Source: JAYKJB01 sp035284745 [NCBI: Candidatus Sericytochromatia bacterium]
Lineage (GTDB): Bacteria > Cyanobacteriota > Sericytochromatia > S15B-MN24
Length of the DNA stretch: 64,000 nucleotides
Assembly: GCA_035284745.1 (NCBI GenBank)
Contig: JAYKIL010000034.1
Span: 1-64,000, forward strand
Direction: 5' to 3'
A program made the translations under genes and the position numbers. This document shows, piece by piece, positions 1 through 64,000 of this stretch. The stretch's first letter is position 1. The number at the start of each line of letters is the position of its first letter. The notes beneath the pieces are model-generated. The model was not told where the DNA came from, did not search any database, and was given only the letters and a program-made list of their open reading frames with translations.

Positions 1-115
1 TTGGTGGCAAGGCGACGTGGACCCACACGTTCCCATCCCGAACACGACCGTGAAACGCGTCAGCAGCGATAATACTACCGGGGAGACCCGGTGGGAAGGT
101 AGCCCGCCGCCAGGA
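1..115 (+). rRNA. rrf: 5S ribosomal RNA (5' end cut by one or two bases)
   Basis: The sequence has the conserved 5S core (cccatcccgaacac near 33-46) and the loop E/helix IV-V block ggggagacccggtgggaaggt near 79-99. The 3' end gccgccagga pairs with the 5' ttggtggc at the window edge, so helix I is almost complete and only the first one or two bases seem to be missing. It is followed at once by a terminator, so it is the distal end of an rRNA operon that lies outside the window. Confidence 0.95.
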
Positions 116-121
116 CCTTTA

Positions 122-168
122 AGCCCCTCTGTTCCCCGTAAGGGTTGAGCAGGGGGGCTGTCCTTTAG
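122..168 (+). terminator. Rho-independent terminator of the rRNA operon
   Basis: A 10-bp stem (agcccctctg at 122-131 with caggggggct at 150-159, one wobble pair) is followed by a short T-rich stretch. It lies just behind the 5S RNA. Confidence 0.8.
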
Positions 169-1187
169 GGGGAATCCGTTGGAATCTGAGCGTCGAGGAA
201 TTTCAACGTGATTTCGTTGAGTTTTTCGATGGATGAGGTCACGGGATTGGTCAGAGGATGCACCATGGGATGTGGCACATTCAGCTGGGCTGGAAATTCA
301 TAAAACCCGTTGCGGGAATTCTTTCCGGTTTTTTCGTGGGCTTCTGTAATGAGCCGTGCTGAGGCCGCCCGATCCGTGGCACTGGTAATAAACTGAATGG
401 GTGCCCGTGTTTTTGGTAGGTCGCGCATCACGTGGTCGCCATAGCGGGCCATCGCGTAGATGGCACCAATGGGGTGGTTCCAGTGCCCTGCCCCTGTGGT
501 GGGTTCGACAGGGCCCCAACTGTGATTGAGGCGGTTCAAAAAACGACTTCCTTGCCCAAAAGTGAGCCGATCCAAGGCCCACATCAGGTGGTGGCCTGTT
601 CTCGCTTTCCAGTCTTGGCTGCCGAGAAATGGCGCGATGGCTACTGCTCCGCGAATTTCCGGGTGTCGGGCAACGAGGTCGAGCGCGACGTTCCCGCCCC
701 CTGAAAGCCCCACGACCTGTACCGGGCCTCCCAGGTGGCGGACGCGATCATAGACTTCATCTGCGTAGCGCCGGTAGCCCAATGCTTCGTGTGACTTCAA
801 TAAATGACCGGGGTCTGATGTCCCGTCTGGTTTTTTGAAGCCGTGACCTGGCAGGCGGGGAATGTACACGTCAAAACCCCGCGCGTAGATTTGCGGCGCC
901 AGTACATCATATTGGTAGGTTCCAGATGACCATCCGTGAAACAGAACTACCACCCCTTTTCCCGTCGGTTGTGGGTGGAGCAGCAATTGGCTGCGGGAAC
1001 CCTCTTGCAGTGGCAGGGCGGCTTCCGCCGCGAGATGCTCCCTCAGCCTTTTTACCGCCGCCGCGCGAGAAATCGTTGCCTTGGTGCGTGTTGCGGGATG
1101 ATGCTCGGGCCTCACTGGGGTGGCCTGAAACCTGGGCCGGGCGTTTATAAGGGGTCTGCGGGAATGAATTGATGTGGTGGGAAGCAT
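165..1187 (-). CDS. Alpha/beta hydrolase (esterase/lipase type)
   Basis: This 340-residue protein has the alpha/beta-hydrolase signature: an oxyanion-hole HGWSSG near residue 84, the nucleophile elbow G-L-S-G-G near 160-164 (Ser162), an acidic residue in SATD near 280 and a late His in VPHPMVHP. The first 75 residues are a basic, low-complexity extension without a clear signal peptide. The family hydrolyses esters such as monoacylglycerols, but the substrate cannot be read from the sequence. It stands alone and is convergent with the rRNA operon, its stop overlapping the rRNA terminator tail. The ATG at 1187 has no strong ribosome site, so a later start is possible. Confidence 0.85.
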   Translation of the reverse strand: MLPTTSIHSRRPLINARPRFQATPVRPEHHPATRTKATISRAAAVKRLREHLAAEAALPLQEGSRSQLLLHPQPTGKGVVVLFHGWSSGTYQYDVLAPQIYARGFDVYIPRLPGHGFKKPDGTSDPGHLLKSHEALGYRRYADEVYDRVRHLGGPVQVVGLSGGGNVALDLVARHPEIRGAVAIAPFLGSQDWKARTGHHLMWALDRLTFGQGSRFLNRLNHSWGPVEPTTGAGHWNHPIGAIYAMARYGDHVMRDLPKTRAPIQFITSATDRAASARLITEAHEKTGKNSRNGFYEFPAQLNVPHPMVHPLTNPVTSSIEKLNEITLKFLDAQIPTDSP

Positions 1188-1332
1188 AATTTTTCTCGCC
1201 GTGGGCCTCGATGAGTTGGTTGGGGCAGGGGCAAGAGGATTATGCCTGTGCGATGTTGCACAGCGGTTTCAAAGCCTTGATACCGACGTTAAGAAAAAGC
1301 AATAAAGCGTTGGAGAAAAGGAAAAAGTCTGT

Positions 1333-2286
1333 TTAATCCATAATTTTTTTGAGAACACCGGAGCAAACCCACGGCTTGCGGGAGAGTTTCTCCCAAGCGA
1401 AGGCATCCACAAGGTGTCCCAGGGTGCAGGCCCCTGGAGTGTCCCTTAAACCCAACGAGTGCCCCAAAATACCCAATAGTTCATCGGCCTGTATCCCCGC
1501 ATGCCTGAGGGCGCGAATATTCGTGCTTTGGTCCCGTTTAGCCAGCCTCTCTCCGTCTGCGTTGAGAACCAGGGGGATGTGTGCGAATCGGGGGATGGGC
1601 AAGTCTAAGGCTTGAAATAGCTGTATTTGTCGAGGGGTTGAATCAAGAAGGTCTGCCCCCCGAACCACTTGATTAATGTTCATCGCCCCATCGTCAACGA
1701 CGACGGCCAGTTGGTAGGCAATGATTTGGTCAGCTCGGCGCAGCACAAAGTCGCCGACGTCTTGGGCCACGTTTTGCTGAATCTCTCCCATCATGAGATC
1801 CGAGAAAAAGACATCTCCTGGGGCCACAGAAAAACGCAACGCGGCTGGCCGCGGAGGCCTCTCTGTGTGCCTTTGTTTTTCGCGACAGAACCCAGGGTAA
1901 GCCGGACCTTCCTCTTGAGGGCCGTGTGGCGCAGATGCGAGGCGACGCAGATCACTTCGGGAGCACGTGCAGGGATAAAGCCTGTTTTCGAGTTTTTGGA
2001 GCGCGGCTGCGAAAAAATCCATCCGCTCGCTCTGGCGATAAGGGCCGTGGGCTCCCCCGACGTCAGGTCCCTCATCCCAATCGAGGCCCAGCCATCGGAG
2101 GTCGTCGAGAATTCTCTCCTCGGCTCCTTCAATGACCCGGGGCTGATCGAGGTCTTCGACGCGAAGAATGAATGTCCCCCGTGACGAGCGAACCGCGAGC
2201 CAGGCGACCAAGGCCGTTCGCAGATTCCCGAGATGTAATTCACCCGTAGGGCTGGGCGCATAGCGTCCGCGTACGTATGAAGGCAT
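1333..2286 (-). CDS. gluQ: Glutamyl-Q tRNA(Asp) synthetase
   Basis: A 317-residue class I synthetase core resembling GltX but lacking the C-terminal anticodon-binding domain, which is the hallmark of GluQ-RS. The HIGH-type motif PSPTGELHLGN is at residues 11-21, a zinc site C-T-C plus Y-P-G-F-C follows at about 105-135, and the KMSKS equivalent is LAKRDQS near 250. Known GluQ-RS enzymes activate glutamate and attach it to queuosine in the wobble position of tRNA-Asp, without needing tRNA for activation. It is a single-gene unit divergent from fliHI. An inverted repeat (ATATCCT-C-AGGATAT, 2285-2299) covers the start codon. Confidence 0.93.
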   Translation of the reverse strand: MPSYVRGRYAPSPTGELHLGNLRTALVAWLAVRSSRGTFILRVEDLDQPRVIEGAEERILDDLRWLGLDWDEGPDVGGAHGPYRQSERMDFFAAALQKLENRLYPCTCSRSDLRRLASAPHGPQEEGPAYPGFCREKQRHTERPPRPAALRFSVAPGDVFFSDLMMGEIQQNVAQDVGDFVLRRADQIIAYQLAVVVDDGAMNINQVVRGADLLDSTPRQIQLFQALDLPIPRFAHIPLVLNADGERLAKRDQSTNIRALRHAGIQADELLGILGHSLGLRDTPGACTLGHLVDAFAWEKLSRKPWVCSGVLKKIMD

Positions 2287-2435
2287 ATCCTCAGGATATC
2301 ACGCAGGTGTAGTCTCACGGCTATGGGCTTGCTCGGTCCCGAAAATGCTATGATAGCGCCCTTGTAACTTGTGCCTGAGTCACTTTGCGGGTACATAATA
2401 GGTAGTCCACTCTGGGAACAATTTCTGGAAGGAAC

Positions 2436-3722
2436 ATGGGACTTTTAAAGGGTTCGAATCTTCGATTCACAACATCTGAGGCCATTGTAGGCGCGGATGT
2501 TATTTTGCCGACCGAGGGCAGTTCGCCCACGGGAGAAGTGGTGTCGACGGTTCCGCTGGAAAATCCTGAAAACGTTTCTGAGACTGTGTCTTGGGAAATT
2601 GACGAGGATGTCGATGACCTTTTTTCAGCAGAGGTGATTGTTGATGAGGAGGAACAAGGCGACAGTGAGTTTTGGCAAGCACCCGTGACCGCCTTTGAGA
2701 AGGTTCGTGAACAGGTCCTGCACGGTGGCGTGGAGGCTTCCGATATGGAGGCCAACGAACAAGGTGAACAGATTCAACAGGCGGCAGCCCCGCTGATGGA
2801 GAAGAGCTTGCGTCAAGCAGAGGATGAACTCCTCTCAGCCACTCCCGATGCTGATTTTTCGACCGTGGCACCCTTCGTCCAACGGAAGGTTGCGGCGGTT
2901 GTCGACCTCGAACTGATTGGTACAGTGAATGAGGTTCGTTGGACTCATTTGCAACGTGTGGAAAAGCAAGTGGTGGACGGAGCGGAAGATATCGCAAACG
3001 GTCTGGTCGCAGATTTTCCCGAGGGTGCCTTTATAGAGTTGATGTCTCGGCGCGAATCTATTCTCTCTGCGGCGCGCCTTGAGGCGGAACGCTTGGTCTT
3101 GGAGGCCATGACACAGAGTGCAGAAACGATGTCACAGGCGGAACAAGCCCGTGCTGCCGCGATGCAAGAGTTAGAAGCAGACCGCACGGCGATTCTGGAC
3201 GGTTTGCGGCAACAGGCCTACCAGGAGGGTTATCAGGAAGGCAAGTCTGCCGGAGAGGCCGAGGCAGCCCAATATATTTCCGATGCGATTCACAAGTTCA
3301 ATGAAATGGTCATGGCGTTTCCCGCCGCCGTTAAACAGAATGAAGAGAAATTGGTTACCTTAGCGCTGGAAATTGCGCGAAAAGTGATACATGAGGAAAT
3401 TTCACTTCAGCCGGAGATTGTTCAAAGTACGGTAGAGGCCGCTCTGAAGAGGGTTTCTGATCTTGAACAGGTGGTTGTGAAGGTGAATCCTCTAGATCTA
3501 GATTTGATTTTGCCTAAACAGGAATCTTTCAAAGCACTTGTGCCGGACGTGCAGAATTTTTCAATTGAGGGAAGTCATACCATTCAGCGTGGGGGCTGTG
3601 TGATTGAGACGAATTCGGGCAGCATCAACGCCACGATTCAAGCCCAACTCGGCATTGTAGATGAGATGTTCAAAAAAGTTCGCGCCGAGTATGAGGATGA
3701 ATTGTTAGGAGAAATCAATTAG
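2436..3722 (+). CDS. fliH: Flagellar assembly protein FliH with a long acidic N-terminal extension
   Basis: The last 200 or so residues match FliH/YscL: a helical region with repeated YQEGYQEGKSAGEAEA glycine-spaced segments near 265, followed by the conserved QNEEKLVTLALEIARKVI block and a C-terminal beta-alpha domain. FliH binds the FliI ATPase and restrains it at the flagellar export gate. The protein has 428 residues, against roughly 230-260 for typical FliH; the extra N-terminal part is acidic and apparently disordered (many Glu/Asp). The ATG at 2436 follows ggaaggaac. The stop codon abuts the fliI start, so the two are translationally coupled. Confidence 0.88.
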   Translation: MGLLKGSNLRFTTSEAIVGADVILPTEGSSPTGEVVSTVPLENPENVSETVSWEIDEDVDDLFSAEVIVDEEEQGDSEFWQAPVTAFEKVREQVLHGGVEASDMEANEQGEQIQQAAAPLMEKSLRQAEDELLSATPDADFSTVAPFVQRKVAAVVDLELIGTVNEVRWTHLQRVEKQVVDGAEDIANGLVADFPEGAFIELMSRRESILSAARLEAERLVLEAMTQSAETMSQAEQARAAAMQELEADRTAILDGLRQQAYQEGYQEGKSAGEAEAAQYISDAIHKFNEMVMAFPAAVKQNEEKLVTLALEIARKVIHEEISLQPEIVQSTVEAALKRVSDLEQVVVKVNPLDLDLILPKQESFKALVPDVQNFSIEGSHTIQRGGCVIETNSGSINATIQAQLGIVDEMFKKVRAEYEDELLGEIN

Positions 3723-5057
3723 ATGAGCGTGTCCGCTTCTGAGATTCGCTTCGATTTTGATAATTATATGTTCGCGCTCCAGGGCTTGGACACGATCCGT
3801 GCCAAAGGCGCCGTCGTTCAGCTGATTGGCCTGGTGATTGAGGCTTTGCTTCAAGGGGTCAGGATTGGTGAATTGTGTTACATCCGCTCGCAGGACAAGC
3901 AGCGAGTTTACCCGGCAGAGGTCGTTGGTTTTAAAGCGCGCAGGGTTTTGTTGATGCCTTTGGCTGATATTCAGGGCATTGGCGCCGGGTGCGAGGTTGT
4001 CGCGACCAATCGATTGGTTTCGGTGAAGGTGGGGCCACGCCTGCTGGGCCGCGTGGTGGACGGCATTGGTAATCCAATGGACGGTAAAGGGCCCATCATC
4101 GCTCAGGCGGAGTATCCTTTGGATAATGCTCCTCCGAATCCCATTCGTCGGGCACGCATCACGAATATTATGCCGGTGGGTGTGCGGGCCATTGATGCGT
4201 TTTTGACTTACGGAGAAGGACAGCGGATTGGTCTTTTCGCGGGTTCAGGCGTCGGAAAATCGACGCTCTTGGGGATGATTGCGAGAAACGCCAAAGCGGA
4301 TATCAATGTTTTGTGTCTGGTGGGTGAGCGTGGTCGTGAGGTGAATGAATTCATTGAGGATTCCATGGGAGAGGAGGGAATGGCTCGCTCCGTGGTGGTT
4401 TGCGCGACTTCTGATATGTCGTCATTGCTTCGCATGAAGGCTCCTCAGACCGCATCTGCGATTGCGGAGTACTTTCGCGACCAAGGCAAAAAAGTGTTTC
4501 TGATGATGGATTCCGTGACGCGTTTTGCGATGGCGCAGCGGGAGGTTGGCCTGGCTATCGGAGAGCCTCCCTCGACCAAGGGATACACGCCATCGGTATT
4601 TGCCACCCTTCCGCGTTTGCTCGAACGCGCCGGAATGTCGGATCGTGGTTCCATCACCGCCTTATATACGGTGTTGGTTGAGGGTGGCGATATGGAGGAC
4701 CCCATCGCGGACGCTGTACGCGGGATATTAGATGGCCACATTATCATGGCGAGAAAGATCGCTGATCAAGGGATTTATCCAGCGATCGATATTTTGCCCA
4801 GCGTCAGCCGCTTGATACAACAATTGCAACCCAAGGAGCAATATTTGGCGCAACAAGACGTCAGGACGATGATGGCCAATTTACGAGAGGTCCAGGATAT
4901 GCTCACCATCGGGGCATATGTGAGGGGGTCTAATCCTGATTATGACCGCGCGATTGCAATGAAAGACTTAATTAAGGATTTTTGCAAACAGAGAACGGAT
5001 GAAAAGTCTAACCTAGAGGAGGCTTGGGGATCCGTGCGAATGCTCGCCGGGCGTTAA
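3723..5057 (+). CDS. fliI: Flagellum-specific ATPase FliI
   Basis: At 444 residues this is full length for FliI/T3SS ATPases. It shows the Walker A motif GSGVGKST near 174-181, the catalytic GERGRE, the Walker B VFLMMDSVTR, and the family-typical PxxKGYTPSVF and QPKEQYL segments. It hydrolyses ATP at the cytoplasmic face of the flagellar export apparatus to help unfold and load export substrates. The start directly follows the fliH stop. A second export component, flhB, is 43 kb away in the same window, so the flagellar genes are dispersed. A non-flagellar type III ATPase is the alternative, but no injectisome genes are seen. Confidence 0.93.
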   Translation: MSVSASEIRFDFDNYMFALQGLDTIRAKGAVVQLIGLVIEALLQGVRIGELCYIRSQDKQRVYPAEVVGFKARRVLLMPLADIQGIGAGCEVVATNRLVSVKVGPRLLGRVVDGIGNPMDGKGPIIAQAEYPLDNAPPNPIRRARITNIMPVGVRAIDAFLTYGEGQRIGLFAGSGVGKSTLLGMIARNAKADINVLCLVGERGREVNEFIEDSMGEEGMARSVVVCATSDMSSLLRMKAPQTASAIAEYFRDQGKKVFLMMDSVTRFAMAQREVGLAIGEPPSTKGYTPSVFATLPRLLERAGMSDRGSITALYTVLVEGGDMEDPIADAVRGILDGHIIMARKIADQGIYPAIDILPSVSRLIQQLQPKEQYLAQQDVRTMMANLREVQDMLTIGAYVRGSNPDYDRAIAMKDLIKDFCKQRTDEKSNLEEAWGSVRMLAGR

Positions 5058-5079
5058 GGGTCCGGAGGCTGAATCAGTC

Positions 5080-6045
5080 TCACCTTATTTCACGATGGGA
5101 TGGGGCTTGTGCTTCACACAACAGTTGCATTGCCCGGAGGCAGTCTGCTGATATTTGTTCCTTGAGCGCGTCCAATGAGGGGAATGCTTGTTCACCCCGC
5201 AGGTGGTGCATTAGAAATAGGCGAAGTTTCTGACCGTAAAGGTCTCCGCCTCCCGTGAGAAGATGAACCTCCACCCGAACCTCTTTGCCCTCGACGGTCG
5301 GCCGGCATCCAATGTTGACCACGGCGGGTTCGTGAAGACCATTTATTTTCGCAACGCAGGCATAGACGCCATAAGCGGGTAGCAACTTGTCACTCGGTAT
5401 GGCTAGATTGGCTGTTGGAAAGCCAATGGTTCGCCCGCGTTTGTCGCCATGAACGACATGTCCCTCAAGGGTGTAAGGATATCCAAGCAAGTCTTTCACC
5501 GCGTCTACCCGACCCTCTTGAACCAGAGAACGCAAGCGGGAACTGCTGATTACGCCCCGTTCATCTTCAACGGGTGGAACAATCTCAACCGAGATTCCGC
5601 GCTCGTTTCCAAGGGCCTGCAGGCTTTCGGGCGTTCCTGTCTGAGCGTGTCCGAAGCGGAAGTTGAACCCGGTTACGATGCCCCTCAAGCCAAGATTTCG
5701 GTGCAAGATTTCTTCTACGAATTGCTCTGGCGTGAGTTTGGACAGGGCCTGAGTAAAATGAGCCGCATACACTGTATCGATACCGGCGGCTTCAAGGCGT
5801 TCAAGCTTTTCACTCCACGGGGTCAACAATTGAGGCGCGTGGTCTGGCCGTAAGATTGTGCGGGGGTGTTCCACAAAGGTAAAAACGGCACACGGCACTC
5901 CCAACCGTTGCGCTTTGGCTTGTGCCACGTCAAATAACCTCTGATGCCCACGATGCAGACCATCAAAAGTTCCAATTGCAACGACTGCGCCCAAAGTATG
6001 GTTGGTGTTGGGGCCTTCTGGATAATGGAAGTAATGCAGATTCAT
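5080..6045 (-). CDS. ribF: Bifunctional riboflavin kinase / FAD synthetase
   Basis: A 321-residue protein with both RibF modules. The N-terminal FMN adenylyltransferase has the GTFDGLHRGH motif at 25-34 and FNFRFG plus ISSSRLR further on. The C-terminal flavokinase domain has GRTIGFPTANL near 205-215 and GVYACVA and GCRPTVEG after it. It turns riboflavin into FMN and then FAD. It is convergent with fliI (22 bp between stops) and lies downstream of the trmH-like gene on the same strand. The ATG at 6045 lacks a Shine-Dalgarno sequence, but the N-terminus length fits the family. Confidence 0.95.
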   Translation of the reverse strand: MNLHYFHYPEGPNTNHTLGAVVAIGTFDGLHRGHQRLFDVAQAKAQRLGVPCAVFTFVEHPRTILRPDHAPQLLTPWSEKLERLEAAGIDTVYAAHFTQALSKLTPEQFVEEILHRNLGLRGIVTGFNFRFGHAQTGTPESLQALGNERGISVEIVPPVEDERGVISSSRLRSLVQEGRVDAVKDLLGYPYTLEGHVVHGDKRGRTIGFPTANLAIPSDKLLPAYGVYACVAKINGLHEPAVVNIGCRPTVEGKEVRVEVHLLTGGGDLYGQKLRLFLMHHLRGEQAFPSLDALKEQISADCLRAMQLLCEAQAPSHREIR

Positions 6046-6116
6046 AAAGGAGCACCGGGGGGATGCCCGAACGGCAAGCCCAGAGCAATTCTATCACGGT
6101 GGAATGAGGCTTGCGG

Positions 6117-6884
6117 CTAGAGGCGCTGCCGGACGGTTTCAAATAAACACACGGTCGCGGCCATGGCCGCGTTCAGGCTTTCGGCTTTTCCCGGAATTGG
6201 TATCTTAAGGGTTTTCGATGTCAGCGCTATTGCCTCATCGGGTAATCCGCTCCCTTCATTACCGATGACAAAAATAGCCCCCCCCCGTAGATCCTGGTGA
6301 TAAAGCGACTCGGCGCCGGACAGGGCCAATGCGTAAATGGACGTGGTTGGATACCCCTCGCGCACCTGGGCGAGGGTGGTAGATATGATAGGGAGGTGAA
6401 AGCAGGATCCCATCGTCGCTCGCACACACTTGGGGGCCCACGGATCCGTGGAACCCTCCGTGACGAAGACAGCGTCAGCGTGGGCCGCATCAGCCGAACG
6501 AATGATGGCCCCAAGATTTCCAGGATCTTGAAGCTGATGGGTTGCAACCCCCAATGAAAGCGGGCGTCCGATGGATATACCTTGGGCGGGCTTGGGAAAG
6601 ATGGCAACGACCTCGACTGCGGTGTCTGTCGTGCTGATAGCGGTCATTAAACTCTCGGAAACGATGAACGACTCATCAAGTGCTTCTTCAAGCAAATTTT
6701 TGCACCACCACGCCTCCACTGCGAAGACGGTGTGCGGTCGCATTCCAGAGTCGAGGGCTTCGCGTAATAGTTTTTCTCCCTCGACCAAAAACAAACCCGT
6801 ACGGTCGCGTTCTTTTTTTTTAGTTAATGCGCGAGCAAGTTTGATGCGAGGATTGTGGGTACTGGTGAGGAGTGGCAGGGGCAT
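6117..6884 (-). CDS. TrmH-family (SpoU) RNA 2'-O-methyltransferase
   Basis: The protein (about 255 residues from the chosen start) has the substrate-binding N-terminal domain and the SPOUT knot motifs: HQLQDPGNLGAIIRSADA (motif 1), FVIGNEGSGLPDE (motif 2) and IPIPGKAESLNAAMAA (motif 3). Such enzymes methylate ribose 2'-OH groups in rRNA or tRNA; the exact target is not readable here. I place the start at the ATG at 6884 and not at the upstream TTG at 6914, because a terminator hairpin (6901-6928) covers the region in between. It follows rplT, a placement also common in Firmicutes. Confidence 0.88.
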   Translation of the reverse strand: MPLPLLTSTHNPRIKLARALTKKKERDRTGLFLVEGEKLLREALDSGMRPHTVFAVEAWWCKNLLEEALDESFIVSESLMTAISTTDTAVEVVAIFPKPAQGISIGRPLSLGVATHQLQDPGNLGAIIRSADAAHADAVFVTEGSTDPWAPKCVRATMGSCFHLPIISTTLAQVREGYPTTSIYALALSGAESLYHQDLRGGAIFVIGNEGSGLPDEAIALTSKTLKIPIPGKAESLNAAMAATVCLFETVRQRL

Positions 6885-6893
6885 CGAGTGATA

Positions 6894-6928
6894 AGGATAA
6901 ACCCCTCTTCCCAAGCGGAAAGAGGGGT
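6894..6928 (-). terminator. Rho-independent terminator of infC-rpmI-rplT
   Basis: On the minus strand a perfect 9-bp stem (ACCCCTCTT with AAGAGGGGT, 6901-6909 and 6920-6928) is followed by TTATCCTTAT. It ends the ribosomal operon 19 bases after rplT and separates it from the trmH-like gene. Confidence 0.75.
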
Positions 6929-6946
6929 CGCAGGTTCAGACAGGCT

Positions 6947-7303
6947 TTACGCGCTGAGGCTCTTTTTGGCCGAAGAAACCAACATATTGAAGGTGGTCTG
7001 GTCATTGACCGCCAGATCCGCGAGAACCTTGCGGTTCACTTCAATTTGAGCCTTTTTGAGGCCATTGATTAACTGGCTGTACGACATTCCTTCCAGGCGG
7101 GCAGCGGCGTTAATGCGTTGAATCCAAAGGCTCCGGAAGTCACGCTTCTTCTTCCGACGGTCGCGGTAGGCGTGCTTCAGTGCCCGCATCATCGCTTGGT
7201 TGGATGCCCGGAATACTTTACTCAGGGATCCGCGGAAACCCTTTGTGAGTTTGAAAACTTTTTTATGCTTGTTTCGGTTGGCTACACCACGTTTGACACG
7301 CAT
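6947..7303 (-). CDS. rplT: 50S ribosomal protein L20
   Basis: The 118-residue protein is full length and matches L20 throughout: the basic N-terminus [15 protein letters not shown], the central [15 protein letters not shown] stretch and the [20 protein letters not shown] segment. L20 binds 23S rRNA early in large-subunit assembly and in several bacteria also represses its own operon through the mRNA leader. It is the last gene of infC-rpmI-rplT and is followed by a terminator. Confidence 0.98.
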
Positions 7304-7340
7304 TGAGGGAGGCTCCTTTTGTAATAGCGAATGCTAGCAA

Positions 7341-7550
7341 TCAGCGCAGGTACTTGGGATAAGGCAGAGCAAGCTTGACGCGCTTTTCGTCAGCATCATC
7401 AACCACTGCTTCACCCGTCAGACGGTTTTTCCGCGCTGGAGATTTCCAGACGAGAAGGTGCTTACCACCCGCTTTACGACGAATTAATTTTCCGGAACCG
7501 CTGACTGCAAAGCGCTTCGCAGACGCGCGATGCGTTTTCATTTTAGGCAT
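7341..7550 (-). CDS. rpmI: 50S ribosomal protein L35
   Basis: A 69-residue basic protein with the typical L35 opening MPKMKTHRASAKRFAVSGSG and the KLIRRKAGGKHL segment. It is the middle gene of the infC-rpmI-rplT operon, five bases behind the infC stop. Confidence 0.97.
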   Translation of the reverse strand: MPKMKTHRASAKRFAVSGSGKLIRRKAGGKHLLVWKSPARKNRLTGEAVVDDADEKRVKLALPYPKYLR

Positions 7551-7555
7551 CTGGA

Positions 7556-8074
7556 TTACTTCTCCTTTTTCGGCGCGACGATGATGAACAGCGTTCGCCC
7601 TTCCTGGCGAGGTTCACGCTCAAGAACTGCAATCTCTTCAACGTCACGCACAAAGCGCATTAACAACTCAGTAGCGAGGCTGCTGTGCTGAACTTCGCGG
7701 CCGCGAAAGCGTATTGTTACTTTAACTTTGTCGCCCTCTTTGATGAATTTCTGCAAAGAGCGGAGGCGAACTTGATAGTCGTGTTCGCCAATTTTGTAGC
7801 TCAAGGTCAGTTCCTTGAGACTCACGACGTGCTGTTTCTTTTTTGCTTCGCGGTTTTTCTTTTCGAGTTCGAACTTGTGACGGCCATAATCCATGATCTT
7901 GGCGACGGGAGGATTGGCATCCGCCGCAACCAATACCAAATCAAGGCCTTTCTCGTGAGCAATTCGAAGTGCTTCACGGGAGGCCAAAATGCCGAGCTGT
8001 TCACCGTTCTCATCGATAGTTCGAAGTTCGCGTGCGCGAATTCGCTCGTTGATGATTGCCATTTCCTTGAGAAT
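7556..8074 (-). CDS. infC: Translation initiation factor IF-3, probably with an ATT start codon
   Basis: Both IF-3 domains are present: the N-terminal INERIRARELRTIDENGEQLG and the C-terminal domain with VRLRSLQKFIKEGDKVKVTIRFRGRE. IF-3 keeps the 30S subunit free and proofreads start codons. In the minus-strand sequence a strong GGAGG is followed after eight bases by an in-frame ATT (8074-8072). A TTG just before the GGAGG and an ATG at 8062 are the alternatives. A rare ATT start is well known for infC, where IF-3 rejects its own start codon as feedback, so I prefer it. The resulting length, about 172 residues, is normal. Confidence 0.93.
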   Translation of the reverse strand: MLKEMAIINERIRARELRTIDENGEQLGILASREALRIAHEKGLDLVLVAADANPPVAKIMDYGRHKFELEKKNREAKKKQHVVSLKELTLSYKIGEHDYQVRLRSLQKFIKEGDKVKVTIRFRGREVQHSSLATELLMRFVRDVEEIAVLEREPRQEGRTLFIIVAPKKEK

Positions 8075-8093
8075 GGTTTGTTCCTCCAAATAA

Positions 8094-8117
8094 AAGCGAG
8101 CAGGTGTTTTTCACCTG
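8094..8117 (-). promoter_or_regulatory. Terminator-like hairpin in the infC leader (candidate attenuator)
   Basis: A perfect 9-bp stem (GAGCAGGTG with CACCTGCTC, loop AAAAA) sits in the 5' leader about 10 bases before the infC ribosome site and is followed on the minus strand by GCTTTTATTT. This looks like an intrinsic terminator placed in the leader, as in the L20- or IF3-controlled infC leaders of other bacteria. Function is inferred. Confidence 0.6.
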
Positions 8118-8234
8118 CTCGACCACTGACTTTAAAACTGAAGTTTTAAAATTTTTGGCCTCGGTTACCACAGCGAACTCTTACGTTGCCGGGTGAGAAG
8201 GTGTTACCTCTGCTTGCACCAAAGAACACCTCAG

Positions 8235-8262
8235 TTTATGGGAGAGGTAAGGGCTTTGTCAA
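8235..8262 (-). promoter_or_regulatory. Promoter of infC-rpmI-rplT
   Basis: A perfect -35 TTGACA (8262-8257) is followed after 16 bases by CATAAA (8240-8235). The predicted transcript would begin near 8228 and carry a leader of about 150 nt that contains the attenuator-like hairpin. The interval 8075-8278 holds no gene. Confidence 0.6.
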
Positions 8263-8278
8263 GCCGGGTGAAGACTGT

Positions 8279-9634
8279 CTAAAAAGCCTGGATCTGTAAA
8301 TCTTTGATGGCAAATTGCGGACTATCCATCAGATTAATAATCTGACCCTTAATTCGAACGACGGGTCGCAGGGGGTCTTGTCGATTATTTTGGACCACTT
8401 GACCCATTCGCTGATCGGCCATAATGACAAAAGAGTTGAGCGGATATGGATAGACCACTTTCGCGAAAATTTTGAGTACGTTCGGGTCAAGGCCCATACG
8501 CTCACCGTTTCTTACCGTCACGTAACTGAACTCTGGCGCGTAGCGCGGCCGGTAACTGGTGTCAGAGACCAAAGCGTCATAAACTTCGGCGACTGCCACA
8601 ACCTTGGCCATGTCATGGATTTGACCCGCACGCAGTCGCGTTGGGTAGCCGCCCCCGTGAATGCGTTCGTGATGTTCGTAGACAATGCGGGCCATTTCTG
8701 GCGTGGCCCAGGGGAGTTTTTCCATGATGCGTTTGCCAAGGGATGGGTGCGCTCTCAGCAGTTCCGCTTCCTGGGGTTCTAAGGGCCCCTGTTTGTCTAG
8801 AACGGCATAAGGGATCGCCGATTTTCCAATGTCGTGACAGAGGGCGGCAACCCCCAGCGTGAACAGCTGTTTGTTGTCATATCCGAGAGCAATTCCCATC
8901 GCGATCGATAGAGTCATTACATTTACCGGGTGGCTGCGATGATGTGCCTGGTTGACGATTCGCAGTTCGAGCCCATCGTTGAGCCGGTTTGGGTTGGCAT
9001 TCAACCTTGCACAAACCTCTTGTACGATGGTGGCGATGCTGGGGTAACTGGGCAGTTTTCCGTCGCGCAATTCCGCGTCAATTTTCTCAATAGCTGCCAT
9101 TGCACTGAGCAAGAACCTCTCAGAGAGGGCGTGTTGAGGATTATGGTGGTATCGAAGAACCGGTGCAGCGACAGGTGGTGGCATCTCTAAGCCAGAGGGG
9201 TTCACAGGCGTTGGCACAGGGGTCAACGGAGGAACCGGAGGCAGTTGATCGCCGGTTGAAGTTGAATCGTGAGGGGAGGGAACCCACGGCCGCGAAGGCG
9301 TTGGTGGAAAAGCGGGCGCTCGGTTGTCGGCCACGACCGGTGCTGAAAGTTGAACGTTGACGGCTGCAGCATATTCGAACAGGATGGCTGGCAATTCCGG
9401 GACGTGAATCTCAAAGGAATCAAGGTCGGTTGAACGGGGGAACCCCCCATCATGAATAAGGGGGTCGTAGCCCTCCATACAGGTTTTGAGGTGTGACTCT
9501 AAGCCTTGGCGTGTCAAACGCTCAATGTAAAGGCTTGATAGAACGGTTCCGGCGGGCAAGAGCACATTTCCCGTCGAGGGGTGAATGAGCGGCTTTTGAA
9601 GGCGTTTACCCGGCGCGATCAGTTCATCTGACAC
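8279..9634 (-). CDS. HD-GYP domain protein (probable cyclic di-GMP phosphodiesterase)
   Basis: Starting at the GTG at 9634 the protein has about 451 residues. The N-terminal 200 residues resemble the short domain often placed before HD-GYP (LIHPSTGNVLLPAGTVLSS) followed by a Pro-rich linker. The catalytic domain is complete, with the HD pair in ALCHDIGKSAIP and the GYP loop in HHERIHGGGYP. These enzymes degrade c-di-GMP and often govern motility. The upstream extension to 9805 overlaps the divergent neighbour's leader and does not look coding. A degenerate relative is encoded at 14186-15328. Confidence 0.88.
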   Translation of the reverse strand: MSDELIAPGKRLQKPLIHPSTGNVLLPAGTVLSSLYIERLTRQGLESHLKTCMEGYDPLIHDGGFPRSTDLDSFEIHVPELPAILFEYAAAVNVQLSAPVVADNRAPAFPPTPSRPWVPSPHDSTSTGDQLPPVPPLTPVPTPVNPSGLEMPPPVAAPVLRYHHNPQHALSERFLLSAMAAIEKIDAELRDGKLPSYPSIATIVQEVCARLNANPNRLNDGLELRIVNQAHHRSHPVNVMTLSIAMGIALGYDNKQLFTLGVAALCHDIGKSAIPYAVLDKQGPLEPQEAELLRAHPSLGKRIMEKLPWATPEMARIVYEHHERIHGGGYPTRLRAGQIHDMAKVVAVAEVYDALVSDTSYRPRYAPEFSYVTVRNGERMGLDPNVLKIFAKVVYPYPLNSFVIMADQRMGQVVQNNRQDPLRPVVRIKGQIINLMDSPQFAIKDLQIQAF

Positions 9635-9709
9635 GTGTTTCCCCCATCCACGAATGCGCCCATTATACCCCAGGAAACTTTTTATTCTGCATTTCTCGGT
9701 CGTTCCCTT

Positions 9710-9727
9710 GGGTATGTTAAGATACCC
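9710..9727. repeat. Inverted repeat in the divergent HD-GYP / DUF362 intergenic region
   Basis: GGGTAT at 9710-9715 and ATACCC at 9722-9727 form 6-bp arms around GTTAAG. It lies in the 129-bp divergent region and could be an operator; nothing else supports this. Confidence 0.3.
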
Positions 9728-9763
9728 GACAGCGTTTGTTTTGGCGTCGTTCTGCGGAGAAGT

Positions 9764-10714
9764 ATGGGGTCTGAAGTTTACTTTTCTCAGCGGAGAGCGA
9801 CCCAAGGCTGCGGGCTCTTGGACAAGCTAGAGCAACTTTGTGAAGCGGCCGGCCTTTCTACGATTGTTCCCAATGGCGGTCAAGTGGCCCTTTTGACTAC
9901 CTTTGCGGAGCCGGGTAATACGACGTACGTGCGCCCCGCCTTCGCACATCGTGTGGCGGGATGTGTGGCGGGACAGGGAGGCAGGCCGTTCTTGACCGAC
10001 ACGATGCCCTGGCCTCCGACAGCGCGCGTGAATGAGGCGACAGTGCTTTTGGCTGCCGCGGCGCACGGCTTTGTGGCACTCGACGGAGAACTTTCGCTGC
10101 AAGTGGCTGATGCTCCCTCATCGAGCGAGGGTTTGCCTTTGTCACCTGGGCACGGTTCCCCCGCTTTGATCGCGCCGCGCATTGCGGGGGCCGAGGGCCT
10201 TTTGCTGTTGACTCACGTGACGTGTCACGCGGCGTGGGGGGTTGTCGGTGCTTTGACCCAGTTGGGTTTCGGTGCCGCTTCGATGCGTGGAAAAGCAGAG
10301 ATTTTGGGGAACTTTGAAGCGAGCGAAGTGGCTTTCAGGGATGACGAAGAGCGGCAAGCACGCGTTCAGAGGTTGCTCAAGTCAGCCGCTGCCGTGGTGT
10401 CCCAAAAACAGGGCCGGATCGGATACATTAATCTCTTGCTGGATGTGACACCCGATGACGACAACCGGCCGTGGAGTGATGCCCCTATCGTTCCAGACAT
10501 CGGCATTTTGGTCTCGCGCGATCCGGTGGCCATCGATCAGGCGACGGCAGATTTATTGCAGCAGGCCCCGGGCATTGCGGGAACCCGCCTGATCGATCCC
10601 TTGGTCCGTGATAAGTTACGCGCGGTGCATCCAGGTATTGATTGGGAAGCTCCGCTTCGCTTAGGGGAAGAATTTGTGTTGGGGCATCGTGATTACGAAT
10701 TGATGATTGTTTAG
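9764..10714 (+). CDS. DUF362 domain protein lacking the usual Asp-Cys cluster
   Basis: About 316 residues from the ATG at 9764, which has GGAGA at a good distance; an upstream GTG at 9635 would start inside the divergent promoter region. It matches DUF362 along its length, including [26 protein letters not shown] and the strong C-terminal block [28 protein letters not shown]. Family members usually show D-C-D-C in the segment before this block; here the same place reads TPDDDNRPW, so the cysteines are lost. The function of the family is not established. The stop overlaps the rph leader, so it is probably cotranscribed with rph. Confidence 0.75.
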
Positions 10715-10724
10715 GAGAAGAGCC

Positions 10725-11480
10725 ATGGGGTCAGTGATTCGGACAGACGGCAGGGCCGCCAATCAGCTTCGCCCGGTGACCATCGAGCGCAATTACACCC
10801 GCTATGCAGAGGGGGCCGTTTTAGTATCGGCGGGAGACACCAAGGTGTTGGTAACGGCGACGGTTGAGGATAAAGTGCCCCCTTTTCTGCGCCAGACGGG
10901 ACAGGGTTGGTTGACGGCGGAATATTCGTTGCTGCCGCGTTCGACTCACACCCGAACCCAACGCGAAAGTTCTCAGGGCCGTGTTGGGGGCCGCACCCAC
11001 GAGGTGCAGCGTCTGATTGGTCGTTCCCTTCGCGCCTGCGTCGATTTATCCAAGATCGGTGAGCGCACCATTCTGGTCGATTGTGATGTTTTACAAGCTG
11101 ACGGCGGGACACGTACGGCGGCGATCACGGGCGCGTATGTCGCGGTGGTGGATGCTTTACGCTGGCTCCACGCAAGGAAGTTGATTTCTGCCATTCCGCT
11201 GATTGGAGGGTTGGCGGCTGTTTCGGTAGGAATCGTTGATGGGGAAGCCTTGCTGGACCTCTGTTATGAGGAGGACAGTCGTGCAGCGGTCGACATGAAT
11301 GTCGTTTCTCTTTCGGAGGGGCGCTTGGTAGAGGTTCAAGCAACGGCTGAGGGACAACCATACAGTCGCCAACAACTGGACCAACTGCTCGATCTAGCCG
11401 CGGGGGGCATTGAGTCTCTGATGGCTTTACAAAACGAGATATTGGGACCGTTGGAGGGGCTCGCACCGGCGCTGCGCTAA
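10725..11480 (+). CDS. rph: Ribonuclease PH
   Basis: The 251-residue protein has the RNase PH hallmarks: the opening R-x-[17 protein letters not shown] [36 protein letters not shown] and [22 protein letters not shown]. It trims tRNA 3' ends by phosphorolysis. I start it at the ATG at 10725, twelve bases after an AGGAGA that lies at the end of the DUF362 gene. The two genes are adjacent and on one strand. The last residues end cleanly near a convergent neighbour. Confidence 0.96.
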
Positions 11481-11514
11481 CCCGGCTGCGGCGAAAAACC
11501 GCGTAACGGTGCTT

Positions 11515-12066
11515 CTAGCAAAAAGGCCGGCGCTGACCATTCAACTCATAGCTCATGGGGCCTTGGCGCTGACCAATGACGCGTGCCGGGACCCCACCAA
11601 CGATGGCGTATGGGGGGACATCGCAGGTCACGACCGCGCCCGCTGCCACGACGGCTCCCTCGCCAATCTTGACGCCAGGCAGGACCGTGGCTCGGGCCCC
11701 CAGCCAGGCGTGATCCCCGATGTGAATAGGGCGCAGACGCCCCGAGAAATTTGGACACTGCGGGTCGTGGTCTGCTGTCAAAAACGTCACGGAAGGTCCG
11801 GTTGCAACGTTTCGGCCGATGTAGAGACCGCCGCGACCATCGAGCCACGCGTTTTGGTCCAATGTGCTGCCAAACCCAATTTCGATCCCGCCGCGGCACG
11901 TCAGATGTGCGCCTTGGTGGATGGCCACTTGGGGGTCGATTTGAACACTCATCACCGCGCGATACCACGCGTTTCTCAGCCAGTGGGCGGGAGTGAACGC
12001 AAGCCACCGGTTGGTGAGGTAGAGCAGTAGGCCGAAACGCAAAGCTTTCCATTCGGGCAGCGCCAT
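11515..12066 (-). CDS. Hexapeptide-repeat acyltransferase (WcaF/maltose-acetyltransferase-like)
   Basis: The 183-residue protein begins with a hydrophobic helix and then has left-handed beta-helix hexapeptide repeats (ITL-type turns such as [51 protein letters not shown]). The catalytic-type His is in TADHD. Members transfer acetyl groups from acetyl-CoA to sugars, as in capsule or lipopolysaccharide decoration. No sugar-biosynthesis genes are adjacent, so the substrate is unknown. It is convergent with rph and 48 bases downstream of the exported-protein gene. Confidence 0.85.
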
Positions 12067-12114
12067 TACCCCAGTGTATCCCAGCCCATCGCATTTCGTC
12101 CCTCTCCCGGGAGG

Positions 12115-13023
12115 TCATTTGTTTTTTTGTTTATCCCGCTCCAACGTCGTGGGAGGCTTGGTCTTGCTCGCCGCATAATTCCCGACAGCGTGAATGGCGC
12201 GGGCGTAGGCAAGAGCAAGTTCCTTGCTGTGTTTGCGTGCCTCGCTTAAATTTCCGACATTGGCGACGACACGCCAACGCGTTTGATTGAGGTCTTCGAG
12301 TCGCCTGGCGAAAATTTTTCCGGGGCGTGCCGCGAGTGCGGCGTTGAGGAAGCGCCTGACCGACTCCAATTGGGTTTGTGCTGCACGGGCATCGCCCCGC
12401 AGAAGCGCTGCGTGTGCCATCATGACCGCCCGGTAGCCTTGTCTCAGGTGGTCCTCAGCCCGACCCGCTGTGCTTCCCCCCGTCCCACCGCCGCCGCCCA
12501 AAGGGCCGGGGGCAAGTTCTCCCAGTGCCAGCAGGTTTGTCATCAGCGAGAACGCATCTTCGTTCGCTTTTCGCAATTCACGCCTTTGGATGGATTGCTC
12601 GACCTGGGGAACCCGAACCATTTCTTTGAGCAGTCGTCCGCGAATCGGAAGGGTCTCGGGCGCGGTATCGACCCATTCTCCGAGGGTCCGCCGCAGGCCT
12701 TGAGCAGCCTCAACCGCGATTCCCCAATCTTCGAGGGCGATGGCGCCGTGAAGTGTCGCCGCTTGCCCGAGGGCGCGCGCCGTGAACTCTTGCTGCGGAG
12801 CCGCGGGTGGGCGCGGCAATTCGGTTTTTGGCATACCCGGCGGGACGGGGCGAGGAGAGGTTCCACCCGGCGCATATCGACTGCTGGGGGCATTGACTCC
12901 TGTTTGATGGGGCGCTGCGTGTGCCTGGCCGGCAGTATATGCCAGCCAGAGTGGCAGGCCGATGAGCAGCCCCCAGCGTGAGAGGGGCATCGCGATGAGG
13001 TGCCTGAGCGGGATGTGTTTCAT
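12115..13023 (-). CDS. Exported protein of unknown function
   Basis: A 302-residue protein with a clear Sec signal peptide (positively charged start, hydrophobic LLIGLPLWLAY, cleavage after AHA near residue 37). The mature part begins with a Pro-rich stretch, then alpha-helical segments with a Gly-rich linker (PGPLGGGGGTGGSTAG) in the middle, perhaps a helical repeat fold. I do not recognise a family. The ATG follows GAGGAGA. It is divergent from the deacetylase gene and precedes the acetyltransferase on the same strand. Confidence 0.7.
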   Translation of the reverse strand: MKHIPLRHLIAMPLSRWGLLIGLPLWLAYTAGQAHAAPHQTGVNAPSSRYAPGGTSPRPVPPGMPKTELPRPPAAPQQEFTARALGQAATLHGAIALEDWGIAVEAAQGLRRTLGEWVDTAPETLPIRGRLLKEMVRVPQVEQSIQRRELRKANEDAFSLMTNLLALGELAPGPLGGGGGTGGSTAGRAEDHLRQGYRAVMMAHAALLRGDARAAQTQLESVRRFLNAALAARPGKIFARRLEDLNQTRWRVVANVGNLSEARKHSKELALAYARAIHAVGNYAASKTKPPTTLERDKQKNK

Positions 13024-13121
13024 GGCGTTCTCTCCTCTTGAGACACATTAGACGCTGGCTGAAAATTTGTCGTGATGGACCTGCCCCATCTTTTCTGGCG
13101 CAAATCACGTATCATGCCCCC

Positions 13122-14189
13122 ATGAAAATTTCTGTTTTTTCCGACCCCCACTGTGTTGAGCACGATACGGGTGATCATCCCGAAAAGCCTGAACGCTGGC
13201 GCGCAGTCGACGCTGCCTTGCGCTCCCTTCAAGATCTGCCAGGACCGGCCCTGGACTTTGTATGTCCGCAGGCCGCGTCAGATGCGGATTTGCTACGCGT
13301 TCACTCGCAGGCTCATCTGCAACATATTGCCGCATTCTGCGCTGCGGGTGGAGGGCGGATCGATGAAGATACCCTGGCAACAGCCGCCACTGAGCAAGTT
13401 GCGCGTCGTTCGGCAGGGGCTGCCATCGCTGCAGTCAAGAATGCTCTTGAGGCACGCCATGCCGGACATGTGGCCCTTTGTCGTCCGCCCGGCCATCACG
13501 CGCTGGTTGAATCCACGATGGGCTTTTGTTTTTATAATAACGCGGCTCTGGCTGCGCGATGGGCGCAGGCTGAGGGGGGCGTTGGTAGAGTTGCCATTCT
13601 AGATTGGGACTTACACCACGGAAATGGGACAGAGGCCATCTTCTGGCAGGATCCTTCGGTGTTGTTTATGTCCCTCCATCAGTCCCCTAGCTGGCCGGGT
13701 ACAGGCGCCGCCACTGATATCGGTGAGGGCCCTGGAACGGGATATAACGTGAATGTTGCACTCCCTGAGGGCGTGGGGGACACGGGCTATGGCGTCATCT
13801 TTGATCGGCTGTTCTCACCGTTAATGGCATCCTTCAAACCCGAAATTTTGATTGTTTCCGCGGGCTTCGACGCCCATTGGCGTGACCCACTGGGGAAAAT
13901 GGGGCTGTCGGTGGCAGGCTTTGCGGGTTTAACTGCACGTGCTCTTCAGTGGGCAAACGAATATTGTGATGGCCGCGGGGTGTTTTTGATGGAAGGCGGG
14001 TACGACATCGAAGCCCTTGCGGCCTCTTGGGCTGCGACGGTTCAAGTATTGAGGGGGCAACCTTTTCGAGACCCTCTTGGGAGGGGCCCCGCAGCCGAAA
14101 ACGCACCGGATGTTGAATCTGCCCTGCTGGCAACCCGTTGTGCCTTGCTGCCCTATTGGGACAATCTCTCGCGTGTTGGGAAGGGCTAG
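13122..14189 (+). CDS. Histone deacetylase family protein (acetoin-utilisation/acetylpolyamine deacetylase type)
   Basis: A 355-residue zinc hydrolase of the arginase/deacetylase fold. Seen motifs are RPPGHHA with the catalytic His pair at 125-126, the zinc ligands Asp163 and His165 in DWDLHHGNG, and Asp250 in SAGFDAH. Bacterial members remove acetyl groups from proteins or polyamines. The ATG at 13122 gives the normal N-terminus (SDPHCVEHDTGDHPEKPERW); the 28 extra upstream residues look non-coding. The stop codon overlaps that of the convergent gene in the shared CTAG at 14186-14189. Confidence 0.92.
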   Translation: MKISVFSDPHCVEHDTGDHPEKPERWRAVDAALRSLQDLPGPALDFVCPQAASDADLLRVHSQAHLQHIAAFCAAGGGRIDEDTLATAATEQVARRSAGAAIAAVKNALEARHAGHVALCRPPGHHALVESTMGFCFYNNAALAARWAQAEGGVGRVAILDWDLHHGNGTEAIFWQDPSVLFMSLHQSPSWPGTGAATDIGEGPGTGYNVNVALPEGVGDTGYGVIFDRLFSPLMASFKPEILIVSAGFDAHWRDPLGKMGLSVAGFAGLTARALQWANEYCDGRGVFLMEGGYDIEALAASWAATVQVLRGQPFRDPLGRGPAAENAPDVESALLATRCALLPYWDNLSRVGKG

Positions 14190-15328
14190 TACGTGGTTGG
14201 TTTGCTGTAGAGGTGCCGTAACACCGATACCACCTCAGGATCACACCGATGGGTGAGGGCGTCTAAGAGGTCCTGAGGCGTGTGGTTCTTGTTCTCTTGT
14301 GCGGTTTTTTGGAGCCGCAAGTGTTCGAACGTATCAGCCGTTTCTACAATACGGATGAATAGGTGCCGTTTGAGTTTTTCTGGACCCGTTAAGTCAGGGC
14401 TTTTGGGTAACTCGTCGAGCAGCATCACGAGCTTTTTTAGGTCTTCCGCGGGCGAGGAATAAACCCCCCCCGATACGCGCGCCCGGTTCATTGACTCCCA
14501 GGCTTTGCCGGTCTCTTTTCCGTGTCGGACGTGTAGCCAGGCATCCTCCACATCTTGGCGAGTGAGTTCGTGAAGCGCTCCGAGCAAGCCGACGCGTTTC
14601 ACGTCACTGGGGCCAAGCCCAAGGGCGGCAGCGAGACGACGAGATAGCTTACTGACGTGCCGGGGATGATGTCCTAAGGCCGGGGCATCAGAGCAACGAA
14701 CCGTCGCCAATGCCAAGGCCGCATCAATCAGGAGGCCCTCGGCGGCTACGTAGCTCTGCAATTCACTCAAGATCTGGGTGCTGAGATCGATGAATCCCGG
14801 CATCCAGAATTTTCTGTTTTCTTTGAGGTTACCTTCGAACAACCATACGCCAAACGGAGCACCGCCAAGGTTCGAGAAGGGAATGGCCGTCAGGCACGTA
14901 TCGGCAGGCACGGCTGCGTTGCCAATACTCAAGAGGTCTTTCATTTGGGTATCGACCCGCAAGGCCTCTCCGGTGATGAAGGCCTCTTCGAGGAATTCCG
15001 ATTGATATGTGGGAATTCGCGCTTCGGTTGATGCCACGACCTCTAAAAACGCGTCTTCCCCGACTATCGCAATAACACTCGAGCGGAAGCCAAATGTGCC
15101 CACTGCCTCCGCGATGAGTAATCTCCCCAACTCGTACGTATCCGTGATAAGACGGGCGCGCTGGCACAAGCCTTCTTGATGGGCGATGCGCAAGCCAGCT
15201 TCACGAAGTTCCTCCGCCATCCGGCGATCGTCTTCGTGGTGTTTCGCCTCTAGCAACGCCGAAAGACTTTGCGGTGAAATGGCGAGTGCTTGACGAGCGG
15301 CCCAGTGTCTTGGGCGTTCCTCCGGCAT
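14186..15328 (-). CDS. GAF-like domain protein with a degenerate HD-GYP domain
   Basis: The 380-residue protein has a sensor-like alpha/beta region resembling GAF (residues 55-200) and a C-terminal helical region that follows HD-GYP spacing: HHPRHVSKLSRRLAAALGLGPSDVKRVGLLGALHELTRQD. Where active enzymes have H-D-x-G-K it reads H-E-L-T-R, and no GYP motif follows, so catalysis is unlikely. It may act as a c-di-GMP binding or regulatory protein; that is inference. It is the last gene of the run that starts with lspA, 89 bases behind the carboxylase gene. Confidence 0.6.
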   Translation of the reverse strand: MPEERPRHWAARQALAISPQSLSALLEAKHHEDDRRMAEELREAGLRIAHQEGLCQRARLITDTYELGRLLIAEAVGTFGFRSSVIAIVGEDAFLEVVASTEARIPTYQSEFLEEAFITGEALRVDTQMKDLLSIGNAAVPADTCLTAIPFSNLGGAPFGVWLFEGNLKENRKFWMPGFIDLSTQILSELQSYVAAEGLLIDAALALATVRCSDAPALGHHPRHVSKLSRRLAAALGLGPSDVKRVGLLGALHELTRQDVEDAWLHVRHGKETGKAWESMNRARVSGGVYSSPAEDLKKLVMLLDELPKSPDLTGPEKLKRHLFIRIVETADTFEHLRLQKTAQENKNHTPQDLLDALTHRCDPEVVSVLRHLYSKPTTY

Positions 15329-15417
15329 TCGGGCCTCCTGCAGACACGGGGTGTCGTATGGGCGTTATGTTACCCGAGTATGGCACTCATGACAAGCAGC
15401 AACAAGGCCAAAGATCG

Positions 15418-16965
15418 TTAGACGGGAAGCACTCCGTGTTTCCGCCACGGTGTCTCAACCTCTTTGGTTTCGGCCCGGTCAAATCGACGCGCAAGTTCCG
15501 CGCGCAACGCATGACCCGGCACAATGTCGTCAATGACGAGTTCCGAGGCCAAACGGTAGATATCGATATCAGCCTGATACTCTTGGCGCTTCTCTTCAAT
15601 AAAGGCCTGGCGGGCTTCTCCCTCGAGTTCTGCAATTTTATTCGCGTAGACCGCGTTGATGGCCGCTTCAGGTCCCATCACCGCAATGGACGCGGTGGGC
15701 AACGCGATGGTGCATTCGGGCTCGAAGGCGGGGCCACTCATCGCATAGAGTCCTGCGCCATAGGCCTTGCGGACGACGACACAGATTTTGGGGACCGTCG
15801 CATCCGACATCGCGGAAATCATTTTTGCGCCATGGCGGATGATGCCCTCACGTTCAACTTTAGAGCCAATCATGAAGCCGGGGACATCGGAGAGAAACAG
15901 CAACGGAATGTTGAAAGCGTCACACAACCAGATGAACCGGGCGGCCTTGTCCGCTGAGTCGACGAACAGTACACCGCCTTTTACCTTGGGTTGATTCGCT
16001 AGAATCCCGACGGTGCGTCCCTCAATTCGGCCCAATCCTGTGATGAGTTCCTGCGCGAACAGCTTCTTTATCGGTAAGAAACTGTTGGCATCAACCAACT
16101 GATTGATGACGGCTTGCATATCAAAGGGCTGGTTCTGATTCTGCGGGATGATCTCTTCGATAGACTTTCCGCCCTCTGCGATGGAGCTTGGATCGCTCAT
16201 CGGAGGAACCTCGGTTGAGTTGGACGGGAAGAACGAAAGGTAGCGCTTTGCCGTTTCAATCGCTTCGGCCTCTGATTTCGTCAGGAAGTCGCCGCAGCCG
16301 CTCGTCGTACAGTGCATACGAGCCCCTCCCATTTCTTCCAGCGTGACCTTTTCGCCGATGACCATTTCCGCCATCCGGGGCGAACCCAGATACATGCTGG
16401 CATTTCCCTCCACCATAATGACGACATCGCAAAAGGCAGGAATGTACGCTCCGCCTGCAGCCGAGGGGCCGAACAGCAGGCAGATCTGGGGAATGACGCC
16501 TGACAAACGCACCTGGTTAAAGAAAATCCGGCCAGCGCCACGCCGTCCGGGAAACATCTCGACTTGGTCGGTAATGCGAGCGCCTGCAGAGTCCACCAAG
16601 TAGAACAGCGGAATTCTTAATTTCTGCGCTGTTTCTTGGATGCGGATAATCTTCTCGACGGTTCGTTGACCCCACGAGCCTGCCTTCACCGTCGAATCGT
16701 TCGCCATCACGGCGACGGGCCGACCCTCAATGGTTCCGAGGCCAGTCACAACACCGTCTGCAGGGAGGTCTTTTGCATTGCAATTCGCAAACATGCCATC
16801 TTCTTGGAACGAGTCGGTATCGAGCAGCAATGCGATACGGTCCCGAGCAAACATTTTTCCGGCTGATTTGGCACTTTCATGGTATTTCGGAGCGCCACCC
16901 GCGCGAATATGGGCTGTGCGATTTTCGAGGGCCTCGGTGGCAGATGAAAGGACAGGGGTGGTCAT
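15418..16965 (-). CDS. Acyl-CoA carboxylase beta subunit (carboxyltransferase; MCC/PCC type)
   Basis: At 515 residues the protein has both crotonase-fold halves of the family, with acyl-CoA and carboxybiotin oxyanion sites in GPSAAGGAYIPAFCD and RKAYGAGLYAMSG. The VDSAGARITDQVEMFPGRRGAGRIFFNQ segment is typical of methylcrotonyl- or propionyl-CoA carboxylases. It transfers CO2 from biotin to an acyl-CoA. The next upstream gene is an enoyl-CoA hydratase, a pairing known from leucine degradation (MccB with methylglutaconyl-CoA hydratase). No biotin carboxylase alpha subunit is in the window, so the partner must be elsewhere. Confidence 0.9.
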   Translation of the reverse strand: MTTPVLSSATEALENRTAHIRAGGAPKYHESAKSAGKMFARDRIALLLDTDSFQEDGMFANCNAKDLPADGVVTGLGTIEGRPVAVMANDSTVKAGSWGQRTVEKIIRIQETAQKLRIPLFYLVDSAGARITDQVEMFPGRRGAGRIFFNQVRLSGVIPQICLLFGPSAAGGAYIPAFCDVVIMVEGNASMYLGSPRMAEMVIGEKVTLEEMGGARMHCTTSGCGDFLTKSEAEAIETAKRYLSFFPSNSTEVPPMSDPSSIAEGGKSIEEIIPQNQNQPFDMQAVINQLVDANSFLPIKKLFAQELITGLGRIEGRTVGILANQPKVKGGVLFVDSADKAARFIWLCDAFNIPLLFLSDVPGFMIGSKVEREGIIRHGAKMISAMSDATVPKICVVVRKAYGAGLYAMSGPAFEPECTIALPTASIAVMGPEAAINAVYANKIAELEGEARQAFIEEKRQEYQADIDIYRLASELVIDDIVPGHALRAELARRFDRAETKEVETPWRKHGVLPV

Positions 16966-17010
16966 CGATCTTTAACTCCTTGTTGAACAGTCCGCAGGGG
17001 CGAACGGATA

Positions 17011-17799
17011 TCAAGTCCCGGTATAATTTGGTTTTCGTTTTTCTGCGAAGGCCCGCAGGGCTTCCGTGCGGTCTGTCGTTGGAATGGTGACCTCATAGGC
17101 CTTGGCTTCCAACGCGAGTCCTGACTCGAGGTCAACCTCTAATCCGCGATTAATGGCGAATTTTGCCTGGCTGATGGCAATCGGTCCGGTATTATCAACC
17201 ACCGATCGGGCCCAGTCCGTGGCCGCTTTCAAAAGTTGGTCGGATGACGCGAAACGTTCAATCAGTCCAAGTTGGAGTGCTTCCGGCGCCAGCACTTTGC
17301 GGCCCGAAAAAATAAGTTCTTTGGCTCGGCCCTTCCCCACCAGGCGCGGCAGTCGTTGGGTTCCACCTGCACCCGGAATGATGGCAAGGGTGGTTTCGGT
17401 CAGTCCCATTTGTGCGTGTTCTGCTGCGAATCGCACATCGCACGCCAGAGCCAGCTCCGTGCCTCCTCCCAGTGCCAGGCCGTTGATGGCCGCAATGACC
17501 GGTTTGGGGATGTTTTCAATTTCGGACATCGTTTCACGAATCTCTTTGAGAAACAGTCGAACCTCATTCGGGGTCATCTCTGCCCGTTCCTTGAGGTCAG
17601 CCCCGGCACAAAAAGCTTTTTCTCCTGATCCGGTCACCACGATGGCACGCACGCTGTCATCAGCCCAGAGTTCTCGAAAAGCTGTCCGAAGTTCACGCAG
17701 CAATAGCCGATTGATCGCATTCATGCGTTCAGGGCGATTCAAAACGATGGTACAAACGCCATTTTCACGGGACACGAGTATTGCGGAGGTCTGGGACAT
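17011..17799 (-). CDS. Enoyl-CoA hydratase/isomerase family protein
   Basis: A 262-residue crotonase with the oxyanion-hole segments FCAGADLKER and ALGGGTELALACD and the two catalytic-type glutamates (GTELALACD and GLTETTLAIIPGAGGTQRLPR). It adds water to an enoyl-CoA. The PGAGGTQRLPR signature and the position directly upstream of the carboxylase beta gene suggest methylglutaconyl-CoA hydratase in leucine catabolism, but a general fatty-acid hydratase is equally possible. The ATG follows GGGAGA and lies only 12 bases behind the lipoprotein stop. Confidence 0.9.
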   Translation of the reverse strand: MSQTSAILVSRENGVCTIVLNRPERMNAINRLLLRELRTAFRELWADDSVRAIVVTGSGEKAFCAGADLKERAEMTPNEVRLFLKEIRETMSEIENIPKPVIAAINGLALGGGTELALACDVRFAAEHAQMGLTETTLAIIPGAGGTQRLPRLVGKGRAKELIFSGRKVLAPEALQLGLIERFASSDQLLKAATDWARSVVDNTGPIAISQAKFAINRGLEVDLESGLALEAKAYEVTIPTTDRTEALRAFAEKRKPNYTGT

Positions 17800-17811
17800 G
17801 GTCTCTCCCGG

Positions 17812-18420
17812 CTAGAGGCCGACGATGATACCCGCTACTACCGCATCTTGCGGTGGGTTGTGGTTCGTGACGACAAAAGCAACATTGGCGGCAGGATAAA
17901 TCCAAGCTTGTCCGCCACCCCATGGTAACTGATGGGGCGGCGTGCCGTATTTTCTCAGAACTCGGGCGGCGGGGTCGAGTGCACGCACCATGGTTCGGGT
18001 CATGTGTCGTGTCGGCCACCACACCTGAACCTGGGCCACTTCCTGCGCGTTTGGAGTTGTTTTTGATGGCTGGAGGTAGACCCTGACGGTCCCCGGCTCT
18101 TGCGACTGCCCGCGGAACGACCACCAAGTTCCGTCGATTTGTTCTGCGATCCGATGGGGATGGCCCCATTGTGCTGTGACCTCGCGGGCCGAGACCCCGA
18201 GAGAAATATTCGCCAGACTGACTTCTTGAACCAGCAGAGGGTTGGCTTGGGTCTCGCTTCGTACCAGGTCTGCAAGCTGCTGAATATTTTGAGGATGTTC
18301 GCGCAACGCCTTCAGCTGCTCAGAGAGCGGCGCGGGAGTAAAAAATGTGAGCGGGAGGCAGCCTGGTAGTGCCAGTGTCAGCAGCGCGGCTTGAGGTAAA
18401 CAACGCAGAACATCCCTCAT
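17812..18420 (-). CDS. Lipoprotein of unknown function with a SmpA/OmlA-like module
   Basis: The 202-residue protein has a lipoprotein signal peptide with lipobox L-A-L-P-G-C at residue 21. The body contains a segment reading ISLGVSAREVTAQWGHPHRI then WWSFRG, the pattern of BamE/SmpA-type small domains (helix, GxP turn, strand), and a second similar unit VLRKYGTPPHQL then AWIYP. I cannot name a family. It overlaps the lspA stop by four bases, so the gene for a lipoprotein is translated together with the peptidase that matures it. Confidence 0.65.
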   Translation of the reverse strand: MRDVLRCLPQAALLTLALPGCLPLTFFTPAPLSEQLKALREHPQNIQQLADLVRSETQANPLLVQEVSLANISLGVSAREVTAQWGHPHRIAEQIDGTWWSFRGQSQEPGTVRVYLQPSKTTPNAQEVAQVQVWWPTRHMTRTMVRALDPAARVLRKYGTPPHQLPWGGGQAWIYPAANVAFVVTNHNPPQDAVVAGIIVGL

Positions 18421-18965
18421 GCTTGACCAGCACCCTGTGAGGCCAGTGGCTTGTTTTGCTGCTCCGCCGCTTTCTTTTCTGCTCTGCCAGCAAGATAGGT
18501 CGCCAACAGAAGGAGGCCGACCCCTACATCAATGCAAATATCTGCCACATTGAAGATTGGGAAGATGTTGTGCCCGTCTCGCTGGAGGTCGAACATGTCG
18601 ATGACGTAACCCAGGCGGGCCCGATCATAAAGGTTGCCGAGCGCGCCGCCGAGCAAAAAACCCAAACCCGCCATCTGCAGCCACGTGCGATCTTTCATCT
18701 GGATGGCGTAAAAAACAATCCCCACGGCCACTGCCGTCGCAATGCTCACCAAAAACCACGTTTGGGCCCAAAACATACTCCAGGCGGCGCCAAAGTTTTG
18801 CGTGTAGGTCAGCGCGAAGTAGCCCGGCACCAAAGGAATGGATGGATAATGCAACGCCATGTGCGTGATGACCCAGGTTTTTAGGACCTGATCCGTAACG
18901 AGTGCCATCGTGGCGTACACGAACATACTGGCGAGTTTGGGACCTTGTTTATCCGGTGAGGCCAA
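18417..18965 (-). CDS. lspA: Lipoprotein signal peptidase (signal peptidase II)
   Basis: A 182-residue membrane protein with four transmembrane segments. It has the family motifs NFGAAWSMF, GGALGNLYDRARLGYVIDMFD and FNVADICIDVG, which include the two catalytic aspartates. It cleaves prolipoprotein signal peptides in the inner membrane. The start is a TTG behind AAGGA; a later ATG (18926) would remove part of the N-terminus. It leads the run lspA - lipoprotein - hydratase - carboxylase. Confidence 0.96.
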   Translation of the reverse strand: MASPDKQGPKLASMFVYATMALVTDQVLKTWVITHMALHYPSIPLVPGYFALTYTQNFGAAWSMFWAQTWFLVSIATAVAVGIVFYAIQMKDRTWLQMAGLGFLLGGALGNLYDRARLGYVIDMFDLQRDGHNIFPIFNVADICIDVGVGLLLLATYLAGRAEKKAAEQQNKPLASQGAGQA

Positions 18966-19057
18966 GAGGGCTTCCTTATCAGTGACAGCCAGTCCTGAGT
19001 GAAAAACGGGGCGTTTAATATTACCACAACCGCTTTTTTGCCCACGTGTGCGGTGTG

Positions 19058-19089
19058 AAAAAAATGGGCCGACTCTCCAGAGTCAGCCC
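19058..19089 (-). terminator. Rho-independent terminator of the sigma factor gene
   Basis: On the minus strand an 11-bp stem with one wobble (19066-19076 with 19079-19089) is followed by ATTTTTTT. It lies 26 bases behind the sigma gene. Confidence 0.85.
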
Positions 19090-19115
19090 CAACGCAAGCG
19101 ATTTTATTTGTTTAT

Positions 19116-19853
19116 CTACCGTGCGGGTGTATTTGACACGATCAGGCGCAGATTCTTCTCTGCCTTTTTAAGGCGTCGACACACTTCCATCTGGCTGATA
19201 CCCAGACGTCTACTGAGTTCTGCCTGCGTCAGATCGTCAAAGTATCGCATCTGAAGCAGTTCCCGTTGATGTTCAGGCAAATGTTTCATGGCCTCTGTGA
19301 GAACCAAGCGCTCGTCCCGCTCATTTTGGTGAGCATTGCTCGAGCTCGGATCGGCCAAGGTATTCAAAAGCGAGCGCTGTTCGTCTTCTTCACCGTCCCC
19401 TGTCTCTTGGTCAAGCCACATCACGGTGACCCGGCGATCATACACTCGGGCCTGGTCAATGAGGTCAGGAGAGACGTTCAGGGCCACAGCGAGCTCTTGG
19501 TTGGAAGCCTCGCGCCCCAGTCTGTGCCCGAGCTCTTGCGTCACCTGACGCAACCGATAAGACAGTTCCTGTAGCGCACGTGGACCCCGAACGAGCGTTT
19601 GGCGGTCTCGCAGGTAGTGTCTGATGTGGCCGGTAATAAAGTGCACGGCGTAGGTTTTGAACTCTGTGTTGTGCCCCGTTTCGTAGCGGTTGATCGCCTC
19701 TAAAAGGCCAATCGAACCCACTTGAATCAGGTCGTCCACAGGATCTGTGCTACGGCGAGCAAGGCCCCGCGCGATTTTGTGAACGAGGGGCAGATACTCA
19801 TTGACGAGCCTTTGCTTCTCCTTCGGACTCGCGCCGGCATATACCTTGTTCAT
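19116..19853 (-). CDS. RNA polymerase sigma factor, SigB/SigF-like (group 3)
   Basis: A 245-residue sigma-70 family protein without region 1.1. Region 2 is clear (LVNEYLPLVHKIARGLARRSTDPVDDLIQVGSIGLLEAINRYE, then TYAVHFITGHIRHYLRD), region 3 follows (LGREASNQELAVALNVS), and region 4 ends with an HTH (LTQAELSRRLGISQMEVCRRLKKAEKNLR). The layout matches alternative sigma factors for stress or sporulation-like responses, which in cyanobacteria form the SigF/SigG/SigH group. No anti-sigma gene is adjacent. The ATG has a near-perfect AAGGAG six bases upstream, and a strong terminator follows the gene. Confidence 0.9.
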   Translation of the reverse strand: MNKVYAGASPKEKQRLVNEYLPLVHKIARGLARRSTDPVDDLIQVGSIGLLEAINRYETGHNTEFKTYAVHFITGHIRHYLRDRQTLVRGPRALQELSYRLRQVTQELGHRLGREASNQELAVALNVSPDLIDQARVYDRRVTVMWLDQETGDGEEDEQRSLLNTLADPSSSNAHQNERDERLVLTEAMKHLPEHQRELLQMRYFDDLTQAELSRRLGISQMEVCRRLKKAEKNLRLIVSNTPAR

Positions 19854-20300
19854 TCAGGTCTCCTTCGTGAGTTGGGAGGTCGGTTACCAGACCCATTGAA
19901 ATCGTATCGGATCGATAAAATCCCTTCCAGTCAACTTTTGTGAAGGGTGGGATTTATTCGTAACAATATATAAAGACTCGGGGGGCGGTATGCGGGATGA
20001 ACTCACATATCACGCTGATTTTCAGTCCGCTTAATGAAAAAGGGGGGGGACATAAACCAGTGTTCTTGTCTGATCAAAGGCTGTTTATGTTTTGATCTTG
20101 GGTTTTAACAGCATTGCAGTGTACCGAATTTTTGCATTCTGTCACGACATTCTGTTGAATACTGGGGGTTTATGGTGTGTTGTCGTTATTATGATCGCAA
20201 TGATGGCCGTGGATGAAGATAAAATTTTCCTTATGGGATCCATTACCTAGACGATAATCGTCTTCTGTCGGTTCCCTTTACGTGTGAGGATGACCTGGCT
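19854..20300. other. Gene-free AT-rich region between the sigma factor and the methyltransferase
   Basis: This 447-bp region is clearly more AT-rich than its flanks and separates two divergent genes, so it must hold both promoters. I see no convincing coding frame. It contains a run of seven to eight G at 20042-20049 and the 15-bp palindrome listed separately; a weak TTGCAT-N17-TTGAAT pair lies near 20133-20161. Confidence 0.5.
20249..20263. promoter_or_regulatory. 15-bp perfect palindrome upstream of the methyltransferase gene
   Basis: AGACGAT-A-ATCGTCT is a 7-bp inverted repeat around one base, ending 37 bases before the GTG start at 20301. It is a plausible operator, for instance for feedback control of the methyltransferase; this role is inferred. 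Confidence 0.4.
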
Positions 20301-22655
20301 GTGAACCACCTGATGCCTGAGGCATCTCGTCGCTGGCAAGAAGTTGCTCTTCGATTGGGTCTTCTTGCCTGCCGTTCGGGCCTGCTTGATGATGACTGGG
20401 ACAGCCGTGCATTTTGGGGTTTGACCCGCCCGCCGGCAAGTCGAGAACAGGCTTTATCAAGAGAACTTGAGAGGGTCTGGGCCCCTATCTCCACGGGGTC
20501 GCCTCGCGGGTTTTTGGCCCTTCGTGCCCTCTATTTTGGTTACGAATGTTTGTTGTACGCGACCGTTGCCCGCATGCACGCAGAGGTACTTGCCTGTCGT
20601 GGTGAACTCGCAGGGCCGCAGGGACGGGAATTTCACCTGCGCGAGGCCTTGGTATTTCTGGGTTGCTTCTCCGTGGGAACGCAGAATGCGTCTATGGTCT
20701 GTCGGTTTCTCGCCGCCAAGTCACGGGAGACCGAATGCGCCATTGCTTCCCTATGGAATTTGGTGATGGAGTGGCAGCCATTTATGCTGGGCCGGGAACC
20801 TGGCCGGCAAGGCGATTTTTTCGGTGGGTTGTATCAACAGCTTTTGCCGCCGACGCTGCGCCACGCTTTGGGTGAGTTCTACACCCCCTCATGGTTGGTC
20901 GAGGCGGTCCTCGCGATCCTGCCCCCATCGGATGGATGGAATGCACTGGATCCGTGTTGTGGATCGGGTGCCTTTGTCGTGGGAATTGTGGACCAGCTGT
21001 TGGACGAGACGAAACGTTTGGAGCCGGAGGAGCGTTTGCACGCTGTCCTTGCAAGATTCGAGGCAGCGGATGTGAATCCTTTTGCGCTGATGACGACGCG
21101 GGCCAATCTTCTCCTGGCCTTGGGCCCACTGATGTGGCAAAACAAAATCGTGCCCCGGGAGGTGTCGCTGCCCGTTGTTGAACAAGATGCGTTGCTCACA
21201 AAACCTGGTCTGTATCGGCGCTTCGAACGCGTGGTCGGCAATCCGCCTTGGGTCGCCTGGCGCGATCTTTCTCCCCAATATCGGGAGCATTTGCGGGAAC
21301 ACGGCCTGGGCTCATCCCAGAGATTCGGGGATACCTACGTTGGGGGAACGGATATCAATGTGTGCATTTCTCTCTCGATGTCAGTATTGGAGGCCCGCGT
21401 CAGCGACGAGGGCGTGCTCGCATTTTTGATGCCCCGGCAACTTCTTCAATCGCGGGCTGCCAAAGATTTTCGGCGCTGGCGCTTGGGAGATGGAAGTGAA
21501 GTGTGTCTTCGACACGTCGACGATTGGACAGCGTTGCGCCCGTTCGATGCGGCCTGTGCTCCTGCGACTTATCTCATTCAAAGAGGGGCCTCCCCTCGCA
21601 AGAGTTGTGAGGTGCGGGTGTGGCGAAGTCGTGACCCAGGCATTCCCTTGTCCCGCAACCTCCACTGGGAAGAGGCCCGTCGCCAATTGGTCGTTGACAC
21701 CAGAATGGCCTTTGCCGCTGCGGGAGAGGGGGCTCCCTACGTGGTGGATTCCCCTGCGGCCTGGCGAGACTATTCCCCTTTTTTAGGTCTCACCGCTTAC
21801 CAGGGGCGTCGTGCAGTGGAAACGTCACCTCACGCGTTTTTCTGGCTGAAGGTGCTGGATGTGTGCGACGAGAACGGGACGAAGGTGCTGGTTGAAAATG
21901 CACAGAGTCGACGGGCTAAGATTGCCCTCCCGTCTTGGCGTGGCATTTTGGAGACCGATTGCCTGTTCCCATTTCTTCGCGGCCAGGATATTCAGCCTTT
22001 TCAGATTAAAGAGCGCACGGAAGTGGTGCTGCTGCCCCACAGTCCAGATTCGGGAACCCATGCCATTCACTGGGAACACCTGCCTGAGCACACGCGCAGT
22101 TATTTGGCGGCTTATGAGGACAGTTTGCGCGCGCGATCATCCTATCGCGAGTATCTCAAATCTCAGCCTTTCTATTCTTTATGGCGGGTTGGGCCTTACA
22201 CCTTTCAGCCCTACAAGGTCGTGTGGCCAGAAATGGGCGAATTACGGGCCGCGGTTGTTAGCATCGCGCCGGTGCCTTGGGGGGGACACAAGATGTTGGT
22301 GCCCGAAGGGAAAATTAACTTCATCGGCTTTGATTGTGCCGAGGCCGCTCATTTTGTTTGTGCTTGCCTCAATGCACCGATTCTGCGAAAAGCGTATGCG
22401 ATGAGTACTTCGCAAACGGGCCGGCCGGCCACATTGCCCCTGGCCATTCCTTTATACGACGCCCGGTCATGGACCCATCGGGCCCTGGCATCGTTGTCCG
22501 TTCGTTTGCACCAAGGGCCCGCACGCGCTGACCGGATCGCGCAAACCCTAGATTGGCTGGTGCGGCGTTGCATGCAGCCAGATGCTGCTCAGGGCTTTGC
22601 CATGAACAATGCGACATCGTCCGTGATGCCAGCCTCGACGATTCGCACCTTGTAG
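20301..22655 (+). CDS. Orphan N6-adenine DNA methyltransferase (Eco57I/TaqI-like, no nuclease seen)
   Basis: A 784-residue protein with the gamma-class order of motifs: motif X GEFYTPSWL at 191-199, motif I DPCCGSGAFV at 217-226 and the catalytic motif IV NPPW at 314-317. The remaining 450 residues would hold the target-recognition domain. The N-terminal 185 residues are helical and I see no PD-(D/E)xK nuclease, so it is not an obvious type IIG enzyme. It should methylate adenine at a specific site. Neighbouring genes encode no restriction enzyme, helicase or BREX/DISARM partner. The GTG start has a distant GAGG; an ATG at 20313 is the alternative. Its 3' end overlaps the convergent gene by 67 bp. 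Confidence 0.85.
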   Translation: MNHLMPEASRRWQEVALRLGLLACRSGLLDDDWDSRAFWGLTRPPASREQALSRELERVWAPISTGSPRGFLALRALYFGYECLLYATVARMHAEVLACRGELAGPQGREFHLREALVFLGCFSVGTQNASMVCRFLAAKSRETECAIASLWNLVMEWQPFMLGREPGRQGDFFGGLYQQLLPPTLRHALGEFYTPSWLVEAVLAILPPSDGWNALDPCCGSGAFVVGIVDQLLDETKRLEPEERLHAVLARFEAADVNPFALMTTRANLLLALGPLMWQNKIVPREVSLPVVEQDALLTKPGLYRRFERVVGNPPWVAWRDLSPQYREHLREHGLGSSQRFGDTYVGGTDINVCISLSMSVLEARVSDEGVLAFLMPRQLLQSRAAKDFRRWRLGDGSEVCLRHVDDWTALRPFDAACAPATYLIQRGASPRKSCEVRVWRSRDPGIPLSRNLHWEEARRQLVVDTRMAFAAAGEGAPYVVDSPAAWRDYSPFLGLTAYQGRRAVETSPHAFFWLKVLDVCDENGTKVLVENAQSRRAKIALPSWRGILETDCLFPFLRGQDIQPFQIKERTEVVLLPHSPDSGTHAIHWEHLPEHTRSYLAAYEDSLRARSSYREYLKSQPFYSLWRVGPYTFQPYKVVWPEMGELRAAVVSIAPVPWGGHKMLVPEGKINFIGFDCAEAAHFVCACLNAPILRKAYAMSTSQTGRPATLPLAIPLYDARSWTHRALASLSVRLHQGPARADRIAQTLDWLVRRCMQPDAAQGFAMNNATSSVMPASTIRTL

Positions 22656-23788
22656 ATCGGCACGTATCCCCGCGCCCGGACTGAGACACGGTATTCTCCA
22701 GGGGGGACGCCGGTTTGACGAAACCAGCCGTCATCATCCGTTTGTCCGTTAAATTGCGGCAGGAAGTCATCCCTCACCGGGTCTATCTCAACCTGCGCCC
22801 GGGCCAGAGGAGCGTCGGTGTTGACATCGACGACACGATATAAACACGAACCAGGGAGAGTTTCGCTACGCCCTGGGGTCATCGGTTCGTCGGCGATTTT
22901 TTTCGTCTGCGACGAATTGGACCTTTCCAACTGCTCATCGAGGGGGGAGGCCGCGCTTCCTTCCTCCTGGAACGATGACGTTATTTCTTCCAGTGTCAGG
23001 GCCGACGAGGGGGCTGGCGTTGGACCTGGGAAGTCTTCGCCAGATTTGGTTCGCCCTGTCTGTTCCAGGGGGGCTTTTATGGTTTCGGGCACACGGGGTG
23101 CAACAGGGGCGGGTAGAAAACCTGTTTCGCTGTGGGATGTGGCGGTTCGCGGGGTGTTGGCGTCCGGTGGATGGAGAGGAGGCGTCAATGACGTGGAGGA
23201 GGATGACGGGGGGGATTTTATTGGGGTATGCGGTTCACCCCTCTTCGTGGTATCGGGGCGCAGAAGTGTACCAATCTCAGCGGGTGCCGGGGTCGGCGGC
23301 TCTTTTTCTGATGCTTTTTCTAATTGCTTCTCCCTGAGTTCTTGCTGCGCCTGCCACGTCTGGTGGACGGCGGAGGCACTGTCATAGTTCGCGTCTACAC
23401 GTCGCGCTTTCGCATTCGGCATCACGGCTGAGGCGGGTCTTACTGGCGGGGAACCCGGTGGCGGTGGGATCTTGATTTGGTTGAGCAAGGCGTCGCCTGC
23501 ATCAAGCTCGTCGTCCACGCCCAGGTCTGTTTTCTCCCAGGGGAGCTGATCGTCAAAGAGTTGCTCAAGCGAGGATGTGGCCTGGCTGCCTAAAAATGCG
23601 TCGCTGTTCAGGCGATGGGGCGCTTGGTCGTCGCTTTCGGGCGCTTCTTCTTCAGTGTCATCATTCCGGTTCCGCCGGCCCCCTCCCCGTCCGTTTCCGC
23701 CGCGCGTATTGAAGCCAACCACGTCGTTGGCCGGCACGTTTCCCGTGTATCCCGCCGAGGGGCGGATTGGATTAATATCGGAAGCCAA
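22589..23788 (-). CDS. Unknown protein with a C-terminal carboxypeptidase-regulatory-like (Ig-fold) domain
   Basis: A 399-residue protein without a signal peptide. The first 300 residues are low-complexity and rich in Pro, Ser, Thr, Glu and Asp, with a Gly/Arg/Asn-rich patch near 30-45. The last 85 residues match the carboxypeptidase regulatory-like fold (VVDVNTDAPLARAQVEID, then GQTDDDGWFRQTGVPPGEYRVSVRARGY). Such domains are rigid adhesive modules on larger proteins. The start is TTG with GGAGA seven bases upstream; the ATG nearby is out of frame. The opening INPIRPSAGYTG could be a short targeting motif. It overlaps the methyltransferase gene tail-to-tail. Confidence 0.6.
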   Translation of the reverse strand: MASDINPIRPSAGYTGNVPANDVVGFNTRGGNGRGGGRRNRNDDTEEEAPESDDQAPHRLNSDAFLGSQATSSLEQLFDDQLPWEKTDLGVDDELDAGDALLNQIKIPPPPGSPPVRPASAVMPNAKARRVDANYDSASAVHQTWQAQQELREKQLEKASEKEPPTPAPAEIGTLLRPDTTKRGEPHTPIKSPPSSSSTSLTPPLHPPDANTPRTATSHSETGFLPAPVAPRVPETIKAPLEQTGRTKSGEDFPGPTPAPSSALTLEEITSSFQEEGSAASPLDEQLERSNSSQTKKIADEPMTPGRSETLPGSCLYRVVDVNTDAPLARAQVEIDPVRDDFLPQFNGQTDDDGWFRQTGVPPGEYRVSVRARGYVPIYKVRIVEAGITDDVALFMAKP

Positions 23789-23885
23789 GGCGCATCTCCG
23801 GGCCGTAAGAGCCCTTTGACTTTATTCCTCAAAACTGAGGTCTTGACACCGTAGACCACGCACCGCTGGGAGTGGGGTTTGGGGA

Positions 23886-23914
23886 TCGACCGGGCGATCG
23901 TGCTGGTGTATAGT
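23886..23914 (+). promoter_or_regulatory. Candidate promoter for the gene at 23984
   Basis: TCGACC (23886-23891) and TATAGT (23909-23914) are separated by 17 bp, and the gene starts about 70 bases further on. Each hexamer matches the consensus at four or five positions. Confidence 0.4.
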
Positions 23915-23983
23915 CAGTTTGACGGTGGCCTTATCTCTTGAAGCATCGGGGATGGTCGTGGGGTGAGGCGCACGGAGTGAAAG

Positions 23984-24607
23984 ATGGAGGAAACCTTGAT
24001 GTTGGACGCGAGCCGCCCTTTGGTGCAGAATTGCGCTCTTGAGCGCCTTGGAGAAGGCATGATGTTGGTTTACTCCGATAATCGCCGATTTGAGTTGCGG
24101 GTCGGACCTGAGGGGGTTCGGATTGCTCGCGATGGCGTGCAAGTTGGGCAAGCCGCGTGGGATGCTTTGTTGTCGTTCATGGGACATCAGCAACGCCGGA
24201 TGGAAACTCTGATTGGCGAGCGACGCGTTCCGCGAAATCTGCTGGCGCATCCTGAGTTCGAAACCTTGATTCTTCCGGCTTTGTACGTGAATGCCTACAA
24301 CGGCGACCGCCTTCTGAGGGGGGGGACTCGCCGACGCTTAGAGGCCCGGGTCGGTAGTTTGGCAGAGGCGGAACGTTTGATGGGGGTTGAAGTCGCTTGC
24401 GCCAATCCTGATTGCCTCCATACCGTCCGTCCCTTCCGGCCGCGCGCGAAAGGGGCCCCGACGCGCTTGTTCGTGGGATTCACTTGTCCCATTGAAGAGT
24501 CTATCGCGTGTGCCCGGACGCGCGGGGCGAAAGAGGCGATGGAAGCGGTGGTTTTGCGCGTGGAGGCGGCGGGTCAGTTTTCGGCAAATGATATCCAACG
24601 CCGCTAG
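23984..24607 (+). CDS. Unknown protein with a Cys-rich, possibly zinc-binding C-terminus
   Basis: A 207-residue protein that I do not recognise. The C-terminal third has four cysteines arranged C-A-N-P-D-C (about 139-144) and later FTCPIEESIACARTR, which could form a zinc ribbon. The N-terminal half is mixed alpha/beta with an LRVGPEGVRIARDG hairpin. No signal peptide is seen. Two ATGs (23984 and 23999) both have usable ribosome sites (GGAG and GGAGG). It stands alone on the plus strand and is followed by a strong terminator. Confidence 0.6.
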   Translation: MEETLMLDASRPLVQNCALERLGEGMMLVYSDNRRFELRVGPEGVRIARDGVQVGQAAWDALLSFMGHQQRRMETLIGERRVPRNLLAHPEFETLILPALYVNAYNGDRLLRGGTRRRLEARVGSLAEAERLMGVEVACANPDCLHTVRPFRPRAKGAPTRLFVGFTCPIEESIACARTRGAKEAMEAVVLRVEAAGQFSANDIQRR

Positions 24608-24735
24608 GATGAGCTTTTAAATCCCCTGTGGAACACGTTATGCAAACAGCCCGTGGCCTGTGAGAGCCCGGTTCACTTAACGGCGCCGCTACTTTCACGG
24701 CAAAAAGAACGCGGATCTAATTATCCGGAATACAT

Positions 24736-24765
24736 GCCCCCCTGGGGGGGGTCCGGGGGCTTTTT
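24736..24765 (+). terminator. Rho-independent terminator
   Basis: GCCCCC (24736-24741) pairs with GGGGGC (24755-24760) and is followed by TTTTTAT. It ends the transcript of the Cys-rich protein gene. Confidence 0.7.
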
Positions 24766-24843
24766 ATCTGGAATTTCTGGAGTTTCACTTCCCGTTATCT
24801 GGAGGCGGATCCTGGAAACCTTGATGACACCTAGAAGGCGTTT

Positions 24844-24877
24844 TTTTTCATTGATAATGCCCATTATCAATGAAAAA
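24844..24877. repeat. Palindrome with 16-bp perfect arms
   Basis: TTTTTCATTGATAATG and its exact reverse complement are separated by only two bases. Outside it, CCTAGA (about 24830) and TCTAGG (about 24884) form a second pair of arms. It could be a bidirectional terminator without GC clamp, a protein-binding site or the trace of a small mobile element. Confidence 0.6.
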
Positions 24878-24920
24878 GTGTGTCTAGGGTTGTCGGAACC
24901 CAGGCCTGGGCTCACGGGCT

Positions 24921-24938
24921 AGATAATAGATATTATCT
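24921..24938. repeat. AGATAAT-N4-ATTATCT inverted repeat, copy 1
   Basis: 7-bp arms around AGAT. The same arms with the same 4-bp spacing recur at 28761-28778. Confidence 0.55.
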
Positions 24939-25000
24939 GACTTGCTTTCTGGCGAAGGGATTGTTCCCGTGATGGGGGAAGATGTGCTGGGAATTTGTAG

Positions 25001-25031
25001 AAAAAAGCCTGAGGCACAGAGTGCCTCAGGC
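25001..25031 (-). terminator. Rho-independent terminator of the lipoprotein gene
   Basis: On the minus strand an 11-bp perfect stem (GCCTGAGGCAC with GTGCCTCAGGC, 3-base loop) is followed by TTTTTT. It lies 25 bases behind the stop. Confidence 0.9.
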
Positions 25032-25056
25032 AAAGACAATTGAAGAAAACGATGAT

Positions 25057-25761
25057 TTAGCGAACGCGCTTGCGCAGTTGTTCTAAATTGCCCGTTTCCA
25101 CGGCGGCTTTGCTGACGGCCGTCGCCATTTCGGGGACGAAACTGGAGCCAGCAATTAACACGGACATCACCGTGCCATTGCCTGAACCAATGATCCAGCG
25201 TTCCACCCACTTCCGCACGACGGGGCCGAGCAACGTGGACAACAAGGGGCCAGCGCCCGGAATGAGGCTGGTGGCCGCCAACACCATCGCGGAAACGACA
25301 GCCGCCGCGCATTCTTCGCGATTAAAGGCGTCGCCACGGTGGGCCAGCCAGTAAGTGACGAAGGCCTGTGCGCCCCCCAGAACCATCCGGGCCGTCAGCG
25401 CAATTAAGATTCCGGCCACGTCATCCGTCAACTCAGGATTTGGAGCGTAAGGGATGTTCAGGCTGACACCGTTCGCACGGAAAATCACCTGGCCGGTCCG
25501 AGGGGTGGAGGAAAGGTCAAAGATGGCCTTGGTGCCGTCGGGCCCCTTGGCACTGATAACCATGCCAAATCGACTGACGATGGTCCAACCGGACACGCGC
25601 AACTGGTTGGCGAAGGCATTGACATCAACGCGGCCCGGCAACCGCTGGTTGCTGGCGGAACTGACGCTGGAGGTGCGGGCCGCCCCCGCAGTCAGCGCAG
25701 GAGCTCCGCAGCCGGCAAGCAGCACGGCAGAGGCGGTCAGAAGGCTAATGGGTAACTTCAC
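25057..25761 (-). CDS. Lipoprotein of unknown function
   Basis: Starting at the GTG at 25761 (AAGGA upstream) the protein has 234 residues and opens with a lipoprotein signal, lipobox L-L-A-G-C near residue 19. The middle part is predicted beta-rich (GWTIVSRFGMVISAKGPDGTKAIFDLSS), followed by hydrophobic helical segments with many small residues (GILIALTARMVLGG, SAMVLAATSLIPGAGPLLSTLLGPVV) that could insert into a membrane. I do not recognise a family. A terminator follows, and a TTAA-repeat element lies upstream in the divergent region. Confidence 0.7.
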   Translation of the reverse strand: MKLPISLLTASAVLLAGCGAPALTAGAARTSSVSSASNQRLPGRVDVNAFANQLRVSGWTIVSRFGMVISAKGPDGTKAIFDLSSTPRTGQVIFRANGVSLNIPYAPNPELTDDVAGILIALTARMVLGGAQAFVTYWLAHRGDAFNREECAAAVVSAMVLAATSLIPGAGPLLSTLLGPVVRKWVERWIIGSGNGTVMSVLIAGSSFVPEMATAVSKAAVETGNLEQLRKRVR

Positions 25762-25874
25762 TGGTTTTCCTTTGTGAGCGGCTTGCCAGGAATGCAGCGG
25801 CCGATCGCCGGCACACCCTGTTTGGGGGGACACTGCCTGTCAGATTAGCAGTCTTAATGTAATTTAGTTTTTAA

Positions 25875-25893
25875 ATTAACTACAGCTTAATTT
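25875..25893. promoter_or_regulatory. Pho-box-like TTAA direct repeat, site 1
   Basis: ATTAACTA-CAG-CTTAATTT: two half-sites of form yTTAAyy with an 11-bp period, lying in the region between two divergent lipoprotein genes. A third TTAA lies at 25871. Matches the layout of the cyanobacterial Pho box (8-bp repeats, 3-bp spacers) only loosely. Confidence 0.4.
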
Positions 25894-26018
25894 TATTCGG
25901 AGATGACTTCAGATTTCTCCGATCGCGCCGATAGACAGAACGTGACCCACGATGACTCTGACTTCCGCAATGGCTGTCAGATGTGGAACTCCTTAAAGAA
26001 GGAGAAGGGAAGGTCATA

Positions 26019-26165
26019 ATGTGGATACGTGATGGATTGATTGTGTTGCTCGCATCGACGGTTGCAGCCTGTAGCGTGCCGGTTTTGGCCGGGCAGGGAC
26101 TTCCCTCAGCGCCGGCAGCGAACGACGTGCTGCCGAGTGCCCTGGCGCAAGCCCTGCGTCAATAA
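26019..26165 (+). CDS. Small putative lipoprotein
   Basis: A 48-residue peptide starting at the ATG at 26019, with GGGAAGG upstream. It has a charged start, a hydrophobic stretch (GLIVLLASTVAA) and a lipobox-like V-A-A-C at residue 17; only about 31 residues would remain after processing. It may be real because signal, ribosome site and divergent promoter region fit together, but the short length leaves doubt. A weak hairpin (26166-26196) follows the stop. Confidence 0.45.
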   Translation: MWIRDGLIVLLASTVAACSVPVLAGQGLPSAPAANDVLPSALAQALRQ

Positions 26166-26260
26166 ACCCCGAGCCGGCTTTGACGCGGATCGGGGTCGCT
26201 GGATGTGGAAAGCGATGCGAAGGACACAGGGGCGCTCTTCTGCCGCTGAGCCGGATGAGT

Positions 26261-26677
26261 TCAGCGCGGGAGGCAGGTTTGATGAGCCGCGGTGCGTTGA
26301 CGATGGTGTATTTGGAACAATCGGGTGATGGAACCCACCCCTTCGCGTCTGAATTCTGACCACGACACCTTTCCATCGTGATTGAGATCGGCCCGCTTGA
26401 GGGCGGCCTGGGTCATTTCGTCAGCATCCAAGCCATTGCCATCTTTGTCGGCGTCGCGCAGGCTTCCTTCCGCGATTGACGCTGTGCACGTGAAGGCCGT
26501 CCAATCGCACGCCAAAACGCAAGGATTGCCCGCCTCTTCGCACGCAACCTGGACGGGTGAACGGGCTTCCTTCAGGCTGATACGCTGATCACCATCGCGG
26601 TCATATCGGCGTACAAGCGCCGCGGCTTGAGCTTGAAGGGCAGACGTGAGACGCTCTGAGCTTTTGATCAACGGCAC
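26261..26677 (-). CDS. EF-hand calcium-binding protein
   Basis: A 138-residue protein with three EF-hand loops: DRDGDQRISLKE near residue 26, DADKDGNGLDADE near 76 and DLNHDGKVSWSE near 97. Four cysteines lie between the first and second loops (ACEEAGNPCVLACDWTAFTC), suggesting disulfides or a metal site. EF-hands bind calcium; a bacterial protein of this size may be a calcium buffer or a sensor. No signal peptide is visible at the GTG start (GAGG upstream). The upstream region carries two TTAA-type half-sites. Confidence 0.75.
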   Translation of the reverse strand: MPLIKSSERLTSALQAQAAALVRRYDRDGDQRISLKEARSPVQVACEEAGNPCVLACDWTAFTCTASIAEGSLRDADKDGNGLDADEMTQAALKRADLNHDGKVSWSEFRREGVGSITRLFQIHHRQRTAAHQTCLPR

Positions 26678-26772
26678 GTGGTTCTTTCCTCTTTTTGTTT
26701 CGGATATTCAGACGTCCGGCGCAAGAAGGCCAGGGGGCGATAGCGAATTTATCCCGCTCTTTTGGGAAATTC

Positions 26773-26802
26773 TTGTTAAGGCCAGAACGATTTGAGGTTA
26801 AG
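26773..26802. promoter_or_regulatory. Pho-box-like TTAA repeat, site 2, upstream of the EF-hand gene
   Basis: Read on the minus strand, CTTAACCT (26802-26795) is an exact copy of the cyanobacterial Pho-box half-site as I know it, and CTTAACAA (26780-26773) lies 22 bp further, i.e. two 11-bp periods. Both are upstream of the EF-hand gene (start 26677). Confidence 0.45.
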
Positions 26803-26886
26803 AAAAGGTATTTAATCTCGGGCTCAGGTGTTTGTCGGAGAATCGAATTTTTGCGGACCGCGAGGTCTGTGCCAACCGAGGAGGCG

Positions 26887-28362
26887 TCAGGGCCCGTAGC
26901 GGGCCAAGTAAGGTTTGACGTCTAGTTTTCGCGCCGTGTTGTCTGAGCTCATATACCGGATGGTTCCAAAAATCGGGCGTTCAGGTCCCCAAGCGCGGTC
27001 GAATCGCCCTAGACACCAAAATATCCCGCTGATGCTGTTGGGATCGCTGCCGTCGAGGGCATAGCGATCGTTCAATTCAAGCAGGGTGGCCGCAGCGGCT
27101 TGAGGACTGGGGGACCATTCGAGAATTTTCTTCCCCCATAGCATCCGCAAGTAGTTGTGAATTCGCCCCTCGCGCAGCAGTTGGCGCTGAGCGGCGTTCC
27201 AAAGCTTATCGTGAGTTTCTGCCGCTTCGAGCTGTTTGAGATTGTAAACGACAGGTCGGGGATCGGCGGCGTGTTTACTCAGGGTTGCCAACGCCCAAGC
27301 AGGCAAGGCCTCATAGGTGTCATAGTGGGGCAGCATGCGTGCCACGTTAAGGCCCACCTCCCGCCAGGTGATGAGTTCATCTAAAAAGGCCTCTGCCGCC
27401 GGAGACATTCCCCACCAACCGGCTTTTGACCCTGTGGGTTTGGGGGCGATGTTGGCTGGGGTCCAGTTTTCTCCGGAGAAAACCGCTTGGGCGATTTCGT
27501 GTGCGCTGATGTGACCAAAATGGAGGTAAGGACTGAGGCCGCTGCCCCCTTCACGCGCAGGCTCGTTACGATCGACCTCGTAGCGAGCGAGGCGTTCGCG
27601 CATAAAAATATCCAGCAGACGTTGGGCATGGGCCTCGCCCCCTCGCAAACGACCCACAGGCGCTACTCGGTGATCAATCTCTAGGTTGTCCGACCAACCT
27701 GCCTCTCCCTCGAGCAGTGCAGGGCTCGCTTGCGGCCACCTTTCGACGCGGGTGTCTAACACTGGTTTTTGCTGTGCTCTGAGCGCAGCGAGGGGGGCAG
27801 ACATCGGAAAGTCAGCCATGGACATATGACCCGGCAGGGTTTTGTGGAGATGCCGACGGAAGGCATGAGCCGTGGAGTGGGGCTTGTCCGCGGCGGCAAG
27901 GGGCAACAGACCGTTGCTGTCTACCGCCTCAAGTTGTACCCTCAGACGCGTCGCTGCTTCCGCTTGCAACCGGGGCACCTCAGAGCCCGGCCAGTCATCG
28001 GTGACAACGGCACAGGCTGATTCTGCAAATAACTCCAGCAGACCTTCGCCAGCCCCCGCGCGAGGCTCGACGTAGGCATAATGGAGAACGCCTGCAAAGG
28101 GTTCGGCCGTCCGCGCATTGTGGTGGACCCCATCCAGCACGAAACGATGGAAACGATCATTGGCATAGGGATAGGTGGCGCTCACTATTTCAAGAATGAC
28201 GAGCGGGCGCCCCAAAGAATTTGCGAGTTCAACCGCTCTTTGGAGGGCAAAATTCCAATGCAGGCGGCGGTATGCCACCATCCAGTAGAGCACATAGCCA
28301 CGCTCGGGCGCGGCGGGCGCTTCGTTTAATGACCGCACACGGATGGAGGGCGTCGTGGTCAC
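26887..28362 (-). CDS. phr: Class II deoxyribodipyrimidine photolyase
   Basis: A 491-residue flavoprotein of the class II CPD photolyases. Family-specific blocks are SGLSPYLHFGHIS, AFLDELITWREVGLN, YNLKQLEAAETHDKLWNAAQRQL, and the near-invariant RIHNYLRMLWGKKILEWSPSP followed by SGIFWCLGRFDRAWG-ERPIFG. It binds FAD and repairs cyclobutane pyrimidine dimers using blue light, which implies a habitat with some sunlight. The GTG start overlaps the stop of the VOC gene in GTGA, so the two are translationally coupled. Confidence 0.95.
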   Translation of the reverse strand: MTTTPSIRVRSLNEAPAAPERGYVLYWMVAYRRLHWNFALQRAVELANSLGRPLVILEIVSATYPYANDRFHRFVLDGVHHNARTAEPFAGVLHYAYVEPRAGAGEGLLELFAESACAVVTDDWPGSEVPRLQAEAATRLRVQLEAVDSNGLLPLAAADKPHSTAHAFRRHLHKTLPGHMSMADFPMSAPLAALRAQQKPVLDTRVERWPQASPALLEGEAGWSDNLEIDHRVAPVGRLRGGEAHAQRLLDIFMRERLARYEVDRNEPAREGGSGLSPYLHFGHISAHEIAQAVFSGENWTPANIAPKPTGSKAGWWGMSPAAEAFLDELITWREVGLNVARMLPHYDTYEALPAWALATLSKHAADPRPVVYNLKQLEAAETHDKLWNAAQRQLLREGRIHNYLRMLWGKKILEWSPSPQAAAATLLELNDRYALDGSDPNSISGIFWCLGRFDRAWGPERPIFGTIRYMSSDNTARKLDVKPYLARYGP

Positions 28363-28733
28363 AGGCCAGGCCCCGAGAGCAGTTCTATTTCATAGCCATC
28401 CGGATCCTCAATAAAGGCCATCAAGCCCCCTTTGCTTCGTGGTGACGGTTCTTCCGTCACTCTTACCCCTGCTTCACGCATTCGTTTCACGGTGCCTTCC
28501 ATATCCGCCACCCCAAATGCCAGGTGCATAATGTCCTCCGGTAAGGTGAAATCGGGGTCCCACGGAAGGTAGGCCAGTTCCAGTTCCGTTGGGGAGGCAG
28601 GATGCCGCAGAAATGCTAGCTGCGAGCCTCTTGGAGATTCGGATCTCCCTTGCAAGGTAAACCCAAAATAGGTGGTGTAAAAGAGGATGGCGCGATCGAC
28701 GTCGCGTACCTTCAAGCGAACGTGCAAAAACAA
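28359..28733 (-). CDS. VOC-family protein, glyoxalase I-like
   Basis: A 124-residue protein made of two beta-alpha-beta-beta-beta units (HVRLKVRDVDRAILFYTTYFGF and IMHLAFGVADMEGTVKRMREAGV). Metal-ligand positions are filled by His at residue 4, Glu in TELELAY, His in MHLAF and Glu in YEIELLSG, as in lactoylglutathione lyase. It could detoxify methylglyoxal, but the VOC fold has many other activities. The start is TTG behind GGAGG. An AGATAAT inverted repeat lies 28 bp upstream. Confidence 0.85.
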   Translation of the reverse strand: MFLHVRLKVRDVDRAILFYTTYFGFTLQGRSESPRGSQLAFLRHPASPTELELAYLPWDPDFTLPEDIMHLAFGVADMEGTVKRMREAGVRVTEEPSPRSKGGLMAFIEDPDGYEIELLSGPGL

Positions 28734-28760
28734 GCCAAGCCTCCTCTAAAAACATAAGAG

Positions 28761-28778
28761 TCAGATAATCATAATTAT
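28761..28778. repeat. AGATAAT-N4-ATTATCT inverted repeat, copy 2
   Basis: Same 7-bp arms and 4-bp spacing as at 24921-24938. On the minus strand it encloses TATGAT, a good -10 hexamer, 28-45 bp before the start of the VOC/photolyase pair, so it could be a repressor site. Confidence 0.5.
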
Positions 28779-29018
28779 CTAGAATCACTGCGCGGTGTAT
28801 GGAAGACATTGAGTCTAGCACGTTGCCTGAGGCTGAGGGGGGTCTGGGAAAGCGGGGGTGATGCCGCGGCAGGCGCTTCTTTTGATGCCAAGTGTGAATA
28901 TCACGAAATATAAATATTTTATCTGTGTAATTATCACAATCTATTTTTTATGAAATAAATAGTTCGTGTGATATGAACTACAGCTAATAGGCGCAATTAT
29001 GTAATTAAATGTGGCTCT
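28779..29018. other. AT-rich gene-free stretch upstream of dam
   Basis: About 240 bp, strongly AT-rich between 28900 and 29010. It contains GTGA-ATA-TCAC (28894-28904) and TGTGTAATTATCACA (28924-28938), both dyads that could bind a regulator of dam. No coding frame or clear promoter stands out. Confidence 0.45.
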
Positions 29019-29870
29019 ATGCCACAGAATGCGTTGCGCCAAACAATTCAAGTTGCGGGAATACCAGAGGCAGCTCCATTTGTTAAATGGGTTGGTGGTA
29101 AAAGATCTTTAATGCCGCAAATTAGCGCGCGATTACCGCAGCGTTTTTCTAATTATCATGAACCGTTTGTCGGCGGCGGAGCTGTCTTTTTTGCATTGCA
29201 GCCCCCGGGCGCTTATTTGTCCGATGATAATGCGGAATTGATCAATGCCTATCAGGTGGTACGGGATGATGTTGAACGCTTGATTCGCCATTTGCGAGGT
29301 CATCGCGTCGAGCAAGATTATTATTACGCCTTGCGGGCGGTTGATCCCCGCGGCATTGATTCCGTAGAGCGAGCATCACGCCTGATATATCTGAACCGCA
29401 CGTGTTTCAACGGGTTGTACCGCGTGAATTCGCGAGGGGGGTTTAATGTTCCTTTTGGGCGTTACAAAAACCCACAAATTTGTAATGAGACGGGTCTGCG
29501 GGCGGCGTCTGCGGCTTTGCGAAGCGTATCGCTCACCCACTGCAGTTACGAACAGGTTCTCCATCGCGCGCGCCGGGGTGATTTTGTCTACTTTGATCCG
29601 CCCTATCATCCGGTTTCACCCACGGCCAATTTTACCAACTATACCGCGGGGGCTTTTACTGAGGTGGATCAACGGCGTTTGGCTGATGTATTCCGCACGT
29701 TGTCTCATCGGGGCTGCAAAGTCATGTTGAGCAATTCCGACACGCCGTTGATTCAGGGCCTGTACGCTGACTACGCGGTGGAGACGGTGGCTGCTCCGCG
29801 ACTGGTTAATCGGGATGCTTCTCGGCGGGGTCCTGTCAACGAAGTGCTCGTGAGAAACTATCGGCGATAA
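29019..29870 (+). CDS. dam: DNA adenine methylase (Dam family)
   Basis: A 283-residue alpha-class N6-adenine methyltransferase. The AdoMet sites are FVKWVGGKRSLMPQI at 21-35 and EPFVGGGAVFFAL at 48-60; the catalytic motif DPPY is at 193-196 and SNSDTPLIQGLY follows. Length and motif order match Dam/DpnM, whose target is GATC, although the target here is not proven. No restriction enzyme is adjacent, so it is likely an orphan used for replication timing, repair or gene control. The start has no clear ribosome site. It may be an acquired gene given its AT-rich leader. Confidence 0.92.
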   Translation: MPQNALRQTIQVAGIPEAAPFVKWVGGKRSLMPQISARLPQRFSNYHEPFVGGGAVFFALQPPGAYLSDDNAELINAYQVVRDDVERLIRHLRGHRVEQDYYYALRAVDPRGIDSVERASRLIYLNRTCFNGLYRVNSRGGFNVPFGRYKNPQICNETGLRAASAALRSVSLTHCSYEQVLHRARRGDFVYFDPPYHPVSPTANFTNYTAGAFTEVDQRRLADVFRTLSHRGCKVMLSNSDTPLIQGLYADYAVETVAAPRLVNRDASRRGPVNEVLVRNYRR

Positions 29871-29901
29871 CACCTTTCGAGGTCTCACGGCGTCCCTGTA
29901 T

Positions 29902-30510
29902 TTAACCAGACTTGATGGCTGCTTGCTCTTCAAGCTCACGCTGCGTAAGTCTCAAGTGGAGGCCTTGAGAGTCCATTTGTTCCATCCAGGTGACGGGGGC
30001 TTGAATATCCCGCGATTTGATGCCGCCTTGATGGATGACGAAGCCCGCCACCGCTCCTGTTTTTTCATCCATACACAACTGTCGAAGGCTTCCACAGACA
30101 CCGTCTGTGCAGTAAACGTTGCTCTTCACTCCCAGCGCAATGGTTCCTGGTTTGGGGGCGTCGGCTGAAGTGCTGGCCTTGGCGTGAGCGGTCCGAGAGG
30201 CCGGCCAGAGAATCATTCCGTATGGCAAGACCAGTGGGGTCGGCGCGCATATTTCGGGCTCAAGAAAGTTCTCATAGCGGTAGGGAGCCATTTTTCGAAG
30301 TTCGTGTTGGGTGGTCGCCAGCCACAGGGTTCCAGCGCTCGCGAGACGAATGGTTTCAAGCGGAACCAAGACACCGGATTCTGCACGGACACCGTGTTGT
30401 ACGACCAGATGTGTCACCCGTCTGTTTCGTGGGTTGACGATAATTCTTGAAACCTGACCCGCGTGGCCGTCTCGGGTTCGCACCTCCGCATTGAAAATGT
30501 CGATGGCCAT
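29902..30510 (-). CDS. PRC-barrel domain protein
   Basis: The 202-residue protein has a PRC-barrel at the N-terminus (IFNAEVRTRDGHAGQVSRIIVNPRNRRVTHLVV) and a second, weaker unit near 125-190 (VYCTDGVCGSLRQLCMDEKTGAVAGFVIHQGG). PRC-barrels occur in photosynthetic reaction centres, RimM and many small RNA- or membrane-associated proteins; here the function is unknown. The ATG has GGGAGA upstream. It is convergent with dam. Confidence 0.8.
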   Translation of the reverse strand: MAIDIFNAEVRTRDGHAGQVSRIIVNPRNRRVTHLVVQHGVRAESGVLVPLETIRLASAGTLWLATTQHELRKMAPYRYENFLEPEICAPTPLVLPYGMILWPASRTAHAKASTSADAPKPGTIALGVKSNVYCTDGVCGSLRQLCMDEKTGAVAGFVIHQGGIKSRDIQAPVTWMEQMDSQGLHLRLTQRELEEQAAIKSG

Positions 30511-30591
30511 TTTTATGTCTCCCTTCGACTGGCTCGGGGCGGTGAGGGCGTCTCCTGAAACAATAGGAGGCCTTTCGTGCTAAAGCAGCAA

Positions 30592-30630
30592 ACAGCGTCA
30601 GGGTGAGTGGAGGATCCGCGTGGACGCTGT
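30592..30630. repeat. Inverted repeat between the DraG-like and PRC-barrel genes
   Basis: ACAGCGTC (30592-30599) and GACGCTGT (30623-30630) can pair as an 8-bp stem with a 23-base loop just behind the DraG-like gene. A weak transcription terminator is possible, though the T-tract is poor. Confidence 0.35.
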
Positions 30631-30635
30631 AAAAA

Positions 30636-31904
30636 TTATTGGGAGGTTTCAGCGCTGCAGACGGTCAGGTCGTTCGCCAGAACCTTCAACGTGTCCAATA
30701 CGGGCAGTTTCTCAATAAGTTCGTTGGGCAACCCTGAGAGTCCGAGATAGGCGCCTGATAGCGCGCCGGTCATGGCCCCCGTGGTGCAGGCGTCAAAGCC
30801 AGCATTGATCGCAGTCAACAGGGCTCTTAGCGGTTCGTTGGGCCATCGCAAAAAGCAATACAGCGCAGAGGGCAAACACTCGAGGATGTACCCTCCTGTC
30901 TTGAAACGCCGTAAAACCTCACGGGTTGGTATCGCCGAATCGAGGAGGCCATTGAGTTCAGCCAATCGAGCCGAGGACTCGTAATCGATTCCACGAATCG
31001 CCTGTTCTAACAAACGCAGAAAACCGGGGCGTTCGAGTCCTCCGGATGGCGTGTCACTCAACGCCGCAATCGCGGTTGCGAACAGGGTCGTGCCTGCAAG
31101 CGCTTTTGAGCCTTTGTGCGTCATAGAACACTGTAAAATGGCTTCTTGGCGCAGTCGCCCGAATTGTTCGCGACGAAGCAGTGCCAGGGAGGCGACGCGC
31201 GCGGTGCCGCCGGAACCGTTCGAGTCTAACCCGCTGACGCTCCAATGTTGTCCGTCCACAAGCGTTTGAACAGCTTTCAATGTTGATTTGCCAGGTTTCA
31301 AGGCGGACGGCAGCCAGCGTACCAAGCGCTCTGCAAAGTCATCCATGTCTAGATGACCCCTGCTGGCAATTAGACTGTGGGCGAGAATTTGGGTCAGTTG
31401 GGTTTCTCGGGCGATTTGCGCGAGGGGCCAGGTGTGATGTCGCCCCTGGCGAGGCACCAGGCCTTTCAGCGGGCCTCCGTAAATCATCTCTATGTCTTGT
31501 GGAGAGCGCCCCTCTGCGGGAAATCCCAAAGCCTCTCCGAGGGCGAGACCCACAAGGCAGCCACTGATGCGATCGCCAATCAGGTGCTTTTCGAGATGCA
31601 CGTGACCGTCCGGCATTTCTGGCAAATGGTTCAGCATACCGGTAGGAACACGTTGGCGACGTTTTCGAACCAGTTGAAGTCTCGGGCTGGTTTCACCCTC
31701 GGGATCGATATCATAGAGCCAGTCGTGGCTGAGTTCTGACAATCCTTCTGGGACAGGCGGTGAATCTTCCTCGTCGCGTGCGACGGGTCGAAAATGCGCG
31801 CAGATCATAAAGGCTGGGTTTTCTATTTCCAGATGGTGCCACGCACAAGCCCCCTGACTCAGGCCCGTGCACATGGCGCAATTCACGTGTATGTCGCTGG
31901 ACAT
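30636..31904 (-). CDS. ADP-ribosylglycohydrolase-fold (DraG-like) protein with altered metal ligands
   Basis: The C-terminal 310 residues of this 422-residue protein follow the DraG/ARH fold: DRISGCLVGLALGEALGFPAEG, then GSGGTARVASLAL and NAGFDACTTGAMTGALSGAYLG. In active enzymes the equivalents read G-D-A-x-G, D-D-T and G-G-D-T-D-T; here they are G-E-A, R-E-T and F-D-A-C-T. At least three of the magnesium-binding acids are therefore changed. The 100-residue N-terminus has C-A-M-C plus further Cys and His, possibly a zinc site. It may bind ADP-ribose-like ligands without cleaving them. It follows the GH10-like gene by 26 bp. Confidence 0.65.
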   Translation of the reverse strand: MSSDIHVNCAMCTGLSQGACAWHHLEIENPAFMICAHFRPVARDEEDSPPVPEGLSELSHDWLYDIDPEGETSPRLQLVRKRRQRVPTGMLNHLPEMPDGHVHLEKHLIGDRISGCLVGLALGEALGFPAEGRSPQDIEMIYGGPLKGLVPRQGRHHTWPLAQIARETQLTQILAHSLIASRGHLDMDDFAERLVRWLPSALKPGKSTLKAVQTLVDGQHWSVSGLDSNGSGGTARVASLALLRREQFGRLRQEAILQCSMTHKGSKALAGTTLFATAIAALSDTPSGGLERPGFLRLLEQAIRGIDYESSARLAELNGLLDSAIPTREVLRRFKTGGYILECLPSALYCFLRWPNEPLRALLTAINAGFDACTTGAMTGALSGAYLGLSGLPNELIEKLPVLDTLKVLANDLTVCSAETSQ

Positions 31905-31930
31905 CCTGAGCCACAGCCTCCCAAGCCAAG

Positions 31931-33388
31931 CTACTGTGGGGTTTGGATGGATCTACCCGCTTCACTCCAAGGGGCATCGGTCGCTCGGCGAGAGGCATCC
32001 GATGCAGGCCACAACCAACCGTAACTGAACAGCGCGACACCCCCGAGCGAGCGAAATGCCCCCTCGACCCGTCGACCTTTCAGATAGGCCACTTGAGCCG
32101 AAAGAGGCCAATGCCTGCGAGGGGGCGTGAGTTCCGGGGAGCCGGGTTGTGGTTCTCCCGCCAAAGCTGCGATCAGTTCGGGTTTTTTGCCAGGCATCGC
32201 GGCAATGAATTGTTCGACGGAGGACAGTTCTTTATCGATGGTGGCCCGCAAGCGTGATGCGTCGACAGGGTCCAGATCGGGGTCATAGGCGTAACACATG
32301 GGGGAGGCTTCATCAAAATAAGGGAGCCACCGCAACGCATCCTGGGCCCTCACGTCATCCTCGTTGAGGTAGCTACTGGGGTGAAAAACGAGACCAAGCT
32401 TCACTTTCGGGGGGACTTTTTCTCTGATGACAGCCACCAGGTCTTGTAGTTCTCCTGCCAGGAAAGAACGCCAGGCCGACATCCAACGTGACCGAAGATC
32501 GGGATTGGGCGCCAATCCCGTGTTGAGGAAGGTTCGAAACTCTGAGGTGTCTAAGTCAGGGCGTTTCCTGCGAAATGCGGTACGCGTTGACGGAGCGAAG
32601 CCCCAGTAGAGTCTCGGGTCCCCTTGGCTTGGGCGTGAGCGTGCGGCAAGCGGGTAGCGCAAGTAATCCAGCCAAATGCCATCGAAATATCCTGTGTCTG
32701 AGATTTCTTCAAGCAAGGCCCCTAGTTTTTCAGCGACCTTCGGCGACGACGGAGAAACGAACGCCGAGCCCCGCCCCTCCGCTTGAATCGGAGAGTCACC
32801 ATATCCATTGGCAACGCCCTCGGCCCATCCCGACTGCACTTGTTCTTCTCCCCACCTCAGTGCGTGAACCCAAGCGTACAGCTTCATTCCACGGTGATGT
32901 GCCTCCCGCGCATAAACCTTGGCGACATTCAATTTCGGCCAGCGCGGAGGGAACGTACGACTTCCTAAATACGAGACTTGTCCGTGATAGAAAGTCTCGA
33001 GATATACTTCGGTCATCCCCAAGGCTTGGGCGCGATCTAATACTTCAAGCACTCGCAGGTCGATCGCATCCGAGGCATAGGGGCGAACCCAAATGGCTTT
33101 GCGACGAAAATATGGATCCCCAGGGTCAGGGGCTTGGGCCGTTTTTGCGACCTCCTGTACGATCTTTTCATACTTGCGCAGACTGTCTGAGGGTTGCGCT
33201 TCCCAAAACCAGCGCGCGGAGCGGAATCGAGCGTCCCAGTCGTGGGCACTGATCGGGCGTGGCAAACTTGCCAGATAGCCTTCCCTCGCCTGGTCCAGTT
33301 GGAAACTGATGTCACGGGTGACGGGTGCTGCCTTCGCAGGCAAGCTGGATGTCACAAGCAATAAACAACAGGCGATGGCAAAACGCAT
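31931..33388 (-). CDS. Exported GH10-like glycosyl hydrolase (GHL10 / COG1649)
   Basis: A 485-residue protein with a Sec signal peptide (cleavage near AKA, residue 20). The barrel shows the GHL10 pattern: RAQALGMTEVYLETFYHGQVSYL, GMKLYAWVHALRWG, YFDGIWLDYLRYP and VKLGLVFHPSSYLNEDDV. These uncharacterised hydrolases are thought to act on peptidoglycan or other cell-surface polysaccharides. Acidic residues in WLDYLRYP and the later PMCYAYDPD fit a TIM-barrel active site. It shares the strand with the DraG-like and FN3-type genes. Confidence 0.82.
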   Translation of the reverse strand: MRFAIACCLLLVTSSLPAKAAPVTRDISFQLDQAREGYLASLPRPISAHDWDARFRSARWFWEAQPSDSLRKYEKIVQEVAKTAQAPDPGDPYFRRKAIWVRPYASDAIDLRVLEVLDRAQALGMTEVYLETFYHGQVSYLGSRTFPPRWPKLNVAKVYAREAHHRGMKLYAWVHALRWGEEQVQSGWAEGVANGYGDSPIQAEGRGSAFVSPSSPKVAEKLGALLEEISDTGYFDGIWLDYLRYPLAARSRPSQGDPRLYWGFAPSTRTAFRRKRPDLDTSEFRTFLNTGLAPNPDLRSRWMSAWRSFLAGELQDLVAVIREKVPPKVKLGLVFHPSSYLNEDDVRAQDALRWLPYFDEASPMCYAYDPDLDPVDASRLRATIDKELSSVEQFIAAMPGKKPELIAALAGEPQPGSPELTPPRRHWPLSAQVAYLKGRRVEGAFRSLGGVALFSYGWLWPASDASRRATDAPWSEAGRSIQTPQ

Positions 33389-33432
33389 GCGAGAATCGTA
33401 ACCGATGAGGTGACATCAGACAGTGATGTCGC

Positions 33433-33936
33433 CTACTTGGCGATGAAAGAAACCACGGGCGAGCGGGCCACCCCCACCGACGTTTCCGTTTCTATCCGGA
33501 AATAGTATCTCATTCCGGGGGTTAAGCGAGTCAAGTAGGCTGATTGATTCTTCACCGCTTGAAAGTGAATGGGCTCGTCAAGGGAGGGTTTGCGTCCCCA
33601 CGTGATGGTACTTGTTCCTCGCCAAGGCGAATACCAGGTAATCCGAGCAGAGTGATTCGTGCGGGTCTCGATGGTGACGGAACCCGGACCGGGGTGAACG
33701 ACTTGAAGGTTTTTTACGGGAAGGGGTTGTTTGGTCGTGACACGTGAGGCGATGAATGAACATCCCACCAAGGTGCACGTGAGGGCAAACAGCCCGAGCA
33801 TCCGACGCAGCAACTTGAAGCGGGAACGCTTCCGGCGGCGTGGGCGTCGGTTCACAGGCGGCGCCTCAACTGACTTCATACGAGCCGGTCGAGGCGACGG
33901 CCTGGTTCTTCTAACCGGGGGGAGTTGTGGGGGCAT
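33433..33936 (-). CDS. Membrane-anchored or lipid-anchored fibronectin III-like protein
   Basis: A 167-residue protein. After a very basic, Pro/Arg-rich 45 residues comes a hydrophobic stretch (MLGLFALTCTLVGC) with a possible lipobox L-V-G-C at about 59. The rest is one fibronectin type III-like domain (VKNLQVVHPGPGSVTIETRTN, ITWYSPWRGTSTITWG, LTPGMRYYFRIETET). If translation began at the internal Met at residue 46 it would be an ordinary lipoprotein. The likely role is surface binding; no enzyme motif is seen. Confidence 0.6.
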   Translation of the reverse strand: MPPQLPPVRRTRPSPRPARMKSVEAPPVNRRPRRRKRSRFKLLRRMLGLFALTCTLVGCSFIASRVTTKQPLPVKNLQVVHPGPGSVTIETRTNHSARITWYSPWRGTSTITWGRKPSLDEPIHFQAVKNQSAYLTRLTPGMRYYFRIETETSVGVARSPVVSFIAK

Positions 33937-34071
33937 AGTGTCAGACGCTCATCCCTTCCTTACCCGCCGAGCGCCAAGCACATTCAACTCTTGGCGCAAT
34001 GAGTGGAATGGCTTAAAGATCCGTCATGGTGTAAGGTCACCAGAGTTGCTCGACCCGAAGGGGACAAAGGA

Positions 34072-34293
34072 ATGCCATCAGAGGAATTACAAGATTTTTA
34101 TGCGGGTTTGAGTGCCCTGAAGACGGCTCTGGAGGGCGCCCCCCGCGGCCAGATCGAATTGCTCGAGGCTGTTGATCGCCTGTATGAAAATCTGGAGCAA
34201 GCGGGGGAGGCGTTGCCCGACGCCGCGTTGCTCGAAGCCCAAGTGACCTTGCGACACGCGGAAAGCATTCTGACCCGATATTTTGGGATGTAG
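34072..34293 (+). CDS. Small helical protein of unknown function
   Basis: A 73-residue acidic, helix-rich protein starting at the ATG at 34072 (AAGGA directly before, GGGG further up). Its size and heptad-like pattern recall XseB, the small subunit of exonuclease VII, but the diagnostic E-x-I-V-x-x-L-E motif is missing, and no xseA is adjacent, so I leave it unnamed. Its stop is three bases from the stop of the convergent ETF-QO gene. Confidence 0.5.
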   Translation: MPSEELQDFYAGLSALKTALEGAPRGQIELLEAVDRLYENLEQAGEALPDAALLEAQVTLRHAESILTRYFGM

Positions 34294-34296
34294 GCC

Positions 34297-36003
34297 CTAC
34301 ATTCCGACGTATACCGGGCCCCCCCCGCCCTCCGGGGCCACCCAGGTGATCATCTGGTAAGGGTCTGCAATGTCGCACGTTTTGCAATGTACACAATTGC
34401 TCGGATTTAGCTTCAATTCTGTCTGACCGTTTCCTTTGAGGTCGACCATCTCATACACCGCAGCGGGACAGAAATGTTGGCAAGGATTTCCAAATTCCTC
34501 CTTACAGCGGGTATTGCAGATATTCCAGTCTGAGATTCTCAGATGCGCGGGCTGATTTTCCTCGTGCTTTGTTCCAGAACGATACACATCGTCGAGTTTC
34601 GAAAACGTGAGTTTTCCATCAAACTTGAACTCTTGGGCCGGTTTGCGCCCGTCGGCATATTGCTCTTTCAGCTTGCGCATTCTCCGGTAACCGGGAACCG
34701 TCGCATATCGATGGTGCAGGCCGCGCCCTCCCGTCACCATTTGCAGCGGGATGTGGAAAAACATCGCGGGATAGAGCCCGTTTTCAAAAGCCTGATGGAA
34801 GTTTCGTGCCGCGTACAATTCTTGGCCGACCGGGCCCTCAAAAATACGCTTTTCATAGCCGCTTAAGAGGTCTTTCCCCAAGGTGCCGGGCTCAGACGCG
34901 GCCTGCGCCAAAAGGCCTTCGAAGATGGTTTCAGCCGCCGCGAGGCCCGATTCAATCGCCGTATGTATCCCTTTGAGACGCGCCGGATTGAGCAGGCTGG
35001 CTGAATCTCCAATCAACATCGCACCATCGGCATACAACTTAGGAACAGACCAGTAGCCGCCCTCCGGAATCGTTTTGGCGCCGTATCTGACCAACTCGCC
35101 CCCGTCAAGCAGGTCTGCAATGGCGGGGTGTGTCTTGAGGCGCTGCAATTGTAAATGTGGGTCGAAAGCGGGATCGTGGTAATCCAGGCCTGAGACCATT
35201 CCGACATATACGAGATCGTTGTCCAGGTGATAGATGAATCCCCCTCCGAACTCATCCGCCTTGAGTGGGAACGCCATCGTGTGTATCACGCGACCTTTTT
35301 TGAATTTTTCAGGTTTGACCTTCCAAAGCTCTTTCACTCCACAGGCCCATACCTGGGGGTTTTTTCCTTCGTCGAGATTTTTTTTCTGGATGAGCGCTTT
35401 GGTGAGTGTGCCTCGCGTGCCTTCGCCCAGGACGACCACGCGGGCTTGGAAGTCCATCCCCGGCTGAAAGTTGGCCTTGGGTTGTGCGTGGTGATCCAGG
35501 CCTACATCCGTCGTGCGAACCCCAATGACGCAGTCATTTTCATCGTAGAGTAACTCCGCTGCGGGATACCCGGGAGCCACTGTAACTCCCTCTTCCTCCG
35601 CTTTCTGGGCCAGCCAGGCAACCAGTTTCTGCAGCGACACCACGTAGTTGCCGTGGTTCTGAAGCGGAGGGGGCACGATCGGGAGTTTCAACTTTTTCTT
35701 CTGGGTGAGAAACCATACTTCATCTTCGGTGACCGGGCTTTCCACAGGGACCCCAGCCGCTTCAAAGTCCGGGAAGAGTTTGCGCAAACTCTTTGGGTCT
35801 AGCACCGCCCCAGAAAATCCGTGGTACCCCACCTCCGCACTTTTCTCCAAAACCGCAATCATGGGCTCATCGAGGGGTGGCCTGTCGCCCTTGGCATTGT
35901 GTGCCTTCACCAGGCGCGCCAGATGAATCGCGCCGGCCAAGCTGGCGGGCCCCGCGCCTACAAACAGCACGTCAACCGGATTTTGTTCGCGTTCAATCGT
36001 CAT
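34297..36003 (-). CDS. Electron-transfer flavoprotein-ubiquinone oxidoreductase
   Basis: A 568-residue protein from the ATG at 36003 (GGAGA upstream). The N-terminal FAD site is DVLFVGAGPASLAGAIHLA, a second FAD segment is DGAMLIGDSASLLNP, and the C-terminus carries a 4Fe-4S cluster site (C-N-T-R-C-K, then NPCQHFCPAAVYE and NPSNCVHCKTCDIADP). ETF-QO takes electrons from reduced ETF, the acceptor of acyl-CoA dehydrogenases, and passes them to the quinone pool at the inner membrane. With the thiolase, hydratase and carboxylase genes here, it supports respiration on fatty or branched-chain acids. Confidence 0.94.
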   Translation of the reverse strand: MTIEREQNPVDVLFVGAGPASLAGAIHLARLVKAHNAKGDRPPLDEPMIAVLEKSAEVGYHGFSGAVLDPKSLRKLFPDFEAAGVPVESPVTEDEVWFLTQKKKLKLPIVPPPLQNHGNYVVSLQKLVAWLAQKAEEEGVTVAPGYPAAELLYDENDCVIGVRTTDVGLDHHAQPKANFQPGMDFQARVVVLGEGTRGTLTKALIQKKNLDEGKNPQVWACGVKELWKVKPEKFKKGRVIHTMAFPLKADEFGGGFIYHLDNDLVYVGMVSGLDYHDPAFDPHLQLQRLKTHPAIADLLDGGELVRYGAKTIPEGGYWSVPKLYADGAMLIGDSASLLNPARLKGIHTAIESGLAAAETIFEGLLAQAASEPGTLGKDLLSGYEKRIFEGPVGQELYAARNFHQAFENGLYPAMFFHIPLQMVTGGRGLHHRYATVPGYRRMRKLKEQYADGRKPAQEFKFDGKLTFSKLDDVYRSGTKHEENQPAHLRISDWNICNTRCKEEFGNPCQHFCPAAVYEMVDLKGNGQTELKLNPSNCVHCKTCDIADPYQMITWVAPEGGGGPVYVGM

Positions 36004-36193
36004 TGGCAGTTCTCCGAGATGGATGTGGTCAGCGAGCGGGAAACCACAACCCACAATTTACCACACAGCAAGGCCTTGTCCGTGTTCTTGTTCTCATTCC
36101 TTTGGGCGGATCTGTTGTTCGATAAAGCTCATCTGTAATCCGGCCAAAGCTGGGTTCCAAGGTCATTGCCCTCTCCGCTTCTGGTATGGTAAG

Positions 36194-36232
36194 CTTAATT
36201 TTGGTTAACTTAAATTTAAACCTTCTTAACCG
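36194..36232. promoter_or_regulatory. Array of four phased TTAA half-sites, site 3, upstream of the beta-glucosidase
   Basis: TTAA begins at 36195, 36205, 36216 and 36226, i.e. with spacings of 10, 11 and 10 bp, within CTTAATTT, GTTAACTT, TTTAAACC and CTTAACCG. This regular helical phasing suggests a multimeric DNA-binding regulator. It lies 50 bp before the GH1 start. Confidence 0.5.
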
Positions 36233-36282
36233 CGGCGGGTGGGTTGCTAAACATCCGTGAATTCTTCAAACGGAGGATCGCA

Positions 36283-37728
36283 GTGAGCTGTCTTCGTCAA
36301 TTGGGAAGTGGGGCCTCATTGAGTCGTCGTTTTGGCCTGTTGATGTTGGGGATGGCCCTGCTTGGGGCTTGCGCCAGAGTGCCCGCCTCAGGGACTGAGA
36401 ACCTTGGTCGCTCACTGGCTGCAAAGGTTGCGCCTGCCGTGCCGCGCGGTTTTTTGTGGGGGGTGTCCACCGCGGGTTATCAGTGGGAGGGCTACGATAC
36501 CACTTCGCAGTGGGCTGCCTTTGATAGGGCCGGCCGAACGGCTGAGCGCAATCCAAAGGGGGCCGACGGATTGAATCGTTATGCTGAGGACCTTGACCTG
36601 ACGAAGGGGTTGGGGTGTAACGCGTTTCGAACCAGCATTGAGTGGTCGCGCATCGAGCCTGAAGAGGGCCGTTACGATCCTGTCGCGGTGGCTCACTATC
36701 ACCGTGTTTTGAACGCGATGAGTGCGCGGGGAATTGAACCTCTGGTAACGCTCATGCACTTTTCTTATCCGGCCTGGCTGGACAAATACGGTGGCTGGGA
36801 GAGCAAAGAGGCGCCGAAGGCATTTGCCCGATTTGCGTCGTTTGTGGGTCGGGAGTACGGTTCGAAAGTGAAGTGGTACATCACGTTCAATGAGCCGAAT
36901 GTCTTTCTGATTGCGGGATGGTTATCGCCGATGTTCCCGCCCGGCAAGACCGATCCGGTGGCCGGTTTGCGTGCGATGCGGCGAATGATTGACGGTCATT
37001 CGCTGGCCTATGACGCATTGCATCAGGCCGATGCTGATGCCCAGGTATCTTTCAATATGTATACGGCGCAATGGGCTCTGGGGGCTCCGACGCCTCCTCT
37101 GAGCGCGAAAGATGCGGCGGACATCGAGAAATACGCGGAACATGAGGTTTGTTCCGACACCTCTTTTTTCGATGAGTTACAAAAACGTGGTAAAAAACTC
37201 GACTACGCTGCCCTTGATTATTACTGTAAGTTCCGACTGTATCTGCCTTTTGTTTTTCCCCGGCCGGACACGTGGGAAGTCTATCCAGAGGGCATCTACA
37301 ACGCTTTGAAGCGCTACCACAAGCGTTACAATTTGCCGATTCTCATTGCCGAAAATGGAATGGCAACGCGTGACCTGGCCCAGCGTCAGGACCGTTGGAC
37401 CCGCTCAGCCTACTTGGTTTCACACATTCAGCAGATGCAACGGGCGATGGCTGAGGGGGTGCCAGTGATGGGATATGTCCACTGGTCCATCACCGACAAC
37501 TACGAGTGGGGCTCTTTCTCACCGCGTTTTGGCCTGTTTAGTGTGGACTGTCGCAACCAAAATTTCCGACGGGTTCGGGCGGATGGAGCGACGGCCTTTG
37601 AGGACGTGATTCGAACCAAGGGCGTCAATGAACTGTTGCTCAGGCGATATCCTGCCCCGAGTCCATTGGAACTTCCCAAGCCGTGGCTCGGGGGGGGGCA
37701 GGGGTTGCCCGTCTCGATCTACCGCTGA
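36283..37728 (+). CDS. GH1 beta-glucosidase-type lipoprotein
   Basis: From the GTG at 36283 (GGAGG six bases upstream) the protein has 481 residues. A lipoprotein signal (L-L-G-A-C, Cys30) precedes a complete GH1 barrel with the acid/base Glu204 in TFNEPN and the nucleophile Glu357 in AENG. GH1 enzymes hydrolyse beta-linked glucosides or galactosides. Membrane anchoring is unusual for GH1, which is mostly cytoplasmic. The upstream TTG at 36244 would give a long n-region and is less likely. A phased TTAA array precedes the gene. Confidence 0.9.
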   Translation: MSCLRQLGSGASLSRRFGLLMLGMALLGACARVPASGTENLGRSLAAKVAPAVPRGFLWGVSTAGYQWEGYDTTSQWAAFDRAGRTAERNPKGADGLNRYAEDLDLTKGLGCNAFRTSIEWSRIEPEEGRYDPVAVAHYHRVLNAMSARGIEPLVTLMHFSYPAWLDKYGGWESKEAPKAFARFASFVGREYGSKVKWYITFNEPNVFLIAGWLSPMFPPGKTDPVAGLRAMRRMIDGHSLAYDALHQADADAQVSFNMYTAQWALGAPTPPLSAKDAADIEKYAEHEVCSDTSFFDELQKRGKKLDYAALDYYCKFRLYLPFVFPRPDTWEVYPEGIYNALKRYHKRYNLPILIAENGMATRDLAQRQDRWTRSAYLVSHIQQMQRAMAEGVPVMGYVHWSITDNYEWGSFSPRFGLFSVDCRNQNFRRVRADGATAFEDVIRTKGVNELLLRRYPAPSPLELPKPWLGGGQGLPVSIYR

Positions 37729-37782
37729 GCGCAAGGGGCGCCCAAACACGGTGTGACGAGCGTGCTGCGGCGAACTTTGAAC

Positions 37783-38121
37783 TCAACCCAATATGAGGCC
37801 AAAGATCGCATTGGCGGTGGAAATGACCATCGCAGCGAGAATCGCCCAGAGAAAATTGTCGACCACGATGCCCGGCACAAATAAAGTGACGAGCCACAGC
37901 ATCGCGCCATTGATCACGAACAGGAACAGGCCGAGGGTCAAAAAGGTTAATGGGAATGCGAACAAAATGATGATCGGGCGGATGATCGCATTGGCCAGAC
38001 CCAATGCAAAAGCTCCCAGCACCGCGGGCCACAAACCGGCGACATTGAACCCGGGGAGTGCGGCAGCAGCAATGAGAAAAGCCAGGGTGGCTGTCAACCA
38101 CGAGGCGAGCATGTACTTCAA
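37783..38121 (-). CDS. Phage-holin-4_2-like small membrane protein
   Basis: A 112-residue protein with four hydrophobic segments in the pattern of the PhageHolin_4_2 (YvlD-like) family: LPGFNVAGLWPAVLGAFALGLANAIIRPIIILFAFPLTFLTLGLFLFVINGAMLWLV. Family members are common housekeeping membrane proteins of unknown function, and the phage link is nominal. The start is TTG behind AAGGAG; an ATG four codons later is also possible. Confidence 0.85.
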   Translation of the reverse strand: MKYMLASWLTATLAFLIAAAALPGFNVAGLWPAVLGAFALGLANAIIRPIIILFAFPLTFLTLGLFLFVINGAMLWLVTLFVPGIVVDNFLWAILAAMVISTANAIFGLILG

Positions 38122-38239
38122 AGTGGAGACTCCTTTTCATCCTCGCCCGGTGTCCCGTAACGGGCGGGGGCACGGCGATTTATTTTAGCGCATGTATATG
38201 CTTGTGCAATGCTGCTGTTAAGAAAACCTGTTTTACGCT

Positions 38240-38268
38240 TTGACTTTCATCGGGGGAACTGTTATGAT
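38240..38268 (+). promoter_or_regulatory. Promoter of tRNA-fMet
   Basis: TTGACT (38240-38245) and TATGAT (38263-38268) are 17 bp apart. Transcription should begin about six bases later, practically at the tRNA 5' end. Confidence 0.85.
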
Positions 38269-38273
38269 AGCTT

Positions 38274-38347
<74 letters not shown>

Positions 38348-38357
38348 CTCTTAAAAA

Positions 38358-38389
38358 ACGGACCCTGATAGGGGTCCGTTTTTTTTTGG
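38358..38389 (+). terminator. Rho-independent terminator of tRNA-fMet
   Basis: ACGGACCC (38358-38365) pairs with GGGTCCGT (38372-38379) followed by a run of nine T. The A-run before the stem makes it work in either direction. Confidence 0.9.
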
Positions 38390-38448
38390 CGCCATTTGAA
38401 TGCGTCGGTTTGGGTAAGATATCGAGGGGTTTACGCGAAGGACATGTT

Positions 38449-39879
38449 ATGGGCGATTCGCCGTATCTAGTGGTGTTGAGGCCGGGACGCGTGCCCGCTC
38501 AGGCGGTCGTATGGGGTGACCAAGCGCAGTGGACGATGCCACTTGGCGCTTTCGGCACCTCCGCCGATGACGCCTCAGATGCTGAGGCGCGTGCGTGGGC
38601 CGGCTTGATGGCCTCGCGAGAGGTCTTGTTGGCTGTGTGGGCCACCGTTGTGGGCCCAGAGAGCGGGGCCCCCCAGGTGCGAGCGGTTGAGGTGCGTCGC
38701 CTGTCGGGTGGTTTGTGGGCCTTTGAGCTTTCTCACGGTGGTGCCATTGTCGTTCCGAGCGCCTGGATTGGTGCGGAGATTGATGCATCGCTGGAAAGTC
38801 CACAGCCTCTCTTTGATGGACGCTGGTGGGTCTGGCCCGAAGCGTCGGTTGCAGTGGAGGTTGGGGACTTGTTGTTGCGCCAGTTAACGGGCGAGAAAGA
38901 GGGCGTTGGACTTTTCTGTGCGCCGCTGCCTGCTCTGGCAAGTGATGTGGAGGCCTTTAATCCACCTCGTGGGCCGCTTTTTGGTCTTGTGTTGGCGCGC
39001 CAAGGTCTGCTCGGGCGTTCGGCGCTCGCCGCCGCCCTGCAGGCCCAGCAGCGGAGTTTGGCTGCCGGGAAGCGGATTCGGTTGGGGGAAATTTGTATTT
39101 CGTTGGGATTGCTAGAACCCTACCAACTCAATTTTGCGCTCGCCTTTCAACACCGGGTGCAGGGCCTAGACCCCTCGGATCAAATTTTTGTTGATCAGGT
39201 GTTACAACTCGACTTGGCATCCCCCGCCTCCATGTTTTTGTTGCTAGACCGCAAGCTAGACAAAGAGCGTACCTTTCGTCAACTCGCGGTAGATGAGGGG
39301 ATTGTAAGTTCTGAATTCCTGGCGGCTTTTGAGGCGGATCCCTCTGCGGGGAACTCGGCCTTTTTTGCCGCCTTGCGCTCCGATGAACGTCCCGAATCTT
39401 CACCTCATCTGAGGCCTGATGAGAATTATCCGATTATGGAGGAGGCACCCGACATTGGCGAGCATTTGGGAGGAGCAGGGCTTCGCTCTTTGCTTGGGGC
39501 CATTTTGATGCGCGAGGAGTATCTCACGCGTGACCAACTTCATCTGGTTTTGTGTGAGCAAATACGCAGGCGTCGTGCGGGGAGCCCCATCGCCTTCGGT
39601 CAACTGGCAAGACAGCTCGGCTTTGTCGCGCAGGAGGATTTGGACTTTGCAGTTCGACTGCAAGCGCGATTGGAGGTAGGAACCACAGGCCCTAGGCCCC
39701 TTGGTTTATTTTTGATGGAATATGGCGTCGTGAAGCCTTCCCAACTCTCTGAGGCGCTTGATGAAGCCCTCAGCGAGGGGCAGCCGCTTGGTCAGGTCTT
39801 GGTGGGACGCGGTATGCTGACACCTGATCAGCTCAGAGTCTTCTTGGAGATGCAACGACGCGCGATGGAATTCGGATGA
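38449..39879 (+). CDS. Protein of repeated MshEN/GspE-N-like modules
   Basis: From the ATG at 38449 (AAGGA upstream) the protein has 476 residues. After an N-terminal beta-rich 190 residues it carries at least three copies of a short unit with L-G-x-x-L/I, a G-L/V, then x-x-Q-L: RLGEICISLGLLEPYQLNFAL, FGQLARQLGFVAQEDLDFAV, LGLFLMEYGVVKPSQLSEAL and LGQVLVGRGMLTPDQLRVFL. Such repeats (GspE N-terminal or MshEN) bind c-di-GMP in some type IV pilus ATPases. No Walker motifs are present, so it would act as an adaptor or sensor. HD-GYP proteins elsewhere in the window fit c-di-GMP signalling. Confidence 0.6.
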   Translation: MGDSPYLVVLRPGRVPAQAVVWGDQAQWTMPLGAFGTSADDASDAEARAWAGLMASREVLLAVWATVVGPESGAPQVRAVEVRRLSGGLWAFELSHGGAIVVPSAWIGAEIDASLESPQPLFDGRWWVWPEASVAVEVGDLLLRQLTGEKEGVGLFCAPLPALASDVEAFNPPRGPLFGLVLARQGLLGRSALAAALQAQQRSLAAGKRIRLGEICISLGLLEPYQLNFALAFQHRVQGLDPSDQIFVDQVLQLDLASPASMFLLLDRKLDKERTFRQLAVDEGIVSSEFLAAFEADPSAGNSAFFAALRSDERPESSPHLRPDENYPIMEEAPDIGEHLGGAGLRSLLGAILMREEYLTRDQLHLVLCEQIRRRRAGSPIAFGQLARQLGFVAQEDLDFAVRLQARLEVGTTGPRPLGLFLMEYGVVKPSQLSEALDEALSEGQPLGQVLVGRGMLTPDQLRVFLEMQRRAMEFG

Positions 39880-39964
39880 GCATGGCTCGCATTGAGGACA
39901 ATCGCGCGGGCAAGGTTGTTCGCGGGTGATTTTTCCGAGAGGCACACTCTCGTTGGGGGCATGA

Positions 39965-40459
39965 ATGGGAACAGGGCAGCTCGAAGGCTTCAAGAATCCA
40001 GGTTGGTCTATTTGGTTGGATCGCGCGGTCTGGCTGGCGTTGGCATTCCTGTTCCTTTACCGATGTGTTTTGCCGATGGGGTCTGAACCCCTGAGTGCTC
40101 GGATGACCACTTTGCGTGTAAAGACGGATGGAAGACCGGCCATGGTGGTTTTTGACGGTTCGAGATGACCGGCGTGTCTGGCCATGGGTCCCGTGGTCTC
40201 GCGTCTAGAGGATGAGTTTTCGGCACGTGTGTATTTTCGGCGGTATGTCTTGGACAAACTTCCCGCTGGAACACCCGGCCATCAAGAAGCATTTTCGTTA
40301 GCCCGGGACGTGGGCTTGGAGCTGACGCCCACCTACCTCGTCGTAAGGCCTGATGGTTCAATTCACGCCCAATTTCGCGGGATCACCAGCTACCTGAGCC
40401 TGCGGGAAGCGCTCGATGATGTGACCCGTCCCTTGCAGCGTTCCACGACGGGCCCTTGA
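39965..40459 (+). CDS. Thioredoxin-like protein with in-frame TGA at the first active-site Cys (candidate selenoprotein)
   Basis: Read through the TGA at 40166-40168, one frame of 164 residues runs from the ATG at 39965 to the TGA at 40457. It has one membrane segment (AVWLALAFLFLYRCVL, 21-36) and then a whole thioredoxin fold: strand GRPAMVVFDGSR, active site U68-P-A-C71, helix LAMGPVVSRLEDEF, strand ARVYFRRYVLD and a cis-proline turn LTPTYLVVRPDG. Thioredoxins have C-x-x-C here, so TGA replaces precisely the nucleophilic cysteine. A stem-loop with GGTC in its apex at positions 22-25 from the U (40187-40190) resembles a bacterial SECIS. The alternative is a nonsense mutation (TGC/TGT to TGA), which would make it a pseudogene. 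Confidence 0.7.
40180..40198 (+). promoter_or_regulatory. Candidate SECIS hairpin downstream of the in-frame TGA
   Basis: Bases 40180-40187 can pair with 40191-40198 (GGCCATGG with CCGTGGTC in antiparallel fashion, two wobbles), leaving GTC as loop. Counting U of UGA as 1, the G-G-U-C falls at 22-25, the place where E. coli fdhF carries G-G-U-C in its SECIS loop. The pairing is my manual fold. Confidence 0.5.
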
Positions 40460-40485
40460 CGCGAAAGGTTCGTGCAACCTACAAT
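40456..40485 (+). promoter_or_regulatory. Promoter of tRNA-Gly
   Basis: TTGACG (40456-40461) overlaps the stop codon of the thioredoxin-like gene and is followed after 18 bp by TACAAT (40480-40485). The tRNA starts 17 bases further on. Confidence 0.75.
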
Positions 40486-40501
40486 CTTCGGCAACACGCG
40501 T

Positions 40502-40572
40502 GCCGGTGTGTTGTAATGGTAGCAAACGAGCTTCCCAAGCTTGGGGCGTGGGTTCGATTCCCATCACCGGCT
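40502..40572 (+). tRNA. tRNA-Gly (CCC)
   Basis: The acceptor stem GCCGGTG pairs with CACCGGC. The anticodon stem CGAGC/GCTTG encloses TTCCCAA with the anticodon CCC at 40534-40536, and the T arm has GGTTCGATTCC. CCA is not encoded. A short hairpin (40596-40611) with a distant T-run may end the transcript. Confidence 0.94.
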
Positions 40573-40682
40573 CTGAATAGGTCGCTTTGCCCTGTCCACG
40601 CTCCAACGTGGCGGAATGAGGTAAGGCGATCTTTTTTGTTTTTGGGATACAGTAGTCGCGGACAGTCTTGGGGGGAAATCAT

Positions 40683-40976
40683 ATGCAGATGGATGTTTTG
40701 AACATTGGTACGGATGATACGCGTGTTCGTTATACGTTGAACCGTCGGGAATGTGAACTGTTGATGGAAGCCTGCGCCAGTCTCCGCGAGTTGCGTTTTC
40801 CGGGCGCGCTGGATGATCTGCCTCAAATGTTCGATGAGGAGGATCTCACTCGCTCGCTGGGGTCGGAAAGCGCTGCTCAAGAGGTTTTGGGATTTATCGA
40901 GTTAGAACAGGCTTTTCATCAGGCACTTCATCTTTTTCCGGGCGGTCATTGCCACAGCGAGGATGAAGAGCACTGA
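40683..40976 (+). CDS. Small protein of unknown function
   Basis: A 97-residue acidic protein starting at the ATG at 40683, with GGGGGGA seven bases upstream; the longer version begins with TTG. It has a short beta stretch (TRVRYTLNRRECELLMEAC) followed by helices, and ends in a His/Cys/Glu-rich tail (GGHCHSEDEEH) that could bind metal. I do not recognise a family. It is two bases upstream of the FUSC-type gene and probably cotranscribed. Confidence 0.6.
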   Translation: MQMDVLNIGTDDTRVRYTLNRRECELLMEACASLRELRFPGALDDLPQMFDEEDLTRSLGSESAAQEVLGFIELEQAFHQALHLFPGGHCHSEDEEH

Positions 40977-40978
40977 AC

Positions 40979-42085
40979 GTGGCAGTGGAGAGCCTCCGCC
41001 GGTTAACACTCCGACACGGGCTTTTAGTTGCGCTGAAATATGCGGTGGCTGCAGGCGTTGCGACGGCGGTGGGAACGTGGTGGATGCCACAGGATGTCCT
41101 GTCGGTTATATTTATCGCACTGATTTGCACGCGTCCGGCGCTGTCCGGTGTCTTTCGGGATGCTTGGGAACAAATTATCGCGAGTCTTGTGGGGACTGCG
41201 GTCGCTTTGGTTGTCTTTTCCGTGATCAGCCAGGGGCCCTTGGGCGTGGGGGCCGCGGCCGCTGCGGCTTGGGCCTTAGCAACGTTTTTGCGTCTTGGTG
41301 GGCAAAGCGTTGTGATTGTTCTGTTGTCGGTCGCCTATCTGGGATATCCGGGAGATGATTCTTGGCTCGCACGGGCGCTCTTGCGTGAAAGCTCCCTGAT
41401 GCTGGGAGTATTGGTCGCGTTGTTCGTCAATCTTTTGGCAGCCCCTTGGATGGGCAAATATAACCTCCAGGTACGCTTTTTGCTGGGTATTGGTCGGGTC
41501 CGAACACAACTTCTCGTGCTGGGCCAAGCGCTCCAAAAGGCTGACAATGCTGGACCGGGAGAACTTTTGTCGGCTTTTTCCCGTGAAGTGGCCGGGTGGA
41601 ATGTCATCTGTGATGAACTGGATGATCTCAGAAGGGATGCAAGATTCGTTCCAGGCTGGTTTTCAGCCCATTCCGCACAAGATGCGGAGTGGGTGCCCAA
41701 TGCGGCCCGTGAGTTGGAGCAGGTCATTCATCACGTGCAAGACGTGGCCGCTGCCACCCGAGGTCTATGGGCGGAGCCAGAATGGAACGCTGACAATAAT
41801 GTCCTTTTGGACGTCTGTGCGGAGGCGTTGCTGGAGGGTGCCGTGGCCTTGGAGGCGGGTGCGATGGGTGATTGGCAACGCGCGGAGTGTTTGCTGCGTG
41901 TTCAAGTGCGGCACCTGCGGGAGCTGGATACGCGCGTTCAGGCACCCGATGACATTGATGCGCGTCTCGGGCCCCAATTGTGGCTGATGATTGCCGTCGC
42001 TGGGGTCATGAGCCACTTGGCCCGACTCAGTGCGAGAATGGGACAGGCTCCCCCGGGCTTGAGGGCGTCTGTTCGCGTCGTTTGA
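40979..42085 (+). CDS. FUSC/aromatic-acid-exporter-like membrane protein
   Basis: A 368-residue protein with about six transmembrane segments in its first 170 residues (VALKYAVAAGVATAVGTWW, VLSVIFIALICTRPALSGVFRDAWEQIIASLVGTAVAL and so on) and a soluble helical C-terminal half. This matches the FUSC/ArAE family of putative aromatic-compound efflux proteins. The segment TRPALSGVFRDAWEQIIASLVGT is the characteristic family motif. The start is GTG two bases behind the previous stop. Confidence 0.8.
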   Translation: MAVESLRRLTLRHGLLVALKYAVAAGVATAVGTWWMPQDVLSVIFIALICTRPALSGVFRDAWEQIIASLVGTAVALVVFSVISQGPLGVGAAAAAAWALATFLRLGGQSVVIVLLSVAYLGYPGDDSWLARALLRESSLMLGVLVALFVNLLAAPWMGKYNLQVRFLLGIGRVRTQLLVLGQALQKADNAGPGELLSAFSREVAGWNVICDELDDLRRDARFVPGWFSAHSAQDAEWVPNAARELEQVIHHVQDVAAATRGLWAEPEWNADNNVLLDVCAEALLEGAVALEAGAMGDWQRAECLLRVQVRHLRELDTRVQAPDDIDARLGPQLWLMIAVAGVMSHLARLSARMGQAPPGLRASVRVV

Positions 42086-42096
42086 TGACAGGCGAT

Positions 42097-43071
42097 TTAC
42101 TGCGGATGCGCTCGACTTGCGAGAATGGCCTCAAGTTCGTACAGGCTGACGTCTAATCCTTTTTTGTGTCCGATGACGTCGTCAAGGCACTGCACCGAAA
42201 TTTGGTTACCAGTAAGGCCCACCATCACGTTGGACGTGCCTTCCAGCAACACATCCACGGCCGCCGCGCCCAGGCGAGTTGCCAGAATGCGGTCGAATGC
42301 GGTCGGGCTGCCACCCCGCTGAATATGGCCCAGCACCGTCACCCGTGTATCGTAACCCGTGCTAATCCGTAAACGCTCGCCGACATCGAAGCCGTGGGCC
42401 GCGCCCTCCGCGACAATGACGATGCTGTGCTCCTTACCCTGGTTCATTCCTCGAATAATTTTGTCCGAGACAAAGTCGAGGTCGTGGGGAATCTCGGGCA
42501 CGATAACAAACTCAGCACCTCCCGCAAGCCCGGATGAAAGGGCGATCCATCCACTGTCTCGCCCCATCACCTCAATAATGACAATCCGTTTATGGCTGCT
42601 GGCGGTGTCACGGATTTTATTTATGGCGTCGAGCACCGTATTGACTGCCGTATCGTAACCAATCGTGTAATCGGTGCCATAAATGTCGTTGTCGATGGTT
42701 CCGGGGACACCTGCGATTGCAATTCCTTTTTTCCCCAACAATTGTGCTCCTCGGAAAGAGCCATCGCCACCAATGACCACCAACCCCTCAATCCCTCGCC
42801 GCTCTAACTCTCGCATCGCCATTTCCTGGCCTTCCGGAGTGGGAAATTGTGTCGAACGGGCTGTCTTCAGAACGGTGCCACCCCGTTGTAAGATGTTGCC
42901 GACATCCTGATATTCCAACGGCTTCATATGTCCTTTAATCAGGCCGTTGTATCCGTATTCAACGCCCCAAACTTCGAGGCCCGCGTGGAGGGCTTTACGC
43001 ACCGCCGCCCGGATTGCCGCGTTCATGCCAGGTGCATCTCCTCCGCTGGTCAGGACTGCTAGACGTTTCAT
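42097..43071 (-). CDS. pfkA: 6-phosphofructokinase (ATP-dependent)
   Basis: The 324-residue protein is a full-length PfkA. It has TSGGDAPGMNAAIRA, the ATP-site GGDGSFRGA near 100, the catalytic PGTIDND and the sugar-phosphate segments EVMGRDSGWIAL and LGHIQRGGSPTAFDR. It phosphorylates fructose 6-phosphate, the committed step of glycolysis. It starts two bases behind the accA stop, giving the order accD-accA-pfkA that is also seen in Bacillus. The ribosome site lies inside the end of accA. Confidence 0.97.
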   Translation of the reverse strand: MKRLAVLTSGGDAPGMNAAIRAAVRKALHAGLEVWGVEYGYNGLIKGHMKPLEYQDVGNILQRGGTVLKTARSTQFPTPEGQEMAMRELERRGIEGLVVIGGDGSFRGAQLLGKKGIAIAGVPGTIDNDIYGTDYTIGYDTAVNTVLDAINKIRDTASSHKRIVIIEVMGRDSGWIALSSGLAGGAEFVIVPEIPHDLDFVSDKIIRGMNQGKEHSIVIVAEGAAHGFDVGERLRISTGYDTRVTVLGHIQRGGSPTAFDRILATRLGAAAVDVLLEGTSNVMVGLTGNQISVQCLDDVIGHKKGLDVSLYELEAILASRAHPQ

Positions 43072-43073
43072 GG

Positions 43074-44036
43074 TTAACCTTCTTCGTAGCGTCCCAACGC
43101 GCGAAAACGCGCGTAGCGCCGTTCCAGTCGTGTTTCCTCGGGTTCTTCAAGCACCGCACTCAAATGTCGACGAATGGCTTCGCCAAGACGTCGTGCTGCC
43201 TCAACAGAGTCTTGGTGGGCGCCACCAAGCGGCTCTGTAATCACGTCATCGACGATCGATAAACGTTTGAGGTCAGGGGCGGAAATCTTCATGGCACTGG
43301 CCGCCTCGGATGCCATTCCCGCATCCTTCCATAGGATGGCCGCGCAACCCTCTGGACTGATCACTGAATAATACGCGTGCTCCATAATCAAAACGCGGTC
43401 GGCGACGCCCAACGCCAGCGCTCCTCCAGAGCCTCCTTCGCCCAAGACAACGGCGACACACGGGACAGGCAGTTGCGCCATTTCATAGATGGAGTGGGCG
43501 ATCGCACCGCCTTGATTGTGCTCTTCCGCCGCGATGCCCGGATAGGCACCGGGCGTGTCGATGAAGGAGACCACAGGCATATTGAAGCGCGCGGCATGTC
43601 GCATCAAGCGCACCGCTTTGCGGTACCCCTCAGGCTGTGGCATTCCAAAATTGCGGGCGATGTTGTCCTTGGTATCCCGTCCTTTTTGATGTCCTATGAA
43701 CACCACCGAGCGCCCCAAAAAACGACCAATTCCTCCCACCAACGCCAGGTCGTCCACTCCTTGCCGATCGCCCCGGAGTTCTATGAAATCCTCTGCAATG
43801 GCTCCGATATAATCGAGGGTCGTGGGACGACGGGGATGTCGCGCGATCTGGATGCGTTGAGAGGGCGTTAGGTTTTCAAAAATGCCCTGGCGTAATTCTA
43901 ACGCTCTTTCTTCCAGACGCTGTACTTCCCCATCCAGGGTGATGCCATTCTCGGAGGCCATCAGCTTGAACTGCGAGATCTTCTCTTCCAGTTCCAGCAA
44001 AGGGCGCTCGAACTCTAGTTCAAATCGTTTAGCCAT
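43074..44036 (-). CDS. accA: Acetyl-CoA carboxylase carboxyltransferase subunit alpha
   Basis: A 320-residue AccA. It has the carboxyltransferase segments FIDTPGAYPGIAAEEHNQGGAIA and GEGGSGGALALGVAD and the family-typical opening ELEFERPLLELEEKI. Together with AccD it transfers carboxyl from biotin to acetyl-CoA to make malonyl-CoA, the first step of fatty acid synthesis. It overlaps the accD 3' end by eight bases. Confidence 0.97.
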   Translation of the reverse strand: MAKRFELEFERPLLELEEKISQFKLMASENGITLDGEVQRLEERALELRQGIFENLTPSQRIQIARHPRRPTTLDYIGAIAEDFIELRGDRQGVDDLALVGGIGRFLGRSVVFIGHQKGRDTKDNIARNFGMPQPEGYRKAVRLMRHAARFNMPVVSFIDTPGAYPGIAAEEHNQGGAIAHSIYEMAQLPVPCVAVVLGEGGSGGALALGVADRVLIMEHAYYSVISPEGCAAILWKDAGMASEAASAMKISAPDLKRLSIVDDVITEPLGGAHQDSVEAARRLGEAIRRHLSAVLEEPEETRLERRYARFRALGRYEEG

Positions 44037-44928
44037 GCTGAGGCGACACGCTTTCTACGGGCGACCTGTCGGGTAGCTGGTGGAGTTTGAGCAAACGATG
44101 AATTTCACCTTTTAATTTGGTTCGAGGCACAATCATATCAATGAGGCCATGACGTAATAGGGCCTCGGCCGTTTGAAAGTCTGCGGGTGGTTTTTGTCGG
44201 ATGGTTTGCTCAATGACTCGACGGCCCGCGAAACCTATCAGTGCCCCTGGCTCTGAGATGATGATGTCGGCCAACGAGGGGAAACTCGCCGTCACGCCGC
44301 CGGTTGTCGGATCGGCCATCAGGGCGATATAAACTTGTTTGGCGCGATGGAAATGACGCAGAGCGGCCGTCGTTTTGGCCATTTGCATCAGTGAGAGGGC
44401 ACCTTCTTGCATTCGTGCCCCTCCCGACGCGGTCACCGTGATCAAGGGCAGGTGTTCCTCTGCCGCCCGTTCAATGAGGCGGGTGATTTTTTCACCCACA
44501 ACCGAGCCCATCGAACCGCCTAAAAAATAAAAATTCATGACCCCCAGGGCGACCCGTGTCCCACCGAGGGAAGCGACACCTGTTATGACCCCTTCTTCGG
44601 GGCCATGTTTGGCATAGGCATCTTTCAGGCGCTCGCCATAACGTTTGGTATCTACGAAATTGAGAGGGTCCGTTGAACGCAGATGAGCATCCATCGTTTC
44701 GAAGGTATTTTCGTCGACTAACTGTTCAATGCGCTCTCTTGCGCTCAGACGAAAATGAAAACCGCAACGCGGGCAGACCTGCAGATTGCTTTGGAGTTCC
44801 TTGGTAAACAGAGCCTCTTCGCACGCGGCGCATTTCACCCACAGACCATCGGGAATGTCTCGGCGAAAGGTAGCGCCTTTCACTTCGGCGCGTGCGCTTC
44901 GATTAGCAAACCAGTCTTTGAGTGTCAT
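44029..44928 (-). CDS. accD: Acetyl-CoA carboxylase carboxyltransferase subunit beta
   Basis: A 299-residue AccD with the N-terminal zinc ribbon (WVKCAACEEALF, then QVCPRCGFHFRL: four cysteines) and the carboxyltransferase core ITVTASGGARMQEGALSLMQMAKT. It works with AccA. It leads the accD-accA-pfkA operon, preceded by an extended -10 promoter. The opening LKDWFANRSA is standard for the family. Confidence 0.97.
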   Translation of the reverse strand: MTLKDWFANRSARAEVKGATFRRDIPDGLWVKCAACEEALFTKELQSNLQVCPRCGFHFRLSARERIEQLVDENTFETMDAHLRSTDPLNFVDTKRYGERLKDAYAKHGPEEGVITGVASLGGTRVALGVMNFYFLGGSMGSVVGEKITRLIERAAEEHLPLITVTASGGARMQEGALSLMQMAKTTAALRHFHRAKQVYIALMADPTTGGVTASFPSLADIIISEPGALIGFAGRRVIEQTIRQKPPADFQTAEALLRHGLIDMIVPRTKLKGEIHRLLKLHQLPDRSPVESVSPQHG

Positions 44929-44971
44929 TGTGATGAAAAAAAGGCGGGAGGCAGTCCCTAAAGGCCGTGAA

Positions 44972-44980
44972 ATTATATCA
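44972..44980 (-). promoter_or_regulatory. Extended -10 promoter of accD-accA-pfkA
   Basis: On the minus strand TGATATAAT (44980-44972) is a full extended -10 element about 45 bases before accD. No good -35 is seen, as is usual for this class. The same TGATATAAT precedes the TPR gene (60178-60170). Confidence 0.6.
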
Positions 44981-45042
44981 CAAGCGGCCCCGAGTCCCTG
45001 TGAAAAGCCGTCCCGCCACGAGCAAGCTTTGCCAGAGAAATA

Positions 45043-46227
45043 TTAGGGACGTTCGATGACCATCGCAATTCCCTGGCCGCCTCCAATGCACGCCGAGGCC
45101 AGCCCGTAGCGGGATTTTCGCTCCGCCAACTCGTGGGCCAGAGTCAACAAAATGCGGGCACCTGAGGCGCCGATTGGATGTCCCAGTGCAATGGCACCCC
45201 CGTTAGGGTTAACCCGTTCACGATCCAGCCCCAGCGCTTTCTCCACTGCCAGGTATTGACCAGCGAACGCCTCGTTGATCTCGATCACGTCCATATCCGC
45301 GAGTGTGAGGCCTGCCCGTTGCAACGCCATTTGAATCGCCGGCACGGGCCCAATGCCCATGCGGTTTCCTGGCACCCCGGCCACCCCCCACGAGAGGATT
45401 CGAGCCATCGGGGAGAGGCCCAACGAGCGAACTTTTTGTTCGTCGGCCACCACGAGGGCACAGGCACCATCGTTAATCCCGGAGGAATTACCCGGGGTGA
45501 CATTTCCACCTTTCCGGAATGCGGGCTTGAGCGCGGCCAGTTTTTCAAGGGAGGTGGAGCGAGGGTGTTCATCCAATTCGATGAGCTTGTTTCCCCCTTT
45601 GCTAGGAATTTCGATTGCAACGATCTCTTTGCGCATTCTTCCGCTGTCGATAGCGGCCCGGGCCAGTTGTTGCGAACGAAGCGCAAAAGCATCCATGTCT
45701 TCCCGGCTGATGTCATACTCGTGTGCCAACTCTTCCGCCGTCTCGCCCATAATGAGTCCGCATGCAGGATCTACAAAGACGGAATGAGGCCCTAACAGTG
45801 GGTCCTCTAAGGTTTGGTCACCTCGCAGGCTGTCGCGTCCACCCCGCAGAATAAAAGGCGCTCGGCTCATGCATTCGGTACCCCCTGCCAGCGCCATCTG
45901 GCTTTCTCCAAGTAACATGGCTTGGCAAGCACTCACCACCGCCTGCATTCCAGAGCCGCACAGTCGATTCACAATGAGGCCGGTGATGTTGTCGTGCATT
46001 CCCAGTCGATTCCCGACGTATTTTGCAAGGTAGTAACTCTCTTTTTCGGCCTGCATGACGTTGCCGAGGACCACTGCGTCAAACTCGGACGCAGAAACGC
46101 CTGCTCTCTCCAAAGCCCCTTGCGCCGCGGCCAGCGCCAATTGCGCCGACGAAAGGTTTCGAACCTCACCCAAGTAAGTGCCGAAGGGCGTGCGGGCCCC
46201 GTCCACCAAAAAGAGAGATTGTGTCAA
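45043..46227 (-). CDS. Acetyl-CoA C-acetyltransferase (thiolase)
   Basis: A 394-residue thiolase. The catalytic cysteine is in NRLCGSGMQAV, the second half holds GGAIALGHPIGASGAR with the catalytic His, and the C-terminal ACIGGGQG has the second Cys. It condenses two acetyl-CoA or cleaves acetoacetyl-CoA, thus closing beta-oxidation or starting polyhydroxybutyrate or butanol-type routes. The start is TTG behind a strong AGGAG. It lies upstream of accD on the same strand, but the accD promoter in between makes separate transcription likely. Confidence 0.94.
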   Translation of the reverse strand: MTQSLFLVDGARTPFGTYLGEVRNLSSAQLALAAAQGALERAGVSASEFDAVVLGNVMQAEKESYYLAKYVGNRLGMHDNITGLIVNRLCGSGMQAVVSACQAMLLGESQMALAGGTECMSRAPFILRGGRDSLRGDQTLEDPLLGPHSVFVDPACGLIMGETAEELAHEYDISREDMDAFALRSQQLARAAIDSGRMRKEIVAIEIPSKGGNKLIELDEHPRSTSLEKLAALKPAFRKGGNVTPGNSSGINDGACALVVADEQKVRSLGLSPMARILSWGVAGVPGNRMGIGPVPAIQMALQRAGLTLADMDVIEINEAFAGQYLAVEKALGLDRERVNPNGGAIALGHPIGASGARILLTLAHELAERKSRYGLASACIGGGQGIAMVIERP

Positions 46228-46270
46228 TGAGGGTCTCCTTCAAACCAAAGGTTTCGTTGAAGTGGGGGCT

Positions 46271-48040
46271 TCAAAAGGGCAACAGCATTTGCGCACTGAG
46301 TAACTCGTGGGATGCGGCAGTCGCGTTGTTCAGCAATCCATTGTCCGCTCCCGGCGTAAATTTTCCACTGGAGTATTCAAGTTGGAGCGCGGGAAGTTTG
46401 TCGATTTTGAGTTCCGTTTGAACACTGAGACCGGAGCCCAGCGTGCCCGAAAAATTTGCCCCAGCGGTCTGCTGCAGGGCCAGAGTCCAGTGGGGGAATA
46501 CCGAAAACCCGGGGATCTTCAGCGCCAGGCCGTACGAGTTGTAATCAGTTCCTGCGAGGCCCTGTAGGAGGCTGCGGCCACTCGCTGCGAAAGATTGGTT
46601 GGTGTCTCCGCTCAGGGTGATCACGCTGCCCGAGTTCAATCCCAATCCAAACCCGAAGCCGGTTCCCAACAGGTTGTTGCTTGCAAGCGTCAGGCTGGCT
46701 TGCGTTGGGTTAAAGTTGCCGGTCAAGGCGGTGCGTGAAACCGTTTGAAACGTGAGACCCAAGGCGTCGCTTCCCACGTCGATGGTGCCCGTGAGGGTTT
46801 TATTCAACGTGTCGGGGGCATCGGTGGGCAAGCCAATCGTTTTGGCCGCCACTTGCGCTCTCACAACGCCGAAGTCCGCGCCAAGCGTGGCTAGAAGACG
46901 ACCGCCAGGGTTAAATGTCTCCGCTTGGGGCAGGCTGTCTGCATAAGCCAGCTGGCCAAGACGGCTGAGATCGCGCCCGGAAATACCGCCCTGGTACCAC
47001 GCGATGCCGAATTGAAAGGGGCCCGCTTGTGTTCCTGCGGCGACCGTGTAATTTCCCCGGGGGGCTATGGGCTGGGTTGTATTCGGATCGAGGGCTTGAC
47101 CGACCACATCGGTTCCCGGCAGCCACCACACCGGGTTGCTCGCATCGGTACTGTCCCCAGTTCGCATGCGGGCGGGACTGGTGGTTTCGCCTGCTCGAAA
47201 CCCGGGAGTTCCAACAAAACCGTAGCCGCCGAGCCCTTCTCGCCAAAGATTTTGGGTGAATGGATTTTTAAATGCCGATCCCAGCGTCAGGGCATCGCGT
47301 GCGTTCATCACACCCGCGTGAAATGCCCAACTGCCTGGCGTATGGCTGACATAGGCCTTCGCAAGGTATGTTTCGGTCCAGGGGGTTCCGGCGGCACCGA
47401 CCTGCGGGGCTCCGAAGGCGAGGCCAGCACTGGGCGTGCCGTATACATCCCAATACAGTGCACTTCGAACCCGCGTATCGTCGGTCAATGCGGCTTCGAG
47501 ATCCACTTTGTTACGAACTCGAAGGTCGCCCACGGGAGCCTGCGCAGCAGGCATGCTACCCCTAAAAGTGCGATATTCGTTGCGCATTTCACCGCCCACC
47601 CGGACCCGCTGTTCCAATGTTTTGGTGCGGTTTTCGAGATTCTCGGCCTTGTTTTTAAGGACTTCAAGCTCGTCCCTGAATTCCCGCTGCAATCTCGCGA
47701 TGGTGCGGAGATCCTCGGGATTTGCTCCGAGGTCGGGACCGTCGAGGCGGCCGGTCGAATTGGCAATTTGTGCCTCGACCCGCGCCATGACTTTGGCGAG
47801 GGCGGCGGCCAACTCATACCTCGTAAGTGTTCGGGCGCCGCGGAACGTCTTGTCGGGGAACCCATCCATCACCTCGTATTTTTCAGCGAGTGCTCGAATG
47901 GCTTCCCGTGCCCAATGGTCAGAAGCGACATCTTTCAGCTCGCTCATCGGAGTGTACGCAGCCGCTGCGGGCGCGAGGAGCAGCAGGGACAGGCAGGCGC
48001 TGATGCTGCTCGCAAGAGTACGACAATAGGGCTGACGCAT
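46271..48040 (-). CDS. SLH-domain outer-membrane porin (cyanobacterial type)
   Basis: A 589-residue protein with a signal peptide ending near AAA-Y (residue 29). It has one SLH domain (ELKDVASDHWAREAIRALAEKYEVMDGFPDKTFRGARTLTRYELAAALAKV), a coiled coil (about 110-150, RLQREFRDELEVLKNKAENLENRTKTLEQRV) and then a beta-barrel of about 430 residues. SLH-coil-barrel porins link the outer membrane to the peptidoglycan and are a marker of Cyanobacteria and relatives. This is the main phylogenetic hint in the window. A clear promoter precedes it. Confidence 0.9.
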   Translation of the reverse strand: MRQPYCRTLASSISACLSLLLLAPAAAAYTPMSELKDVASDHWAREAIRALAEKYEVMDGFPDKTFRGARTLTRYELAAALAKVMARVEAQIANSTGRLDGPDLGANPEDLRTIARLQREFRDELEVLKNKAENLENRTKTLEQRVRVGGEMRNEYRTFRGSMPAAQAPVGDLRVRNKVDLEAALTDDTRVRSALYWDVYGTPSAGLAFGAPQVGAAGTPWTETYLAKAYVSHTPGSWAFHAGVMNARDALTLGSAFKNPFTQNLWREGLGGYGFVGTPGFRAGETTSPARMRTGDSTDASNPVWWLPGTDVVGQALDPNTTQPIAPRGNYTVAAGTQAGPFQFGIAWYQGGISGRDLSRLGQLAYADSLPQAETFNPGGRLLATLGADFGVVRAQVAAKTIGLPTDAPDTLNKTLTGTIDVGSDALGLTFQTVSRTALTGNFNPTQASLTLASNNLLGTGFGFGLGLNSGSVITLSGDTNQSFAASGRSLLQGLAGTDYNSYGLALKIPGFSVFPHWTLALQQTAGANFSGTLGSGLSVQTELKIDKLPALQLEYSSGKFTPGADNGLLNNATAASHELLSAQMLLPF

Positions 48041-48129
48041 GAGTCACCTCGATACACGGACGCGATAGTGAGAGAAGGCTGGAACGGGCTGCTCGTGTCG
48101 ACGCGATCCACCCTCGGGAAGACCCGTGA

Positions 48130-48158
48130 AAGATAGCACGGGGGGGGATGAGCGTCAA
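48130..48158 (-). promoter_or_regulatory. Promoter of the SLH porin gene
   Basis: On the minus strand TTGACG (48158-48153) and TATCTT (48135-48130) are separated by 17 bp. The leader would be about 80 bases. Confidence 0.75.
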
Positions 48159-48190
48159 AATATTTTCCAACCCCATGACGGGTGTCCTAA

Positions 48191-49381
48191 TCAGGGTTCT
48201 TGGGCATCCTTTTCGTTTTGCTCTGACCCCCGTGGCATCGTTTCCGGCGCCGGCATCGGCTCTACATAGGCGGGTGCGAAGCTGTTAAGCGTGGCTGCAA
48301 GCGGCGGCAAAGCCGGTCGCTGACGTTTGCGCATGATGCCCGCGATGATTTTTGCGACCGCCACGAACAACTCGGACGGTATATTTTGTCCCACTTTGAC
48401 CTGTTCATACAGGGCGCGTGCCGTCGGTGGATCCTCAACGGTTGGGATAAAGTTTTCCTCTGCGATCTCACGAATGAGCAAGGCTTGGCGGCCTTTGCCC
48501 TTCGCAAGCACCAGGGGCGCTTTCATTCCGCGCTTAGGTTTATACTCGAGCGCCACTGCATAATGGGTCGGATTGGTGATCACGACGTCTGCATTGGGCA
48601 CTGCCTCCCGGGCGGCGCCAGACGATATTTCCATCATCTTCTGCCGTTGTTTGGCCTTGATGTGTGGATCGCCCTCGAGCTTCTTGTATTCATCCTTAAT
48701 TTCCTTGTCTGACATTTTGAGGCCCTTCCACCACTGCCAGCGTTCAAACAAGTAGGAGATGAAGGCAATGACCAGCATGAGCAACGCAATTTTTTTTGCC
48801 GCCTCGAGAATAAGGAACCCGATCAGCCCGAGTGCTCCGGTTGTGGTCAGACTGGTGCTCTGCAAAATGGAGGCCGCGTTGTCTCGTATGACGGTGTAGA
48901 TCAAATAGCCAATGGCAAGACACACCACCGTGGTCTTGGTGAGGTTGAAGAGTTGTTTGACCTTGAAAGGATTGACCTTGTTCTTGAAGCCTTTCACCGG
49001 ATCGATTTTTTCAAACTTCGGTTCAAGCGGTTTCAGGGTGATCAGCCAACCGACTTGGGCGTAAAGCACGACCAAGACGGTCAGCACGATGAGCAAGACA
49101 AAAGGGGCTGTTGTGATGACCAAGACCAGGACGACACGCCACAATAAAAGGCGCGCTTGGTTGACGCTGAGATCCTTGTACTCCGGAATGTTTCTCAGAA
49201 TTTCGTCAATGAAGGCAAACAGGTACTGGTAGGCAAATTGTGCGCTCCACGCCAGCGCGTAGGCAGAAACAAAAATAGTCGCCGCAGCAAGCAGGTCCTG
49301 AACCTTCAGGACATTTCCCTTTTTGCGCTCCTCGTCCAGTTTATGGGGGGTCGGATCGTGCTTTTTATTTTCGTCAGCCAC
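48191..49381 (-). CDS. flhB: Flagellar export-gate protein FlhB
   Basis: A 396-residue protein with the FlhB opening (DPTPHKLDEERKKGNVLK), four transmembrane segments and the C-terminal cytoplasmic domain containing the self-cleaving N-P-T-H in VVITNPTHYAVALEY. FlhB switches the export specificity from rod/hook to filament proteins. The GTG start lies 30 bases behind the cca stop. A perfect TATAAT (minus strand, 49395-49390) ends nine bases before the start, so the message could be almost leaderless. The C-terminal tail (about 50 residues) is Pro-rich and extends beyond typical FlhB. Confidence 0.93.
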   Translation of the reverse strand: MADENKKHDPTPHKLDEERKKGNVLKVQDLLAAATIFVSAYALAWSAQFAYQYLFAFIDEILRNIPEYKDLSVNQARLLLWRVVLVLVITTAPFVLLIVLTVLVVLYAQVGWLITLKPLEPKFEKIDPVKGFKNKVNPFKVKQLFNLTKTTVVCLAIGYLIYTVIRDNAASILQSTSLTTTGALGLIGFLILEAAKKIALLMLVIAFISYLFERWQWWKGLKMSDKEIKDEYKKLEGDPHIKAKQRQKMMEISSGAAREAVPNADVVITNPTHYAVALEYKPKRGMKAPLVLAKGKGRQALLIREIAEENFIPTVEDPPTARALYEQVKVGQNIPSELFVAVAKIIAGIMRKRQRPALPPLAATLNSFAPAYVEPMPAPETMPRGSEQNEKDAQEP

Positions 49382-49411
49382 AGCCTTGCATTATAAGGGC
49401 ATTGCGTGTGT

Positions 49412-50788
49412 TCAGGTGTTGTCTGCTCGCAAGTGATGAAGCAAATCGAGCGCCTCTTGTCGCGATTTTACCTGCTTCATGGCGATGGCTTCATCGACAG
49501 TCGTAAGCCAATGCGCAATGTGGGGCCCGGGTTCGACGCCGGGCAACTCCAGGATATCGTTGCCGCTGATGAGTCGCGGCAGTGGATTGTCGCACAACTC
49601 CCAGTGACTTTTCAGTCCGGTGTATCCCAGCGCTCGCAGTACCAGCGATGGGTCCCCGAGCAGGCACCACATCAGTCCCGGCCAAGCAGTTCGATGGTCG
49701 CGCCAGGCTCGGAATATTTCCAGGGGGGAGAGGGCTGCTTTTTTATGTGTCTGAAGCACCTCATACCCGTGCAGTATGCTGCGGAGGAGCTGAACCTGCC
49801 GCCGGCTGAATGGCAGTCGCCGCAATGTCGCAGCCAGGTTGTCTCGGGTTGCCCGCAGCAACAGGGCTGCAAAAAGGTATGTGGCTTGCAACGGGCGTTC
49901 TTTGTCTACGTTACTGTAGATTTCTTTGGACAGTCGTGGCTGTTCGGGGGAGGATATTTCGTGGAGGATATTTTCCATCCGGCCGACCCTTCGGAGGGCG
50001 CTTGCTGTCTCCTGGAGGGGTGCACCGAGGGCGGGTGCCAGAATCTCTAAGCGTTGCATGGTTCTTAGCGTCGCAGCGGCACGACCGGAAACCAGCAGCT
50101 TGTGCCACTCGGCCAACAGACGCTCACCTGCCACCCGCTCCATGAGCGGAGCAGACACCTGCAGCCATGCCTGGGCCTCCGGCACGAGGTCAAAGTTTAA
50201 AGTGGCGGCAAACCGAAAAGCCCGTAATACGCGGACCGGATCATCTGAAAGGTTCTGGAGGGAGGGAATCCGGATTTTACGCGACAACAAGTCTGTGTAA
50301 CCGTTCAGTGGATCAATCAGAAGGCCCGTCTGAAGGTCGAGCGCCATGGCGTTGATGCTTAAGTCTCTGCGTTGGAGGTCAACGAATAGGTTGTCCTGGG
50401 CCAAGCGGGCGAGGTCGAGGTATGTATCCGCCTCAAACTGCAGCCGGAAAATTTCGAGTTGCGCATCAAGTTCTATCACCGCCCGGGGTTTGAGCAAGTC
50501 CTTCAAACTGGCAAGCACGGAGCGCGTGGCAGCCGGGACTACGACATCCCAATCCAGGGGTTCTTTCCCGAGCAGCCAATCCCGCACGCAGCCTCCGACC
50601 AAGTAAAGCGCAACGCCGCTTTGCTGTTGAACTTCAAGCAAACATCGGCCGAGCGGTGATGCGTGGATTAACGTCATCAATTGATCGGGTTTGCGCGCTG
50701 AGAAGGGCGAATGGGGAACAGTCAAACGGAGTTCTCTCAATGGGACCGGAGAGAAGGAAAGGTCTCCGGCCCTCAAAAGCAGCGCCAT
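49412..50788 (-). CDS. cca: CCA-adding tRNA nucleotidyltransferase / poly(A) polymerase family
   Basis: A class II nucleotidyltransferase of about 458 residues. It has the GGCVRDWLLG motif, the metal-binding D-W-D in EPLDWDVVV, and the RRDLSINAMAL and VRVLRAFRFAATLNF motifs of the family. It adds CCA to tRNA 3' ends; neither tRNA in this window encodes CCA, which fits. Starts are uncertain: ATG at 50788 (used here), TTG at 50800, or ATG at 50677, which would begin just before the core. The adjacent poly(A) polymerase role cannot be excluded. Confidence 0.9.
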   Translation of the reverse strand: MALLLRAGDLSFSPVPLRELRLTVPHSPFSARKPDQLMTLIHASPLGRCLLEVQQQSGVALYLVGGCVRDWLLGKEPLDWDVVVPAATRSVLASLKDLLKPRAVIELDAQLEIFRLQFEADTYLDLARLAQDNLFVDLQRRDLSINAMALDLQTGLLIDPLNGYTDLLSRKIRIPSLQNLSDDPVRVLRAFRFAATLNFDLVPEAQAWLQVSAPLMERVAGERLLAEWHKLLVSGRAAATLRTMQRLEILAPALGAPLQETASALRRVGRMENILHEISSPEQPRLSKEIYSNVDKERPLQATYLFAALLLRATRDNLAATLRRLPFSRRQVQLLRSILHGYEVLQTHKKAALSPLEIFRAWRDHRTAWPGLMWCLLGDPSLVLRALGYTGLKSHWELCDNPLPRLISGNDILELPGVEPGPHIAHWLTTVDEAIAMKQVKSRQEALDLLHHLRADNT

Positions 50789-50937
50789 GTTAATGGTCAA
50801 TTAAGTCTTCGGCAAATCGCCATCAATTCATGCGCCTGTTGATGACTGTCTCGGTATAAGACGGCCAGGGATAGAATGGCTTTGAGAACGGGGGGCCGGG
50901 GGGCCTCTTGTGTTCCGGGGCACAGAGGAACGGTCGT

Positions 50938-51384
50938 ATGGCAACCAGACAGTTAAAGGCGCGGATCATCGAGAAGCCGGTCACCGTTGAGATCAGCGTC
51001 TCCGATGGGGGAACGTCTTACCACCTGACGGCCTCGGGAGAAGATGGCGCACCCCTGTATTTTCGCCGCGCCGCATATATTTTGCCCGTTTCAGTGGTGC
51101 GGGAACCGATGCCGACCCTCACTTGTCGGCATCTTGAGCAGGCGACGGTCCATTTACTGCAGGGCCGGGAGAACCAAGCGTTGTTGGCGTTCAAACGGGC
51201 GGTGGCGAGTGCCATCGACCCGCCCTCGCTCATCAAGGTTGCCCTGGCGTGTCATACAGAAGGATATCGCGACGAGGCACAAGTCGCCTTGGCGCGAGGA
51301 TTGCGGTATGCCCTGCGGGATGCCTACAGCAGCGCATTGATTCGGAGCATTGCGACCCATTTGGGCTACCCCCTCGACGCCTAA
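50938..51384 (+). CDS. Unknown protein with TPR-like helices
   Basis: A 148-residue protein from the ATG at 50938 (GAGGAA upstream). The N-terminal 65 residues look like a small beta domain (RIIEKPVTVEISVSDGGTSYHLTASG). The rest has helical-pair repeats resembling TPR (LEQATVHLLQGRENQALLAFKRAVA, EGYRDEAQVALARGLRYAL). No family recognised. It precedes the phnDCE-type transporter by 130 bp and might be cotranscribed, though a -10 element lies between. Confidence 0.55.
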   Translation: MATRQLKARIIEKPVTVEISVSDGGTSYHLTASGEDGAPLYFRRAAYILPVSVVREPMPTLTCRHLEQATVHLLQGRENQALLAFKRAVASAIDPPSLIKVALACHTEGYRDEAQVALARGLRYALRDAYSSALIRSIATHLGYPLDA

Positions 51385-51442
51385 AACCTGGGATTGGGCG
51401 GCGGCGGCTTGCGTCAGTCAGCGAAATACGCCTGCTTCTGGG

Positions 51443-51448
51443 TATAAT
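51443..51448 (+). promoter_or_regulatory. -10 element (TATAAT) of the phnDCE-type operon
   Basis: A perfect TATAAT 68 bases before the phnD start. No convincing -35 is present at the right distance, and no Pho-box-like repeat is seen nearby. Confidence 0.45.
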
Positions 51449-51515
51449 CCCACAGACGATGCGCTCGTGGGGAGGTCGTGATCGCTTTGCGTAGCTGTTC
51501 AGGAGGACCTTTTTG

Positions 51516-52409
51516 ATGCTAAGAACTGCGCATTCCCTGTGGTTGGGGGCGTTCTTGGCGACGGCGTCGTTTTTCGCTCCGGCGGCTTACGCGTACACGC
51601 CCAAGGTCTTGCGGGTCGGTTTTGTCCCGTCGGAGAATCTCCAAAATATTCTCAAGAAGACGCGGCCCGTCATTGATGCCTTGCACAGAGAGTTGAAACT
51701 CCAAGTGGTGCCATTTGTCGCGACTGATTACACAGGTATTATCGAGGCCATGCGTGCCAACAAACTGGATGTGGCGTTTTTCGCCCCTGGCGCCTACGTG
51801 CTGGCTGAAAGTAAGGCCAACGCCCTCGTTATTCTCAAGGCACAACGCCACGGAAAGGCTTTCTTCTATTCTTCAATCATCACCCATCGGGATTCTGGCA
51901 TAAAGAAGTTGGCTGACCTGAAGGGAAAAACATTCGCCTATGTGGATCCTGCTTCGACTTCGGGCGGCGTGTATCCCAAGGTCATGTTTTTGAACGCGGG
52001 AATGAACCCGGAACGCGATTTTACTCGGGTGATCTATGCGGGCGGTCACGATGCCGCAGTGTTGGCTGTTCTTAATAAGAAGGTGGATGCTGCGGCAACC
52101 TTTGCGAATGATACGCAGGGAGAAGACACCGCCTGGACTCAGTTCCTTACGAAGCCGGGAGAGGCGCAAAAAATTGTGGCCGTGGCCTACAGTAAGCCCA
52201 TCCCCAGCGATCTGATAGCCGTTCAAAAAAATTTGGATGCTTCACTGATTAATAGGGTTCGCAAGGTATTCACGAAAATGAGTGCCACGCCGCAGGGACG
52301 AAAGCAACTGTGGGACCTTTACCGCATTGATGCTTTTGTGGATGCGACACCTGCTGATTTTGAACCCGTTCGCGAGGCGTTTAATCGGGTTGGTCTGCCG
52401 ATAAAATAG
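51516..52409 (+). CDS. phnD: Phosphonate/phosphite-type ABC transporter, substrate-binding protein
   Basis: A 297-residue PhnD/PtxB-family protein with a signal peptide (cleavage near AYA). The binding-lobe signature is RVGFVPSENLQNILKKTRPVIDAL, then VPFVATDYTGIIEAM and YVDPASTSGGVYPKVMFLNAG. It captures a phosphonate- or phosphite-like oxyanion in the periplasm and delivers it to PhnE. The start has a strong AGGAGG (51500-51505); the TTG one codon before it is less likely. First gene of phnD-phnC-phnE. Confidence 0.93.
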   Translation: MLRTAHSLWLGAFLATASFFAPAAYAYTPKVLRVGFVPSENLQNILKKTRPVIDALHRELKLQVVPFVATDYTGIIEAMRANKLDVAFFAPGAYVLAESKANALVILKAQRHGKAFFYSSIITHRDSGIKKLADLKGKTFAYVDPASTSGGVYPKVMFLNAGMNPERDFTRVIYAGGHDAAVLAVLNKKVDAAATFANDTQGEDTAWTQFLTKPGEAQKIVAVAYSKPIPSDLIAVQKNLDASLINRVRKVFTKMSATPQGRKQLWDLYRIDAFVDATPADFEPVREAFNRVGLPIK

Positions 52410-52429
52410 AATTTGGAGTTGTCTCTCTC

Positions 52430-53281
52430 GTGAACGTGACCCCGGTTGCCCCCAGTTCTCTCACCCAGGCCTTGTTGACGGTCGAGGGTCTTGCCAAATC
52501 TTATGGAGACGGCCCCTCGATCCTGCACGATGTGAATCTATCATTCCGAGAGGGTGAGTTTGTCGTTATTTTGGGACTCTCCGGCGCGGGTAAGTCTACT
52601 TTTCTGCGATGCTTGAACCGCTTGGTTGCTCCGACCTCAGGGAGAATCTTGGTTCAGGGAAATCTTTTGAAGGACTCCGCACAGGGCTTGGTAGACGTCG
52701 CGGCGCTGCCGGAACGAGAGCTCAGGGCGTGGCGTCGGCGCGTAGGGATGATTTTCCAGCAGTTTAATTTGGTGAAGCGCTTGTCCGTGCTTCAAAACGT
52801 TTTGTCGGGCAGTTTGGGTTATCAGCGTTTTTTCCCGAGTCTTTTGCGATGGTTTCCTGCTGCTGCCTACAAGCGTGCGCTCGCAAATCTTGAGCGGGTT
52901 GGCTTGCTAGAACAGGCTGAGCAACGGGCTGATCGACTGTCTGGTGGCCAGCAACAGCGTGTGGCGATCGCCCGGGCGTTGATGCAACAGCCCACGCTGA
53001 TTTTGGCCGATGAGCCTGTCGCCTCTCTGGACCCGAAATTGTCGGTCGTGGTGCTTGACACGCTCCAACGTGTGGCCCGTGAGGATCGAATTACGGTACT
53101 GGTTAGTTTGCACGTGCTTGAACTCGCCCGTCGCTATGCGGATCGTATCGTCGGGTTTCAAGGTGGGCGTGTTGTTTTCGATGGTCCCCCGGAGGCTTTA
53201 ACCGACGAGGTGGTGGAGTTGATTTATCGCCGTCCTGAGATATCCAGAGGGCCTGTCGTGGGAGTACAACCCGATGTCTGA
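52430..53281 (+). CDS. phnC: Phosphonate-type ABC transporter, ATP-binding protein
   Basis: A 283-residue ABC ATPase. It has Walker A GLSGAGKST, the signature LSGGQQQRVAIARAL, Walker B LILADEPVASLDP and the D-loop, with the PhnC-typical LRAWRRRVGMIFQQFNLV. It energises import by the PhnE permease. The GTG start has GGAG upstream. It overlaps phnE by eight bases. Confidence 0.95.
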   Translation: MNVTPVAPSSLTQALLTVEGLAKSYGDGPSILHDVNLSFREGEFVVILGLSGAGKSTFLRCLNRLVAPTSGRILVQGNLLKDSAQGLVDVAALPERELRAWRRRVGMIFQQFNLVKRLSVLQNVLSGSLGYQRFFPSLLRWFPAAAYKRALANLERVGLLEQAEQRADRLSGGQQQRVAIARALMQQPTLILADEPVASLDPKLSVVVLDTLQRVAREDRITVLVSLHVLELARRYADRIVGFQGGRVVFDGPPEALTDEVVELIYRRPEISRGPVVGVQPDV

Positions 53282-54203
53282 CTATATCCCGGCGGATCCT
53301 TTGCCAGCGAGGGGCGTTTCCAAAGGGGTACGGGCCTCACAGCGTGTCATCTCGTTCGCCGCCCTCGTGGGCCTGATGTGGTGGGCTTTCACGGGTGTGC
53401 AGGTGAATGTGGGGGAACTGGTCAGCGGCATGCCCCAGATGTTCGAGACTCTGGGAAGGATGGTGCCCCCTGATTTTAGTCGTGTGACGGACCCAGCCGT
53501 GTATGACAAACCTGCTGATTTGTCGGTGCCGCAACTTCTGTTACCGTTGCCCCTGGAGGGGGCCGCGGCGGATGCCAAGCAATATTGGTGGCAAAATACT
53601 TTTCCTCAGACCATTGTGGGGGCGACGCTTCAGACCATTCAAATGGCTTTTGCAGGAACCGTTTTGGCTTTGTTTGTTGCGTTCCCGATCGCTTTTTTGG
53701 GTGCCGTTAACACCACTCCACACCCCGCGGTATATCACGTCATCAAGTTGGTCACCAATTTTCTGCGAACCATCCCTGACTTCGCTGTGGCTCTCGTTTT
53801 AGTTGCCGCCATCGGCTTGGGCCCTTTTGCAGGGACCTTGGCGCTCGCGTTTCATACGGCCACCGTGCTCATCAAATTGTTTGCGGAGGCCATCGAGGGC
53901 ATTGATGAGGGCGTGGTCGAGGCACTGCGTGCTACGGGCGCTCGATACGCTCAGATACTGAGTTTTGCGGTGGTCCCTCAGGTGATGCCTGCATTTATTT
54001 CGTTTTTGCTCTACCGCTTCGAAACGAATATTCGTGCCGCGGCCGTTCTCGGAATGATTGGCGCTGGGGGCATCGGCTTTTTGATGGTGAGTGACTTCAG
54101 GATGTTCCAGTATCAACAAGCGTCCATGACGGTTTTGGTGTTGATTGCCTTGGTGATGTTTGTGGATTACCTGAGTGCACAATTAAGAAAACTGGTGACT
54201 TAG
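53274..54203 (+). CDS. phnE: Phosphonate-type ABC transporter, permease
   Basis: A 309-residue permease with about six transmembrane segments and the EAA-type loop EAIEGIDEGVVEALRATGARYAQILSFAVVPQVMP, which contacts the ATPase. It is the membrane channel of the PhnDCE importer. No C-P lyase, phosphonatase or phosphite dehydrogenase gene lies in the window, so the imported compound is uncertain. A hairpin follows (54211-54234). Confidence 0.93.
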   Translation: MSDYIPADPLPARGVSKGVRASQRVISFAALVGLMWWAFTGVQVNVGELVSGMPQMFETLGRMVPPDFSRVTDPAVYDKPADLSVPQLLLPLPLEGAAADAKQYWWQNTFPQTIVGATLQTIQMAFAGTVLALFVAFPIAFLGAVNTTPHPAVYHVIKLVTNFLRTIPDFAVALVLVAAIGLGPFAGTLALAFHTATVLIKLFAEAIEGIDEGVVEALRATGARYAQILSFAVVPQVMPAFISFLLYRFETNIRAAAVLGMIGAGGIGFLMVSDFRMFQYQQASMTVLVLIALVMFVDYLSAQLRKLVT

Positions 54204-54210
54204 CGCCAGC

Positions 54211-54234
54211 CGCAGGCGGTTTGCTGCCTGCGGG
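54211..54234 (+). terminator. Hairpin behind phnE (probable terminator)
   Basis: CCGCAGGC (54211-54218) pairs perfectly with GCCTGCGG (54227-54234) around an 8-base loop. The T-tract is weak (GTATATTG). Confidence 0.55.
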
Positions 54235-54273
54235 TATATTGAGGGTGGATAGTTCGGGTCGGGAGAACGAGCC

Positions 54274-54474
54274 GTGGACGGCAATGAAGAAGGGCCCTCT
54301 TGGTTAGCTGCCATTTTGCTGATTTTCCTGGGGATCGGCGTGTGCGTTTTGTCGGGCTATTTGGTTTATAAGGCCGACCCTAAAGGCGTGTCAGAAACCA
54401 TTGTCGAGATGCAGAAGGCGGTGGGTATGAGCCCGGCTCCTCCCTCGGAGGAGGAAGAGGGCGAAGAGCCTTAA
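54274..54474 (+). CDS. Small single-pass membrane protein
   Basis: A 66-residue protein with one transmembrane helix (WLAAILLIFLGIGVCVLSGYLVYKA, about 10-34) and an acidic C-terminal tail (SEEEEGEEP). The GTG start has GGGAG eight bases upstream. No family is recognised; such proteins often stabilise membrane complexes. It is convergent with the TonB gene, 18 bp apart. Confidence 0.6.
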   Translation: MDGNEEGPSWLAAILLIFLGIGVCVLSGYLVYKADPKGVSETIVEMQKAVGMSPAPPSEEEEGEEP

Positions 54475-54492
54475 TTCGGATGCCTTGGCCCG

Positions 54493-55434
54493 TTATCGAA
54501 TCACGAAAAAGAACGGAATGACGCCGCGTTGGATATTTCCCTCGCCCTCAGCCAGCGGTGTGAAACGATATTTGGCCGCTGCGCGCTTTGCTGCTGCATC
54601 CAGCAGAGGAAAGCCCGATGAGCCCACAATGGTCGTATCTTGAACGGTGCCGTCGGGGTTCACGTACACCATCACTTGTGTCGTGCCTTCCCATATTTTT
54701 CGTTGAGCCTCGGCCGGATATTCGGGTGTAGGCGCCCGCAAAACGCCTCTGCCAGATAGTTCCCCCTGCGGGAGCTGTTTGCTGACCGAGGGCGTGCCCT
54801 TTTGAGGCTGATTGGCGGATGCATCGTCTTCAGATTGACGCGCCCCGTCCCGCAAAGCGGCAAGGCGGTCGGACACATCGGTTTCCCGCCCCTTCAGTCT
54901 TGCCGCTGCCAATTGAGCCAATTCCTGTTGAGAAGGCACCCGTTGAACAGGAACCTCCGGAGGACGCCTCGGTTGCCGCACGGGCCGAGGTTGCGGCTTG
55001 GGCGCCACACGCGGTGCCGTCGGCTTTTTGGGCGCTTGGGCCACGGGTTTTGGCTTGTTTACAGGCTTGGGTGGGGCGTCCGGTGCTTTGGTTTCCGCTT
55101 GAGAAGTGGGGGGTGGGGCGGCCGCTGTTTTGTCTGGGTTTTTCGTCGGAATTTCAACGAATTCAACCTCGATGACCTCTATCGGCTTGGGGCTGGGGAG
55201 CGGCTCCGCTGGAAAGTCTGGCCGCGGGAGACCGAGTAAAAACAGCGCGATCACGGCGTGAAGCCCTCCAGAGGCGAGCCACGAGACAGGCCCTGGGCGA
55301 GATGACTGCCGCTTGAACTGCTGTTGATACGCAGGGATACGCGGCGAACGAGCGGTCACAGGGGTCGCCCAAAAATTCTTGGTGCCGCGAGAGGCGTTAT
55401 TTCGAGAGTGGTGGGGGCGGTGCGGAGCGACCAT
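54493..55434 (-). CDS. TonB-type energy transducer
   Basis: A 313-residue protein with a basic 55-residue N-terminus, one transmembrane helix (WLASGGLHAVIALFLLGLP), a long Pro/Lys/Ala-rich periplasmic spacer (about 90-150) and a C-terminal TonB domain (PTPEYPAEAQRKIWEGTTQVMVYVNPDGTV and FPLLDAAAKRAAAKYRFTPL). It would transmit proton-motive force from ExbB/ExbD to an outer-membrane barrel; no exbBD genes lie here. It is the last gene of a three-gene run with the barrel and the TPR protein. Confidence 0.88.
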   Translation of the reverse strand: MVAPHRPHHSRNNASRGTKNFWATPVTARSPRIPAYQQQFKRQSSRPGPVSWLASGGLHAVIALFLLGLPRPDFPAEPLPSPKPIEVIEVEFVEIPTKNPDKTAAAPPPTSQAETKAPDAPPKPVNKPKPVAQAPKKPTAPRVAPKPQPRPVRQPRRPPEVPVQRVPSQQELAQLAAARLKGRETDVSDRLAALRDGARQSEDDASANQPQKGTPSVSKQLPQGELSGRGVLRAPTPEYPAEAQRKIWEGTTQVMVYVNPDGTVQDTTIVGSSGFPLLDAAAKRAAAKYRFTPLAEGEGNIQRGVIPFFFVIR

Positions 55435-55468
55435 GCTTCACTTCAAAAACAGGCGTGCTGTGGTTAAT

Positions 55469-57055
55469 TTAGAATTGATACTGCAGATTGAGCGTCAGAA
55501 GGGGGACGGGGGCAAAATAGTTCTTGGCGTTCGCTTGCTCCAGTATCAACGGCACGTCCGCGATACGCAAGCTCATTTGCACATCCGGCGATACCGGGTA
55601 GCGAAGGTCGGCTTCTGCAAAAATCCCGTTTGCGACGCCTCCGCCAGGTACTTGGGCTGATACCAACGCCGCCCGGCGGGCGTGCAGCGACCCGGCACAC
55701 GTGATGGCCGCATCGGGTCCCGGCAAGGTTCCCTCTATGGTCGTTCCCCCTCTTAATTCCGAATATCCCAACGGCCAGGTCGTCAGAACCGCCGCTTGCA
55801 AGTTTTGCTGAAAATTTGGGAGCCACTGAATTTGTATCTGGGCGTCAGCAGAAGGCGACCATTGCTCTATGTCCGCGTTCACTGGTTTCCAGAGGCCATC
55901 GCTGTCGGAGTCGTTCCAGTACACATAGCGCAAACTCCGCCGAAGTTCGAGCGTCGAGCGCAGCCAGATGCGCTCTGTGAGACGATGGCTGCCGCCAGCT
56001 TGGGCCAGACCTTGGATACGTTCTGATTGCAGATCAAGGGCGGCAGCCGTAGCGGGCCGTCTGAGATAGAGGGTTTGGAAGTTCGGCAATTCACTTTTTG
56101 CTCTGAGACCCGCAAAAAGGTGGGTCAGGATGCTCGGGCGATAGTGGAAGGTGAATGCCGGGTCAAAAATAGGTTCTCGCCCCCAATAGCCTCCCCCGAT
56201 AGAACCCTCCAATTCGACTTGCTCCGATAACGACCAGAAATCTGAGAGACGCGCGTATCCCTCAGGACCATTTTGGATGCCCCATATTCGCTGCTGGGCA
56301 ATCATTTCCACTTTGAGCTGGTGTTGGCTTCTGAGGGAAGGGGGGGCCCAGTTGAGGTTCAGAGCGGTATTCTGAGCGTAGAGGTCTGGCTCACCATTGG
56401 CTTGCGCCAACCCCCGGTCATAATGAAGGGTGGCACCCCACTGGGGTGAAAAACTGCTGTTCAACGCGACCGAATAGGCACTCTGCCCACCGCTTTTATC
56501 CCCTGTTTGCCACAAAAAGCCCTCACCACTGCCCCCCGCTTTGAGAACTCCCGGCCAGTCAAGCCACTGTCTTGCTTGCCATCCAGACCAGCCCCAACCG
56601 GACAAGCCTTCTAACTCTGTCAGACCTAAAACCGGGCCCCACCAGCGCGCGTCGTACAATCCAGCGCGGTATTGCAGCAGAGGCCCCCATCCCCCTGTCA
56701 CTGCGGTGTAGGGCATGCGTGTTTCGGGAAGGGCCTGCGGTGGTTCCACGGTTGTGGGAGTCACGCCCACCATCAGCGAGCGATTTTCTTCAGAGGTGGC
56801 GCGCCTGGCGGCGGGTTCGGGCAGGCGGACGTTGGTGTCCCACCCCCCTCTTTGCGGCGTGACACGGCCTGACGCAGGGGTTGCTCGTTCTGAAAGGTCC
56901 TGCCCCTGAATGGTGACCGTAGGAAGTTGGGCCGGTAGTTTTTCGTCACTGGTAGGTTCTTCTTGGGCCCAGGCATCGTATGCGAAGAAATTCGACGACA
57001 ACAGGCAAAGAAGTAGCGTGATAGCCTTGGAGAAACACGCAGGGGCGATCTTCAA
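55469..57055 (-). CDS. Outer-membrane beta-barrel protein with a TonB-box-like segment
   Basis: A 528-residue protein with a signal peptide (cleavage near AWA, residue 30) and a TonB-box-like LPTVTIQGQDL just behind it. The rest is beta-rich with many aromatic ends, finishing in LQYQF, the usual outer-membrane C-terminal Phe. No plug domain is visible, so it is not a standard TonB-dependent receptor. The start is TTG behind AAGGAGG and overlaps the TPR stop in TTGA. The combination suggests a TonB-energised channel working with the TPR protein. Confidence 0.7.
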   Translation of the reverse strand: MKIAPACFSKAITLLLCLLSSNFFAYDAWAQEEPTSDEKLPAQLPTVTIQGQDLSERATPASGRVTPQRGGWDTNVRLPEPAARRATSEENRSLMVGVTPTTVEPPQALPETRMPYTAVTGGWGPLLQYRAGLYDARWWGPVLGLTELEGLSGWGWSGWQARQWLDWPGVLKAGGSGEGFLWQTGDKSGGQSAYSVALNSSFSPQWGATLHYDRGLAQANGEPDLYAQNTALNLNWAPPSLRSQHQLKVEMIAQQRIWGIQNGPEGYARLSDFWSLSEQVELEGSIGGGYWGREPIFDPAFTFHYRPSILTHLFAGLRAKSELPNFQTLYLRRPATAAALDLQSERIQGLAQAGGSHRLTERIWLRSTLELRRSLRYVYWNDSDSDGLWKPVNADIEQWSPSADAQIQIQWLPNFQQNLQAAVLTTWPLGYSELRGGTTIEGTLPGPDAAITCAGSLHARRAALVSAQVPGGGVANGIFAEADLRYPVSPDVQMSLRIADVPLILEQANAKNYFAPVPLLTLNLQYQF

Positions 57056-60000
57056 GAGCGGACCTCCTTGGGAACGTGTTTTTCAATCCAGTCGAGTCGT
57101 TCTCGCGCATCGGCACGTTCTCGCGGCGGCGAATCCGTCGAGAGACGAACATAAATTTCTACGGCCTCACGCCAGCGACCGAGTTGCTCGTATGCCTCAG
57201 CGAGTTTGAGTCCAGCCAGCGAGGGGAGTGGTTCGGCGTTGTCCGGAAATTTGAGTTTTGTTAATTCTCTCACCGCCTCTTTGAATTGCCTCATCTCAAC
57301 CAAAACGAACCCCGCCCAATATCCTCCCAGGGCGTTTGCCAGACTTCCCGATGGCCCGAGCCCGCGCGCACCCCTGTAGGCCAACAACGCCGGGCCCCAC
57401 TGTTTAGAATTTCGATGCAGATCTCCCAGGTCCATCCAAGCTTGTCTGCGTCTTTCGGCGGGGAAGGAACGATTTTCAGCGATTCGACGAATCAAATTGA
57501 GGGCCGTCGGCAGATCTTTTTGTTCCCGCGCGATTTCTGCGGCATCACGAAGCGCGAGGGCACCAATATCCTTGTTGGCATACGTCTCGGAAAGCGCGAT
57601 CAAAGTATTTTTGGCCGTGGTGGTCTCTCCGTCGCCCCGCTGTGCCCGGGCCAGATCATACAGCGCGCGTGGCCTTAATTCCTCATCCTTGATTTCTTTC
57701 AGGGGCAGGAGCGCATTAATGGCCTCTTTCCACTGGCCTTTTTCCACCAAAGACTTGCCAGCCCAGTGGCGCAGGACGGGTGGGCATTGGGGTTTGGCCC
57801 CACGGTACGTTTCAATCACCTCGTCCCATTTTCCCTGCTCGACGAACGCTTGGCCGATAAGCACCAATGCATCGTAGTCGCTGGGCTTGAGGGGCCCTGA
57901 TTTGAATATTTCTTTCCGGGCTTGTTGGTAGTTCCCGGCCTTGAGGAGAGATTGTAAGTATCCCTGTTTGAGTTCTCCCTCGTTTTCCGCAGGAAATTCG
58001 TTGGAGGAGAGCAGTGCTTCGTAAGCCTCGTGAGCCTCTGTGTATTGAGCGTTGTTGTAGTAGGCCGCCGCCAGTTGCTGCCCTGCTTCAAAACGAATGG
58101 AAGAGGCACTTTCGGGGTGAGTGAAGGCCTGATTGAGCGCGGAAATTGCATCTTTGTATCGCTTCAAGCGGTAAAAGGCGCGTCCCTGCCACAAGAGCGC
58201 TTTGGGAGCCAAGCCCCTCACCGCAGACTGCTGGCTCAGGGCCCCAAAGGCTTCAGCCGCCTCCTCAAAGCGTTCTTGGCGATTCAGACTCCATGCAATT
58301 TGGAAGCGTGTTTCTGCGGCCAGGCCCGGAGAGATTGGGCTTTGGAGCAGCGTGTTAAGGTTTCGTCTTGCGTTCTCCCAATCCTTCAGGTCGATGAGAA
58401 TCAGACCGAGACGAAAAAGCGAATCTTGCCGTGTCCGCCCTTCCGGTAACCGCGCGATCGCCTCTTGAAATGCGTTGCGCGCTGCGCCGAGGTCTCGCAG
58501 GCGATAACACGACCAACCTAAACCGTAGTAGGCCTCGGTCAAACGGGGGAATTTTTGATATTTCGTAATGATGCGACTGTAAAGCACGCGGGCGGTGTCG
58601 TATTGCCCCAAACGATAACGCGCTTCTGCTGTCCAAAAGGTCGCTTCTGGGAGCAACGGTCCTTTATCCACGGCGTCAAAAAGGCGCGAGGCCTCCTGAT
58701 AATTGCCGCCGTAAAAATGGGCCAGACCAATCTTGAAGTCAACCTCCTCACTCTGGCCTGCCAGGAAGGCTTGATTTCCCAGTACTGCCAACTGAGAGTA
58801 TGCCTTGATCGCTTCAGGGAATTGCGCTCTGGCGAGATAACTTTCTCCTCGCATCCAGTACATTGGGCCCAGCCATTGGCTGCGGGAATACTGTTGTTCC
58901 AGTTTTCGCCCGAGGCGCAACACCTCATCGAAGCTTCCAGCAAGAAAGGCGACGCGAATCTGTTCATAGAGGGCTTCTTCTGCCCAAGACGAGCGCGGAG
59001 CCACTTGTTGAACCTGTTCGAGATACGCATGTGACTGCTCAGCGGTCCCCCGTTCGCGCTCAATCATCGCGAGCGCATAATAAACGCTCCCCCGGTAATT
59101 ACTCCGCGGAAAACGTTTCAGCCACTCTTGGAAAAGAGCCCTCGCCTCCTTCGATTTTCCCTGCTGCCACGTTGACCAGGCTTCTCCATAGGCCGCTGGT
59201 TCGTGTAGCGGGCTGTCGGCGGGAACCGCACGATAGTGGCTGATGGACAGGCCATAGTCTTTCGCATCCGCATAAGCCTCGCCAGCCAGCAGTTCGGCCC
59301 GCGCCATCAGAGCATCATCGGAGCCGTGGCGGGCGGCCTCGTTATAATAGGTGCTCGCAGAAAGGTGCTCGCCGCGACCCAGCATCACATTCCCGAGCGC
59401 CAGGCGAACGGCTTGGGCATAGCGGCTCGTCGGAAATCTCTCCAGGGCTTGTTTCCATACGTTGGTCGCTGCCTCTTCTTGCTTCAGGCGCAACAATGAC
59501 CATCCCCAGGCGAACAAGCCACGCTCTTGCCCGGGGCCAAATGTGTTAGCAAGGGTTCTGTACTGCTCAAGCGCCCTGGCATACTGGCCGCTCGTAAAAT
59601 AGAGATCGGCCAAGGCCAATCGGATGGGATCCTTGCGCGCCTCTTGCAGCAAGCCAAGCATTCTCTCAAACAGCGCGATGGCGCCTGCATCATCGCCTTG
59701 GTCGCGCAAAATGGCTGCGCGCTCTCCCAATGTTTGCGTGTACCAGCGTGAGTCCTGGGGCACGCGTTCTAAATGACTCTTTGCCTGTTCGAGTTTGCCG
59801 TTTCGACGCTCGGAGAAACCAAGCCAATATAGGATGCGGTCTGTTTCCGACTCCCCACGGGCGGGGCTCACCAGCGCGGTCTGTAACTCGGATTCAGCGG
59901 CTGGGAATGCTCGTTTCTCAAGCAGCTGCTGAACTTGATTCCACCATGCCAAAGACGAGGCAGGCGCTCGTACCTCAGAGGCAGGGGTCCCCCCGGAGGC

Positions 60001-60087
60001 AGCCCAGGATGCTGTTCCAAAGCTTACAGGGACGATCCCCAAGGCAACCGCAATGATGAATTTTGAAGACGAGGTGCGGGCTTGCAT
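57052..60087 (-). CDS. Large periplasmic TPR protein
   Basis: From the ATG at 60087 the protein has 1011 residues with a signal peptide (KFIIAVALGIVPVSFGTASWAA) and about 22-25 tetratricopeptide-like repeats across its whole length (for example LADLYFTSGQYARALEQYRTLANTFG and GLIDLKDWENARRNLNTLLQSP-type units). TPR solenoids scaffold protein complexes. The start is chosen because an extended -10 promoter (60178-60170) covers the upstream ATG at 60171. It leads the TPR - barrel - TonB operon. Confidence 0.88.
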   Translation of the reverse strand: MQARTSSSKFIIAVALGIVPVSFGTASWAASGGTPASEVRAPASSLAWWNQVQQLLEKRAFPAAESELQTALVSPARGESETDRILYWLGFSERRNGKLEQAKSHLERVPQDSRWYTQTLGERAAILRDQGDDAGAIALFERMLGLLQEARKDPIRLALADLYFTSGQYARALEQYRTLANTFGPGQERGLFAWGWSLLRLKQEEAATNVWKQALERFPTSRYAQAVRLALGNVMLGRGEHLSASTYYNEAARHGSDDALMARAELLAGEAYADAKDYGLSISHYRAVPADSPLHEPAAYGEAWSTWQQGKSKEARALFQEWLKRFPRSNYRGSVYYALAMIERERGTAEQSHAYLEQVQQVAPRSSWAEEALYEQIRVAFLAGSFDEVLRLGRKLEQQYSRSQWLGPMYWMRGESYLARAQFPEAIKAYSQLAVLGNQAFLAGQSEEVDFKIGLAHFYGGNYQEASRLFDAVDKGPLLPEATFWTAEARYRLGQYDTARVLYSRIITKYQKFPRLTEAYYGLGWSCYRLRDLGAARNAFQEAIARLPEGRTRQDSLFRLGLILIDLKDWENARRNLNTLLQSPISPGLAAETRFQIAWSLNRQERFEEAAEAFGALSQQSAVRGLAPKALLWQGRAFYRLKRYKDAISALNQAFTHPESASSIRFEAGQQLAAAYYNNAQYTEAHEAYEALLSSNEFPAENEGELKQGYLQSLLKAGNYQQARKEIFKSGPLKPSDYDALVLIGQAFVEQGKWDEVIETYRGAKPQCPPVLRHWAGKSLVEKGQWKEAINALLPLKEIKDEELRPRALYDLARAQRGDGETTTAKNTLIALSETYANKDIGALALRDAAEIAREQKDLPTALNLIRRIAENRSFPAERRRQAWMDLGDLHRNSKQWGPALLAYRGARGLGPSGSLANALGGYWAGFVLVEMRQFKEAVRELTKLKFPDNAEPLPSLAGLKLAEAYEQLGRWREAVEIYVRLSTDSPPRERADARERLDWIEKHVPKEVRS

Positions 60088-60169
60088 CAGATATGCGTTC
60101 GGTGGGAAGTTCAACACGGAGGCGAGAACGGGTCTTTCTGCCTGAGCCAAGGGGTCGTTGAATGCGCTC

Positions 60170-60178
60170 ATTATATCA
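60170..60178 (-). promoter_or_regulatory. Extended -10 promoter of the TPR - barrel - TonB operon
   Basis: On the minus strand TGATATAAT is a full extended -10, as before accD. Transcription would start near 60163, downstream of the ATG at 60171. Confidence 0.6.
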
Positions 60179-60274
60179 CGGGTCACGGACCTGAATCGTG
60201 GGCGCCTCCCCTTCTGCGGGGATTGATTCTGCCTGAGAACAGGGGCCTGGAGAATGAAAAACGGTTGTATCGTG

Positions 60275-60363
60275 GTTAAGAAATGGTTAAATATGCGATC
60301 TGGTACTTGAATCACAAAATAGTGGGTGCTACAGTGGGGTCAGTAAGGTTAAGCTTAAATTAA
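60275..60363. promoter_or_regulatory. Pho-box-like TTAA repeats, site 4
   Basis: GGTTAAG-N4-GGTTAAA has TTAA at 60276 and 60287 (11-bp period); read on the other strand it is TTTAACCA-TTT-CTTAACCA, i.e. 8-bp repeats with a 3-bp spacer. A second pair has TTAA at 60349 and 60360, again 11 bp. Confidence 0.45.
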
Positions 60364-60422
60364 AACAAGCTGAACCCTGTTGTTGTTGTCCCACCCACAT
60401 CTTGTGAGGAGTACTCGAAACA

Positions 60423-61649
60423 ATGAAGAACGGCAAGAAGCATTTCGCCCTGTTGACGTCCGCGTCCGTCGTCACCCTTGCCCTCGTGGGCTGCGGTGTG
60501 TCCCCCAACAGTCTGAGCATGGCGGGCGCTCGTGGTGGCAACCTCAGCGCGCAATCCGTGCGGGGCGAAGTGGTTGTGAAGTTTAAAGATGCCCGTTCGC
60601 GTCAAGCGATGCTCCAAAAGATGGGGTTGCGGACTGTGTCCAAGGTCAACCGTTTGGAAGCGGTCGTTGTGAAGTCTGCGAATCCCGCCCAGACCATCGC
60701 TGCTCTGAAGCAAGACAGCAGCGTCTTGTACGCCGAGCCCAACTACATCGCTAAGGCGATTGGGGTTGTGAACCCCGCTCCTCGCCTTGGATTCGGCATT
60801 CGCTCGGAAGACGAACTGCTCTCCAAGTTGTGGGGTATGGAGAAGACCGAAGCTGCCAAGGCGTGGGCCGTGACCACGGGTTCGCCTGAGGTGAAGGTCG
60901 CTGTGGTTGATACCGGTATCGACTACAACCACCCAGACTTCGGCAATCGTGTGGCGAAGGGCTACGACTTCATCAACAACGATGAGGATGCGATGGACGA
61001 CCACTACCACGGCACCCACTGCGCGGGCACGATTGGCGCTGGCATCAACAACGGGGGTGTTGTTGGGATGGCTCCGAACGTCTCGATGTTGGCGGTCAAA
61101 GTGTTGTCCCGCAGCGGCTCTGGCTCGTATGCTGGGGTAGCGAACGGCATCATCTATGCGGCCGATCAAGGATCTCAAATCATCTCGATGAGCTTGGGTG
61201 GTCCTGCAGGGTCTGCCTTGGTGGAAGATGCGGTGAAGCATGCTATCGGCAAGGGTTCTTTGGTTGTCGCTGCCATGGGCAATGACAACTCCGAGCGCCC
61301 GAGCTACCCTGCTGCCGCGCCGGGCGTGATGGCTGTGGGCGCGACCACCAGCTCTGATCAGCGCTCCAGTTTCTCCAACTTCGGCAAGCATATCTCGGTG
61401 GGCGCGCCTGGTTCTGACATCTTGTCGACGGTTCCTGGCGGTAAGTATCGCTCGTTGTCCGGCACCTCGATGGCGTGTCCTCACACGGCGGGCTTGGCCG
61501 GTCTGGTGAAGAGTGCCAACCCTGACTTCACCGCCGAGCAGATTCAAGCGCAAATCGAGAAGTCGGCTGACGATCTCGGCAACCAAGGCTTCGATAAGTA
61601 TTTCGGCCACGGGCGCATCAACGCTGCGCGTGCGGTGTCTGCTCAGTAA
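60423..61649 (+). CDS. Subtilisin-like (S8) serine protease, lipoprotein
   Basis: A 408-residue protein with a lipoprotein signal (L-V-G-C, Cys24), a propeptide-like region (about 45-115, VVVKFKDARSRQ) and an S8 catalytic domain with Asp163 (VVDTGIDYNHPD), His196 (HGTHCAG) and Ser349 (GTSMACPH). It degrades proteins at the cell surface or outside. Codon use is strongly biased toward C/G-ending optimal codons compared with the neighbours, suggesting very high expression. GAGGAG lies eleven bases before the ATG. A strong terminator follows. Confidence 0.95.
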   Translation: MKNGKKHFALLTSASVVTLALVGCGVSPNSLSMAGARGGNLSAQSVRGEVVVKFKDARSRQAMLQKMGLRTVSKVNRLEAVVVKSANPAQTIAALKQDSSVLYAEPNYIAKAIGVVNPAPRLGFGIRSEDELLSKLWGMEKTEAAKAWAVTTGSPEVKVAVVDTGIDYNHPDFGNRVAKGYDFINNDEDAMDDHYHGTHCAGTIGAGINNGGVVGMAPNVSMLAVKVLSRSGSGSYAGVANGIIYAADQGSQIISMSLGGPAGSALVEDAVKHAIGKGSLVVAAMGNDNSERPSYPAAAPGVMAVGATTSSDQRSSFSNFGKHISVGAPGSDILSTVPGGKYRSLSGTSMACPHTAGLAGLVKSANPDFTAEQIQAQIEKSADDLGNQGFDKYFGHGRINAARAVSAQ

Positions 61650-61672
61650 ATTTCAAGGGACAACAGCATTGG

Positions 61673-61709
61673 GGGGCGGGACACACTGTGTCTCGCCCCT
61701 TAATGTTTT
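61673..61709 (+). terminator. Rho-independent terminator of the subtilisin-like gene
   Basis: A 13-bp stem with one wobble (61673-61685 with 61687-61699, one-base nominal loop, so the top pairs open) is followed by TTAATGTTTT. Confidence 0.75.
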
Positions 61710-61768
61710 GGTGCGAAGCCGCTCACAAACAAATGAATGGGCTTTTGTGCTTGGGAGAAAATGTCTCT

Positions 61769-62905
61769 CTACAAGGGGAGATGGCGAAATCCGATCCGGT
61801 GTTTGGCCATCCACCACAAGGTGAAAACGGCAGCCAGTTGCCCCAAGGATGCCAGCCACGCGCGGCCTTTCAGGTGTGGAGCGATCAAGACTGTCCAGAA
61901 TATAACCATCGGAATGTGGGTCACGTACGCGTACAGCGATTGTTGTCCGAGGGTGAGCAAAACACGCCGCAGATGGATGAGTGATGGGGTGGTCGCGATG
62001 GTTTGCATACCACGCAAGAGCAGGGGGAGGAAGGCCGCGACCGCAATGAGGCGGATCGGCCCGAGAAGGCTTCGGTCGGTGGCGGCGAGCCATGATTCTC
62101 TCTCAGGCGACTCCAACGGCCAGGCCCAGAGTGTGCTGTCTTGGACTGCGGCCCACGACAGCCCAGCGGTAATGATACCCAAGCCTATGAGCCAGCTATA
62201 AGACGGTGTCCAGAACCACCAAGCTCTCAATCGTTTCTGGAACCAAGCGATAAGAAACCCGCTGACGAACAAAATTTGCCAGGATGCCAATGAAAAGTAG
62301 GTTCGCCCCCCTCGATCAGCGGGTGGCCAAGAAAGCGAGTACGGCTCAACCCAGTTGAGCCACCACGCCACGGCGCTGATGAGAATGATGAGCCCCCACC
62401 CGTCTCGGGTGAGCAGCAGAACCAGCATCGGAACGAGGAACAGGAAGTTGAGATAAAGTGGAAGTATGTCGAGAATGGGGGGAGCCAAGTTCAAACTCAG
62501 ACTTGGGAAAATGAGCGAAGCCCAAGAAGCGTGCGGCGCGGTGAATATGGGTTGCCCAAGGCCCGGAGAAAATTTATTCAGGGCACCGATTCCAATCAGC
62601 AGGAACACCGACCATAAGTACAGAACGAAAGCGCGCTTCGCCAGCGGTGGCAGAAGTTTTCTCCACCCTCCGGTGCTCCAGCGATGCTTCGAGCGGAGGC
62701 CAATTGCCAGGCCAGCACAGACGACGAAGACTTCCGCTGCCGTCACATACATGTTCCCCTGCGTGATTTGATGCAGATACGAATGGCCGGCGAGGTGGTC
62801 TATCACCATGACGCAGACGGCCAGACCCCGCGTGAGATCGAGAGCCAGGTTTCGTGTGGACGGTTCGGGTGTCTCTTTTTCGTTTTCTGGATATTTGGCG
62901 GCCAT
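61769..62905 (-). CDS. OpgC-like multi-spanning membrane protein
   Basis: From the ATG at 62905 the protein has 378 residues and about ten transmembrane segments. The start LDLTRGLAVCVMVIDHLAGH and the following EVFVVCAGLAIG match the OpgC/acyltransferase-3-like fold. OpgC adds succinyl groups to osmoregulated periplasmic glucans; other members acylate surface polysaccharides. The acceptor here is unknown. It is divergent from the helicase gene, with only 52 bp in between. Confidence 0.8.
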   Translation of the reverse strand: MAAKYPENEKETPEPSTRNLALDLTRGLAVCVMVIDHLAGHSYLHQITQGNMYVTAAEVFVVCAGLAIGLRSKHRWSTGGWRKLLPPLAKRAFVLYLWSVFLLIGIGALNKFSPGLGQPIFTAPHASWASLIFPSLSLNLAPPILDILPLYLNFLFLVPMLVLLLTRDGWGLIILISAVAWWLNWVEPYSLSWPPADRGGRTYFSLASWQILFVSGFLIAWFQKRLRAWWFWTPSYSWLIGLGIITAGLSWAAVQDSTLWAWPLESPERESWLAATDRSLLGPIRLIAVAAFLPLLLRGMQTIATTPSLIHLRRVLLTLGQQSLYAYVTHIPMVIFWTVLIAPHLKGRAWLASLGQLAAVFTLWWMAKHRIGFRHLPL

Positions 62906-62957
62906 CAGTGGTTTCGCGAGGCGTGTCCCGGTGCGCGACGTGGTACGATTCCTTGTT

Positions 62958-64000
62958 ATGCCTTTATTTTCTGACTGGTCGTTGCATTCTCGGCTGCTGA
63001 CAGCTTTGGCCGCGATGAATATTAAGGAGAGCACGCCTGTTCAGAGCGAGGCTTTGCCCGTTTTGTTGGCTGGTCGCGACGCGGTCTTGTTTTCCCAGAC
63101 TGGCAGCGGCAAGACGCTGGCTTATCTTTTACCCGCCTTGACGCGGATGCTGGCGGCTGAGCCGGCGCCTGTTCCGCAACCAGGAAGGCCCGCCACTCCC
63201 TTCGCGTTGATCTTGGTTCCGACGCAGGAGTTGGCGGTGCAGGTCCGCGATGTGGCCCGAGGCCTGTTTTTAGACACGGAGCGGCGTGTCTTGGCGTTGA
63301 TCGGCGGAGCGAACCCCACCCGTCAGGCGGAGCAACTCAAAAAAGGCGTCGACCTTATTGTGGGGACCCCAAGCCGGGTGGCCGACTTTCTGAGTCGTGG
63401 CAGTTTAAGTCTCGCACAATGCCACATTCTGGTTCTTGATGAGCTCGATCGGTTGGCTGAGGCGACTCATCGGGCAGACGTGGTGTCGTTGTTCCACGCG
63501 TGTCGCTCCGATCGCTGGCTGATTGCCTGTTCCGCGACTCCGGAACAGGACGCAAAGAACTGGGTCGCGGCACTGATGCGCGATCCTGTGGTGATTGAGT
63601 TAGCCACGAATCGAACGTTGCCGGCTACGTTGAAGCATCAGGTGCTCGTGCTGGATCCGCGTGAACATTTGCCCACGCTGCGGAAACTCTTGTTTCATCT
63701 GAATCCCAAAGGTGCCATTGCGTTTTATAATCGCGCGTCTGACATTGATTGGTTGGTGGAAAAATTGAGGCATCACGGCGTGCGGGTGGCGGGCCTTCAC
63801 GCTGGCATGGGGAAAATTGAGCGAACTGAGACAATGCGGGCCTTTCGCGCGGGTCGCCTCCAGTTGCTGGTCGCCACGGAATTAGCGGCCCGTGGGTTGG
63901 ACCTCGCGGACGTCAGCCTGGTTTTGAATCTCGACTTCCCTCATTCCGCCGACAACTATGTTCATCGCGTCGGTAGAACGGCAAGAATGGGGAGGGAGGG
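62958..64000 (+). CDS. DEAD-box RNA helicase, cut by the window end
   Basis: The reading frame from the ATG at 62958 runs off the window after 347 residues. It shows the Q motif (TPVQSEALPVLLAGRD), motif I QTGSGKT, motif Ia VPTQELA, motif II D-E-L-D in place of D-E-A-D, motif III CSATPEQ, and in the second RecA domain AFYNRASDID, ATELAARGLDL and HRVGRTARMGREG. DEAD-box proteins remodel RNA using ATP. Replacement of Ala by Leu in motif II is known as a tolerated variation. The C-terminus is outside the window. Confidence 0.93.
   Translation, partial: MPLFSDWSLHSRLLTALAAMNIKESTPVQSEALPVLLAGRDAVLFSQTGSGKTLAYLLPALTRMLAAEPAPVPQPGRPATPFALILVPTQELAVQVRDVARGLFLDTERRVLALIGGANPTRQAEQLKKGVDLIVGTPSRVADFLSRGSLSLAQCHILVLDELDRLAEATHRADVVSLFHACRSDRWLIACSATPEQDAKNWVAALMRDPVVIELATNRTLPATLKHQVLVLDPREHLPTLRKLLFHLNPKGAIAFYNRASDIDWLVEKLRHHGVRVAGLHAGMGKIERTETMRAFRAGRLQLLVATELAARGLDLADVSLVLNLDFPHSADNYVHRVGRTARMGRE

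Follow-up and report, generated by a model that had tools for sequence, protein, structure and literature searches.

A probable UxxC thioredoxin-like selenoprotein gene in a class of Cyanobacteriota

The insertion of selenocysteine (Sec) at UGA codons by SelB and tRNASec is established in bacteria. Selenoproteins with a thioredoxin fold and a UxxC active site are already known, and are found in the tables of PMC9312934 and PMC13188914. Both tables list selenoproteins named thiol:disulfide interchange protein, with the PF13098 domain and a UxxC motif. A thioredoxin (Trx) selenoprotein with the PF00085 domain, also UxxC, is experimentally verified according to the table of PMC13188914, and the same table includes NF047660, NF040730, and NF041383 as NCBIfam families of thioredoxin-like selenoproteins. 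As for the phylum, a passage of a 2022 review (PMC9312934) counts Cyanobacteria among the few lineages that appeared to be without Sec. According to a passage of PMC5029168, some Prochlorococcus have SelD but no known selenium trait, and a passage of PMC9529120 gives a single Sec residue in a protein of Candidatus Melainabacteria. Because of the latter case, the wider group is not entirely without reports of Sec. A literature search on Sericytochromatia and selenocysteine, with supplementary tables outside its scope, found nothing. For Sericytochromatia and selenium, the selenium passage retrieved from PMC6349859 is an ethics statement, and passages of PMC12013277 mention neither thioredoxin nor Cyanobacteria.

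The window analyzed in this study is a stretch of 64,000 nucleotides. One frame on its forward strand (39965-40459) runs from an ATG at 39965 to a terminal stop codon TGA at 40457-40459, and its sole interruption is another TGA at 40166-40168. Translated through this TGA, the frame gives 164 residues with Sec at position 68, with no frameshift and no further stop in the 164 codons. Residues 67-71 are R-U-P-A-C, and the TGA sits at the first Cys of the thioredoxin CxxC motif (U-P-A-C). The preliminary description had reported two same-phase frames parted only by the TGA at 40166, a frame that stays open for 288 bases after it, and a thioredoxin fold with U-P-A-C where C-x-x-C is expected. Its coordinates, frame, and motif agree with the present translation, 288 coding bases lie between the TGA and the terminal stop, and the fold is borne out by the alignments described below. 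From translation, Pfam, a PDB profile match, and orthologues, the locus is annotated as a candidate gene for a membrane-anchored thioredoxin-like selenoprotein. The best explanation is that UGA 40166 is decoded as Sec and that the product is one anchored thioredoxin-like selenoprotein with Sec-Pro-Ala-Cys; I would put the probability of this reading at about 95%, judged from sequence. The selenoprotein interpretation of the preliminary description thus appears strongly supported.

The best Pfam match of the window protein is Thioredoxin_2 (PF13098; 26.1 bits, E = 1.1e-5), which misses the curated cut-off of 27 bits. With such a sub-cut-off score, the protein is best named thioredoxin-like and not a formal Thioredoxin_2 member. 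All five orthologous sequences match PF13098 at E ≤ 0.01 (best 3.1e-9), and four of the five match PF00085 at the same limit, while the window protein itself is under the PF00085 cut-off (14.5 vs 23.5 bits). A profile of the five orthologues finds PDB thioredoxins with a best E of 3.7e-9, and in three alignments the U lies over the first active-site Cys of PDB thioredoxins. Cys71 (40175-40177), invariant in the five sequences, would be the second active-site residue, the resolving Cys. Pro122 (40328-40330) stands where the thioredoxin fold has its cis-Pro, and T121-P122-T123 is invariant in all five; the cis conformation would be expected from the fold family. The broad features of the fold, an active-site UxxC for CxxC and a downstream Pro, are thus present in the PDB alignments and the invariant T-P-T. 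In the NCBIfam scan at E ≤ 0.01, the window protein matches no family, and nine families are matched by any of the five orthologues, all of them general models of the thioredoxin, DsbE, TlpA, and PDI types. The named NCBIfam families of thioredoxin-like selenoproteins gave no match to the window protein in the scanned release, which may not include NF047660, NF040730, and NF041383. A hydrophobic segment near the N-terminus (about residues 17-37, 40013-40075) was recognized by eye. The structure predicted from this one sequence has low quality (mean pLDDT 49.9, pTM 0.29), too low for a fold search, and its N-terminal helix (residues 12-35, low confidence) is the only part used here. The hydrophobic stretch and the weak model helix suggest a probable membrane anchor at the N-terminus.

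Which lineage does the window resemble? The neighboring AccA has 80% identity with its counterpart in 'Cyanobacteria bacterium RYN_339' (G001), the nearest genome for comparison. Among the best 80 of 527 AccA loci, the remaining 79 are 50-57% identical, and 41 of these are labeled Gastranaerophilales or Melainabacteria. NCBI places RYN_339 in unclassified Cyanobacteriota; I infer that its class is Sericytochromatia, a non-photosynthetic group. The window and RYN_339 have a common gene order: a holin-like gene, tRNA-Met, the thioredoxin gene, tRNA-Gly, a small protein, and an aromatic-acid-exporter-like gene that is 30% identical. In the window, the synteny markers on the forward strand are tRNA-Met (CAT, 38274-38348) upstream, and tRNA-Gly (CCC, 40502-40573) and the small conserved protein (40683-40976, 53% identical in RYN_339) downstream. 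The two loci differ in an extra tRNA-Glu in RYN_339 and in a gene of the window (38386-39879) for a 497-residue protein, which lies between tRNA-Met and the selenoprotein gene. This protein has a weak C-terminal DUF4388-like match under the cut-off; it is absent at the RYN_339 locus and has no relative in the scan of genome_contigs. A sigma factor on the same RYN_339 contig is 90% identical to a window sigma factor. Apart from the synteny with RYN_339, no common gene neighbors were seen by eye in the other three genomes with the gene (G010, G005, and G004).

Some other ORFs of the window were named by eye. FliH/FliI-type and FlhB-type export-like ORFs are at 2436-5057 and 48191-49381, and the FlhB-like ORF has a 60% identical match in RYN_339. 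A DNA methyltransferase-like ORF (20301-22655) has a 48% identical relative on the RYN_339 contig that carries the selenoprotein gene. Genes for a phosphonate-type ABC transporter (binding protein, ATPase, and permease) are at 51513-54203.

An orthologue search with the window protein against 18 genomes in the class of RYN_339 (E ≤ 0.001) gave matches in four: RYN_339 (38% identity), G010 (35%), G004 (34%), and G005 (28%). The preliminary description had proposed that homologues be aligned at this position, and the aligned codon is for Cys or is TGA in all four. TGA is at exactly this codon in RYN_339 (T-R-U-P-A-C) and G010 (T-H-T-U-P-A-C), and TGC is at the aligned codon in G005 (H-C-P-S-C) and G004 (Y-C-P-S-C). 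An in-frame UGA is thus aligned with a homologous Cys, with coding conserved on both sides; three of the five sequences have TGA and two have TGC. Between the window and RYN_339, the amino-acid identity is 31% upstream of the TGA and 42% downstream, and in both parts the third codon position is the one that differs most. Thus, both halves have been kept as protein. As for TGA counts that were set aside, the single TGA counted in the G004 and G005 genes is the terminal stop, since the query ended in a stop residue, and the two counted in RYN_339 are the Sec codon and the terminal stop. In G177 and G332, the proteins are ordinary CxxC ones, and the TGAs fall at their start or ahead of it.

Could the gene be a decaying thioredoxin pseudogene in which the Cys codon has mutated to a stop? 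The change from TGC to TGA needs only one base. In addition, at E ≤ 0.001 the window protein finds nothing in five Sec-positive relatives (G002, G003, G008, G009, and G011), so the gene is dispensable. However, two well diverged genomes, RYN_339 and G010, have the identical TGA in intact frames, conservation is higher downstream of the TGA than upstream, and the window gene has neither a frameshift nor another stop. A pseudogene is therefore very improbable, and it is the best of the alternatives to a selenoprotein gene.

The selenoprotein gene was also sought more widely. In a profile search of the phylum, in which at most nine candidates per genome were scored, 236 of 386 genomes have some match at E ≤ 1e-6. 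The four orthologues score 196-223 bits, which is high by construction because the same sequences built the profile, and the next match scores 54.6 bits. Twenty-six weaker loci were fetched, and all 15 of those that were read have CxxC. The Sec-positive genomes G002, G003, and G011 have weak profile matches (E from 4e-7 to 8e-7) outside these 15 loci. The best matches outside the class include membrane-anchored cyanobacterial CxxC thioredoxins, which I take to be of the HCF164/TxlA type. The window protein has no match in viral_contigs and three weak ones, at most 31% identical, in plasmids.

The distribution of the Sec machinery was compared with that of the TGA codon. selA and selB are over the cut-off in the same seven of the 18 class genomes (RYN_339, G002, G003, G008, G009, G010, and G011), and selD in these seven plus G007. 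RF01852 is over the cut-off in eight of the 18. At the best locus of each, ARAGORN found tRNA-SeC (anticodon TCA) in the seven selA genomes and tRNA-Ser in G007, where the RF01852 score is barely over the cut-off. The preliminary description had called for a look at selA, selB, selC, and selD: among the relatives, both TGA-bearing genomes have selA, selB, and selD over the cut-off and a tRNASec with the UCA anticodon, while the TGC-bearing G004 and G005 have none of the four over the cut-off. Missing sequence could in part explain the latter. All other class genomes have sub-cut-off matches for selB, selD, and the tRNA, which presumably reflect related families, other elongation factors among them. 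With two TGA and two TGC genes, a perfect match between codon and machinery arises by chance in 1 of 6 cases; this match carries weight together with the remaining evidence and not alone. The window's own genome would be expected to have the Sec machinery of its relatives.

The SelA sequences of the seven Sec-positive genomes are 49-85% identical to each other, which is not the pattern of one shared contaminant. Across the phylum, with 386 genomes sampled, selA exceeds the cut-off in these seven and in none outside this class. In seven of the eight genomes with SelD over the cut-off, the selD gene has an in-frame TGA in a U-x-x-K context, and that of RYN_339 has Cys. The table of PMC13188914 gives U-x-x-K as the motif for SelD selenoproteins already known. 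By eye, a hairpin follows the TGA in the seven SelD genes, with a G-C-closed, GU-containing loop (GGU) in six and CGUGC in G007. G007, with its TGA-containing SelD and with selA and selB under the cut-off, was not counted as Sec-positive; the genome may be incomplete, or its Sec system may be in the course of loss.

For the window's own genome, ordinary suppression of the UGA, or its reassignment to an amino acid other than Sec, is a further alternative. However, TGA is the terminal stop of 11 of 31 control ORFs in the window, the two relatives that have no sel genes over the cut-off carry Cys at the aligned position, and the relatives with TGA carry the UCA-anticodon tRNASec with SelA, SelB, and SelD. 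This alternative has hardly any probability left.

A bacterial SECIS-type hairpin was found at 40180-40198 (forward strand), where the preliminary description had placed it; counting from the U of UGA, its GGUC is at nucleotides 22-25. The bSECIS rules published in PMC13188914 require 3-9 nt in the loop, 4-16 bp in the stem, a G within the first two positions of the loop, a UGA-to-loop distance of 16-37 nt, and an MFE ≤ -7.5. The window hairpin, with a stem of 8 bp, a GUC loop (GGUCC if the closing pair is included), a distance of 19 nt from the UGA, and -10.1 for the hairpin alone, lies within all of these limits, and the bSECIS check suggested in advance came out in its favor. The 42-nt fold of the window has -19.5 kcal/mol, with a lower stem of 40171-40176/40200-40205. 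The hairpin of RYN_339 has the same core (-10.0), and that of G010 differs (6 bp, spacing 23 nt, loop GGUCU, -10.1). The scorer, which counts unbroken stems only, finds a hairpin of this type in three of three TGA genes and in neither of the two TGC genes, whose best values are -1.0 and -6.5. In free folding, the hairpins of the window and RYN_339 are present at 42 nt, and that of G010 only from 48 nt on. The first two are alike in sequence and should not be taken as independent.

How often do such hairpins occur by chance? The background set comprised 31 window ORFs picked from the ORF list, with 12,366 in-frame codons. At -7.5, which is the published energy limit, hairpins follow 600 of the 12,366 codons, 7 of 113 Cys codons, and 1 of 11 TGA stops, and are not rare in the window. 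At ≤ -10 kcal/mol with a G[G/U] loop, these numbers fall to 74 of 12,366, 1 of 113, and 0 of 11, where the -10 line is not a published one but was set within the same analysis, and RYN_339 falls exactly on it. I also scanned all 2140 TGA triplets on both strands for an upstream start, 40 open codons downstream, and a hairpin limit of -9, values chosen with the candidate in mind. Four pass, and 40166 is the sole one with known homology across the TGA, homology having been looked at for 40166 alone. Identical synonymous codons between the window and RYN_339 number 4 of 6 in the hairpin, 13 of 27 downstream, and 5 of 17 upstream, which is too little to claim nucleotide-level selection on the hairpin. 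Taken together, the downstream conservation, the TGA at the same codon in two genomes, and the rarity of hairpins of ≤ -10 kcal/mol with a G[G/U] loop form a pattern beyond chance. The same facts bear on a sequencing or assembly error at 40166: the window rests on a single assembly, but the separate genomes RYN_339 and G010 have TGA at the same codon, and a SECIS-type hairpin follows it, which makes an error exceedingly unlikely. Finally, an in-frame ATG lies 15 bases past the TGA, but two products, a membrane peptide of 67 residues and a protein of 91 residues from ATG 40184, are scarcely credible, as the Cys orthologues span this point as single proteins and the 91-residue form would be without both active-site residues.

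What was computed directly is the fold family, the exchange of Sec and Cys, the agreement with the Sec machinery in the relatives, and the hairpin. For a selenoprotein at this locus, Sec insertion, topology, electron donor, and substrate type would be as follows. SelB and the UCA-anticodon tRNASec would decode UGA 40166 as Sec with the help of the downstream hairpin. The product would have an N-terminal membrane anchor and a thioredoxin-like domain, most likely outside the cytoplasm. The Sec selenolate would attack an oxidized substrate (a disulfide, a sulfenic acid, or similar), Cys71 would resolve the mixed selenosulfide, and a CcdA-like carrier would re-reduce the enzyme across the membrane. 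The fold, the Sec-x-x-Cys site, and the anchor predict that the protein is likely an extracytoplasmic reductase of disulfides or similar oxidized groups. CcdA-sized DsbD_TM proteins (frames of 252-275 residues) were found in all four gene-bearing genomes. They are a possible electron donor, although they speak weakly for this role because they are common in control genomes, too (10 of 14).

The gene very probably encodes a real selenoprotein. Its kind is known; for its lineage, the literature searched describes no Sec decoding. With it, the membrane-anchored UxxC thioredoxin-like selenoproteins gain an orthologous group, and the relatives put a full Sec-decoding system into a class of Cyanobacteriota. 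A wider proposal is tentative, and I hold it to be somewhat more doubtful than probable: one class, which would be Sericytochromatia, decodes Sec unlike the rest of the sampled phylum, and has its own family of membrane-anchored thioredoxins that use it. Sec may then be an old trait of the phylum that was lost in oxygenic Cyanobacteria, with Sec and Cys exchanged as the machinery was kept or lost. Sec and Cys orthologues alongside the presence or absence of the machinery offer a natural test of the timing of Sec loss or gain in a redox enzyme. Standard gene calling splits such genes at the TGA, as seen in the ORF list of the window, and the function would go unnoticed.

How does the window protein compare with the known systems? 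Several of the best matches outside the class, of the presumed HCF164/TxlA type, likewise combine a hydrophobic N-terminus with a thioredoxin domain. In contrast to the window protein, they have CxxC in all 15 loci read, and reach at most 54.6 bits with the profile. Compared with the thiol:disulfide interchange selenoproteins, the window protein has an N-terminal hydrophobic anchor and no NCBIfam match at E ≤ 0.01. It shares with them, by their tabulated description only, the Pfam domain of its best hit (PF13098) and a UxxC motif with Sec first. The Trx selenoprotein differs in that the window protein is sub-cut-off for PF00085 and has an N-terminal hydrophobic segment. Yet, as far as the table describes the former, both would have a thioredoxin fold in which Sec replaces the first active-site Cys.
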